Of a stretch of DNA of 37,481 nucleotides, positions 1-37,481 are shown piece by piece. The translations under genes were made by a program, and so were the position numbers. The DNA is from a virus. Each line of letters begins with the position of its first letter. Positions within the stretch are counted from its first letter, which is position 1. The DNA lies in the IMG/VR virus record IMGVR_UViG_3300042549_001579, positions 1 to 37,481 of that record. One strand, written 5' to 3'. The notes below the pieces were generated by a model. It was not told the origin of the DNA. It saw only the letters and a program-made list of their open reading frames with translations, and searched no databases.

Positions 1-117
1 TGTATTAGTAACAACAATATTACTTACTACAGTTGTAGTTGCGGATGGGACTGTGTAAAGGGTTGTGCTTGATGTTGCTGCTGCTGTACGAGCAAGAGCC
101 TTAGTTGTTGTAGCCAT
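1..117 (-). CDS. Virion protein, 3' end cut by window edge
   Basis: The first 39 codons of a gene read leftward off the window edge. The start is the ATG at 117. The product begins MATTTKALARTAAATSS and is rich in Thr, Ala and Val. It follows the tail-fibre gene with an 18-base gap, in the same direction. Beginnings of this kind are common in small accessory structural proteins of aquatic phages, often about 100 residues long, so roughly half may be missing. Its role is not known, and the structural assignment rests on its position. Confidence 0.6.
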   Translation of the reverse strand, partial: MATTTKALARTAAATSSTTLYTVPSATTTVVSNIVVTNT

Positions 118-135
118 TAGTTACTACCTTTCGTA

Positions 136-2106
136 TTAGAGTGCACCCATTAGTAGGAGCGTTAGTTCGTCAATTAAACTTCCTGGACCACCTGCAGCAG
201 ATAGGTTAATATCACCTGATGCAGTTACTGTTCCAGTTAATGTTGGTGCTGTTAGAGTTAGACCAGCGATTGTTGTTACGGTTGCACCTGATGCAATAGA
301 TGTTGAACCAAGAGTTGGTGCTGAGTAGCCAGCAACGGCACCCCAAGATGATGTTGTGCCATCTGTGGTTAAGTACTTGCCTGAGTTACCAGTCTGGCTT
401 GGTACTACATATTGAGTTGAATCTGTAGCAACCAAAGTCTTAGATGATGGAATTGTTGTTCCATTAATACTGGTAGCAGTAGCCACACCAAGTACAGGAG
501 TAACCAGTGTTGGGCTGGTGTCTACTACAAACTTAGTACCAGTACCAGTCTGAGATGCAATAGATGTTGCTGCACCAACTGATGTAATTGGACCAGTCAA
601 GTTAGATGGAGCAAGAACTGTATTATCAATGTAGTACTTAGTCGCTGCATCCTGTGCGGATGTTGGGTCTCCAAGACCTGTAATCTTGTTGGTACCCATT
701 GCAATAGCGCCAGACATAGTGCCCCCAGCCAGAGGCAACTTAGTTGCTAGACTGTTAGTAACAGTAGTTGAGAACGCTGCATCATTGCCAAGGGCGGTTG
801 CCAACTCGTTAAGAGTATCAAGAGCGCCAGGTGCTGCAGCAATAAGGTCTGTAATCTCTGTTTGCACATAAGCAGTAGTAGCAACCTGAGTTGTATTAGT
901 GTTTGCTGCTGCTGTTGGGGCAGTAGGTACACCAGTCAACGCTGGGCTTGCCAGCGGAGCGTATGTACTTGAGGCTGTAGCAGTTGCTAACTTAGAATCA
1001 ATTTGAGTCTGAATTGCAGATGTAACACCATCTACATAACCAATCTCAGTTGATGAGACGGTAGATGATATACCAAGTTTAGTCCAGTCAATAGCAGCAG
1101 ATGCATTAACGTCTGCATCTACGATTGTATTAGTAAGGTTTAACTTGCTGTAAGCAACCTGAGCAGAAGCATTAACATCAGCGTTAACAATTGCTCCAGT
1201 ACCAATGACTGTTGTTAGGCTTACGTTGCCAGTACCGTCAAAGGTAACTCCGCTTGCTTCTACATCTCCAGTTAACTGGAATGTGCGAGCAGTTGCTAGG
1301 GCTGTTGCTGTAGCAGCATTACCTGTTGTAGAACCTGAGGTTCCGCTTACGTTACCAGTTACGTTACCTGTAATATCACCTGTAAATGTACCTGCAATAG
1401 CGCCAGTACCAGTAATGGTTGGGCTAGAAATTGTTGGGCTAGTACCAAATACATTTGCTCCGCTACCAGTTTCATCTGTTAAAGCAGCAGCAAGATTTGC
1501 GCTAGAAGGAGTAGCAAGGAATGTGGCTACGCCAGTGCCTAAGCCAGCCAAGTTTGCTGTAGGAAAACCAGTAGTATTAGTAAGTGTTCCAGATGCTGGA
1601 GTACCAAGGGCTGGAGTGGTAAGAGTAGGGCTGGTTAAAGTCTTATTAGTTAATGTCTGAGTTCCAGTAAGAGTGACTGCACCAGTAATCGTATTGCTTG
1701 CAGTATCAATTGTCTTGTTAGTTAAAGTCTGTGTGTTAGTCGTACCGACTACAGCACCTGTTGCACCGTGTCCTGTGGTTGCTTCAATGTGTGTATTAGA
1801 CTCACTTAAGTCACGACCAATAACCATATGTCGGACGATGGCACCAGCAGAGTGGGCTACACCAGTAGAGCCGTCAATGCCTCTGGCAATAGTAAGTGTG
1901 TTACCTGATGCGTAGTTACTGACATCTACAATTTCTTCAAGGGCCGTATCAGGGTCAATGACAACTGTATATGTTTCACCTACTGCGGGTGTCTTACCAC
2001 CCATAAGGTTAGCACCAGAACCTACAGTCATAGTTGTATCACTAGAAGTGATTCCGCTACTTAGTGTGGTCTGTTGTGCTCTGGACGAGTATTTTCTAGT
2101 TGTCAT
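136..2106 (-). CDS. Repeat-rich tail fibre protein
   Basis: A 656-residue protein dominated by Thr, Ala, Gly and Ser, as in phage tail fibres. The first 110 residues (MTTRKYSSRAQQTT onward) look like a globular virion-attachment domain. Then come two copies of TQTLTNKT, a TGNVTGNVSG segment, two tandem copies of a unit containing DVNASA (encoded around 1072-1192), and SAQDAATKYYID and TTQVATTAYVQ motifs typical of fibre shafts. It probably trimerises and binds the host surface, with the receptor-binding tip at the C-terminus. The Thr/Ala-rich codons leave long open frames on the opposite strand, which I regard as shadows. It lies 11 bases downstream of the neck/tail gene in the late operon. 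Confidence 0.8.
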   Translation of the reverse strand: MTTRKYSSRAQQTTLSSGITSSDTTMTVGSGANLMGGKTPAVGETYTVVIDPDTALEEIVDVSNYASGNTLTIARGIDGSTGVAHSAGAIVRHMVIGRDLSESNTHIEATTGHGATGAVVGTTNTQTLTNKTIDTASNTITGAVTLTGTQTLTNKTLTSPTLTTPALGTPASGTLTNTTGFPTANLAGLGTGVATFLATPSSANLAAALTDETGSGANVFGTSPTISSPTITGTGAIAGTFTGDITGNVTGNVSGTSGSTTGNAATATALATARTFQLTGDVEASGVTFDGTGNVSLTTVIGTGAIVNADVNASAQVAYSKLNLTNTIVDADVNASAAIDWTKLGISSTVSSTEIGYVDGVTSAIQTQIDSKLATATASSTYAPLASPALTGVPTAPTAAANTNTTQVATTAYVQTEITDLIAAAPGALDTLNELATALGNDAAFSTTVTNSLATKLPLAGGTMSGAIAMGTNKITGLGDPTSAQDAATKYYIDNTVLAPSNLTGPITSVGAATSIASQTGTGTKFVVDTSPTLVTPVLGVATATSINGTTIPSSKTLVATDSTQYVVPSQTGNSGKYLTTDGTTSSWGAVAGYSAPTLGSTSIASGATVTTIAGLTLTAPTLTGTVTASGDINLSAAGGPGSLIDELTLLLMGAL

Positions 2107-2117
2107 TTATCTGCCTA

Positions 2118-3044
2118 TCAAAGGGAGTAGTGGACACGGATAGGATATTTTTCTTGCTGACTCTTAACCTCTTCGTTTAATCGTTGAGTAAACAAAGCGT
2201 AAACTTGTCGAGTAAGAGATTGAGATGAACCATATGGACGCTTGGAATCTGTCTCATCTGCCTGTGGGCTAACCATTGAAGCACGTGCTGGGTCAAGGTT
2301 AGATAGCAAGCGATAGGTAGCACCAAGAATGATTAGGTCTTTACAAGACTCAGGCAATCCAGTTTGTGTTGCAAAGTTTTCTGTATTGCTAGTAAATGGA
2401 ACTGGGTCAGTTGCATATACAACTTGAACGCTACGTCCTGAAGGAATGTAGTCATAGATAGATACAGTCTGACCGCTAGTAAATGCAGTTGAGTTAGCGT
2501 TGCCATCGAAGCGATAACTACGAATAGGAATCCATTCCTTGCTTGAGCCTAAGGCTTGGTATGCAATAGCAAGGATATTGCGAATGTTTAGGGTAGTGCC
2601 AACAGCAGGCAACCTAAAGGCTGAGACTGCAGAGTTAGATGTAATTGTAGTTGTGTTGGCTGCAAAGATAGATGAGCCAATCGCGCTGATAGTATCGTTG
2701 ATTGCTCGCTTAATTGTAAAACGTGGGAAGGTAGGTGCAATAGTAACCTTGGTACCTGCTGTGTGTGCAGCAAGAGTAGTACCTAAATATGCTCGACCAT
2801 AGGGAGCAATAGTTGCAGTGTTACCAACTCTGTCATAGTTATCTACATAAAATAGTTCTTCATCAATTTCAACAATACCTTTGCCTACGCTGTCGGTAGA
2901 TGCAAGAGATAGAGTAATTGGTGCAGCAATAGTTGAAGCAGTTGCTGCTACATCTGCAGTAATGTGAGTAGCGCGGTCCTGTTGAAGTGTGTAACCTGAA
3001 AGGTTCATTGACACTTCGTTAATCATATCTAATAATGTAGCCAT
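2118..3044 (-). CDS. Virion structural protein (neck or tail, unresolved)
   Basis: A 308-residue protein with no signal peptide or membrane segment. Its N-terminus is helical (MATLLDMINEV), followed by a beta-rich middle with the pattern EIDEELFYVDN and a C-terminal helical part rich in charged residues. This gene type sits downstream of the capsid gene in many aquatic phages and is usually annotated as a hypothetical or tail-related structural protein. Its start overlaps the preceding stop by one base (TAATG), implying coupled translation. A connector or adaptor role is inferred from position only. Confidence 0.5.
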   Translation of the reverse strand: MATLLDMINEVSMNLSGYTLQQDRATHITADVAATASTIAAPITLSLASTDSVGKGIVEIDEELFYVDNYDRVGNTATIAPYGRAYLGTTLAAHTAGTKVTIAPTFPRFTIKRAINDTISAIGSSIFAANTTTITSNSAVSAFRLPAVGTTLNIRNILAIAYQALGSSKEWIPIRSYRFDGNANSTAFTSGQTVSIYDYIPSGRSVQVVYATDPVPFTSNTENFATQTGLPESCKDLIILGATYRLLSNLDPARASMVSPQADETDSKRPYGSSQSLTRQVYALFTQRLNEEVKSQQEKYPIRVHYSL

Positions 3045-3298
3045 TATACGTTTATGCTCCTTAGCGCAGCAACTGCTGACTTGTTAGTAGTAGAAGCAAG
3101 TTCGTTGCAAATAGCATTTAAACCTTTGTATGCAGAGGGCTGACGTGAAGCACTAGCCTTGATGTTAAGTGCTGCAACAACTCCTAGACCAGTTGTGCTT
3201 GCATAAGTGTTTGCTGCACCTTGGTCTGCTTTGCCAGTTGTACCAGCAAGGCGATTAAGTTCTGCAGTAAGACTACTTCCATCTTTACCTAGTGCCAT
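3044..3298 (-). CDS. Small structural-operon protein
   Basis: An 84-residue protein, MALGKDGSSLTAELNRL onward, rich in Ala, Asn and Thr. It has no membrane segment or Cys pairs. It is linked by TAATG one-base overlaps to the genes on both sides, so it is translated as part of the late operon. The composition suggests a small helical virion component or head-completion factor, but I do not recognise the family. Confidence 0.55.
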   Translation of the reverse strand: MALGKDGSSLTAELNRLAGTTGKADQGAANTYASTTGLGVVAALNIKASASRQPSAYKGLNAICNELASTTNKSAVAALRSINV

Positions 3299-3534
3299 TA
3301 TCTATACCCCGCCGTTTTCTTTGCAATTGATTTAGGTTGCTTTACAAATTGTTTACCTTTGGCATTACCTGTAGCCTTGGCTTTATTAGTTGCTGCTTTT
3401 TCTGCAGCGCTTAAAGAAGCCCAAGCAGCAGCAGGCAAATATCTCTTCTTGCCTTTTGATGGCTTACCATCAGAGGTCTTCCACTTTTGTGCAGTCCAGT
3501 CTTTTAAAGACTTCTGAGATTTAGCCAGTGCCAT
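3298..3534 (-). CDS. Lysine-rich small protein, DUF5872-like
   Basis: A 78-residue, strongly basic protein. The order of motifs (SLKDWTAQKW near the start, RYLPAAAW in the middle, GKQFVKQP and IAKKTA at the end) matches the DUF5872-type proteins seen in many aquatic phages. The function of that family is unknown; the basic charge suits nucleic-acid contact. It is coupled to both neighbours by TAATG junctions and belongs to a run of five tiny basic proteins. Confidence 0.7.
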   Translation of the reverse strand: MALAKSQKSLKDWTAQKWKTSDGKPSKGKKRYLPAAAWASLSAAEKAATNKAKATGNAKGKQFVKQPKSIAKKTAGYR

Positions 3535-3710
3535 TACTTGTAACCTCCGCCTGCCTTCTTGTACTGAACAGCAAGCAATTGAGCCTTACGAGCAGACCAT
3601 TCACCAGGGTCTCCACCCTTAGAGCCAGCCTTAATTTTCTTGAATAAAGAAGCACGCATTGCTGGCTTGGTATAATTACCAGCCGCATTGACTGTAGATT
3701 TCTTTTTCAT
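3534..3710 (-). CDS. Lysine/glycine-rich 58-residue protein
   Basis: This gene has an ATG at 3708-3710 and a TAA at 3534-3536 that overlaps the next ATG by one base. The product begins MKKKSTVNAAGNYTKP and contains AGSKGGDPGEWSARKAQLL, a pattern I recognise from small conserved proteins of marine and freshwater phages. It is very basic and has no membrane segment. It also overlaps the upstream gene by four bases (ATGA type). The function is unknown; a role in DNA packing or capsid maturation would be a guess. Confidence 0.75.
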   Translation of the reverse strand: MKKKSTVNAAGNYTKPAMRASLFKKIKAGSKGGDPGEWSARKAQLLAVQYKKAGGGYK

Positions 3711-3997
3711 TTCTTAGCCTTGTTTCTTTTTGAGATTGCTGCAGCCTTACGCTTGGCATCAGCCTTAGAACTTGCTCCCCATGCATTGAGCGATAGAAGC
3801 AATCTTGTTGGCGAGCCGTCAGGCTTGCGTTCTGGTCCTGGCATTCCACCCATACGGGCTAGAAAAGATGCCCTACGTGGGTTGTCTCCAGCCTTTACAG
3901 GGGCTTTCAGAGTGCCACCCTTATAAGATGCTCTGCCTTTAGCATTAAGCCCACCAGCGGGGTTCTTGCCTTCTTTACGTGTCCAGGCTGCTGTCAT
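3707..3997 (-). CDS. Basic small protein, DUF6321-like
   Basis: A 96-residue basic protein containing WTRKEGKNPAGGLNAKG, then DNPRRASFLARMGGMPGPE, and ending in a lysine/alanine-rich helix (KAAAISKRNKAKK). The motif order is that of a conserved aquatic-phage family, DUF6321 as far as I can recall. The biochemical role is unknown. The gene overlaps the methyltransferase upstream by 23 bases and the 58-residue gene downstream by four. Confidence 0.7.
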   Translation of the reverse strand: MTAAWTRKEGKNPAGGLNAKGRASYKGGTLKAPVKAGDNPRRASFLARMGGMPGPERKPDGSPTRLLLSLNAWGASSKADAKRKAAAISKRNKAKK

Positions 3998-4568
3998 TAT
4001 TTTTCCTTAGCCATACTTGTGAGTTTGATAATAAAACTTCTGATTCGTCTTTAACTGCCCCTACAAAGGTATCTATTGACCAGCCTGGCTGGAACTCGAT
4101 ACCTCTAGGGTCTTCCCATAGGTAGTCATCAAATGCCATAATCCCACCTGGCTTGAGTAATCTCCAAGCAAGCACGGCATCTTGTAGCACACCTTCTGCG
4201 GTATGGTCCCCATCGATGTAGATGAAGTCATAGGTTGGTTCTTCAATAGAACGAAGGAACTCTTTACTGTCCATCTTGTACTTAATTACATTAGGTCGAA
4301 AGGCAATCCGTGAATCGTATACACGCTCAACATCTAGCCAATTCATATCTTTATGTTCTTCTTCATCTGAGCCAGTCCAGATGTCTACATCTTCTAGCAC
4401 AGAGTTTTTTGTAACAAGTACGTTATCTACCAGCCATACAGTTGCATCGCCTGTAAAGGCACCAATCTGTAAGAACCTAAGACCAAACTTTCCAGCAAGT
4501 GGTAGTAGTTGTGACTCAAAGTTTTCTTTTGCAGTCATCTCAAACCAGTTAGGATATTTAGTCTGCAT
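3975..4568 (-). CDS. Class I SAM-dependent methyltransferase
   Basis: A Rossmann-fold methyltransferase of the Methyltransf_24 type. Motif I is FLQIGAFTGDAT, the acidic region is DFIYIDGDHT, and LLKPGGIMAFDDY is the post-motif strand. I chose the ATG at 4568 (197 residues) because GAGG lies eight bases upstream. An in-frame ATG at 4592 would add eight residues and deepen the overlap with the glycosyltransferase gene to 35 bases. The substrate cannot be read from the sequence. Pairing with a glycosyltransferase suggests modification of a sugar or a surface or virion component. Confidence 0.8.
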   Translation of the reverse strand: MQTKYPNWFEMTAKENFESQLLPLAGKFGLRFLQIGAFTGDATVWLVDNVLVTKNSVLEDVDIWTGSDEEEHKDMNWLDVERVYDSRIAFRPNVIKYKMDSKEFLRSIEEPTYDFIYIDGDHTAEGVLQDAVLAWRLLKPGGIMAFDDYLWEDPRGIEFQPGWSIDTFVGAVKDESEVLLSNSQVWLRKNNDSSLDT

Positions 4569-5256
4569 AACCCTTACCTCTACCAAAAGCATCGTAGTAG
4601 TTCTCGTCCATATTGAATCGCTTCATATGTCCTACAGTTGCAGCGGTATCACACCACAGAGGAATCTCTGCCTTGTTGACTACTGCAAAGAAGTAGATGT
4701 CTTCACCAGTGAACTGCTTGTTAGCACCCACCTCTGTGAAGAACGGAACTCCTGGCAATGCTTTTTTGATTCTTGTTATTACACTGCGGTGCATTAGGCA
4801 AAAGCCCATACCTGCAGCACTTACTTTAATAAAGGCATTCTTTGGTAGTGGGTCTAAACGTCTAATCCCAATACCAAACTCTGCTTCAGCAAACTCATAT
4901 ACAGTTGCTAGAGGTTTCATCAATGGTTGTTCTGGTTCATTACTTGTAAAGTAAACACCAGTAAGCAATGGAATATCTACGGCATCTCTACGATTCCAGA
5001 GTTTAAGAAACTTTTCTGGAGTAATCATAATGTCCGAGTCAAGCCAGAGTAGCCAATCAGATTTATTATTGTCATACCAGCGATTGACTAGCATCTCTCG
5101 CTGTTGTGCTATCTGATTACCGTGAGCACGTAGTGACCCACAGAACTCTACACCTGAGTTTATGAGAGTATCTACGACACCTTCCATAAACTTTCCATCT
5201 ACCATACCATTGTCGCACCAAGCGACTGCTAAGGTTTCTTTCTTTTGTTTAGCCAT
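4558..5256 (-). CDS. GT-A-fold glycosyltransferase-like protein
   Basis: A 232-residue protein with a nucleotide-sugar transferase signature: a first beta strand (TLAVAWCDNG), a long alpha segment, then WLLWLDSDIMI around residues 68-78, which carries the DxD motif that binds metal and nucleotide sugar. Later come GMGFCLMHRSVI and FTGEDIYFF, matching the distal acceptor-side part of family-2-like enzymes. It has no membrane anchor, so it should act in the cytoplasm. It overlaps the methyltransferase by 11 bases. Donor and acceptor are unknown; virion-protein glycosylation or host-envelope modification are both possible. Confidence 0.75.
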   Translation of the reverse strand: MAKQKKETLAVAWCDNGMVDGKFMEGVVDTLINSGVEFCGSLRAHGNQIAQQREMLVNRWYDNNKSDWLLWLDSDIMITPEKFLKLWNRRDAVDIPLLTGVYFTSNEPEQPLMKPLATVYEFAEAEFGIGIRRLDPLPKNAFIKVSAAGMGFCLMHRSVITRIKKALPGVPFFTEVGANKQFTGEDIYFFAVVNKAEIPLWCDTAATVGHMKRFNMDENYYDAFGRGKGYAD

Positions 5257-5275
5257 TGTCCCCTACCTTTGTTAA

Positions 5276-5455
5276 TTAACCGTCGTATCGTTCTGGGTTC
5301 TTAAGATAACGTGCCTTTTGTGCAGGTGTCATCTTAGATGGAGAAATTTTATCTGGCATTACTAGCACCTTCTTTTTTACAGGTGCTTTTGCTGTTGACT
5401 TCTTTGCCGTTGTTTTGGTACGTGGCGCACTGGCTCCTGAGTATCCTGATGCCAT
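5276..5455 (-). CDS. Lys/Ala-rich 59-residue protein
   Basis: The ATG at 5453-5455 overlaps the upstream TAA by one base, and the stop is at 5276-5278. The product is MASGYSGASAPRTK..., with a central run of Lys, Ala and Thr and a C-terminus KARYLKNPERYDG. It is basic and low in complexity apart from the end. The overlap with its neighbour and same-strand position support a real gene. The function is unknown. Confidence 0.6.
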   Translation of the reverse strand: MASGYSGASAPRTKTTAKKSTAKAPVKKKVLVMPDKISPSKMTPAQKARYLKNPERYDG

Positions 5456-5583
5456 TACTTCTTCTTGCCCATCTTCTTCATAGGCTTCTTAACTACTTTC
5501 TTACCAGTCTTCTTTGCTGTTTTCTTTGCAGCCATCTCGCCTGCTGCTGTGTATGGGAATGACATTTTTCCGACCATTGGCAT
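5455..5583 (-). CDS. Very basic 42-residue protein
   Basis: A miniature protein beginning MPMVGKMSFPYTAAG, followed by about 25 residues that are mostly Lys, Ala and Met. Small proteins with a FPYT..G motif and a poly-lysine tail are a recurrent feature of aquatic-phage structural operons. TAATG junctions join it to both neighbours. Its charge suggests that it binds DNA or RNA inside the capsid; that is inference. Confidence 0.6.
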   Translation of the reverse strand: MPMVGKMSFPYTAAGEMAAKKTAKKTGKKVVKKPMKKMGKKK

Positions 5584-5918
5584 TATATTCCTGCTTCCTT
5601 GAGTTCTCGCATTACTGTGGCTGTTGGTTTGTCTATCTTCTTTGCTTGTATCATTGTGTTACCATCATAGGCTGCACCTATCTTTTCAGATGCTTCGTGT
5701 GCTGCCTGTATTTGTTTTATCTTTGTACCATTAGGTTGAATACCTTGTGCTCTAGCACTACGATATGCTTCAAGTTCGGAGTTCCACTTTTTCTGGGTAG
5801 TACCACTTGCTATTACATCACCTCTGGCATCGCCAGTAGATAATTCTAGAAGTTGTATCTTGCATCCAAAGCAACCTTCTACAAATTCTGGATGTGTCTG
5901 TCTTTGATGCAGTCCCAT
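5583..5918 (-). CDS. Conserved CxxC-containing late protein
   Basis: A 111-residue protein starting MGLHQRQTHPEFVEGC, with CFGC (residues 16-19) close to His4 and His9, which could bind zinc or form a disulfide. The rest is helical, with AYRSARAQGIQP in the middle. This N-terminal THPEFVEGCFGCK signature is familiar from uncultured actinophages but has no assigned function. Its ATG directly follows the preceding TAA with no gap. Confidence 0.65.
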   Translation of the reverse strand: MGLHQRQTHPEFVEGCFGCKIQLLELSTGDARGDVIASGTTQKKWNSELEAYRSARAQGIQPNGTKIKQIQAAHEASEKIGAAYDGNTMIQAKKIDKPTATVMRELKEAGI

Positions 5919-6191
5919 TTATTCCACCGTAAAGTTGGCTGAAGTTACAATGGCATCAGCAATCATTGCTGTTCTGATAGCCTCAGTAATTCCAGTATGT
6001 TGACATCCACCCATATAGTAAGCAGTGTAAGTTGCTAACTCATCTTCGGTTGGATACTGTATAAGCGAGTAAACACCAGCATCTAAGATGATAGTATAAC
6101 TCTTTGTGCGTTGTTTAAAGTGTGTGAACAAACGGTGCATACCAATGTGTCCTTGTTCCAAGGTTGGTGTTACGAGTGTGTACGTTGCCAT
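5919..6191 (-). CDS. Small post-capsid protein
   Basis: A 90-residue protein from the ATG at 6191 (MATYTLVTPTLEQG), preceded by GGGAG with about six bases of spacing. A longer frame from 6245 exists, but it would translate through the GC-rich hairpin at 6218-6235, so I reject that start. It lies directly downstream of the capsid gene and is predicted to be mixed alpha/beta. Proteins of this size in this position are often capsid decoration or head-completion proteins, but there is no motif to prove it. Confidence 0.6.
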   Translation of the reverse strand: MATYTLVTPTLEQGHIGMHRLFTHFKQRTKSYTIILDAGVYSLIQYPTEDELATYTAYYMGGCQHTGITEAIRTAMIADAIVTSANFTVE

Positions 6192-6217
6192 TGTTCTCCC
6201 TAATGAATTTACCAAGA

Positions 6218-6235
6218 GGCAGGGTTTCCCCTGCC
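6218..6235 (-). terminator. GNRA-capped hairpin after the capsid gene
   Basis: On the minus strand, GGCAGGG-GAAA-CCCTGCC forms a perfect seven-base-pair stem with a GNRA tetraloop, 15 bases after the capsid stop codon. No T-run follows, so it is not a classical intrinsic terminator. A partial terminator, an RNase barrier or a 3'-end stabiliser that raises capsid mRNA level are the likely options. Confidence 0.55.
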
Positions 6236-6249
6236 CCTCAGTCAATCAA

Positions 6250-7194
6250 CTATGCGACTGATGAACCGTTAAGAATACGATACAAGGCTGCTTCGCGGTA
6301 ACGCTTGAAGCCTAGAACGCCGTACCAACCCATTGGGCGGAAACGCATCAACTGGTCAATAACTGGACCGATAACTACATGTGGCTCTTCAGCAACGGCT
6401 TCAGCCATTGCTTCCTTACCAGCAAGAATTGTGCGGTATACCTTGGCACTTGAAGCACCGTCAGTATCGTTGTACATACGAGCAGACTCTACGAAGTAGG
6501 CTCCTTCATATGAACCAATTTCTCCAGCCCAAATGTTTTCATTTGAGTTGTACTCGTGAGGCAAACGCCATCCACCAGCACCAGTCTCAGCACGAAGGTC
6601 GTGTGAAACTTCTGGGTGAATACCACACCAGTACATTGAACCCTTACGAGGTACTGACAGACCTGAACGCAACTTAGCAACAGCCTTACGGATGTTAGCA
6701 GAAGTGATTGTATCTGTAGCAGCAATTGTTACTGTGTTAGTACGTGTACCACCGTAGATGACGTTTGTGCCACCACGAAGTTCAGTCTGTGCAACTGTAT
6801 CAATTGAACCTGCAAGGTTGAAAGCAATGATGTTAGCAATTGCTGGGTCTACATCAGCAAGGCTGAATAGTTCCAAAGCACGTGTAACAAGGACGGAGTT
6901 ACCATACTCAGCAAGAGTAATAGTAACTGATGTTGGAGCAGCAATCTGTACTGAGTCACGCTCAGTTGATTCTGTCAGAGCAGTTGTCTGTTCAGACAAA
7001 TCTGCGTATAGTTGTAGAACTACGGTTGAGCCAGGGTTTGCTAACTTAGTGGGCTTCTTATCTGCGACACTACGAATTAGGGGTTCTGAACGCAACGCAA
7101 AGTCTAATAGTCGGTCATACGCCTTTTGGACGAGACCTGCAGCACCAGCGGTACCAGCGAGATTGCCAGTAGAGGATGTATATGCATTAGCCAT
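6250..7194 (-). CDS. Major capsid protein, N4-gp56 family type
   Basis: A 314-residue protein with the layout of the N4-gp56 family of HK97-fold capsid proteins: an N-terminal helix (GLVQKAYDRLLDFALR), then PLIRSVADKKPTK, a beta segment with LTESTERDSVQ, TITLAEYGNSVLVT, and a C-terminal GWYGVLGFKRYREAAL. It builds the icosahedral shell. It directly follows a scaffold-like gene, the classical order. Its Shine-Dalgarno AGGAGGTGA is the strongest in the window, fitting high expression, but it sits inside a small inverted repeat (7201-7215). A GNRA hairpin follows the stop codon. Confidence 0.9.
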   Translation of the reverse strand: MANAYTSSTGNLAGTAGAAGLVQKAYDRLLDFALRSEPLIRSVADKKPTKLANPGSTVVLQLYADLSEQTTALTESTERDSVQIAAPTSVTITLAEYGNSVLVTRALELFSLADVDPAIANIIAFNLAGSIDTVAQTELRGGTNVIYGGTRTNTVTIAATDTITSANIRKAVAKLRSGLSVPRKGSMYWCGIHPEVSHDLRAETGAGGWRLPHEYNSNENIWAGEIGSYEGAYFVESARMYNDTDGASSAKVYRTILAGKEAMAEAVAEEPHVVIGPVIDQLMRFRPMGWYGVLGFKRYREAALYRILNGSSVA

Positions 7195-7200
7195 TGTTGT

Positions 7201-7215
7201 TCACCTCCTAGGTGA
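7201..7215 (-). promoter_or_regulatory. Inverted repeat containing the capsid ribosome-binding site
   Basis: The minus strand reads TCACCT-AGG-AGGTGA, a perfect six-base-pair stem with a three-base loop. The 3' arm plus the loop is the Shine-Dalgarno of the capsid gene, ending seven bases before its ATG. If folded, the site would be partly hidden. Translating ribosomes arriving from the scaffold gene, which stops at 7237, could open it. Confidence 0.5.
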
Positions 7216-7236
7216 GTTGTGAAATTACTATGTAAA

Positions 7237-7713
7237 TTATTGTTGAGAGAAAATAATAGAGTTGAGTTCTTCTGCGGATGCCGCATTATTAATTCGACTC
7301 AATAAATCTTCTGCTCGGTCAGGGGACGTACCAAGTTGAGTAACTACATCTTGCTGCCGTAGGGCTGCTCGATTTAGTTCTCGTTCTTGATTTACCTCTG
7401 GCTCTGTTAATCCAAACAAGTCTCCATTATCTTCAAGCCAGGTATTAACTGACTCTTCGCTAATATCATCCAAGTCTTTTAGGATTAATCGTTGTGCCTT
7501 TGGATTGACACCCTTCTGTTCTAGGACCTCTTTGACTGTACGCTCACGCTGCGCCTTGGATAATCCCTCAAGTTGCTCAGTGAGTTCCTTGATACGCTTC
7601 TCATCGTTGCGCTTGGCTTTCCGTAACTTTTTAAGTAAGTCACTTCCATCCATCTGCACTTCGTTGTCGGTATCTAGGTCGTCTTCGTCTTCATCCCAGT
7701 AGTTGTTGCTCAT
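7237..7713 (-). CDS. Capsid scaffold-like protein
   Basis: A 158-residue acidic, helical protein from the ATG at 7713 (MSNNYWDEDEDDLDTDN), with GAAGGG eight to twelve bases upstream. An earlier in-frame start at 7746 lacks such a site. After the acidic N-terminus comes a coiled coil (residues 25-65: LLKKLRKAKRNDEKRIKE) and a second helical region. Size, charge, coiled coil and position immediately upstream of the major capsid gene are those of a scaffolding protein, which guides shell assembly and leaves before DNA packaging. No protease gene is visible. Confidence 0.75.
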   Translation of the reverse strand: MSNNYWDEDEDDLDTDNEVQMDGSDLLKKLRKAKRNDEKRIKELTEQLEGLSKAQRERTVKEVLEQKGVNPKAQRLILKDLDDISEESVNTWLEDNGDLFGLTEPEVNQERELNRAALRQQDVVTQLGTSPDRAEDLLSRINNAASAEELNSIIFSQQ

Positions 7714-7791
7714 AGCAACCCACCCTTCTATTCGTTTGAATCGCAAGCCTCAGATTCTAGTCGGGGAACTAGCCTGGCTCTTACTACCAGT

Positions 7792-7820
7792 CTTATACGC
7801 TACGTGGGCTGGTTGGTCAC
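7792..7820 (-). promoter_or_regulatory. Candidate minus-strand promoter for scaffold and capsid genes
   Basis: On the minus strand GTGACC (7820-7815, four of six matches to the -35 consensus) is followed after 17 bases by TATAAG (7797-7792, five of six matches to the -10). It lies in the only sizeable gap of this part of the operon. A perfect seven-base-pair inverted repeat CTACGTG...CACGTAG (7800-7824) overlaps it, as an operator or a pause hairpin might. Predicted by eye only. Confidence 0.3.
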
Positions 7821-7832
7821 GTAGGAATCTAT

Positions 7833-9443
7833 TTAGTACTGTCCTGCTGGTTTTGCATCAGTTAGTGATACTTTATTCATACCAGAACTTTGAGCATAAC
7901 GATTTCTTTCACGCTCTGCCGCTTTGTCAATTTTACGTTGTTCAGAAGCAAGACCCTTTAGGTAAGCATTCTCTGCTGTTGTTTGACCAATATCCATATT
8001 ATCAATAGCACCAAGTTTTTGTATACCAGGTAAGTCAGTGGCTACTCTTTGGTAGCCTGTCCTAGCCTGCTGTTCAGTAAGACCTAGTTGTTCTAGGTCT
8101 GTTGCTGTTGTTAGGCTTGCATTCAAGCCTTGTGCTGAAGCAGCAGAACCAATCTGTGCAACTCTTACCTTAGCATTTAATGTGCTTAATGTTTCTTTAG
8201 GTTTCAAGAAATAAGATACCAAGTCTGAATCAGTAATTTCTGGGAAAAACTTTTGGAACTCAGCCCTAATATCTTTTCTATTACTTACCTCATCTACCGC
8301 TAATCTAATTCTATCTTTAATTTCAGTTGGTGATTTATCTGAACCAATGTACTCAGCAAACATAGCCTGTGCAGACTCACGTGTATTGCCTAATAAAGAC
8401 TTTTGACCGTAAGCCTCAAATGAAGTTTGAAAATCATTCTCTAATGCAAGGTAAGTACTCTCATCATAAAGGTTCTTGCCCGCTGCTAGGCGGGCAGTGT
8501 TGCCAGCAAAGCGCAATTGATACTGTGGCGTTGCACGTAGTTTTAATGTAGCCTCTGACTTAGGAGTACCATTAAGTATAAGAGCCTCAACTGATTCAAC
8601 AAGACTACCAAGACCATACTTCTCAAACTCAGTTTTAAGAGTTTGATAAGCAGATACACGCTCAACCTTTATAGCATCTGCTTTATCTTTTGCTGCAGTA
8701 TCATATGCAAGTTTAGATGCAGCAGCCTGTGCTTTTAATTCATTATCATAACGAAGTTTATCTTCAAGTCGTCTTGCTTCTGCAAGTCTACCTTGTTCAA
8801 TTAAGGCATTAATTTGTGCCTGTAGTGCAGCGTTTGCTGCACTATCATCAACAACAGTAGGATTTGTAACTACTGTTTTTGTTCCAATAACTTCAGTAGA
8901 CCCATCATCATAAGTAACTGTAAATGTACCATCACCATTGGCTTTTCTAGAAACTTCTTTTTTTGCAGTAGGTGTAGTAAACTTTTTCTTAATAACAGTG
9001 TCAGTTGGTCTAGTTACTTTACCAGTTGTTGTATCAAAATAATCGTTAAGGTTACCGCCATATGTATCAACAAATGATTGCGCTAATGCTTTGGCACCAT
9101 CGTATGCTGCTTGTTGGTCAGGTGTTTTTGTTTTAGTTGTAGTTGTTGTAGCAGCAGTTCCAGCAGTATATCCAGCAGCCTTTGAGCCAACAAGGGGTGA
9201 GCCAATTGGCATAATAACTCGCCATTCACCATCAACGCTACCAACCCATTTAATTTGTCCACCACCATCAATTTGGTCTTTAGACATTACTGGCTTACGT
9301 TGTTGAGCCTGTGCTGTTGCTACCTGTGCACTAACGTTTCCTTGATAATTAACAGAAGAACCAATGTTGCGTCCAAGGGACGCTTCTACTGGAGAATTGT
9401 AATAGTTACCATCTTTGCCAAGATACTTCTTAGTTTCTGCCAT
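7833..9443 (-). CDS. Virion-associated protein with coiled coil
   Basis: A 536-residue protein. The first 60 residues contain LGKDGNYYNSPVEASLGR, then a low-complexity Thr/Lys linker, a beta-hairpin-like repeat (GTFTVTYDDGSTEVIG), a long coiled coil (about residues 200-260), and a C-terminal helical domain with LRATPQYQLRF, YLALENDFQTSFEAYG and GSDKSPTEIKDRI. I know that last pattern from large virion-associated proteins of actinophages, where it recurs in tandem genes. It is probably part of an ejection or tail-core complex with the next three genes. No enzymatic motif is seen. Confidence 0.6.
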   Translation of the reverse strand: MAETKKYLGKDGNYYNSPVEASLGRNIGSSVNYQGNVSAQVATAQAQQRKPVMSKDQIDGGGQIKWVGSVDGEWRVIMPIGSPLVGSKAAGYTAGTAATTTTTKTKTPDQQAAYDGAKALAQSFVDTYGGNLNDYFDTTTGKVTRPTDTVIKKKFTTPTAKKEVSRKANGDGTFTVTYDDGSTEVIGTKTVVTNPTVVDDSAANAALQAQINALIEQGRLAEARRLEDKLRYDNELKAQAAASKLAYDTAAKDKADAIKVERVSAYQTLKTEFEKYGLGSLVESVEALILNGTPKSEATLKLRATPQYQLRFAGNTARLAAGKNLYDESTYLALENDFQTSFEAYGQKSLLGNTRESAQAMFAEYIGSDKSPTEIKDRIRLAVDEVSNRKDIRAEFQKFFPEITDSDLVSYFLKPKETLSTLNAKVRVAQIGSAASAQGLNASLTTATDLEQLGLTEQQARTGYQRVATDLPGIQKLGAIDNMDIGQTTAENAYLKGLASEQRKIDKAAERERNRYAQSSGMNKVSLTDAKPAGQY

Positions 9444-10417
9444 TATCTACCACCCGTCAATCCAAAGTCTTTAAGAATGTTTAGTGCATAGTCACCATAC
9501 TCTTCTTGTGCTTCAGGAGTTAAATCCCAGCCTAAAGACTTGTCTGCTCTTATCTTTGCATCAAGTTGATAGCCAGACAATAGATTACCCTTTTCATCCT
9601 TAGAGTTCTTTTGAAACCATGTATCATTCATAGTTAAATCTGAACGGTCTAGTTTAGTATTGTATCTATTAACTAATGAAGAGTAGATAGTTTTACGTGT
9701 TAGTCCTTGTTTCATAAGTCCTTGCACTTGTTCACTTTCGCCAATTGCTGCACGAGTATCAATTTCTTTTTTAATAGCCTCAAGACTTTCGCCTCTATCA
9801 AGGCGCTGTAACCAGCCACCAACATCAGATTGTCCAAAGTCTCTATTAATATCTAAACCTTGGTCCTGAGCATATGAAGTCAAGTCTGCCATGTCAGTAG
9901 CACCAGTGCCCTTGGCACCAGTACTAAAGTTAATCTTTGTATTAGCCCAGCGTGCTATATAACCTTTGTTCTTTTCATTAGCAGTATCGTATAGTTCAGA
10001 AGCCCATGTTGACAGTTGCTCTGGTGTATAGGATATACCTTTTGAAGTTAATACAGTTTCAAGTTCAGCCATTGTGGTATCAAGACCACGGAAGTAATCA
10101 GTATTACCAGCAGCAGCCTTAACTTTATTTTTATAGTCAGGGTCATTCTTATCTATACCAGCAATAAGAGAGTTGTATTGATTTTTAGAAAATACACGTG
10201 CACTAATTGATGTACCATTAGTAATAAACCAATTAGTATTAGTTAACCGTGTTTGAAACTCTGTTGCAGACCAGTTTTGTTCAACAGCATCAGTTATAAA
10301 TTTAATTAATTCTGGATTGGTTTGAAACAAAACATCAATATAACCATACTTTGATTTTGCTACTCTAAGTATATCTTCAAATTTTGTATACTTGTCTGAC
10401 CCTTCAAAGGCTGGCAT
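9443..10417 (-). CDS. Virion-associated helical protein
   Basis: A 324-residue, mostly helical protein starting MPAFEGSDKYTKFED. It contains YIDVLFQTNPELIKFITDAVEQ and NTNWFITNGTS, the NPEL...W....TNWF pattern I associate with large actinophage virion proteins, then several helical repeats and a C-terminus that ends in LKDFGLTGGR. There are no membrane segments. TAATG junctions link it to both flanking genes, so the three proteins are probably made in equal amounts and work together. Confidence 0.55.
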   Translation of the reverse strand: MPAFEGSDKYTKFEDILRVAKSKYGYIDVLFQTNPELIKFITDAVEQNWSATEFQTRLTNTNWFITNGTSISARVFSKNQYNSLIAGIDKNDPDYKNKVKAAAGNTDYFRGLDTTMAELETVLTSKGISYTPEQLSTWASELYDTANEKNKGYIARWANTKINFSTGAKGTGATDMADLTSYAQDQGLDINRDFGQSDVGGWLQRLDRGESLEAIKKEIDTRAAIGESEQVQGLMKQGLTRKTIYSSLVNRYNTKLDRSDLTMNDTWFQKNSKDEKGNLLSGYQLDAKIRADKSLGWDLTPEAQEEYGDYALNILKDFGLTGGR

Positions 10418-11484
10418 TACTGAACTCCAATCACTGACTTAAATGCATCATAATAACCTAGAACACTGCGTGCTTTGGTTTCATCTTTTTGTGACAACTT
10501 CTCAAGAAGAAACTCTTCAGGGTCTCCACCAAGTCTATTGATACCAGAACTAAAAGTACCTTCTTCGTTTTGAGTAGATGTACTAATCTGAGGATTTTTC
10601 TTTTGAAAATCCTGAATCATTGGGATTAACTCTTTAAGTTCTTTTGCATTAGGGTCACGACCCTGTAACTTTTGATACAAACTTTTAATTAATCCAGTTG
10701 CCCGTGTATCGTCATATACTGTTGCAGTTTTACTTGTTTGTGTAAGTGATTTACCATTACGATTACCTGAACCAAGAAAGGCATCCATTGTAGGAAAGTC
10801 ACCTTTGACTTTGCCATCTTTATAATCATTAACCTGTGCAAGTGAGTAATCAGCAACTGCTTCTTGTAGGCCATTTAATAAATCTCTAGTACCTGTAGTC
10901 GGACTCATCTTCTTAGATTTTATATATCCCGCTTGATACAATTTATCATAAAGGGCTTCTTTACTACCATAAATTTTCATTAACTGCTTTTGATATAGGT
11001 CACGAACATCATCGTTAGTACCCCATTGAATACCCATTTGACCAGCAGTACTACCAGGTCTTAAACCACGCATCTTTGAATTTGCTGGTTCTACATACAA
11101 GAAACCTTCACTAACGGTAGCCTGGCCTGTTTCATTGTTAGTGTTAGGAAATCTTGCTTGAAGAATTTTTACTCCACCAGCATCAGTAATACTACCTCTG
11201 TTTATTTCTGCTGCTACTTGTTCTTCTTGAGTAAGTCTTTTTCTATCTTTTGTACCATCACCAGTAAGGCGTGCTGTATCGGTCTCAGGTATATCTTTAA
11301 CCTTAGCGCCTCCTGCTTTAGCAGCAGCGCGTGCTTTAACTACTTCACGATAGGCTGCATCAGCAGCAGGGCTGTCCTCACCTGCCCCTAATTTACTTTC
11401 TTCAAGTAAAAGTTTATCAAGAGCCTCTTCATATTTTTTAACAAGTTCTTTAGTCTTTGATGACTGAGTAGGTACAAATGCCAT
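10417..11484 (-). CDS. Virion-associated protein
   Basis: A 355-residue protein beginning MAFVPTQSSKTKELVKKYEEALDK, a helical acidic and basic N-terminus, followed by FLYVEPANSKMRGL, YQKQLMKIYGSKEAL and a region LYQKLQGRDPNAKELKEL resembling the short helical repeats of actinophage virion proteins. It has no signal or membrane segment and no catalytic motif. It is joined by TAATG to the 1680-residue gene upstream and the 324-residue gene downstream. Confidence 0.5.
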   Translation of the reverse strand: MAFVPTQSSKTKELVKKYEEALDKLLLEESKLGAGEDSPAADAAYREVVKARAAAKAGGAKVKDIPETDTARLTGDGTKDRKRLTQEEQVAAEINRGSITDAGGVKILQARFPNTNNETGQATVSEGFLYVEPANSKMRGLRPGSTAGQMGIQWGTNDDVRDLYQKQLMKIYGSKEALYDKLYQAGYIKSKKMSPTTGTRDLLNGLQEAVADYSLAQVNDYKDGKVKGDFPTMDAFLGSGNRNGKSLTQTSKTATVYDDTRATGLIKSLYQKLQGRDPNAKELKELIPMIQDFQKKNPQISTSTQNEEGTFSSGINRLGGDPEEFLLEKLSQKDETKARSVLGYYDAFKSVIGVQ

Positions 11485-14400
11485 TATGGAGCCGCCTTAT
11501 ATGTATCTCTAGAATAGTACTTGAGGATGGAATTAAATGCTGCGCGTGCTGCTTCTTTAATTGCTGGGTCTTCTGTTCCTAAGTCAGCAATAATCTTTTC
11601 TACTCTATCTCGATAGTCACTCTTTAGTTCGGCTGCATTATGCAAACCTTTGTTTCGGATACTAATCGAAAATGTAATAAAATCACGCATTGCTTTTGTT
11701 GCTGTTTTCATTTTCATTCTTAAACCATCACTTATCGGTGCGTCAGCATCTGCAACAATTTGTTCTATACTACCAAGTATATTTTCTTCGGTAGCAATTT
11801 CATTACCACCACCAGTAAGAGCAGCGTTTAATAATGGATTAGATGTCTTTAAACCTTGACGAGCATCGGTAGCCATTTGAATAATTTTCTTACGTTCAGA
11901 AATAGATGTTTCTGTGCTAAGAGTTCTAGTTTCCCAACTAGCAATATCATAATACTTCTGCTTATCTTCTGCTACTAATATATCGTCATAGTATGTTTCT
12001 AATGACTTATCTTTTAATAGGTCAGCAGCCTGCAACCAGTTATAAACACCAGCATTAAAGTCACCAGTATGGGGACCAAAGATATACCCAGCCTGACCAT
12101 ACTTACCTATAAAACTCTTATTATTTAAAGCCCAGTTACGCATCTGAAGTGTCTTATCAACAATAACATTGGTAGTTTTTTCATCACGTGAAACTGTGTA
12201 TACAATCTTACCTGGATTCTTACCAATAAATATACTTAATGCCATTTCATATGGGTCTTGTATGTCATCACCAAACTTTGTAGTGATTGCCTGCTGAATA
12301 TCAAAGAACTCATTACGCAAACTTGTAATACCAGTATCCAGTAAATAGTCTGGAACACCTTGACTCTCTTGGATAGTAGGTGTGAATGGAGATATAAGAC
12401 CCAATATAGAACGCAAAGCAATTACATTATGTGCTGAGATACGTATATTCTTTAAGTAAGCATATTTTTCTGCATCAGTTGCAGATGGGTCTAGCATGAT
12501 TCCATTCGCTGCATTGTAAGCAACCGCTTGCTGTGCAGCGGTTACTTCTTGTCTTGTCTTTTCATTAGGTCCAAGTATTGACCATAGTTTTGATAAACTG
12601 CCAGGCATAAGAGCGCGAGTTAAATCCATGTTATCGCCCATGGTACCTAATGCAAAGTTATCTATGTCCTGCGCCGTACGTTCGGCTCCAGGAATAGGAA
12701 CTGTGCTAATAAAGTTCTTTATACCAATAACACCTAATGCACCTATTGGACCACTGAGTAGCGGTAGACCAGAATCAGGTGAAAAAGAAGGATTCATATT
12801 CTGTAACTTAAAAGTAAAGTTATTAAATAATGGTTGACTGTATTGACTTTTACCAGTTAAAGCCCTGAGACTAGCATCTGTCATTTTAAAAATAATGTTA
12901 TCCATTGGCATCATAATGTATGGTTCACCGTTGGCATCTTCATGCCACATACCACTTGATGTAAGCCCAAGATGCATTAGTCGTAAGCGATATAAAGTAG
13001 TAGGTGCTACGTCCTTCATACGATAGATACGTCTCCAGAAGTCTTCAGTAGCACGATAGAATCGTCCAACTGTACGTACAGATACCGCAAAATTAGAACG
13101 AATTGAAGGATTATCTACAAATTTTAATACAGTATCAACAGCCTGTTCAAGCAATAGTTCTGTATGTTCCTTGACAACTTGGCCTGTTATTCTTTCTTCC
13201 ATTTTTGCATATGCTTCTGGGCTTTTATATCTACTAGGAAGATTTGCATTTATTTCTCTAGTAATCGCTTGTTGAATTTTAGCCTGTTCAATGCCAGTAT
13301 GACTCTTACGTAGATTTAAATATGCAACCATAACTGCAGGCTGACGTAGGATAGCATTTACCTGCTTATCCATTTCTTCCATCAGTGTATCGCCAAGACG
13401 TGCCCAAGTGCTTTCTAAATCAGTAAAGTCTGGAAACTCAATAGATGTATTGATTAGACCTGTAGGCTGAAAGCCTTTTGTCATGCCTTCAAATTGGTCG
13501 TAATCAATCATTTGGCTTGCTTTTAGCCATCCATCTTGCAATTCTGTTCCATCTTCTTTTGCTTTTTTCTTTAAGGCAACAAAGTTAGCACGAACACCAT
13601 CAAATAATGCTTCGTTAAATAATTTAGGGCCACCATGAAAGTTATCTCTCATATCAATTAACATACGCTGAATATAAATGTTTGCTATCTCAGCATCAGT
13701 TTTACCACGTTCACGCTGAAGAACTGTATCAGCAAACATATTAACAAACTCTGCCAACTTAGGCTCTCCACCAGTTTTAACAACTAAACCAGTGTCTACA
13801 CGGTAGATGTTAAAGTCAGCAAGCATATCTTTAATTGCAGCAGTTAAATCTTCTGGGGTTCTTAACCCATTGTTATTAAAGAATGCGGGTGCTGAGTATA
13901 CACCATAGTTTTTACCATGATTTGTTGGTGCTGCAAAACGAATATACCAGTTGTCATAATGTGCAAGAGTTAGATACTTAGGATTTGCTGCTATAAGTTT
14001 AGCAACATCAAGTTCATTCCACTGACTACCTTTTTTAAAACGCTTACCTTCTTTGTTGCCTTTTTTGGTTGCTTCTTTACCTATTTTATTAAGCGCAAAA
14101 GTAAGGTTACTTACATTGATTTGTTCGTTTGTAAATACTTCATCAATTTGACCACTACCGCTTGTACGAGCAGCAGTAGAATCAGCCATTGAACGTAAAC
14201 CATCTGGATTAGAAAGCATTAAATCTTCCCAATGCTTAAGGTCATCTGGTTTCATGTCTTTAGTAAAGATACTAAGTCTACTAAGAATTTCATTATTAAT
14301 ACGTAGATGGTCTAATTCTGCTGGGCTAACACCGTCTTCTTTAGCAAGTTTAAGAATTAATTCATTACGTTTTTCTAAACTAAGAAACTCAGATAATTTT

Positions 14401-16526
14401 TCTTTACCAAATAATTTTCTTAATTTATTAGTAATGTAAGTTTCAGAACCTTTTTGTCCTGTATATCTAGTAGCAGAACGACCCGCTCTCTTACCACGAA
14501 TAAATCCAAATATGTCTTTACTAGGTGCTGTAAGTAAATGCATTATACTTTCATCAACTGCTGACCTAATACCTAAACGTGGGAAAAGAGTTGCTACAGA
14601 CCAGAAATCTACATAGTTTTTAACAAACTTACTTTCAAGTGCACCGCCAGCAGCCGTAATAAGACTACCTTTTGTTTTTATTTCATGTGCTTTTATTGCT
14701 ATCTCAGCAAGAGGCAGTGGGCCTACAGCCCCAGCCAACTGTGATGCATGGATACCAGATGCACCAGTTGCAATAGGCACATCATTGACCACATCATATA
14801 CATCATCAGCAAGTACTGATGCAAAAGCAGGGTCAATTTCTTGTTTAGCAGTAGTTGTAAAACCAGCACGACCATTATGTGTTTTCTTTAAATATTCTTC
14901 AATAATTCTTTTATCTGTAATACCAGCACGTTGCATAATTGTACCGTAAACATTGCGGATAATTACAATTTGCTCAGCCTCTGTAGATTGCAGGAATTTC
15001 TGTGCAACAAAGTCTGCCATATCACGGTTCATTGTTAAACGAGCATAGTTACGAAATGTTTCAATTGTTTTAATTGCATCTTTACCAGTAAGAATCCTCT
15101 GTCCACCTGGAGTACGTGCCATCATACGGCCTATTTTAAATCTTAATTTATTTATATCATTTTCGGCTGCAAATGCTTCTTCAAGATTAGGATTAACTGC
15201 TAAATCTGATTCTTTACCAGTCTTAGTAAGTTCTTTCATAATATCTTCGCCTGGTTTATCAATTTCTTTAGCAGAACGTTTGCTATTAGCAAATGCATCT
15301 AAACGACTTATGTAACCTTGTCTAAATCTGCGAGCATTACGAGCAGTAACTACACCATTACGGCGATAGACAATACCATCTAAACGACCAGACAATAAGT
15401 AATGCACATTATCTGCCTGAGCAAACACTTCTTCTGCAGCAGGTGCAGTAAACATTTTATTTTTAACAAAAAAATCAAGTGCTTCATCATTATTATATCC
15501 AGGAAAGTTTTGACCTATCTCACGGCGTATAATTGACTTTTCTGCTGTACCTTTAGCGTCAGCAAGACGCTTAACTTCTGGACCAAACTGTTCATCCCAT
15601 AGTTTAATAACACTTTTGTTCTTAAATACTTCTCTAACTCCACCAGCAACGTCAGGTCCAGCGTTTAAAACTTTAGTTGATAGTCGTGTACCAAGTAGAG
15701 CAGCCTTAGATGTACCACCAGTCATCCAAGTAAGTGGGTCAACTGCAAGTTGATAGATAAAATCAATTGCACCTGAAACACCTTTGGTTGTTCCATCTAT
15801 GTAATCAGCAGAAAGACTACCATTTTTAGGTGGTTTAGTGTCAAAGAATCTAGCGATGTCTCGCCCTGGGCTAATTTGTGCATACTTAGCAGCATCTAGT
15901 ACCTGTTTAAAAGAATCAGGGTCGTTAAACGCTTCTTCCATTGCTTTAGCAATTTCTGGAGTAATTTTTCCGTACTCTTCTAAAATCTCACCAGGTTTGC
16001 GACCTTCTAATAATCCCTTTGCAATGTATATTTTTTCTTTGCCAAATCTATCTACTGCTTCTTTAAGTGCACCATTGTCATATAAATCATGACCATCCCA
16101 GCCATCTTTCCATACTTGATAATCAAATATGCCTTCGCCTTGTGCAACCTGTCGGCCAACCACATATGGCATATTAATAACACGGTTATATGCACCAGCA
16201 ACTTTAAGTAATCCTAGTAATGGACTTGCAAGCCCTTTAGCGGTAGTTTTTAATACACCTAAAAATTTGTCACTAAAATCTGGTGGCTCTTTCATATAAT
16301 CAGTTTCGCCAAAGAAATGTTTTAATCCCTCTTGAACATTAGGGTCTAGGCGTTCATACTCAGCACGAGCACCTTCTTTACTCATTTGAGATAACTGTTT
16401 ATTCTTTTTTACAGTCCAACTCATTTGTTCAATTTGATTTTGTTCTTCTGGCATAAGATTTGCACGATTTGCAGCACTGTAAATGTTGGGTAACATTTCG
16501 GCAACTATCGGTTTCATAACTCTCAT
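11484..16526 (-). CDS. Giant virion protein, candidate DNA-ejection protein
   Basis: At 1680 residues this is the largest gene. The start at 16526 is supported by AGGAGG six bases upstream. The N-terminal 150 residues are helical with a hydrophobic patch (GLASPLLGLLKVAGAY), and a second hydrophobic stretch (IDFIYQLAVDPLTWMTGG) lies near residue 260. The rest is helical with many short charged segments. I see no RNA-polymerase, protease or lysozyme motif. The lack of any tape-measure, sheath or baseplate gene suggests a short-tailed virion, in which such giant proteins are usually packaged and ejected to form the DNA channel. A role as an unusual tape measure is the main alternative. Confidence 0.55.
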   Translation of the reverse strand: MRVMKPIVAEMLPNIYSAANRANLMPEEQNQIEQMSWTVKKNKQLSQMSKEGARAEYERLDPNVQEGLKHFFGETDYMKEPPDFSDKFLGVLKTTAKGLASPLLGLLKVAGAYNRVINMPYVVGRQVAQGEGIFDYQVWKDGWDGHDLYDNGALKEAVDRFGKEKIYIAKGLLEGRKPGEILEEYGKITPEIAKAMEEAFNDPDSFKQVLDAAKYAQISPGRDIARFFDTKPPKNGSLSADYIDGTTKGVSGAIDFIYQLAVDPLTWMTGGTSKAALLGTRLSTKVLNAGPDVAGGVREVFKNKSVIKLWDEQFGPEVKRLADAKGTAEKSIIRREIGQNFPGYNNDEALDFFVKNKMFTAPAAEEVFAQADNVHYLLSGRLDGIVYRRNGVVTARNARRFRQGYISRLDAFANSKRSAKEIDKPGEDIMKELTKTGKESDLAVNPNLEEAFAAENDINKLRFKIGRMMARTPGGQRILTGKDAIKTIETFRNYARLTMNRDMADFVAQKFLQSTEAEQIVIIRNVYGTIMQRAGITDKRIIEEYLKKTHNGRAGFTTTAKQEIDPAFASVLADDVYDVVNDVPIATGASGIHASQLAGAVGPLPLAEIAIKAHEIKTKGSLITAAGGALESKFVKNYVDFWSVATLFPRLGIRSAVDESIMHLLTAPSKDIFGFIRGKRAGRSATRYTGQKGSETYITNKLRKLFGKEKLSEFLSLEKRNELILKLAKEDGVSPAELDHLRINNEILSRLSIFTKDMKPDDLKHWEDLMLSNPDGLRSMADSTAARTSGSGQIDEVFTNEQINVSNLTFALNKIGKEATKKGNKEGKRFKKGSQWNELDVAKLIAANPKYLTLAHYDNWYIRFAAPTNHGKNYGVYSAPAFFNNNGLRTPEDLTAAIKDMLADFNIYRVDTGLVVKTGGEPKLAEFVNMFADTVLQRERGKTDAEIANIYIQRMLIDMRDNFHGGPKLFNEALFDGVRANFVALKKKAKEDGTELQDGWLKASQMIDYDQFEGMTKGFQPTGLINTSIEFPDFTDLESTWARLGDTLMEEMDKQVNAILRQPAVMVAYLNLRKSHTGIEQAKIQQAITREINANLPSRYKSPEAYAKMEERITGQVVKEHTELLLEQAVDTVLKFVDNPSIRSNFAVSVRTVGRFYRATEDFWRRIYRMKDVAPTTLYRLRLMHLGLTSSGMWHEDANGEPYIMMPMDNIIFKMTDASLRALTGKSQYSQPLFNNFTFKLQNMNPSFSPDSGLPLLSGPIGALGVIGIKNFISTVPIPGAERTAQDIDNFALGTMGDNMDLTRALMPGSLSKLWSILGPNEKTRQEVTAAQQAVAYNAANGIMLDPSATDAEKYAYLKNIRISAHNVIALRSILGLISPFTPTIQESQGVPDYLLDTGITSLRNEFFDIQQAITTKFGDDIQDPYEMALSIFIGKNPGKIVYTVSRDEKTTNVIVDKTLQMRNWALNNKSFIGKYGQAGYIFGPHTGDFNAGVYNWLQAADLLKDKSLETYYDDILVAEDKQKYYDIASWETRTLSTETSISERKKIIQMATDARQGLKTSNPLLNAALTGGGNEIATEENILGSIEQIVADADAPISDGLRMKMKTATKAMRDFITFSISIRNKGLHNAAELKSDYRDRVEKIIADLGTEDPAIKEAARAAFNSILKYYSRDTYKAAP

Positions 16527-16535
16527 AGTTGCCTC

Positions 16536-16922
16536 CTATCTATTAAATGATTGATAAATAAGTTCTGCTTCGCCTGTATCGTCAAACATTGCTAATTTTT
16601 GTAAAGTATTTGCTAAACCTGGTTTAGAAGTTGGTCGGTCCATCATTAACTCTGAACCACCACCAGGACCAATATCAATACCAGCAGTACCAGGTTCATC
16701 TGGTCTTTCTGTTGGAGCATCAAGACCAATAGAGTTCATTGCAGGAAATGATGGAAAGGGATTTCCAGCCATAGGAGCAGCACCTTGTCGAGTACGCATG
16801 TCTTTATTATTACCATATTCACCACCAGTATATGCTTGCACTGGCTGTGTGCTTTGCTTAAGCACGCCCAAGTCTGTGCGCTTAGAAAGTTCTGCTGGTC
16901 CTGATACTTCTGCGGCTACCAT
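16536..16922 (-). CDS. Small Pro/Gly-rich virion-operon protein
   Basis: A 128-residue protein starting MVAAEVSGPAELSKRTD, with a disordered Pro/Gly middle (GTAGIDIGPGGGSE) and a short C-terminal helix. The segment YTGGEYGNNKDMRTRQGAAPMAG resembles a conserved small protein found between portal and large virion genes in related actinophages; the function is unknown. It is coupled to the upstream gene by TAATG and stops 10 bases before the giant gene begins. Confidence 0.6.
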   Translation of the reverse strand: MVAAEVSGPAELSKRTDLGVLKQSTQPVQAYTGGEYGNNKDMRTRQGAAPMAGNPFPSFPAMNSIGLDAPTERPDEPGTAGIDIGPGGGSELMMDRPTSKPGLANTLQKLAMFDDTGEAELIYQSFNR

Positions 16923-17149
16923 TAATCTTCCTCATCTTCAATGTGTTTTCTAATATCTTCAATTGATACATTTTGCATCCATTCAGGATACGCTTGTTTT
17001 GCAGAAAGAATATATAAAGCATTATCAACTGTAAATCCTGCTCTACGTAATGATTTATAAAACTCATGCAATTCAATTGCATACTGGTCTAACTTTGAGT
17101 AACCTTCATCAGCAACTGTTTTAACTGCTCTCTTGCGAGATGTTGCCAT
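16922..17149 (-). CDS. 75-residue helical protein downstream of portal
   Basis: MATSRKRAVKTVADEG is followed by amphipathic helices (LDQYAIELHEFYKSLRRAGF, VDNALYILSAKQAYPEWM) and an acidic tail. The Shine-Dalgarno AAGGAG lies within the portal stop region, seven bases before the ATG. It has no Cys pairs or membrane segment. It could be a portal-associated or DNA-binding accessory factor; no family is recognised. Confidence 0.55.
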   Translation of the reverse strand: MATSRKRAVKTVADEGYSKLDQYAIELHEFYKSLRRAGFTVDNALYILSAKQAYPEWMQNVSIEDIRKHIEDEED

Positions 17150-17158
17150 GATTGCTCC

Positions 17159-18934
17159 TTAAATTGCTCTTTGTCTTTGTGTACTTACTGCTGACCTTGC
17201 TTGTCCACCGCTAGTTAAACTACTTAACATTGTTTGCAAATCTGGTCTACCCTGTGGCTCTTCTGACATTGGAGAACCTCCTGCTGGCATACCAGCGGGA
17301 GCAGGGGACATTTGCTCAACCGCATTAGTTGGTGCACCAGCAGGAGGAACCTGTTGCTGCGGAGCAAAGGTTGCTTCTATTGCGTCCTCTAATGCTTGTC
17401 CCTTTTGACGAGCCTTTATTACCGCAGCAATCTTACGAACTACATCTGAAGCATCCTGACCTTGAGTAGCCATTTGTGGAATTGCTTGTGTATATGCCGT
17501 AAGTGAACCAAGAAGTGCAGTACGCATCTCTTCAATTTCAATCTTTTCTAATTCTTGTGTTACGTTAACCGTAAATGGTAGTTCTCTCATAGCCATATCT
17601 CGGCTGATGAGTTTTCCTCCAAGTGCTTGAAGCATAAAGATAAGACCTTGCGCTGGATTAAGACCAGCAAGCATACCGTAACGAACATCAGCAGAGTAGT
17701 CACTCTTAATGTCTTTAGTTGGCTTATATGTAATTTCATAGGGTGAACCCGAATCTACTCCACGAATTGTTTTTTCTTCTGGGTAAATTACTTCATCTAC
17801 ATTAAAGCAAAGACTAATAATGTCCCTAAGTGTTGCAGCAAAGATTGCTTGTGCAGATTTAACCTGTGTATCAAATGCTCCCATAAGAGCCTGAACACCT
17901 TGACCAGTAACAATAGAAGCATCTATGTTTCCAGTACGAGATTCAGGGTATCGTGTACCAACACGTAATTCTTGATTAAGAATTGTTTGTTCAGTAAATG
18001 CGCCTTGCGGTAGAGTAAGTTCTACACGGCGTACGCCTGCTGGATTGGCTGTGCGGATAACCGCATCACCACCAAGTTGTAGTTCCTGCACATCTTGTGG
18101 AAGTACAATAGGTGCTTGTACAGATTTTTCTGCTGCTTCCATTGCAAGTAATGCAAATCGGTTACGCAATAACTGAATACCAAGTACGTCATCAAACTGT
18201 CCACGCATTTCACCATCAATAGAAGGTTTACGTGCAACTACAACCATCATTTTACCAAGTGGATTGTCAGCCTGAGAAAGAACTAGGTTGTTTCTACGTG
18301 GTACATAGATTATAGATTGGTCTTTGTCGTAGTAACGAACCATTTCAATTACTGCGTTAAGGTCTTGCTTGTATCCATCTGGTCCAAGAAGTTCTCTATC
18401 ATACTCAGGGAATTGAGATACCAGTTCACCAAGTGTCATAGAGTAACGCTTAGCAAATGCCACACAACGTCCATAGCGGTCAAACTCTGGGTAAGCCCCA
18501 ATAGGATTTTCTATGCGGATACGTGGCAGTTTTGCTTCATCGTCTAGTTCAATAATGAACGGGACGAATCCATATGTTAGATACCAGTCAGCACCTGAGT
18601 ACATCTGTACTGCTAGGTCTGAGTGTTGGAAATAGTTAGAGGCAATACGGGTACGCTTATCAGCAAAGGTACGTGCTCTATCAGATACTTGATTGGCTGC
18701 AGAACAATTAACTGCTGGAAGCGGAGCCATAACTTCAGATAGGTCACGAGCAACAATGTCAATAAAGTTTGCTACTACGTTTGCATCAACACCTTCTGGA
18801 AAGAAATTAGGATATACCTGAGCAATCTTTCCTTTACGGACTGCAAGTACGTCAAGGTTACGCGCATCACGTTCGTGATTGCGGTAACGTAGGGATTCGA
18901 CCCGTGCCGTTACCTGCTCTATTGATAATACCAT
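17159..18934 (-). CDS. Portal protein
   Basis: A 591-residue protein whose size, position two genes after the terminase, and sequence layout match phage portal proteins. The N-terminal helical stem region includes ANFIDIVARDLSEVMAPLP, then a beta domain with GFVPFIIELDDEAKLPRIRIENP, a central helical region, and a Pro/Gln/Gly-rich disordered C-terminus (PQQQVPPAGAPTN). Twelve copies would form the ring at one capsid vertex through which the terminase pumps DNA. Confidence 0.85.
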   Translation of the reverse strand: MVLSIEQVTARVESLRYRNHERDARNLDVLAVRKGKIAQVYPNFFPEGVDANVVANFIDIVARDLSEVMAPLPAVNCSAANQVSDRARTFADKRTRIASNYFQHSDLAVQMYSGADWYLTYGFVPFIIELDDEAKLPRIRIENPIGAYPEFDRYGRCVAFAKRYSMTLGELVSQFPEYDRELLGPDGYKQDLNAVIEMVRYYDKDQSIIYVPRRNNLVLSQADNPLGKMMVVVARKPSIDGEMRGQFDDVLGIQLLRNRFALLAMEAAEKSVQAPIVLPQDVQELQLGGDAVIRTANPAGVRRVELTLPQGAFTEQTILNQELRVGTRYPESRTGNIDASIVTGQGVQALMGAFDTQVKSAQAIFAATLRDIISLCFNVDEVIYPEEKTIRGVDSGSPYEITYKPTKDIKSDYSADVRYGMLAGLNPAQGLIFMLQALGGKLISRDMAMRELPFTVNVTQELEKIEIEEMRTALLGSLTAYTQAIPQMATQGQDASDVVRKIAAVIKARQKGQALEDAIEATFAPQQQVPPAGAPTNAVEQMSPAPAGMPAGGSPMSEEPQGRPDLQTMLSSLTSGGQARSAVSTQRQRAI

Positions 18935-18961
18935 TATTGTCCTAACGATTGATTAAAAAAA

Positions 18962-19717
18962 TTATTTCTTTTTTCTTGATGCTTCGTAATCTGCTGCAGC
19001 CTTTGAGCCAGGGCGATAAGGAACTGGTCCAGTATAACCTCCAGCAGCAGTCTTACCTTTAGGAATAGTAACTCCTGTATTACGGAATATCTTACGTGGG
19101 TCTTTAATCTGTGGGTTTGCTGAACGAAGTTCTGCCAATGTAACGCCAGCCTTCTTTGCAATACCTGAAAGAGTATCACCAGTTTCTACGCGGTACTTAC
19201 CACTAGGGATTCTATCTTTAGGTTTTGTTTTACTAATTGGAGGCTTACTAGCCGTAGAAAAACTTTGAGCCTTTGGCTTATCTTTAATAAATCCTTGTGG
19301 ACGACCACCACGACCTGTAGTTACATTTTGATTTCCAGTTGCAGGCTTACCTTTAGATGCATCTTTATTAAGTTTGTTGGCCAAGGCACCACCAGCAGCC
19401 AAGGCTACTGTTCCAATAACGCTTTTCTTTGCTGCAAACTTTGCTGCTCCAGTAACCACTCTGGCTACCTTAGCCTTAGTACCAGTCTTAGCAGCAGTCT
19501 TGGCTGCAGTTGTAGCAGACTTTGGAACAGGTGCATTAGCCTTAGCCTTAGCAAGGTCTGCTTGCATACGACCAGCAGGAGTTGAAGCCTTAGGTACTGG
19601 TGCTTTTGCTTTTGCTTTTGCTAAATCTGCTTGACGTTCAGCAAGTGCTAATTTTTTTCTACGTGCTGCTGCTTGTGATACTGTAAGTTTTTCTTTAGGT
19701 CCGATGAACTCAGCCAT
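18962..19717 (-). CDS. LysM-domain protein of the packaging/portal cluster
   Basis: A 251-residue basic protein. Residues 25-67 hold two copies of QADLAKAKA(K/N)APVPK, followed by an Ala/Lys-rich stretch, a hydrophobic helix near 99-115 (IGTVALAAGGALANK), and a clear LysM module at about 175-219 (YRVETGDTLSGIAKKAG, NPQIKDP, GVTIPKG). LysM binds N-acetylglucosamine in peptidoglycan. Between terminase and portal it is likely a virion component that contacts the cell wall during infection. The N-terminal repeat region looks like a disordered, histone-like tail. Confidence 0.75.
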   Translation of the reverse strand: MAEFIGPKEKLTVSQAAARRKKLALAERQADLAKAKAKAPVPKASTPAGRMQADLAKAKANAPVPKSATTAAKTAAKTGTKAKVARVVTGAAKFAAKKSVIGTVALAAGGALANKLNKDASKGKPATGNQNVTTGRGGRPQGFIKDKPKAQSFSTASKPPISKTKPKDRIPSGKYRVETGDTLSGIAKKAGVTLAELRSANPQIKDPRKIFRNTGVTIPKGKTAAGGYTGPVPYRPGSKAAADYEASRKKK

Positions 19718-19725
19718 TTTTTATC

Positions 19726-21618
19726 CTATCCATATATGTCTTGCCATTGCTCTGAGAAAGCCTCATCGAGGTTAATGGCGTATCGTTTATTTGTTTGTGC
19801 CTTTGTAGCCCACCTGTTGTAAGCATAGGTAGCACTATTGCTTGCTTGTTGCATTAGTTCGCGGATACGAATAACGGCAAACCACATAGCCATAACAGTA
19901 TCTGTCTTACCTTTAGTTTCAGGTTTCCACGTAAGCAGTTGCTGAGTTAAAGCCTTTAATCCTTCAGAACCTTCTGAGGACGGTAGTTCAATGATGTTAT
20001 TGTTTTGAAACTTGCCTTCGCGTTCTGTTCCAAAGAGGTTGGACATTGAGGCGACACCGAAAGATGTGTCCCATTTGTTCTTGCCTGTAAAGTGAGCATC
20101 AAGTCGTACGCCGTAAGAAGCAAGCCATTGTCTGAGTTCTTCATCTAGTGAGTATGCTTTCTGGTGAGCGTTGATTTCTACACGAAACTCTTGTGGCTTA
20201 TACTTAATAGTCAACTCTTCAATTGCTGCACGAATCTTTTGAGGCGTAGGTTCTTCCATATTGATGCAGTCAAGAATATAAATCTTGCCGTCTTCTCTGT
20301 TGTATGTTGCAACAACAAAGGCAGCGTTACCCGCCATAGCGGGGTCAAAGCCAATTACAGTATGAGCCTGTACCTTAGGAGGATGTCCTGCAGCACCTGC
20401 ACTTAGCAGTCCTCTTTTTCGCATCCCATTCGTGGCTCCCCGCACCAACACGGGCGGGAAGATAGAGTCTTCTTGGATGTCTTCTTGTTGATAGACGAGT
20501 GCCCAGGTTGATGGGGTAACTTCGCTGCGTCTCTTAAATAAGGTTTCGCCGTCCCACTTAGGGTAGAGGCCGTCTTCTGTAGGTGTGTCATCGTCACCGT
20601 CCCAGGGGGTGTCCGAATACGGCCAGAGCGTAACCCAGTCTTCTGGGTCTTCAGCATATTCAAGGACAGCAGGCATCCCCATGTAAGTAAAGGGAGTCCT
20701 ACCCCCAGACCAATGCTTAGCATTACGAAGTTCTTTATAAAGGTCGTTAGCAGCAATTCGTGTCCCAACCACTAGCAGTTTACCGTTCTTGCCCAGACGG
20801 GTAATAACTTCCTTCTGCAGCCAGTCCATCTGCTTTTCCCACTCATGGGCATTGGCAGTAGTGATGCAGTCGTCAAGGATAATCAGGTCAGCACGGGCAC
20901 CGTAAATCTGACCGCCCATACCTAGGGCTTGGAGGGTAGGGTCCTTCTCGCTGGAGTTACGCGCATCGCTCCCAAGATAGACTGTATCGGCTTTCCAAGT
21001 ATCAGCGTCTTCTTTCCACCCGCCATCTGGACCATATGCGGTCTGCAGTTTTAGCCAGCGTGGATGAGACAATCGTTGCTTGATAGCGTAAACGAACTCT
21101 CTAGCCTTATTCAAAGTCTTTGAGACCACAATGATGCGGACGTTAGGATTGAGAGCGATGCGGTAAGTCGAGTAGTTCACCGTGATAACGGTGGACTTAG
21201 CATGTTCTGGCGGTACGTTTACCAGAAGTCTGTTGTTCTCCCCAGGCTCATAAATCATAGAAGGGTGTAGCCAGGTGGGTTCGTATCCCTCTAAAAGGTC
21301 TACCCAGTCCTGGTGGTGTGGAAATACAGTCTGTCCCAAAAACATCTGTGAGAAGTCTGAGAACTCAATTGACTCCTTGGTTAGCCCTAGGGCATCAAAG
21401 GATTGCTTGGTTCCCTCTTCCTTGGCCTCTTCAAGGGCCCTGGCAAAGTCAGGGTCTCGGCGCATCCACTGACGGATGGTATCTGCTTTCTTGTTTTCAG
21501 ATGCCATAGCCGCTTGGATAGTGTAGCCAGACTTGATACGTTCTAGGACTGCGTCCTGTACAGCCTTGAGGTTCTTGACCAGATGGTGGTCTTTACCCTT
21601 TTGAAATCCTGATGCCAT
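19726..21618 (-). CDS. terL: Terminase large subunit with N-terminal HTH
   Basis: A 630-residue packaging motor from the ATG at 21618, chosen because AAGGGG lies five bases upstream; a longer open frame to 21756 would cross the promoter-like region. Residues 16-65 (ERIKSGYTIQAAMASENKK, DTIRQWMRRD) form a helix-turn-helix-like segment. The ATPase has Walker A PPEHAKST (136-143), Walker B LIILDD (245-250) and coupling motif VVGTR (283-287). The RNase-H-like nuclease has GFDPAMAG (Asp425), EFRVEINAHQ (Glu481) and KTDTVMA (Asp573). It cuts and pumps DNA into the prohead. No separate small subunit gene is visible; the HTH may stand in for it. Confidence 0.92.
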   Translation of the reverse strand: MASGFQKGKDHHLVKNLKAVQDAVLERIKSGYTIQAAMASENKKADTIRQWMRRDPDFARALEEAKEEGTKQSFDALGLTKESIEFSDFSQMFLGQTVFPHHQDWVDLLEGYEPTWLHPSMIYEPGENNRLLVNVPPEHAKSTVITVNYSTYRIALNPNVRIIVVSKTLNKAREFVYAIKQRLSHPRWLKLQTAYGPDGGWKEDADTWKADTVYLGSDARNSSEKDPTLQALGMGGQIYGARADLIILDDCITTANAHEWEKQMDWLQKEVITRLGKNGKLLVVGTRIAANDLYKELRNAKHWSGGRTPFTYMGMPAVLEYAEDPEDWVTLWPYSDTPWDGDDDTPTEDGLYPKWDGETLFKRRSEVTPSTWALVYQQEDIQEDSIFPPVLVRGATNGMRKRGLLSAGAAGHPPKVQAHTVIGFDPAMAGNAAFVVATYNREDGKIYILDCINMEEPTPQKIRAAIEELTIKYKPQEFRVEINAHQKAYSLDEELRQWLASYGVRLDAHFTGKNKWDTSFGVASMSNLFGTEREGKFQNNNIIELPSSEGSEGLKALTQQLLTWKPETKGKTDTVMAMWFAVIRIRELMQQASNSATYAYNRWATKAQTNKRYAINLDEAFSEQWQDIYG

Positions 21619-21659
21619 AGGTCCCCTTATGGCAGTACTATCCCGCCTATTAAGTACAT

Positions 21660-21689
21660 ATTGTACAGTTAGTCTGTACAGTCTAGCAA
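21660..21689 (-). promoter_or_regulatory. Candidate late promoter with operator-like inverted repeat
   Basis: On the minus strand TTGCTA (21689-21684) and TACAAT (21665-21660) are spaced by 18 bases, placing a start about 35 bases before the terminase ATG. Between and over them lies the perfect inverted repeat TGTACAG-ttagt-CTGTACA (21662-21680), a good size for a dimeric regulator. The element heads the whole late operon, so it is where a phage sigma factor or WhiB protein would be expected to act. Confidence 0.4.
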
Positions 21690-21707
21690 GGCTCCAAAAA
21701 GCCTTGC
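21686..21707 (-). repeat. Perfect hairpin beside the late promoter
   Basis: GCAAGGCT and AGCCTTGC form an eight-base-pair stem around a six-base loop. It overlaps the candidate -35 box of the late promoter. On the minus strand the loop reads TTTTGG and no T-run follows, so it does not look like a terminator. It may be an operator or an insulator. Confidence 0.45.
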
Positions 21708-21883
21708 AGTACATAGTAAAATAAAAACAATCTCTATATATACTTAATCCGTTCAAACAGGTAAAACGAACACTTTTTATCCTGTGAGTTTTATCAGATA
21801 TGTAAAAGCCCTGCTCAGAGCAGTATTGTCACTATACCCTCAGAAATATATTAGCAGAGATACTACTATGTAGTGGCTGACAG

Positions 21884-21931
21884 ATTAATAAACCTAGGGT
21901 CTGATAGAACTAGACCCTGTAGTTTATTAAT
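21884..21931. repeat. Long imperfect palindrome
   Basis: ATTAATAAAC (21884-21893) pairs perfectly with GTTTATTAAT (21922-21931). Inside them AGGGTCT (21896-21902) pairs with AGACCCT (21912-21918) around a nine-base loop. This gives 17 base pairs with one small internal loop. AT-rich outer and GC-rich inner arms with no T-run suggest a binding site or cruciform rather than a terminator. Confidence 0.6.
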
Positions 21932-22073
21932 TGCTCCCGCATATCTGTTAGGTTAGAGACTACTGGCTGGCGTGTATGACTGTAGACTGTCTGCCTACCT
22001 ATCCTAGGGGGTATGTATCTATCCTATATAAATAAATATACTCTAGCATCTGGCTGTATGCAATTGCTCCAAT

Positions 22074-22368
22074 GGCTGGCCTTACCAGCCCGCCACATAC
22101 TCGCGTGCGACTGCGAGCAGTTCGTCCACCTGTCTCAGTTCGCATGCTGTTCATGAATCTAGGTCTGCCTGCTATCTCCTCGGGGAGATGCTGGCGAATG
22201 GAGCACCAGAAGGCCAACACATCATGCTGTTGTACGAGCGGGTGTTGAGTCCTCGACTTGCCATCGCGTAGAGGTATGCTCACCCTCCGCGTTAAATCGT
22301 TCCTGCCTTTGTCGGCAGATGTCGCTACTCTGTTTCAGCCCGTAATAGGGCCATGTCGCAACACGACA
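22074..22368. repeat. Array of short GC-rich hairpins
   Basis: Seven separate stems occur in 300 bases: 22074-22090 (GGCTGG/CCAGCC), 22100-22117 (CTCGC/GCGAG), 22174-22189 (ATCTCC-TCGG-GGAGAT), 22265-22291 (CGCG and GAGG against CCTC and CGCG), 22303-22318 (CTGCC/GGCAG), 22338-22351 (GCCC/GGGC) and 22354-22368 (TGTCG/CGACA). An eighth, TGCTC-ATCC-GAGCA, lies at 22538-22551 after the nested element. Loops are mostly four to nine bases. The arms differ from one stem to the next, so this is structural repetition and not a repeat family. Confidence 0.5.
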
Positions 22369-22421
22369 ACCTGAACGCTCTCTCTATGTGTTGTATGCAC
22401 GGAAGATGCGCCACGCAATCT

Positions 22422-22526
22422 GGCAGAGAACCTGCTAGGGAGTCAACCCCACCACGCCCAAAAGCGGGGCGCGTTGGGGTCGGCGCATGCGCCGCCCAAG
22501 GGTGACTCTCCTGCAGAACCTCTGCC
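22422..22526. ncRNA. Nested multi-helix inverted repeat (structured RNA or DNA site)
   Basis: Two 24-base arms (22422-22445 and 22503-22526) pair at 18 of 24 positions as three helices: GGCAGAG with CTCTGCC, CTGC with GCAG, and GAGTCA with TGACTC. Between them, without a single spacer base, lie a hairpin at 22446-22480 (ACCCCA/TGGGGT outside, CGCCC/GGGCG inside), the palindrome CGGCGCATGCGCCG (22481-22494) and CCCAAGGG (22495-22502). It looks like a multi-branched junction with stacked arms. It lies 55 bases before the first early gene. I cannot tell transcribed RNA from a DNA element such as an origin or packaging site. Confidence 0.5.
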
Positions 22527-22580
22527 TGATGCTGTTCTGCTCATCCGAGCAATACAACTACAAAGAGAAAGCAGGTTATC

Positions 22581-22973
22581 ATGTCACAACATGTCATATC
22601 CTATTACGGCGCTGAAATAGCGAGCATCGAAATCTGCACCGCCAAGAGCGGGAACAATTACGCGAAGGGTACCTTAATCCTACGCGATGAGAGTGGCAAG
22701 TTCGAAGCCTCACACCGTTTCCGCTCATACAACGCAGTAGATGTGTTGACTGTTCTGGAACTCCAGTACTTCGCCAAGCAATCTCCCACCGCGGAGACAT
22801 CAGGTAGCGACCTGCAATTTGATGAAGCAGCAAGCGAAAACACTGAGACACGCGAACGAACAGTTGCCAAGGCAACTGCCCGCCCACGAGTTAATGTGTC
22901 TGGCTGGTTTAAGACCAGCAAGTTTGGAGATAATTGGAATACAGCGTTAATGCTAGAGTCCGTATCTATTTAA
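22581..22973 (+). CDS. First early gene, possible OB-fold protein
   Basis: A 130-residue protein starting MSQHVISYYGAEIASIEI. Alternating beta strands (YAKGTLILRDESGKF), a helix (VDVLTVLELQYFAKQ), an acidic and Arg-rich linker and a final strand pair (RPRVNVSGWFKTSKFG, WNTALMLESVSI) are compatible with a small beta-barrel that binds single-stranded nucleic acid, but no family signature is conclusive. It is the first gene of the rightward unit and is followed by its own strong terminator, so it forms a single-gene transcript. Confidence 0.6.
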   Translation: MSQHVISYYGAEIASIEICTAKSGNNYAKGTLILRDESGKFEASHRFRSYNAVDVLTVLELQYFAKQSPTAETSGSDLQFDEAASENTETRERTVAKATARPRVNVSGWFKTSKFGDNWNTALMLESVSI

Positions 22974-22986
22974 AGATAGATTAAAA

Positions 22987-23011
22987 CCCCCTAGAAATAG
23001 GGGGTTTTTTT
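22987..23011 (+). terminator. Intrinsic terminator
   Basis: CCCCCTA-GAAA-TAGGGGG is a perfect seven-base-pair stem with a GAAA tetraloop, followed by seven T. AAAA just before the stem gives it weaker potential on the opposite strand. It lies 13 bases after the stop of the first early gene and separates it from the rest of the early block. Confidence 0.93.
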
Positions 23012-23056
23012 CTGTCTACCGTAAGTGTTTAATTGAAGTTAGAAAGGAAGGAAGTT

Positions 23057-23075
23057 TCCCGTAATCTCTACGGGA
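23057..23075 (+). repeat. Leader hairpin before the mini-gene cluster
   Basis: TCCCGTA-atctc-TACGGGA is a perfect seven-base-pair stem ending 22 bases before the ATG at 23097 and just upstream of its Shine-Dalgarno AGAGGAG. There is no T-run. It may protect the new 5' end of this transcript or mark a processing site. Confidence 0.45.
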
Positions 23076-23096
23076 TTCTACAAGAGGAGATATAAA

Positions 23097-23270
23097 ATGA
23101 ATGATTGTATTGTTTGTTTATATGCTGTTGATATGTTAACTGCATATGAGCGTGGTTTAACTGATAAAGAATGTGTAGAACATAAGTGGCATGAACATAC
23201 TATAAAAGATGGACATGTAATTCTTGCATGTTCTGAGTGTGGAGTGGATGAAGAAAGGATGTGGAAATGA
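23097..23270 (+). CDS. 57-residue zinc-ribbon-like protein
   Basis: Begins MNDCIVCLYAVDML and ends with ACSECGVDEERMWK. The two CxxC pairs (Cys4/Cys7 and Cys45/Cys48) are placed as in a zinc ribbon, with His residues between them. AGAGGAG lies seven bases upstream. The stop overlaps the next ATG (ATGA). It is a candidate small regulator or adaptor; the function is unknown. Confidence 0.7.
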   Translation: MNDCIVCLYAVDMLTAYERGLTDKECVEHKWHEHTIKDGHVILACSECGVDEERMWK

Positions 23271-23416
23271 AAACAGAACAATCACCACGCCTTGCTATCT
23301 ATGAGATAGTCAAGGCTGTAGAACTAGGAGATATAACAAGATACCAAGCCAATGAGTACATAATAGATGTACTCATGAACATACCACCAATACAAGAAAT
23401 GGAAAACAACTCATGA
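23267..23416 (+). CDS. 49-residue early protein
   Basis: MKTEQSPRLAIYEIVKAVELG followed by DITRYQANEYIIDVLMNIPP, probably two helices arranged like a minimal DNA- or protein-binding helical hairpin. It overlaps the upstream gene by four bases (ATGA) and the downstream gene by four, so it is translationally coupled. No family is recognised. Confidence 0.6.
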   Translation: MKTEQSPRLAIYEIVKAVELGDITRYQANEYIIDVLMNIPPIQEMENNS

Positions 23417-23529
23417 CCGAAGAACTATATAAAGAAATGTTATATCGTGCCATGTCCGATGACGGACTGATGGCACGGATAATGTCAGAAGCACCAGACA
23501 ACAGCAAAGGAGATGATTACGATGAGTGA
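23413..23529 (+). CDS. 38-residue acidic early protein
   Basis: MTEELYKEMLYRAMSDDGLM, then a short acidic tail. It is a single helix with net negative charge. The ATGA overlap with its upstream neighbour and its overlap with the next gene's start support translation. Its size makes it uncertain. Confidence 0.5.
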   Translation: MTEELYKEMLYRAMSDDGLMARIMSEAPDNSKGDDYDE

Positions 23530-23992
23530 ATACGCACAATCTCAGGGCATATCAGTAACCAATACATGTTATGACTGCGCCCTAGTCAGTGAGTATAGTC
23601 CAGAACTACGATGTCTTACATGTGATGAGGATAAAGAAAGTAGAGATGATGCTATAGCCTACGAGTTAGTAGATGAGGGTAGCATGCAATACAAACACCA
23701 ATGGTCACGCACTGATGACCAACCTAGTGGACATGATTGGGTAGCAAGTGTGACAGTGCAGCGTGTGATACTAGATGACGACAACAAAGAGATAGATTAT
23801 GTGATGAGATTAGAATATACAGCACCCATAGTGCAACTCGTTGACGGAGGAGTGCTTGATAACCTATGGGAATTAGAAGATTATACACAGTACCAGCGTG
23901 AGACACAGTGCCAATGGTGCAACTTACTCACACCAAAGATGTTCCCTGACTGCCAGTCATGTGACAAACCGCTAGAAAGTAATGTAAAATAA
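23522..23992 (+). CDS. Acidic protein with two zinc-binding Cys clusters
   Basis: A 156-residue protein. I use the ATG at 23522 because GGAG is nine bases upstream; the in-frame ATG at 23513 abuts that site. An N-terminal CYDC and CLTC pair (residues 14-33) and a C-terminal CQWC and CQSC pair flank an acidic beta-rich centre (WVASVTVQRVILDDD). Each cluster can hold one zinc, so the ends may form separate ribbons or fold together. It is probably a nucleic-acid- or RNA-polymerase-binding factor; that is inference. Confidence 0.65.
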   Translation: MSEYAQSQGISVTNTCYDCALVSEYSPELRCLTCDEDKESRDDAIAYELVDEGSMQYKHQWSRTDDQPSGHDWVASVTVQRVILDDDNKEIDYVMRLEYTAPIVQLVDGGVLDNLWELEDYTQYQRETQCQWCNLLTPKMFPDCQSCDKPLESNVK

Positions 23993-23996
23993 TAAC

Positions 23997-24035
23997 TCAG
24001 GGTTCCCCTGTCGTCTGCGACAGGGGCAACCCTGA
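23997..24035 (+). repeat. Large stable intergenic hairpin
   Basis: TCAGGGTT pairs with AACCCTGA outside, and CCCCTGTCG with CGACAGGGG inside, around the loop TCTG. That makes 17 base pairs with only one bulged C. It starts five bases after a stop codon and ends 28 bases before the ATG at 24064. The stem is terminator-like, but the following bases (GACCACC) are not T-rich. Confidence 0.6.
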
Positions 24036-24063
24036 CCACCTAACTACAAACAAGGAGAAAAAC

Positions 24064-24420
24064 ATGCTACAAAATACACTAACAGTTAGTGGCTCAATCA
24101 AGGCGTTCACAGACAAGAGCCTCAAGACTAACGAATATGGCACACAACTACTAGGCTGGATTAGCCAGCGAGATGTTGCACGGATGAGCAACGGAGATGC
24201 AAGTGGTAACCCACGATACATCGTAGGTGTAGGCTTCAAAGCAACTGACCCAGCAATCATTGCTGAGTTAGTAGCACTAGACAATGCCCGTCAGGGTACA
24301 ACAGAATCAATGCCAGTTACATTAACAGGACGCTTAACCCAATGGGTTGCTAAGTCCAAGACAGGCGGAGCAGATGAGTTCCGTTACCAACTAGAAGTAC
24401 TGGATGTAGAACAAATCTGA
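24064..24420 (+). CDS. Possible single-stranded DNA-binding protein
   Basis: A 118-residue protein with the strand order of an OB fold: NTLTVSGSIKAF, YGTQLLGWISQRD, GNPRYIVGVGFKA, a helix (AIIAELVALDNA), then SMPVTLTGRLTQWV and FRYQLEVLDVEQ. Phage genomes with a helicase and primase normally carry such a protein to coat single strands, and I see no other clear SSB. The acidic C-terminal tail of bacterial SSB is not obvious. The Shine-Dalgarno is AAGGAG. Hairpins flank the gene on both sides, so it may be a separately controlled transcript. Confidence 0.45.
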   Translation: MLQNTLTVSGSIKAFTDKSLKTNEYGTQLLGWISQRDVARMSNGDASGNPRYIVGVGFKATDPAIIAELVALDNARQGTTESMPVTLTGRLTQWVAKSKTGGADEFRYQLEVLDVEQI

Positions 24421-24427
24421 TTAGATA

Positions 24428-24454
24428 GAGGCAGGGATTCATAGTCCCTGCCTC
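24428..24454 (+). terminator. Terminator-like hairpin after putative SSB gene
   Basis: GAGGCAGGGA pairs perfectly with TCCCTGCCTC (ten base pairs) around a seven-base loop, eight bases after the stop codon. It is followed by ACTTTC, a weak T-tract, so partial termination or 3'-end protection is likely. Confidence 0.65.
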
Positions 24455-24528
24455 ACTTTCAATACCCCACTATCGTAATCCATACAGGATACTACGAGTC
24501 CACATACATACAAGAGAGAGAGAAAATT

Positions 24529-24702
24529 ATGTATCTATCACAAGGTGATATAATTGCTATAACTATAGCGTTAGGTACTAGCCTAACACTAATAATTATT
24601 ATGTTGTATGCTAACATACAACTGCTGAATGAGAATAGATTCCTCAAGACTAGACTACGGGCATGGCGCAAGTCATTCCAAACTAACAATGAGCAAGCAT
24701 AA
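24529..24702 (+). CDS. 57-residue single-pass membrane protein
   Basis: One hydrophobic helix spans about residues 8-28 (IIAITIALGTSLTLIIIMLY), followed by an amphipathic basic tail (LKTRLRAWRKSF). It is preceded by a purine-rich AGAGAGAG site. The small size and topology would allow a holin-like or membrane-anchor role, and the transglycosylase gene is only 240 bases downstream. That function is inference. Confidence 0.6.
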   Translation: MYLSQGDIIAITIALGTSLTLIIIMLYANIQLLNENRFLKTRLRAWRKSFQTNNEQA

Positions 24703-24811
24703 ACATCATTGGTTATGCAGCGATACACCAGGACAATACTATTGTAATGACTGCACTGCACTAGGATGGTGGAGTCAGATGTTTAAAAAGGTAGTAACAA
24801 ATGAGTTATGA
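24689..24811 (+). CDS. 40-residue zinc-finger-like peptide
   Basis: MSKHKHHWLCSDTPGQYYC followed by NDC and a basic aromatic tail. His residues with Cys10, Cys19 and Cys22 could hold one zinc. It overlaps the preceding gene by 14 bases in another frame and the following gene by 11. There is no clear Shine-Dalgarno, so it probably depends on upstream ribosomes. Confidence 0.5.
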   Translation: MSKHKHHWLCSDTPGQYYCNDCTALGWWSQMFKKVVTNEL

Positions 24812-24932
24812 ACCACCATTAGAAGATGACACTGCACTAGATAAAGATGGAGACTGCGAGTACTGCGGTAACTACGTGATAGAATGTACCTGTAACAGTG
24901 AACCTGACCGCATGTATGGGAGCGAAGACTAA
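24801..24932 (+). CDS. 43-residue acidic Cys-rich protein
   Basis: MSYEPPLEDDTALDKDG is followed by DCEYCGNYVIECTCN. The spacing CxxC...CxC suits a single zinc or a small knuckle. It is very acidic and could bind a basic partner. It starts inside the end of the previous gene and stops ten bases before the transglycosylase ATG. Confidence 0.55.
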   Translation: MSYEPPLEDDTALDKDGDCEYCGNYVIECTCNSEPDRMYGSED

Positions 24933-24942
24933 GGAGATAGCA

Positions 24943-25371
24943 ATGAGTAAGATAAGAAAATGGATTGCTGTTGGTAGCAGTATACTGCTGACAATAACAA
25001 GTCTTGTAGGTTTACCATTAAAGTATTACTCGCAGCATGTCAATGACCTATGCTATAACGAACAACGATTACCTAAAGTATGGACACCATATGCAGCCAA
25101 GATGTATGCTCTATCATACATGAAGATGTGGTACCCCGATTGGGGTAGAGGTGAACATAAAGCACTGATGAAACTATGGGGTAAAGAGTCAGCATGGAAA
25201 CATGATGCGGATAACCCTCACTCAACAGCCTATGGCATAGCACAAGTACTAGGTACTAAGCCTGGAACCCCAGCCCCGCAACAAGTTGCGCGGGGGCTGG
25301 AGTATGTAGTACATAGGTATGATAAGCCATCAATTGCATGGTCACATTGGAGGAAACATGGCTGGTATTAG
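24943..25371 (+). CDS. Membrane-anchored lytic transglycosylase-like endolysin
   Basis: A 142-residue protein from the ATG at 24943, with AAGGAG seven bases upstream; an earlier in-frame start lacks a site. Residues 7-26 (WIAVGSSILLTITSLVGLPL) form a signal or signal-anchor segment. The rest matches the actinobacterial transglycosylase-like domain: LMKLWGKESAWKHDADNP (catalytic Glu82), STAYGIAQ, a helix, and AWSHWRKHGWY at the end. It should cleave peptidoglycan between the sugars after export. An uncleaved anchor would make it a signal-arrest-release endolysin. An unusual position is its place among early genes rather than beside the late holins. A strong GC hairpin (25270-25300) lies inside the gene. 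Confidence 0.8.
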   Translation: MSKIRKWIAVGSSILLTITSLVGLPLKYYSQHVNDLCYNEQRLPKVWTPYAAKMYALSYMKMWYPDWGRGEHKALMKLWGKESAWKHDADNPHSTAYGIAQVLGTKPGTPAPQQVARGLEYVVHRYDKPSIAWSHWRKHGWY

Positions 25372-25522
25372 TTACATAGTACAGGTAGAAATAGAAGTAG
25401 AAGCAGATAACGATGATGCTGCACTCTTCTGGGTGCAGGATGCAGTAACTATGTATGGGGCAACTATGTCCATACATAGATGGATAGACACACGACTAAA
25501 CAAGGGAGAAGCAAGTGAATAA
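25358..25522 (+). CDS. 54-residue small alpha/beta protein
   Basis: From the ATG at 25358 (GGAGG five bases upstream): MAGISYIVQVEIEVEAD, then a helix (DDAALFWVQDAVTMYG). The pattern of a beta strand, EA-D-DDA and a helix recurs in two other early genes (27152 and 29853). It overlaps the transglycosylase end by 14 bases. The function is unknown. Confidence 0.6.
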   Translation: MAGISYIVQVEIEVEADNDDAALFWVQDAVTMYGATMSIHRWIDTRLNKGEASE

Positions 25523-26054
25523 AACAATAATCAAATCAAGAATAGAACAAATCAAAAAACTGTCTAGTCAAGATGAGCATGGACAGTTTGAAATGGGTAC
25601 ACCTGAACAGCAAAGCGCTGCTAGGTTAGTAGAAGATTTCTATACTAACTTTGACTTGAGTAAAGAAACAAGTGAAGATGAACTATCTATCACAACAGCC
25701 GCTGTTATACTAGCACTCAAAGATATTCAAGTGCGTGACTATGCACTAGGAATGTATGACCCAGCAGAAGAGAAGGCTAGACTATGCTTTGAGTTCTTAA
25801 CAAAGCATGCACCTAGCAAGTACATTGCTGCACCTACTACATTGCTTGCTCTTACATACTATGAGAAGCATCAAGATGGTAAGGCAGATGAAGCATTGAA
25901 ACCAGCACTAGCACAAGGCTATTCATTGGCAACACTATTAAGCCGAGTGTTTCAAACTAACTGGCCTGTTGGTGCATTCAATAGTATGCGTATGGAACTA
26001 CATCCACGCGTAAAAGCAGGCATATTCGGAGGGACAGATGACAATAGCAACTAA
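25515..26054 (+). CDS. DUF4192-type protein
   Basis: A 179-residue protein with a GTG start at 25515 (GGGAG six bases upstream). Its second half reproduces the C-terminal part of actinobacterial DUF4192 proteins: ILALKDIQVRDYALG, LCFEFLTKHAPSKYIAAPTT, LLALTYYEKHQDGKADEAL and LATLLSRVFQTNWP. The family is nearly restricted to Actinobacteria and their phages, and its function is unknown. Cellular members are longer, so this version is reduced at the N-terminus. It overlaps the next gene by 17 bases. Confidence 0.75.
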   Translation: MNKTIIKSRIEQIKKLSSQDEHGQFEMGTPEQQSAARLVEDFYTNFDLSKETSEDELSITTAAVILALKDIQVRDYALGMYDPAEEKARLCFEFLTKHAPSKYIAAPTTLLALTYYEKHQDGKADEALKPALAQGYSLATLLSRVFQTNWPVGAFNSMRMELHPRVKAGIFGGTDDNSN

Positions 26055-27030
26055 ACACAAGTCAGCATGGGTAAGAGGTGGCACTGCAGTTGAGGCTACC
26101 TCTGCCCGTGATGCAGCAACACAAGCAGGACTTAACTGGACTGTACGCACAGGTGAACTAAAAGGAATCCTAACACCACTAAGTATTGATGAGCATGGTG
26201 TAACACCAGCCACCTATGTAGATATACATAAGAAGCAGGCTATTATCCGTGAGGATAACAACACAGTCATTGGTATTGTTGGTACTAAATACAAGATGGT
26301 ACAGAACATGGAAGTATTCAATGCATTAGATACACTAGTAGACTCAGGTGATGCACGCTATACAGCAGCAGGTGAGTTCAATGAAGGCTCTAACATCTGG
26401 ATGCTACTTGAATTACCACAAGGTGTAGAAGTAGCCAATGACCCACATGCTGCGTTCCTATTGGTTAAGACATCACATGATGGCTCATCATCAGTAGTAA
26501 TCAAGCCAGTCATTGAGCGTTTGTTCTGCGCTAATCAAATCAACGGTTTGATTAGTAACAGTGGTAAAAAGTACAATGAGTACACATACCGCATGACACA
26601 CACAACTAATCAAGAATTGTCTATCAAAGACATCCGTAACATTACTAACCTAACATACACTGCTATAGCAGATTATCAATTGGTTGCTAACAATCTGTTA
26701 CGCAAACCAATGACACGACAAGAAGCAGTTAACTTCTTCAAAAGAGTATGGCCTTTACCTACTATAGTAGAAGACAAGCCATACGATATGCTGACTAGAG
26801 GTGAGCGTAAGCAACAGACTATAGCAAAGGATGCCCGTGCTAGTGCATGGGCTATCTACTCAGAGTCAGAGACACAAGAGAACATCAGAGGCACAGCCTT
26901 CGGTGCGTGGCATGCAGTAGTAGAACATGCTGACCACTACGCTACGGGTGGCGCGTCTCGCCTTGCCGCGGCCACCCTGAGTGGACGCAATGATAAGATA
27001 AAGACAAGGGCTTTATCTTTATTAGTATAG
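26038..27030 (+). CDS. DUF932 family protein
   Basis: A 330-residue protein with the order of motifs of the DUF932 phage/plasmid-like family (TIGR03299 type): AIIREDNNTVIGIVGTKYKMVQNMEV in the N-terminal third, WMLLELPQGVEV, FLLVKTSHDGSSSVVIKP, ERLFCANQI with a conserved Cys, and a helical C-terminus ending in a region with AFGAWHAVVEHADHY. The family is common in actinophages and plasmids; the function is unknown, and a link to DNA recombination or modification is speculative. GC-rich stems lie in its 3' end (26946-26977 and 26995-27019). Confidence 0.85.
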   Translation: MTIATKHKSAWVRGGTAVEATSARDAATQAGLNWTVRTGELKGILTPLSIDEHGVTPATYVDIHKKQAIIREDNNTVIGIVGTKYKMVQNMEVFNALDTLVDSGDARYTAAGEFNEGSNIWMLLELPQGVEVANDPHAAFLLVKTSHDGSSSVVIKPVIERLFCANQINGLISNSGKKYNEYTYRMTHTTNQELSIKDIRNITNLTYTAIADYQLVANNLLRKPMTRQEAVNFFKRVWPLPTIVEDKPYDMLTRGERKQQTIAKDARASAWAIYSESETQENIRGTAFGAWHAVVEHADHYATGGASRLAAATLSGRNDKIKTRALSLLV

Positions 27031-27057
27031 GTTTACCTTGAGGGGTAAAAGCGCAGA

Positions 27058-27089
27058 CCTTATATCTTTAATCTCTTTTCTATATAAGG
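27058..27089 (+). repeat. AT-rich leader hairpin
   Basis: CCTTATAT pairs with ATATAAGG across a 16-base, T-rich loop. It directly precedes the pseudoknot at 27097-27131 in the 121-base gap upstream of the 27152 gene. It may act with the pseudoknot as a leader, or mark a promoter or operator. Confidence 0.4.
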
Positions 27090-27096
27090 AACACCT

Positions 27097-27131
27097 CACT
27101 GGGTTGCTCCGCCAGTGGCGAACACGGAGCA
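27097..27131 (+). promoter_or_regulatory. Predicted H-type RNA pseudoknot in 5' leader
   Basis: Stem 1 is CACTGG (27097-27102) with CCAGTG (27112-27117). Its loop contains TGCTCCG (27105-27111), which pairs with CGGAGCA (27125-27131) as stem 2. Crossing loops are 2, 0 and 7 bases, ideal H-type geometry. It ends 20 bases before the ATG at 27152 and ten bases before the Shine-Dalgarno GAGAGGA. That is the usual setting for a translation-controlling riboswitch or protein-binding site. It does not match a riboswitch class I know. Confidence 0.5.
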
Positions 27132-27151
27132 TCAAACAACGAGAGGAACAC

Positions 27152-27571
27152 ATGAACACAATCCAAATCACAACAGCAGATGGTATGGTAAACTATACCG
27201 AAGCAGAAATAGTACGCTTCATTGACAAAGCAAAGGGTATAGATGACCTCAACGAACTGCTCAACAAACAATCCAATACTATCCGTAGTATTAAAGAAAA
27301 TGTCCGTGACTTCTTCAGTGAAGTTGAATGGGAAAACGGTGAGCAAACAGTCACTAAGTCTGACGTCAATGAGTTACTCGAACGCATTGGCTCACACAAA
27401 CTTACAGCAACATATGGTGGTTCATTCACCATTACTGGTACTTTCCAAGTAGAAGCAGAAGATGAAGATGATGCACAAAGTAAGTTTGAAGAAGGTGTTG
27501 ATACTAATTTCTATGATGGCGATATGACTGTTGACCAAGTAGAAGTCAATGATGTAAGCGAGGATTACTAA
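27152..27571 (+). CDS. Acidic early protein of unknown function
   Basis: A 139-residue acidic protein from the ATG at 27152 (MNTIQITTADGMVNYTEAE), with AGAGGA a few bases upstream. A longer frame from 27038 would run through the pseudoknot and is rejected. The N-terminal half is a helical coiled-coil-like region (IDDLNELLNKQSNTIRSIKE). The C-terminal half is a beta strand plus helix (FTITGTFQVEAEDEDDAQSKFE), like two other small early proteins. TAATG couples it to the next gene. Confidence 0.65.
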   Translation: MNTIQITTADGMVNYTEAEIVRFIDKAKGIDDLNELLNKQSNTIRSIKENVRDFFSEVEWENGEQTVTKSDVNELLERIGSHKLTATYGGSFTITGTFQVEAEDEDDAQSKFEEGVDTNFYDGDMTVDQVEVNDVSEDY

Positions 27572-27666
27572 TGAGTAAAGAACTAGAGGATAAACTAAAG
27601 CAGGCTTCTGAAGAAGCACAAGTGGTACTAGATAAACTGCTAGAAGATATAGAAGAAGACAACTAA
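27571..27666 (+). CDS. 31-residue coiled-coil micro-protein
   Basis: MSKELEDKLKQASEEAQVV followed by LDKLLEDIEEDN: a single amphipathic, heptad-like acidic helix. Its ATG shares a base with the stop of the 139-residue gene. It probably forms a complex with its neighbour or a host target. It is very small, and coupling is the main evidence. Confidence 0.5.
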   Translation: MSKELEDKLKQASEEAQVVLDKLLEDIEEDN

Positions 27667-27688
27667 ACTCGGCGCAACACGCCAGCAT

Positions 27689-27780
27689 CATCATGCATAG
27701 TCCGTCACACTATGCTATGATGAGAGCAGGTTAGAGGTGGCAGGGTTTTGGTTCTCTCCTTGTTCCTGCTCCTCTAATCT
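27689..27780 (+). promoter_or_regulatory. Two large hairpins in the leader of the nuclease gene
   Basis: Hairpin 1 (27689-27722) pairs CATCATGCATAGT with ACTATGC and ATGATG, with a single bulged T and a seven-base loop. Hairpin 2 (27728-27780) pairs AGGTTAGAGG with CCTCTAATCT, and inside it GCAGG with CCTGC. They fill the gap between 27667 and the ATG at 27799. No T-run follows either. They are likely to influence transcription or stability of the replication genes downstream. Confidence 0.5.
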
Positions 27781-27798
27781 ACTTAACAAGGGAGAACT

Positions 27799-28572
27799 AT
27801 GACAGTAGAAATAACAAGAGATAGATACGGTAGACCTATGGTAGTGCCACCTAAGGGTGGCAAAGCAGTACCATACACACGCACTACTACAGTTGCAGGT
27901 TCATTAGATGATGGCACTGCACTAGTAGCATGGAAGTTACGCATGGCTGCAGCAGGATTAACACTGCGTCCTGACCTACTGTTGGCTGCAAGTGCAGCGA
28001 GAGACAACAAGTTAGAGATGGATAAGTTAGTTGAAGATGCAATGGAAGCAGCAGGTGCAACAGCACAGGCTACTATAGGTACAGCCATACACACACTGAC
28101 AGAAAAGCACGACAAAGGTGAAGACCTTGGCGTGATACCAGAAGATTATGTTGCAGACATACAGGCGTATGCTGATGCAACTAAACACTTTAACAATGTA
28201 TTCATTGAACAGTTTTGTGTGTTAGATAAGTATAAGATTGCTGGCACACCTGACCGCATAGTTGAATACAAAGGTGAGTTGTTTATCTCTGACCTAAAGA
28301 CAGGCAGTATCTCGTATCCAAACAAGATTGCTATGCAGTTAGCCGTGTATGCGCACGGCCTGCCGTATGACCCTGCCACGGCAGTCCGTGGTAGTTGGGG
28401 TGGTGTCAACCAAGATAAGGGAATCATTGTCCATCTACCAGCAGGTAGTGGTAAATGTGAACTGCATTTCGTTGACATCAAACAAGGTTGGAAAGGTATA
28501 GAGTTAGCAATGAAAGTCCGTACCTTCAGAGATGGAAAAAAATCCCTAGTAACATCTATTCAAGGAGAATAA
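27799..28572 (+). CDS. PD-(D/E)XK exonuclease, RecB/Cas4-like
   Basis: A 257-residue nuclease. The RecB-family signature is complete: GTAIHTL (His98), GTPDRIVEY (Asp152), FISDLKTGS (Asp165, Lys167) and QLAVYAHG (Gln180 and Tyr184). Such enzymes degrade DNA ends in recombination and replication; I see no iron-sulfur Cys cluster, unlike Cas4. It starts a block of four replication and repair genes and ends immediately before the next ATG. Two leader hairpins precede it. Confidence 0.85.
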   Translation: MTVEITRDRYGRPMVVPPKGGKAVPYTRTTTVAGSLDDGTALVAWKLRMAAAGLTLRPDLLLAASAARDNKLEMDKLVEDAMEAAGATAQATIGTAIHTLTEKHDKGEDLGVIPEDYVADIQAYADATKHFNNVFIEQFCVLDKYKIAGTPDRIVEYKGELFISDLKTGSISYPNKIAMQLAVYAHGLPYDPATAVRGSWGGVNQDKGIIVHLPAGSGKCELHFVDIKQGWKGIELAMKVRTFRDGKKSLVTSIQGE

Positions 28573-29037
28573 ATGGCAAGTACCGAAGCACCTATCAGTA
28601 TCACAGTTAAGACAGCAGCAGGTTCTCTTGTTACTGTTCGAGCCGAAAGCGGTGCAGAACTAGACCAAGTAGTAGCGTTATCACTAGCATCGCTATCATC
28701 AGCAGTACATGAATTAGAAGCAGCAGTCAAGCCTAACAACACAGCGGTACCACCTAACCCACAAATGGCAGCAATTGCTACATCATTCGGTGCAACAGAT
28801 GTTGTTACACACACAGCACCGTTTGTTCCAGCAGCATACGCTAATGTAACTGATGGTCAGCGTGTATGTCCTCACGGTACAATGACACGCATCCATGGAT
28901 TAACAGGTAAGTTTGGCCCATACAAGGGCCACTTCTGTCCTGCTAAGCAGGGTGACATGACTAAGTGCACCACTCAATACATCAAAGCGAATCAACCAGA
29001 ATGGAATAGTTTCCAAGCCGACCAAACAAAGGCATAA
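28573..29037 (+). CDS. Protein with C-terminal zinc-finger domain
   Basis: A 154-residue protein. The N-terminal half is an alpha/beta domain (ISITVKTAAGSLVTVRAES, then a helix), and the middle is disordered (AVKPNNTAVPPNPQMA). The C-terminal part carries a Cys/His cluster: CPHGTMTRIHG, KGHFCPAKQ, MTKCTTQYI. This layout recurs next to nuclease and helicase genes in actinophages and may bind single-stranded DNA. Its start follows the nuclease stop directly, and its stop abuts the helicase ATG. Confidence 0.6.
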   Translation: MASTEAPISITVKTAAGSLVTVRAESGAELDQVVALSLASLSSAVHELEAAVKPNNTAVPPNPQMAAIATSFGATDVVTHTAPFVPAAYANVTDGQRVCPHGTMTRIHGLTGKFGPYKGHFCPAKQGDMTKCTTQYIKANQPEWNSFQADQTKA

Positions 29038-29853
29038 ATGAAAACATTACGCCGTAGTATAGGCAAGCCTGAAGTGGGGGGCGAACCACTCGCCCCTCCC
29101 TTCCAAGGGTTTCAAAGAGAAGGTATGATACTTAGACGCGCAGAGGTAACTGTAATTGCAGGTACACCTGGAGCAGGCAAGTCATCTATTGCATTACATA
29201 TCGCAGCAAGACTAAAACAACCTACATTATATTTCTCTGCTGATACTAATGCACATACAATGGCTATGCGTTTGCTTGCTATGAAAGCAAAGATAACACA
29301 AGCACATGCTGAGTACATGCTCAAGACAGAACCAGCCAAAGCACAAGAGTTCTTGCGAGAGTTCTCTAATCTCTATTGGTCTTTCGAACCTAGCCCTACA
29401 CTCAAAGATTTAGATGATGAAGTATCAGCATTTGAAACTATGTGGGGTAGAAGTCCAACGCTTATCGTAGTAGATAACCTTATGGACATAGCGATAGATG
29501 GACACGAAGAGTTTGCTGGCATGCGACAAGTAATGAAAGAGTTGAAGTATCTTGCAAGAGATACTAACGCATGCGTATTAGTATTACATCATACTAAAGA
29601 AGGTGCACTAGGTTATCCATGTCAACCACGCTCAGCATTACAGGGCATGGTCTCTCAGATACCAGCAATGGTACTGACAGTAGGACAGATGATGCAGGGA
29701 CAGGATGTATACCTATGTGTAGCACCTGTTAAGAATCGTTACGGCAAAGCAGACCATAGCGGTAGCACATACATATCACTATCATTCGACCCAGCCTCTA
29801 TGTATCTTGAAGATATAGTAAGAGACTACAGACAAGTGGAGATGACAACATAA
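29038..29853 (+). CDS. DnaB/RecA-like helicase ATPase
   Basis: A 271-residue RecA-fold ATPase. Walker A is GTPGAGKS (residues 42-49), Walker B LIVVDN (142-147), and LVLHHTKE (181-188) supplies the His/Lys sensor motifs of the DnaB/KaiC group. It lacks the N-terminal DnaG-interaction domain of full DnaB, so it resembles the minimal RepA/GP4-helicase-domain type of replicative helicase. It should unwind the phage replication fork together with the primase encoded 500 bases downstream. Confidence 0.85.
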   Translation: MKTLRRSIGKPEVGGEPLAPPFQGFQREGMILRRAEVTVIAGTPGAGKSSIALHIAARLKQPTLYFSADTNAHTMAMRLLAMKAKITQAHAEYMLKTEPAKAQEFLREFSNLYWSFEPSPTLKDLDDEVSAFETMWGRSPTLIVVDNLMDIAIDGHEEFAGMRQVMKELKYLARDTNACVLVLHHTKEGALGYPCQPRSALQGMVSQIPAMVLTVGQMMQGQDVYLCVAPVKNRYGKADHSGSTYISLSFDPASMYLEDIVRDYRQVEMTT

Positions 29854-29996
29854 TGCCTAAATATAGAGTGACATACTCACAGTATAAAGTAAAAGTTATC
29901 CGTGCTTCTTCGTTAGCAATAGCAGAAGAACGCGCAAAGAAAGCAGAGACAGGACGCTGGGAACTAACAGAAGTTAGAGACGAACCTAACGAATGA
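29853..29996 (+). CDS. 47-residue basic early protein
   Basis: MPKYRVTYSQYKVKVIRASS followed by LAIAEERAKKAET and a short C-terminus with a Trp. A strand-helix arrangement and the A-S-S-L-A-I-A-E-E motif give a minimal fold related to two other early small proteins. It shares a TAATG with the helicase and overlaps the nuclease gene by four bases. Confidence 0.6.
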   Translation: MPKYRVTYSQYKVKVIRASSLAIAEERAKKAETGRWELTEVRDEPNE

Positions 29997-30340
29997 GTAG
30001 CGCAGCCAAAGCGAAAGGCTCAGGGGCAGAGAGAGATGTAGTTAAGTATCTCAAGCAATGGTTCCCTTATGTAGACAGACGCTTGGCTGGTGCTACGCTA
30101 GATAAAGGTGACATCAGTGGTATACCTGGAGTTACAATAGAGATTAAAAACCACGCCAAGATGGACTTGGCGGGGTGGACAGAAGAGTTAATAGTCGAGA
30201 TGACTAATGACAAAGCATGGACAGGTGTAGTGTGGCACAAGCGTAAGGGTAGGGGAAGCCCTGAAGATTGGTACTGCACTATGCCTGGCTATGTGTATGT
30301 AGATTTATTAAGGAGAGCACTTGGACAAACCAAAGATTGA
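29993..30340 (+). CDS. Holliday-junction-resolvase-like nuclease
   Basis: A 115-residue PD-(D/E)XK fold enzyme: GAERDVVKYLKQWF (Glu13), KGDISGIPGV (Asp40) and TIEIKNH (Glu50, Lys52) supply the metal-binding triad of small archaeal-type and phage Holliday junction resolvases. It would resolve recombination and replication branches before packaging. The reading frame overlaps the primase N-terminal gene by 20 bases. Confidence 0.75.
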   Translation: MSSAAKAKGSGAERDVVKYLKQWFPYVDRRLAGATLDKGDISGIPGVTIEIKNHAKMDLAGWTEELIVEMTNDKAWTGVVWHKRKGRGSPEDWYCTMPGYVYVDLLRRALGQTKD

Positions 30341-30698
30341 AGAGTATCTCCACTACATAGGCGCCACCGTACCCGCTATGGGTAACGGTTGGCGCAAGAT
30401 GAAGTGTCCGTTCCATTCTGATTCACATGCAAGTGCAGCAGTAAACTATGACAAAGGTGCATTCATATGTCATGGTTGTGGAGTTAAAGGTGATGTATAC
30501 TCGCTCATAATGTACAAAGAAGGAGGCGATTTCCGTGAGGCTATCGAGTTCGCAGCGTCAGTTCTTACTACTGGCGACACAGCAATACGCAGCAAGGCTA
30601 GAACTAGCAACAGAGTATCTGTTAAGCCGTCATCTCTCGGTAGAAGAGGGCAACATCTTTCATCTGGGGGTGGTAGAAGACCCAATGCCAGGGCATGA
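30321..30698 (+). CDS. Primase zinc-finger fragment (CHC2)
   Basis: A 125-residue product with a TTG start at 30321 (AGGAG five bases upstream). Residues 1-75 are a primase zinc-finger domain: CPFH (Cys29, His32) and CHGCG (Cys50, Cys53), with IEEYLHYIGA before and FREAIEFAA after. From about residue 85 the sequence becomes an unlikely Ser/Arg/Gly string because the real primase reading continues in the +1 frame (30535-31173). Either a stand-alone zinc-finger subunit or the first half of a frameshifted primase. A sequencing indel is the third option. Confidence 0.75.
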   Translation: MDKPKIEEYLHYIGATVPAMGNGWRKMKCPFHSDSHASAAVNYDKGAFICHGCGVKGDVYSLIMYKEGGDFREAIEFAASVLTTGDTAIRSKARTSNRVSVKPSSLGRRGQHLSSGGGRRPNARA

Positions 30699-31173
30699 AC
30701 CATATAAAAACAGACTGGCTATCCCATACATCACGCCATCAGGCGTGGTAGATATTAGATTCAGAGCCTTACTTCCCGAACAAGAGCCTAAGTATCTAGG
30801 TTTAGTAGGTAGCAAGACAACCATGTTTAATACACAAGCATTGTTTGCAGCAGATAGATACATATGTGTGACCGAAGGAGAGTTTGATTGCATCATGATG
30901 TCAGTCAAAATGCCACACCCAACAGTAGGTATACCAGGGGCTAACAACTGGAAGCCCCATTATGCTAAACTATTAGATGACTTTGAAACAGTGATAGTAC
31001 TAGCAGACGGAGACGCAGCAGGACTAGAGTTCGGCAAGAAGATAAGCAGGGAACTAGGCAATGTCAACATCATCAGCATGCCTGATGGTGAAGATGTAAA
31101 CAGCATGATAATCAAGAAGGGGAGCGACTGGATACATGAGCGAATCGAACAATGTATTTCCACCATTAGATGA
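30535..31173 (+). CDS. Primase TOPRIM fragment
   Basis: A 212-residue product starting with GTG at 30535, with AAGGAGG eight bases upstream, so independent initiation is credible. After RLELATEYLLSRHLS, a typical primase helical link, come LAIPYITPSGVVDIRFR and the TOPRIM fold: VTEGEFDCI (Glu114), VLADGDAAGLEFG (Asp158, Asp160) and PDGEDVNSMI. It overlaps the zinc-finger frame by 164 bases. Together the two frames supply all parts of a DnaG-like primase except a helicase-binding domain. It makes RNA primers. Confidence 0.8.
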   Translation: MRLSSSQRQFLLLATQQYAARLELATEYLLSRHLSVEEGNIFHLGVVEDPMPGHEPYKNRLAIPYITPSGVVDIRFRALLPEQEPKYLGLVGSKTTMFNTQALFAADRYICVTEGEFDCIMMSVKMPHPTVGIPGANNWKPHYAKLLDDFETVIVLADGDAAGLEFGKKISRELGNVNIISMPDGEDVNSMIIKKGSDWIHERIEQCISTIR

Positions 31174-31450
31174 TAGGTTTTGGGAGCATCTCAAACACAT
31201 AGAGTTTTCTATTGGTATACCAATCTCAGAAACAAAGATGCTCAATATCCTAGGAGCACTAGAAGATATATATGTGGCACTGGCTAGAGATGACATAGAA
31301 GATGCAACCATGTGCCTCACGGCATTAGGTGCACTACTGGTAGCCTCTAAGTATGACAAGGCAGATGAAGTATGGGAAGAGTTAGTAGTTAAAGAAGCAA
31401 TGCATAACTTCGACAAGCACTTGAAGGAAGTAATAGATGAAGAATCCTAA
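31136..31450 (+). CDS. 104-residue acidic helical protein
   Basis: MSESNNVFPPLDDRFWEHLK, then four helices rich in Ala, Leu and Asp (ILGALEDIYVALARDD, TALGALLVAS, DEVWEELVVKEA). It is all alpha with no Cys clusters. It overlaps the primase gene by 38 bases and the following gene by 14. The function is unknown; a replication accessory role is suggested only by its location. Confidence 0.6.
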   Translation: MSESNNVFPPLDDRFWEHLKHIEFSIGIPISETKMLNILGALEDIYVALARDDIEDATMCLTALGALLVASKYDKADEVWEELVVKEAMHNFDKHLKEVIDEES

Positions 31451-31754
31451 GAACGCATCACAGATTATGGATGAACTGTACTCGGTACTAGTACGCAAGC
31501 ATGCTGACTACGGCCCACTGAACATATCAGGTGCACCTGGTGGTGCTATGAATGGACTACGAGTACGCATGTATGACAAACTTGCACGGCTTAACAACCT
31601 AGTAGATACAGGCGACACGCCGAACTACGAAAGTATTGAAGATACCCTGATTGACCTAGCAAACTATGCCATAATAGGTTTACTAGTCCAACGTGGACAA
31701 TGGGAAGGCGTACCTAATGGCGCAGCGAAGCAGACGGATAGTAGTCCTCAGTGA
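31437..31754 (+). CDS. Nucleotide-modification-associated domain 1 protein (DUF1599-like)
   Basis: A 105-residue helical protein with RKHADYGPLNI, GLRVRMYDKLARLNNL, ESIEDTLIDLANYAII, the successive acidic motifs of the domain often fused or adjacent to thymidylate-type and nucleotide-modifying enzymes in phages. It resembles the MazG-like all-alpha nucleotide-binding fold but is a family in its own right. It may act on the nucleotide pool; no modifying enzyme is visible next to it. It overlaps the phosphatase gene by 38 bases. Confidence 0.7.
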   Translation: MKNPKNASQIMDELYSVLVRKHADYGPLNISGAPGGAMNGLRVRMYDKLARLNNLVDTGDTPNYESIEDTLIDLANYAIIGLLVQRGQWEGVPNGAAKQTDSSPQ

Positions 31755-32466
31755 CTTACAGATTCCGTACCAAGACAACCGAATAGTAGACGCAACACTT
31801 CAATTCATCAGGGATTATAAACCAGATGAACTCTGGTGTGTAGGAGATGAACTAGATGCACCCGAACCTAGTCGTTGGAACAAAGGTATGGCGGGTGAAT
31901 ATGCAGAAACATTACAAGACAGTATAGATTTAACGCACGAAACAATGGCTAGTTACCGTAAAGCATTAGGTAACAAGCCATTTGTCATTCAACGCAGCAA
32001 TCATACTGACCGCATTGATACATACATACGCAAGTATGCACCAGCATTTCAATCACTTGATTCATTAAAGATTGAAACACTACTAGGCTACGACAAGTTG
32101 GGTATCACATACCTTCATAAAATGAAGGAACTATTACCTGGTTGGGTAATGGCACATGGAGATGAAGGCGCACTTAACCGTGCACCTGGTGCTACTGCAC
32201 TTAACTTAGCAAGACGACTAGGCAAATCAGTAGTGTGTGGACACACACATAGGGTTGGCTTACAACATGAGACATCAGGAATGTATGGAAAAACCAGTAC
32301 TTTATACGGGTTAGAAGTCGGTCACATGATGGATATGTCACAGGCTCACTACCTAACATCAGGTTCTGCCAACTGGCAGCACGGCATAGGCATACTTGTA
32401 GAGACTAACCGCAAAGTTACTCCATTTGCAGTGCCTATCGTCAATGGTGAGGTACACATTCCCTAA
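31717..32466 (+). CDS. Calcineurin-like metallophosphoesterase
   Basis: A 249-residue protein from the ATG at 31717 (GGAAGG eight bases upstream); an earlier GTG frame start has no such site. The metallophosphatase motifs are present in order: VLSDLQIPY (residues 10-18), GDELD (43-47), SNHTDR (94-99), VMAHGDEG and GHTHR. The first motif is DxQ instead of the usual DxH, which removes a classic metal ligand. The substrate (cyclic nucleotide, nucleic acid end or other phosphate) cannot be told. TAATG couples it to the sigma-factor gene. Confidence 0.8.
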   Translation: MAQRSRRIVVLSDLQIPYQDNRIVDATLQFIRDYKPDELWCVGDELDAPEPSRWNKGMAGEYAETLQDSIDLTHETMASYRKALGNKPFVIQRSNHTDRIDTYIRKYAPAFQSLDSLKIETLLGYDKLGITYLHKMKELLPGWVMAHGDEGALNRAPGATALNLARRLGKSVVCGHTHRVGLQHETSGMYGKTSTLYGLEVGHMMDMSQAHYLTSGSANWQHGIGILVETNRKVTPFAVPIVNGEVHIP

Positions 32467-33089
32467 TGTCTTACATTGAAAACTATAATTATTTAGTACA
32501 GCAACTCGCTAGTGAGTATGCTAAACGCTATACTATGGTAGAGCGTGATGACATAGCACAGGAGATGTGGGTATGGTTTGTCGGTCATCCCCATAAGTAC
32601 AAAGAATGGTCTGCACTAGAGCAGAAAGATTGCGACAAAGTAATAGCAAAGTCATTACGCAATGCATCTCTTAAGTTTTGTGAAAGAGAAAAAGCAAAGC
32701 ACAGTGGCTATCAATCATCTGATTTATATTATTATGATGCGTCAGTAATAGAAGCGTTCTTACCTTCTATCATTAGCAACTCATATGAAATGCCAAGCAA
32801 GATACAAGACCTAAACGCCAACTCTGGTAGCAGTGTTCTTAGTGAAGGTAACAACTGGCTAACGTTACGCTCAGATATAGAGAAGGCTTACAACAGACTT
32901 AGCGAAGCCAAGCAGAATGTACTACGGCTACGCTTCAGCGTTGAGCAGCCTGACTGGACAGAGTTAAGCAAGGATATGGATAGCACACCAGATGGTGCGC
33001 GTATGAAAGTACAACGAGCAGTCAACTCTATTATCAAAGTACTAGGTGGCTGGAAGCCATATAGAGATGATGATTCAACCAGTGTTTGA
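32466..33089 (+). CDS. Phage-encoded sigma-70-like factor
   Basis: A 207-residue protein. Residues 10-75 resemble sigma region 2 (TMVERDDIAQEMWVWFV, then KSLRNASLKFCEREK), and residues 143-195 form region 4 with a helix-turn-helix (LSEAKQNVLRLRFS, DWTELSKDMDSTPDGARMKVQRA). The two are joined by a flexible Ser/Asn linker, the two-domain layout of ECF-type factors. It would direct host RNA polymerase to phage promoters, most plausibly the late operon. No anti-sigma gene is seen. The neighbours are zinc ribbons and WhiB, so the block is a transcription-control module. Confidence 0.75.
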   Translation: MSYIENYNYLVQQLASEYAKRYTMVERDDIAQEMWVWFVGHPHKYKEWSALEQKDCDKVIAKSLRNASLKFCEREKAKHSGYQSSDLYYYDASVIEAFLPSIISNSYEMPSKIQDLNANSGSSVLSEGNNWLTLRSDIEKAYNRLSEAKQNVLRLRFSVEQPDWTELSKDMDSTPDGARMKVQRAVNSIIKVLGGWKPYRDDDSTSV

Positions 33090-33264
33090 CCTTCAAGGTA
33101 AACCTACTTTTGCCTGCATATGCGGGTGTAAGATGTTCAAGGTCATAGTCATGTGGGACGAAGAAACCAGAGCAGTTGGCTGGTATGATTTAAAACAAGA
33201 ATGCATTGAGTGCGGTACATTAACTACCGCACCAACAGAAATAGACGGAGACGACTGTGCCTAA
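33067..33264 (+). CDS. 65-residue zinc-ribbon protein
   Basis: From the ATG at 33067, with a second ATG immediately after it: MMIQPVFDLQGKPTF, then CICGCKMFKVI and QECIECGTL. The paired CxC/CxxC motifs around a beta segment form a zinc ribbon like those that contact RNA polymerase or nucleic acids. It overlaps the sigma-factor end by 23 bases. The start is uncertain by one codon. Confidence 0.65.
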   Translation: MMIQPVFDLQGKPTFACICGCKMFKVIVMWDEETRAVGWYDLKQECIECGTLTTAPTEIDGDDCA

Positions 33265-33418
33265 CTATGACTTCAAATGTAATACTTGTAATACAATACT
33301 TGAAGTGCAAGACCCAGCGCCACTGCCATGTACCTTGTGTGGCAACACAATGGTACGCATCTGGACATCTATTGCCGTAAAGTTTAACGGCAGTGGATTC
33401 TATTCAACAGGAGGATAA
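33257..33418 (+). CDS. FmdB-like zinc-ribbon protein
   Basis: A 53-residue product with a GTG start at 33257, overlapping the previous stop by eight bases. MPNYDFKCNTCNTIL (CxxC), then PCTLCGN (CxxC) and a tail WTSIAVKFNGSGFYST, which is the layout of FmdB-family putative regulatory zinc ribbons that end in a GxGFY-type motif. Its function is not firmly known. It lies directly upstream of the WhiB gene, with no gap. Confidence 0.75.
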   Translation: MPNYDFKCNTCNTILEVQDPAPLPCTLCGNTMVRIWTSIAVKFNGSGFYSTGG

Positions 33419-33679
33419 ATGTATAAACCCAGTGACACACCTAATTGTGAGTCAACAGATACTGACTTGTTCTTTGTACCAGAAGGACAAGGCACATACC
33501 CTGAATTAAAAGCACTTAAGAAGATTTGCGGGTCATGTGTAGTACAAAAAGAATGTCTTGACTATGCAATGAAGTACAGTGTGATGGGTTACTGGGGTAA
33601 TACTACTGAGAATCAACGCCACAAAATGCGGCGACAACTTAATATCGAACCAATACCAATGTATCTAACATACAAGTAG
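33419..33679 (+). CDS. whiB: WhiB-family transcription factor
   Basis: An 86-residue protein with the four WhiB cysteines (Cys10, Cys37, Cys40, Cys46: CGSCVVQKEC) that hold a [4Fe-4S] cluster, the turn GYWGN (canonical G-V/I-W-G-G), and a basic segment RHKMRR for DNA contact. AGGAGG lies five bases upstream. WhiB proteins bind region 4 of the primary sigma factor and are exclusive to Actinobacteria and their phages, which identifies the host group. It may block host genes or reprogramme the polymerase. Confidence 0.92.
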   Translation: MYKPSDTPNCESTDTDLFFVPEGQGTYPELKALKKICGSCVVQKECLDYAMKYSVMGYWGNTTENQRHKMRRQLNIEPIPMYLTYK

Positions 33680-33687
33680 GAGGAACT

Positions 33688-33846
33688 ATGGAACTATATA
33701 TTAGCATAGCACTAGGTATCATGCTAGGAGAACTAGGCAAGGAACTTATCTATCGAATCCAGAATCTATGGTGGTCTTTTAGAAACCGTAACAAACTTAA
33801 GCCTGACTTCTTCAACTGGGACACTGAAGAACTACTAGAGAAATAA
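33688..33846 (+). CDS. 52-residue membrane-associated protein
   Basis: MELYISIALGIMLGELGKEL gives a short hydrophobic or amphipathic N-terminal helix, followed by a basic aromatic stretch (QNLWWSFRNRNK) and an acidic end. The Shine-Dalgarno AGGAGG is six bases upstream. It is the last rightward gene, eight bases before the terminator, and probably peripheral to the membrane. The function is unknown. Confidence 0.6.
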   Translation: MELYISIALGIMLGELGKELIYRIQNLWWSFRNRNKLKPDFFNWDTEELLEK

Positions 33847-33853
33847 AAAAAGA

Positions 33854-33888
33854 ACCCCACTCCCTGTGTCAATACAGGGTAGTGGGGT
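33854..33888. terminator. Bidirectional terminator between convergent operons
   Basis: ACCCCACT-CCCTGT pairs with ACAGGG-(T)-AGTGGGGT, 14 base pairs with one bulge and a six-base loop. In the minus direction a TTCTTTTTTT tract follows, ideal for ending the late transcript; in the plus direction the stem is followed by CTTCTAGTCTCT. A second stem, GGGGC/GCCCC (33903-33918), is 14 bases further on. The element separates the two converging units. Confidence 0.88.
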
Positions 33889-33929
33889 CTTCTAGTCTCT
33901 ACGGGGCTGCTAGGCCCCTTAAAACGGTA

Positions 33930-34115
33930 TTACTTTGAACCGCGACCAAAATCTGTAGCGGATGGGTCTAGCCATTTAAGGACTGGACCAGCCACACCAG
34001 CAAGTGCAGCAGCAGCAAGAGTCTTTGGATTCGTCTCGCCAGTCATATAGATAGCCACTACCGCAGCAGCGGCAGCACGGAACCAAGTAAGTGCTAGTTG
34101 TTTGAATTGCTCCAT
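33930..34115 (-). CDS. Holin-like membrane protein
   Basis: A 61-residue protein with two weak hydrophobic segments (FRAAAAAVVAIYM and TLAAAALAGVAGPVL) joined by a short polar turn, and a basic C-terminal tail ending RGSK. The layout and the WLDPS...FGRGSK end are typical of small holins of actinophages. Next to the M15-type endolysin gene at the end of the late operon, it likely opens the membrane for the enzyme. Confidence 0.65.
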   Translation of the reverse strand: MEQFKQLALTWFRAAAAAVVAIYMTGETNPKTLAAAALAGVAGPVLKWLDPSATDFGRGSK

Positions 34116-34132
34116 TATATCCTCCTATAGGA

Positions 34133-34624
34133 TTAGGACTTTGCCCCGTGTAACTTACAGCAGGTGCAAACTTCGGTCTTATATGCTTTCTTTGCAGGCA
34201 TAGAACTCAAGGCTGCAACGATTTGATTAATAGTTTTAGGTGTGTTCATCCACCAAAACCAAGGAGAAGTATCGGTACCCATAGCGGACTCAATAGAAAT
34301 ATGTAGATGCTTGTTATGAGGATTAGACCCAGTGTACCGTCTGTTTCCCAACTTGCTTTTTTCTTTAGACCAAATCTTTCCTTGAAAGATAAGGTACTTA
34401 ACTCTCTTGTCTTCTTTAAGTTTTTCAAAAATGTCAACACAATCAATACCATTTTCGGGGTCGTGAGTTAAATCAACAGCCAACCCTGTGTTGTGGTCAG
34501 ATGTTGGACTCTGTTTCATATGCGCTGCTGATGGCAGTAACCCATCGCTTGCCTTCTTGCGCTTAGGGCGCAAGGCTGTTGCTTGTCTTAGTACTGCTAT
34601 AGCAGCAGGTGTTGCTTTACTCAT
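34133..34624 (-). CDS. Endolysin, M15-type D,D/L,D-peptidase
   Basis: A 163-residue protein from the ATG at 34624 (GGGAAG nine bases upstream). The zinc-peptidase signature is SDHNTGLAVDL (His44 and Asp51) and NKHLHIS (His108), as in VanY/M15 carboxypeptidase-like endolysins that cut cross-links or stem peptides in the cell wall. The N-terminal 35 residues (MSKATPAAIAVLRQ, RKKASDGLLPS) form a typical lead-in. A C-terminal CTCCKLH may bind another metal. There is no signal peptide, so it needs a holin, and two holin-like genes surround it. Confidence 0.8.
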   Translation of the reverse strand: MSKATPAAIAVLRQATALRPKRKKASDGLLPSAAHMKQSPTSDHNTGLAVDLTHDPENGIDCVDIFEKLKEDKRVKYLIFQGKIWSKEKSKLGNRRYTGSNPHNKHLHISIESAMGTDTSPWFWWMNTPKTINQIVAALSSMPAKKAYKTEVCTCCKLHGAKS

Positions 34625-34703
34625 CGTCTTCATCTTCCCAATCACTAGGGTCAATGTTAGGTGTTACTGGGTCCCACATTGGTTCAGGCACAATAAATCC
34701 CAT
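34617..34703 (-). CDS. 28-residue acidic micro-protein
   Basis: MGFIVPEPMWDPVTPN followed by IDPSDWEDEDDE. It has a TAATG junction with the preceding gene and its stop lies within the first codons of the endolysin gene (eight-base overlap), the arrangement of a coupled leader. Its extreme size leaves doubt, but the junctions at both ends support translation. It may mainly serve to deliver ribosomes to the endolysin start. Confidence 0.5.
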   Translation of the reverse strand: MGFIVPEPMWDPVTPNIDPSDWEDEDDE

Positions 34704-34897
34704 TACTTACCTGCAATCAATGCATACAAATCATCAATACGTTTTTCCATACGAGCCATAGAATCCTTCATTGAACTACCACCATTGGGTTTGAGTTCGT
34801 TAAGATAATGTTTGACCATCCACCTAATGCCACCCGCAATCGCTGAGAAGATTGCTATGACGGCTACTGCCACGGTTAGATAGTCTTTTAATTCCAT
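34703..34897 (-). CDS. Single-pass membrane protein, holin or antiholin candidate
   Basis: A 64-residue protein: one transmembrane helix at about residues 6-28 (YLTVAVAVIAIFSAIAGGI), then a soluble coiled coil (SMKDSMARMEKRIDDLYAL). This one-helix plus coiled-coil shape is common among holins, antiholins and spanin-like proteins. It is just upstream of the endolysin. The exact role, partner of the 61-residue holin-like protein or separate holin, cannot be decided by eye. Confidence 0.6.
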   Translation of the reverse strand: MELKDYLTVAVAVIAIFSAIAGGIRWMVKHYLNELKPNGGSSMKDSMARMEKRIDDLYALIAGK

Positions 34898-36852
34898 TAT
34901 ACTGTCCTGACTGTTATCTCTATGATGCCACCAAAACCATCAAAGCGTTTATCGGGCGGTGTCATACGGGTGAATGTGACTTGTTCGATTACTGCTTGTC
35001 GTGATTCTCCTGTTGTTAAGTCTTGCCAAGTCAGAACATCGCCTGTCTTTTCAATCTCTTCTAGTAATTGGATACGCTCGAAGGCTCTGCCTTCAAACCC
35101 AACTACAGTATTAAACCTATCTGTTTCAATATCAAAACAGTAGACAGGAAAACGAATGACTCTATTGCGTGGAGTAGCAATGGTTGCTTTTGTCTGGTAT
35201 CCCTTAAAGGTTGGACCAGTGGTTGTATCAGTTGCATCACGATTAAGTGTAAACTTATAAGCAAGAAACTCTTGTGCTACTTCAGGTTGAGATGTAGTTA
35301 CTTCTACTGCGCCTACTTCTGAGTTATAAGTAATGTGGTCATACTGTGTTTCAGTACCACTTGCCTCTGTAGCAAGAGATGATAGTGTAAACTCACCAGA
35401 TGTAAATGTACCGCGTCCAATAAGACGCTTGTAGTTCTTAGGTTCTAGGGTAGAGAAACGAATCTTACCTGTACTTATAGAGCCAGATGATGCTAAGACT
35501 GTAGTTGACTGAACGGCTATGCCGTTGCTGCCTGATGTAGTAAAGGCTAGTTGGTTAGTGTTACCTATAAAATCTACGCTAGTTGCGTATCCAGTAGCAG
35601 TACTGAGGTAGGTATCCTTAGCATAAGCAAAGCGTAGAGATTCAATCTCTGTGCCTAGGTCAATGCGATAGAGTCCAGCATAACCACCAATTGTACCAGT
35701 TGCCCAGACATACTTATCACGGAATGCAAAGTCATAGACACCATTAGTGTCTTCAAATATCAACGGACCGTAGGACAAGTCACCAGTTGTATCTGAGATA
35801 CTAGCCACACGCATACCCTTATTGGTACCAATCATCAAGTAACCAAGGTATGACTCAATCTTATAAACTATCTCCCCAATTGGTAATTGCGCTGCTACAA
35901 TCCCTGATGTCAGGGTAGGCATAACACCAGCAGTAGATAGAACAAACTTGTAGATAGCAGAGTTACCGCCAAGGTAACCAGCGGCATAGATAGCAGAGCC
36001 ACCTTCAGAGATAGATGACCAAGTCCAGTCAGCATTTGGATGCGTGTATGTAGCAGTCGGTAAAGCGTGAGAAGAACCTTTAGCATTAGTTAACTCATAA
36101 ACAGATGCACCGATACCTGCAACAAGACGTTGTTTAACCCAAGCCAGTACTACTTTTTCACTGCCAGTATTATAATACGCTGAGTATCCAGATGTAGGTG
36201 TATCAATCTCACCTGTATAAATATGGTCATTGTCAGCAACAAACAAGTGTGCGCCATCAGTTGCAATTGCAAGCGTAGCCGTATCTAGTCCAGCAGTAAC
36301 TACATGTGTATATGTAACTGCAGTACCACTAGCAGTGTAATTATTAATAGTTGTATTTGCTGGTGTCCAACCAAGTATTTTATTTGTAGAGCCATCAACA
36401 ATAGATAGCACCTTGTATACACCAGTAGTAACACCAGTCATATTGGCTGTCTCTTTAAGAAGAGTTACTTGTCCTTTAGTCCACACATCTACATTGTCTG
36501 AGTCAGCAAAGCGATAGTTAACTGTTTCACCTGCAGATGGGTCATAGAACTTAATGCCTGTGCCATTGTGGAAAGAAGACTGGCTTCTTAGCCAGAAACC
36601 AGTGAGCGACTGCTCACCTGGTTCTGTGCCAATATCTGATTGTTCCTTGCGAAACGGTGCAGTCTGGCGGATGTATGGACGAGCATCACTGATAGCGTAG
36701 AAGAATGGAAGTCCACCTACTGCCACATCATATGACTCATTAGTGTTCTGCCAAGTAGAACTAGATGAAACAATACCTAAGTCAACAGCAATAGCACGAC
36801 CAATGCTGGCAGTTGCAGAGCCTCTACCTTCGGTTATATCTCTCGTTGCCAC
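34897..36852 (-). CDS. Beta-propeller-like tail protein
   Basis: A 651-residue beta-rich protein with recurring units of the propeller type: LAIATDGAHLFVADNDHIYTG, SEGGSAIYAAGYLGGNSAIYKF, EDTNGVYDFAFRDKYVWATG and AGLYRIDLG. The N-terminal part starts MATRDITEGRGSATAS. The last 100 residues form a different domain with EGRAFERIQLLEEI and a strand-rich end. Such proteins are usually part of the tail tip or a receptor-binding adaptor. It precedes the lysis genes and is coupled by TAATG. Confidence 0.6.
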   Translation of the reverse strand: MATRDITEGRGSATASIGRAIAVDLGIVSSSSTWQNTNESYDVAVGGLPFFYAISDARPYIRQTAPFRKEQSDIGTEPGEQSLTGFWLRSQSSFHNGTGIKFYDPSAGETVNYRFADSDNVDVWTKGQVTLLKETANMTGVTTGVYKVLSIVDGSTNKILGWTPANTTINNYTASGTAVTYTHVVTAGLDTATLAIATDGAHLFVADNDHIYTGEIDTPTSGYSAYYNTGSEKVVLAWVKQRLVAGIGASVYELTNAKGSSHALPTATYTHPNADWTWSSISEGGSAIYAAGYLGGNSAIYKFVLSTAGVMPTLTSGIVAAQLPIGEIVYKIESYLGYLMIGTNKGMRVASISDTTGDLSYGPLIFEDTNGVYDFAFRDKYVWATGTIGGYAGLYRIDLGTEIESLRFAYAKDTYLSTATGYATSVDFIGNTNQLAFTTSGSNGIAVQSTTVLASSGSISTGKIRFSTLEPKNYKRLIGRGTFTSGEFTLSSLATEASGTETQYDHITYNSEVGAVEVTTSQPEVAQEFLAYKFTLNRDATDTTTGPTFKGYQTKATIATPRNRVIRFPVYCFDIETDRFNTVVGFEGRAFERIQLLEEIEKTGDVLTWQDLTTGESRQAVIEQVTFTRMTPPDKRFDGFGGIIEITVRTV

Positions 36853-36861
36853 TATTGCTCC

Positions 36862-36948
36862 TTAATACGGTAGTAAATCTGTTTCATCTATAGCATCATC
36901 TATTGTGCGAGCAGGCTGATGAGAGCAACTACCACACTGGTAACACAT
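36862..36948 (-). CDS. 28-residue Cys-rich micro-protein
   Basis: MCYQCGSCSHQPARTIDD and a short acidic end. Three Cys and one His within nine residues could bind one metal. The ATG shares a base with the previous TAA (TAATG), and the stop is nine bases before the propeller-protein start. It is tiny but well placed in the operon; related phages carry similar Cys-rich leaders. Confidence 0.5.
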   Translation of the reverse strand: MCYQCGSCSHQPARTIDDAIDETDLLPY

Positions 36949-37181
36949 TATTTAGTTAATGCTGCAATTTCGTCAGCAGTCAAACCAAGAGTAGTCAACT
37001 TAGACTGTGCTGATTCTTTAGCAGCAAGTGCTGCTGCATCTGCTGCTTCACGCTCTGCTTGTTCAATAGCATATGCTGCTGCATCTACTTCACGTTGTGC
37101 AATTTCTTCACCTGTTAGTGGAACCTCGGCTACTACGCCAGTCTCACAGTTGACGATGATTTTAGTTAGTGTCTCTGACAT
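36948..37181 (-). CDS. Alanine-rich helical tail-operon protein
   Basis: A 77-residue protein: a short beta hairpin (LTKIIVNCETGVVAEVPLTG), then a long Ala/Glu helix and the end GLTADEIAALTK. Proteins with this GLT..EI.AL end are common beside tail-fibre genes in aquatic phages and may assist fibre assembly. AAGGAG is eight bases upstream. It is coupled by TAATG to both neighbours. Confidence 0.6.
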   Translation of the reverse strand: MSETLTKIIVNCETGVVAEVPLTGEEIAQREVDAAAYAIEQAEREAADAAALAAKESAQSKLTTLGLTADEIAALTK

Positions 37182-37481
37182 TAGTTTATCTCCTTGATTA
37201 TTGGTTTCCAGTCGGTTAATTCTTCATCCCACTCATACATCAATCCATCAGTAGGGTATTCAATTGGTGCTTTCCATTGGCAAGTATCTTCATCTAGTAG
37301 CCAAGAGTTAAATGGCTTTGGTGCAATGAAGGCATCACGGTCTGCATCGTATGAATAACCAATACCTGCATAGTTCTTGCGGATGTTGCCGTTGTAACTT
37401 GTCTTGACCCAAGTACCGCCAAGTGCGTTGAAGAAGGCTTCGCCTTCATCTCCATAGTTAGGTCCTACTAGAACGCGTAGG
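37181..37481 (-). CDS. Structural protein, 5' end cut by window edge
   Basis: The last 99 residues of a leftward gene. GGTWVKTSYNGNIRKNYAGIG, YDADRDAFIAPKPFNSW and DEDTCQWKAPIEYPTDG are strongly conserved in a phage protein family of unknown detailed function, usually found with tail genes. By comparison with family members only about 15-25 N-terminal residues are missing. The stop overlaps the next ATG (TAATG). Confidence 0.7.
   Translation of the reverse strand, partial: LRVLVGPNYGDEGEAFFNALGGTWVKTSYNGNIRKNYAGIGYSYDADRDAFIAPKPFNSWLLDEDTCQWKAPIEYPTDGLMYEWDEELTDWKPIIKEIN

Follow-up and report, generated by a model that had tools for sequence, protein, structure and literature searches.

A phage DNA segment of about 1 kb complements itself over the full length of a gene for an SSB-like protein, from before the ribosome-binding site to the terminator. 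The left arm of this structure, here called the rod, is a noncoding anti-gene that is held complementary to the gene by compensatory evolution. The structure and the selection on it are firmly supported, unlike the function of the rod. The reading that we favor, with a probability of roughly 0.4, is that the rod is a self-closing SSB messenger under autogenous control. The DNA analyzed, referred to as the window, is the 37,481-nt IMG/VR virus record IMGVR_UViG_3300042549_001579, in which a first-pass annotation had described a nested palindrome.

Extent of the rod and its encoded protein

When positions 21900 to 23100 were compared with their own reverse complement, a single match covered the whole span, with 68% identity over 1,081 columns (E = 4e-98). 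Positions 21998 to 23001 form a single imperfect inverted repeat of ~1,004 nt (Table 1), and BLAST of the region against related contigs also found an opposite-orientation match of the gene upstream of the gene itself. RNAfold of positions 21960 to 23040 gave −507 kcal/mol, with 357 of the 406 pairs lying in a rod centered on the reported palindrome. One strand can thereby fold into the rod, with helices of no more than 12 bp and bulges between them. Complementarity of the left arm takes in the ribosome-binding site and coding sequence as well as the 5′ half of the terminator. The rod score was 188 in the window, where nothing else came close to this value, compared to 35 to 50 at best for related loci and phages without a rod, and no second rod of comparable size was seen in the ~258 kb of loci scanned.

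Table 1. Features of the rod locus, with positions in the window
Feature	Positions	Strand	Basis
Left arm of the rod, noncoding anti-gene (limits are those of the self-alignment; apex side approximate)	21998-22470	+	Self-alignment, MFE fold, stricter scoring of ends
Apex of the rod (palindrome of the first-pass annotation)	22422-22526	.	Fold and shuffles; compensatory pairs in 12 homologues
Right arm of the rod, SSB-like gene inside, end within the terminator hairpin	22498-23001	+	Self-alignment, MFE fold, scoring of ends
Probable Shine-Dalgarno (SD) region, GAAAGCAGG	22567-22575	+	Sequence; predicted to be paired with the left arm
First early gene, 130 aa, predicted OB-fold SSB-like protein	22581-22973	+	AlphaFold2, Foldseek, dN/dS
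Intrinsic terminator directly after the gene	22983-23011	+	Equivalent hairpin 3′ of the stop codon in relatives

The palindrome is real, and on direct reading its arms (22422-22445 and 22503-22526) match at 18 of 24 positions. As had been claimed, the apex segment is GC-richer than the flanking DNA. The 105-nt segment folded at −60.1 kcal/mol on the plus strand (z = −5.0; 1 of 200 shuffles as good) and at −66.4 kcal/mol on the minus strand (z = −6.0; 0 of 200). A hairpin and a near-perfect palindrome at 22478-22497 are present among the nested inner palindromes that had been described. However, these are variable and other sequence takes their place in close relatives, for example, L025; therefore, the rod and not the palindromes is the conserved feature. 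Similarly, the apex does precede the first early gene, but the whole unit is ten times longer and contains the coding sequence. A small RNA consisting of the apex only was rejected because complementarity extends ~500 nt further on either side. The suggestion of a new phage RNA stands insofar as this is a selected structure without a named family, but it is tied to a coding gene and is not a separate small RNA. Nothing specific was found in favor of the other suggestions, a replication origin or a packaging site, and both were set aside: the rod accompanies the SSB-like gene and, in most lineages, stops at its terminator, and sister phages in which this gene is missing have no rod, although they share the portal and terminase. 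The first-pass annotation knew of no named family of this shape, and indeed no Rfam family exceeded its gathering threshold in the window. With cmscan, weak matches in the rod region occurred at the terminator hairpin only, and a known RNA family was ruled out as the identity of the rod.

The gene product is probably an OB-fold protein. An AlphaFold2 model built from 23 sequences showed an OB fold with a disordered loop (mean pLDDT of 79, above 90 in the folded part), and the top Foldseek matches in the PDB were nearly all SSBs (E of about 2e-4 to 1e-3; TM of 0.5 to 0.69). Pfam and PDB sequence searches gave no match. In PHROGs, just one member of the family matched, weakly, an unnamed family, and no curated SSB family was hit. 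Because sequence libraries do not recognize the protein, "SSB-like" here denotes a likeness of predicted fold only.

Protein searches of IMG/VR recovered relatives down to ~28% identity to the window protein; none were found in INPHARED phages or GTDB genome contigs, and no DNA similarity was found in phages. The rod was present in every locus with enough flanking DNA, that is, in the window and 51 other distinct contigs from IMG/VR (54 records, since 2 of these contigs occur in duplicate). The lowest rod score was 83, compared to a maximum of 39.5 for composition-matched controls. An assembly artifact was rejected because these 51 contigs, many of them diverged, also carry the rod. The order terL (on the opposite strand), rod, and SSB-like gene was constant wherever a contig reached terL.

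WhiB-like proteins are typical of actinophages, and one is encoded at 33419-33679 (Pfam E = 1e-12). The portal and TerL proteins are 86% and 63% identical, respectively, to those of the isolated Planktophila phages LanE43AprE7 and LanE43AprF5 (OX376640 and OX376641; PMC10202952), from both of which the SSB-like gene and the rod are absent. In L022 and L023, which are isolated Planktophila phages, ~0.8 to 1 kb with few ORFs and with neither SSB-like gene nor rod lies before terL. The resemblance of portal and TerL to those of Planktophila phages, together with the WhiB-like gene, suggests freshwater actinobacteria, Nanopelagicales or their relatives, as hosts.

Compensatory change and helix architecture

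Left arms matched their own coding sequence with scores of 80 to 154, compared to mostly 14 to 35 for the genes of distant lineages. They matched the genes of close relatives too, and hardly those of distant homologues. Synonymous-codon shuffling of the gene abolished the match (z = 8.4 to 10.2). A divergent duplicated gene was ruled out as the identity of the left arm, which contains no intact homologous frame.

RNAalifold, given 12 homologues and no hint, predicted the rod with 248 pairs, 67 of which had changed on both sides. Among the long-range pairs, 38 of 168 were doubly changed, compared to 2 to 8 when the partners were slid by 1 to 3 columns and to a mean of 18.7 (maximum, 27) in shuffles; these counts are not independent events, because the 12 homologues share ancestry. 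Where the 3′ side of a doubly changed pair lay in the coding sequence, it fell at a third codon position in 18 of 34 cases. The first-pass annotation had called the palindrome a selected structure and had proposed looking for compensatory changes among homologous phages; these are abundant, so the claim passed its own test.

For lineages whose coding sequences are 65 to 83% identical, about half of the coding positions that differ were paired in both members. This is the value predicted from the overall paired fraction, and compensation is therefore essentially complete. Two of the closest pairs, the window with L003 and L033 with L044, had a deficit of such sites, as would be expected if compensation lags behind change. 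The gene is under ordinary purifying selection (dN/dS of about 0.2 to 0.25). An attempt to gauge synonymous constraint from the dS of the SSB gene relative to that of terL and portal was confounded by mosaicism.

The rod is also an architecture beyond mere complementarity, one that re-copying one arm from the other would not produce. First, perfect blocks were limited to 12 bp, with only 1 of 1,986 being longer. Second, in L046, L057, L060, and L075, helices of mostly 8 to 12 bp alternate with one-sided bulges of 3 to 7 nt on the gene arm, and the spacing of these bulges was far more even than expected by chance (CV of 0.40 to 0.51 versus 0.94 to 0.96; P < 0.0005). Those of L063 and L068 lie mainly on the left arm (P of about 0.001); in the window's own lineage they are smaller and the regularity of their spacing was not significant. 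Third, bulge positions were inherited at 72 to 83% identity while the paired bases changed, and were lost at about 65%. Finally, large bulges in both arms tend to AARC on the plus strand, a tendency that on the gene arm may partly stem from codons, and noncoding bulges of at least 4 nt were 45% A and 10% T on that strand. Bulges showed no consistent codon phase.

These features bear on the possibility that structural selection is lacking and that template switching or gene conversion (quasipalindrome correction) maintains the likeness between the arms of an old inverted duplication. Such copying would yield strict Watson-Crick matching and apparent compensation without any function, and the left arm is noncoding, as it would allow. 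However, copying predicts long perfect tracts, which are practically missing above 12 bp, and it does not account for evenly spaced bulges of strand-specific composition or for bulge positions that persist as the paired bases change. Furthermore, the rod is kept in every lineage down to the lowest protein identity found. We therefore regard this explanation as already disfavored and hardly probable.

Translation start, rod ends, and strand preference

The left arm lowered the predicted accessibility of the SD region and start codon (SD+AUG) in 14 of 15 loci. For the window, the mean P(unpaired) of SD+AUG was 0.20 with the left arm and 0.40 without it; across loci, values for SD+AUG paired with the left arm ranged from 0.01 to 0.43. 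The apex lies ~75 to 130 nt before the ATG. A terminator-like hairpin was found 3′ of the stop codon in 24 of 24 loci, its stem sequence differing among them. In most of these loci, the right end of the rod, determined by stricter scoring because loose local alignment extends into random sequence, fell no earlier than the stop codon and no later than ~20 nt past the T-tract; it reached further in L048, L050, and L057. The terminator T-run is short in L048 and L050, where the rod seems to run on for ~110 nt, to the start of the next gene.

A self-closing messenger would work as follows. Rightward transcription would begin upstream of the left arm and end at the terminator, and the transcript would fold while being made, the resulting rod concealing both the ribosome-binding site and the coding sequence. 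The bulges would prevent long perfect duplexes, which would be open to cleavage by RNase III. The messenger would thus be closed, and its opening would depend on how much of the encoded single-strand-binding protein is present. In one version, the protein would bind the A-rich bulges of 4 to 6 nt, which lie about one helical turn apart in several lineages, and the bulge-bound protein would repress or time its own synthesis according to the free ssDNA competing for it. Such control would resemble T4 gp32 autoregulation, with a gene-length structure. Every step beyond the fold is one that we infer.

Several observations favor this messenger: the self-complementarity of the whole unit, the presence of the rod in the window and all 51 contigs, the matching of left arms to their own genes, the doubly changed pairs, and the loss of the match on synonymous-codon shuffling. 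The 12-bp ceiling on helices, the even bulge spacing in several lineages, the coincidence, in most lineages, of the right end with the terminator of the gene, the closed SD+AUG, the A-rich noncoding bulges on the plus strand, and a product with a predicted SSB fold are also in line with it. On the other side, the rod continues past the terminator in L048 and L050, the RNA binding of the protein is presumed, and the strand preference described below would be unexpected if only plus-strand RNA were selected. No promoter was recognized upstream of the left arm either, which leaves the inclusion of this arm in the messenger a presumption.

The promoter scan found nothing better than shuffles. A TGAC box (often TTGAC) paired with GTCA is found at 22498-22512 and recurs in most lineages at the apex, which otherwise differs in sequence. 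No conserved −10 element was found after this box; the phage sigma factor could differ. The product of 32466-33089 appeared sigma-factor-like by eye, with only a weak match to Mycobacteriophage_Gp53, and phage promoters may therefore deviate from the sigma-70 consensus.

Other elements lie on the terL side of the rod. The element TTAATCCGTTCAAACAGGTAAAACGAAC at 21744-21771, located upstream of terL, is conserved in every lineage of the alignment. Its GTTC/GAAC arms change jointly to GTCC/GGAC in L041 and L043, and it is possibly a regulatory hairpin or operator. At 21884-21931, a perfect 10-bp inverted repeat surrounds a GGGTC/GACCC hairpin, and similar hairpins with changed stems occur at the same place in several relatives. 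In the terL leader (21660-21720), TGTACAG repeats are followed by a GCAAGGC/GCCTTGC hairpin, the stem of which differs between relatives (AGAACTC/GAGTTCT in L003), as expected of a kept structure.

Mismatches within the rod were unequally distributed. Read on the plus strand, there were 190 A-C versus 71 G-U and 185 C-U versus 52 A-G mismatches. The same bias was found in the coding part (120 A-C versus 56 G-U; 133 C-U versus 38 A-G) and outside it (70 versus 15 and 52 versus 14, respectively). These mismatch types favor the minus strand, G-U being rare on the plus strand. The minus strand also folded more stably than the plus strand in nearly all loci and, with DNA parameters, in 6 of 6.

Folded minus-strand ssDNA, exposed, for example, during replication, is the main rival to the self-closing messenger as the functional form, although we consider it unlikely. 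Here the SSB gene would become pseudo-double-stranded, either as an ssDNA-activated gene or as an ssDNA sensor melted by SSB itself. Strict Watson-Crick pairing with few G-U pairs fits this form, as do the mismatch types, since on the minus strand G-T and G-A are about equal (190 and 185), like DNA mismatches rather than RNA wobble. Stability with DNA parameters, the SSB fold of the encoded protein, and the precedent of Frpo at ssb (PMC9849209) agree with it. Yet this dsDNA phage has no known ssDNA phase, the bulges that are A-rich on the plus strand would be T-rich on the minus strand, no conserved −10 element was found near the apex, and a DNA structure would have no reason to end at an RNA terminator save that of covering the gene.

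The mismatch spectrum and folding energy would suit a minus-strand RNA as well, antisense to the gene and perhaps a late-operon leader, as the late genes lie on that strand. We find this very unlikely: such an RNA would start where the plus-strand terminator lies, its bulges would be U-rich, and the excess of G-U over G-A was far below expectation. A plus-strand rod might alternatively protect or store the messenger, by conferring nuclease resistance or by serving host factors as a decoy or scaffold, with no control from the encoded protein. The very stable fold, helices too short for RNase III, and the end at the terminator are consistent with such a role. However, it leaves unexplained why only the SSB-like gene has a rod, a hidden ribosome-binding site would cost expression, and the conflict with the favored minus strand remains; it therefore seems improbable.

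The large bulges, A-rich on the plus strand, look like those of a folded RNA, at odds with the mismatch spectrum. Avoidance of G at unpaired plus-strand positions would reconcile the two results, as would folded minus-strand ssDNA. Because the bulge and mismatch evidence disagree, we take structure and selection as shown, whereas the molecule that folds may be RNA or DNA.

Known systems and the meaning of the rod

The T4 gp32 mRNA has a small pseudoknot 67 nt upstream and an unstructured A+U-rich stretch over the ribosome-binding site (PMC3014915). As with T4 gene 32, a phage single-strand-binding protein is encoded behind a structure located before the start codon, and expression is plausibly tied to free ssDNA. 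Unlike in T4, the rod pairs the whole coding sequence with a dedicated noncoding arm, SD+AUG is paired with that arm instead of lying in an unstructured A+U-rich region, and autoregulation is a proposed feature. Frpo, an ssDNA promoter of conjugative plasmids, is a noncoding stem-loop upstream of genes and is present at F plasmid ssb (PMC9849209). It shares with the rod a foldable single strand sited at an ssb gene, but the rod is ~1 kb long and has the gene inside, and a −35/−10 pair and ssDNA entry would be hypothetical for it.

Obelisks are RNA replicons whose ORF pairs mostly with itself (PMC13096302). The rod is like these and other viroid-like (hepatitis delta virus [HDV]-like) rods in being ~1 kb, unbranched, and ~70% paired, with one ORF and a sequence that drifts while the rod stays (PMC13096302). 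Obelisks and viroid-like replicons are circular RNAs that have no DNA copy, and part of the group carries a self-cleaving ribozyme. Unlike Obelisks, the rod occupies a fixed locus in phage DNA, beside terL wherever the contig reaches terL; its ORF pairs with a separate noncoding arm, and the predicted fold of the protein is an OB fold. No ribozyme family was found by cmscan of the rod region up to E = 1. GOLLD and ROOL are large phage-associated noncoding RNAs, and the rod resembles them as a large conserved structured element in phage DNA. It differs from them in having no Rfam match and in being an unbranched rod that contains a coding sequence. To our knowledge, no cellular or DNA-virus gene has its whole coding sequence paired to a dedicated noncoding mirror arm. 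A described family with a gene-length noncoding mirror arm was not found in the open-access literature, an absence that is not proof.

We tentatively propose that such a "rod gene" may represent a new class of genetic element, in which a gene and its anti-gene are selected as a gene-length, bulge-spaced rod that has the encoded OB-fold protein for a ligand. Whether made of RNA or of folded ssDNA, the element would act as a homeostat for SSB and exposed ssDNA. The sequence bears two codes at once, one for protein and one for gene-length pairing. Many changes in the gene are answered hundreds of nucleotides away, and nature has thereby performed a large number of compensatory experiments. Rod-like architectures are known from viroids, HDV, and Obelisks, and one occurs here in ordinary phage DNA. 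The matching of a single-strand-binding protein to exposed ssDNA becomes testable with it.
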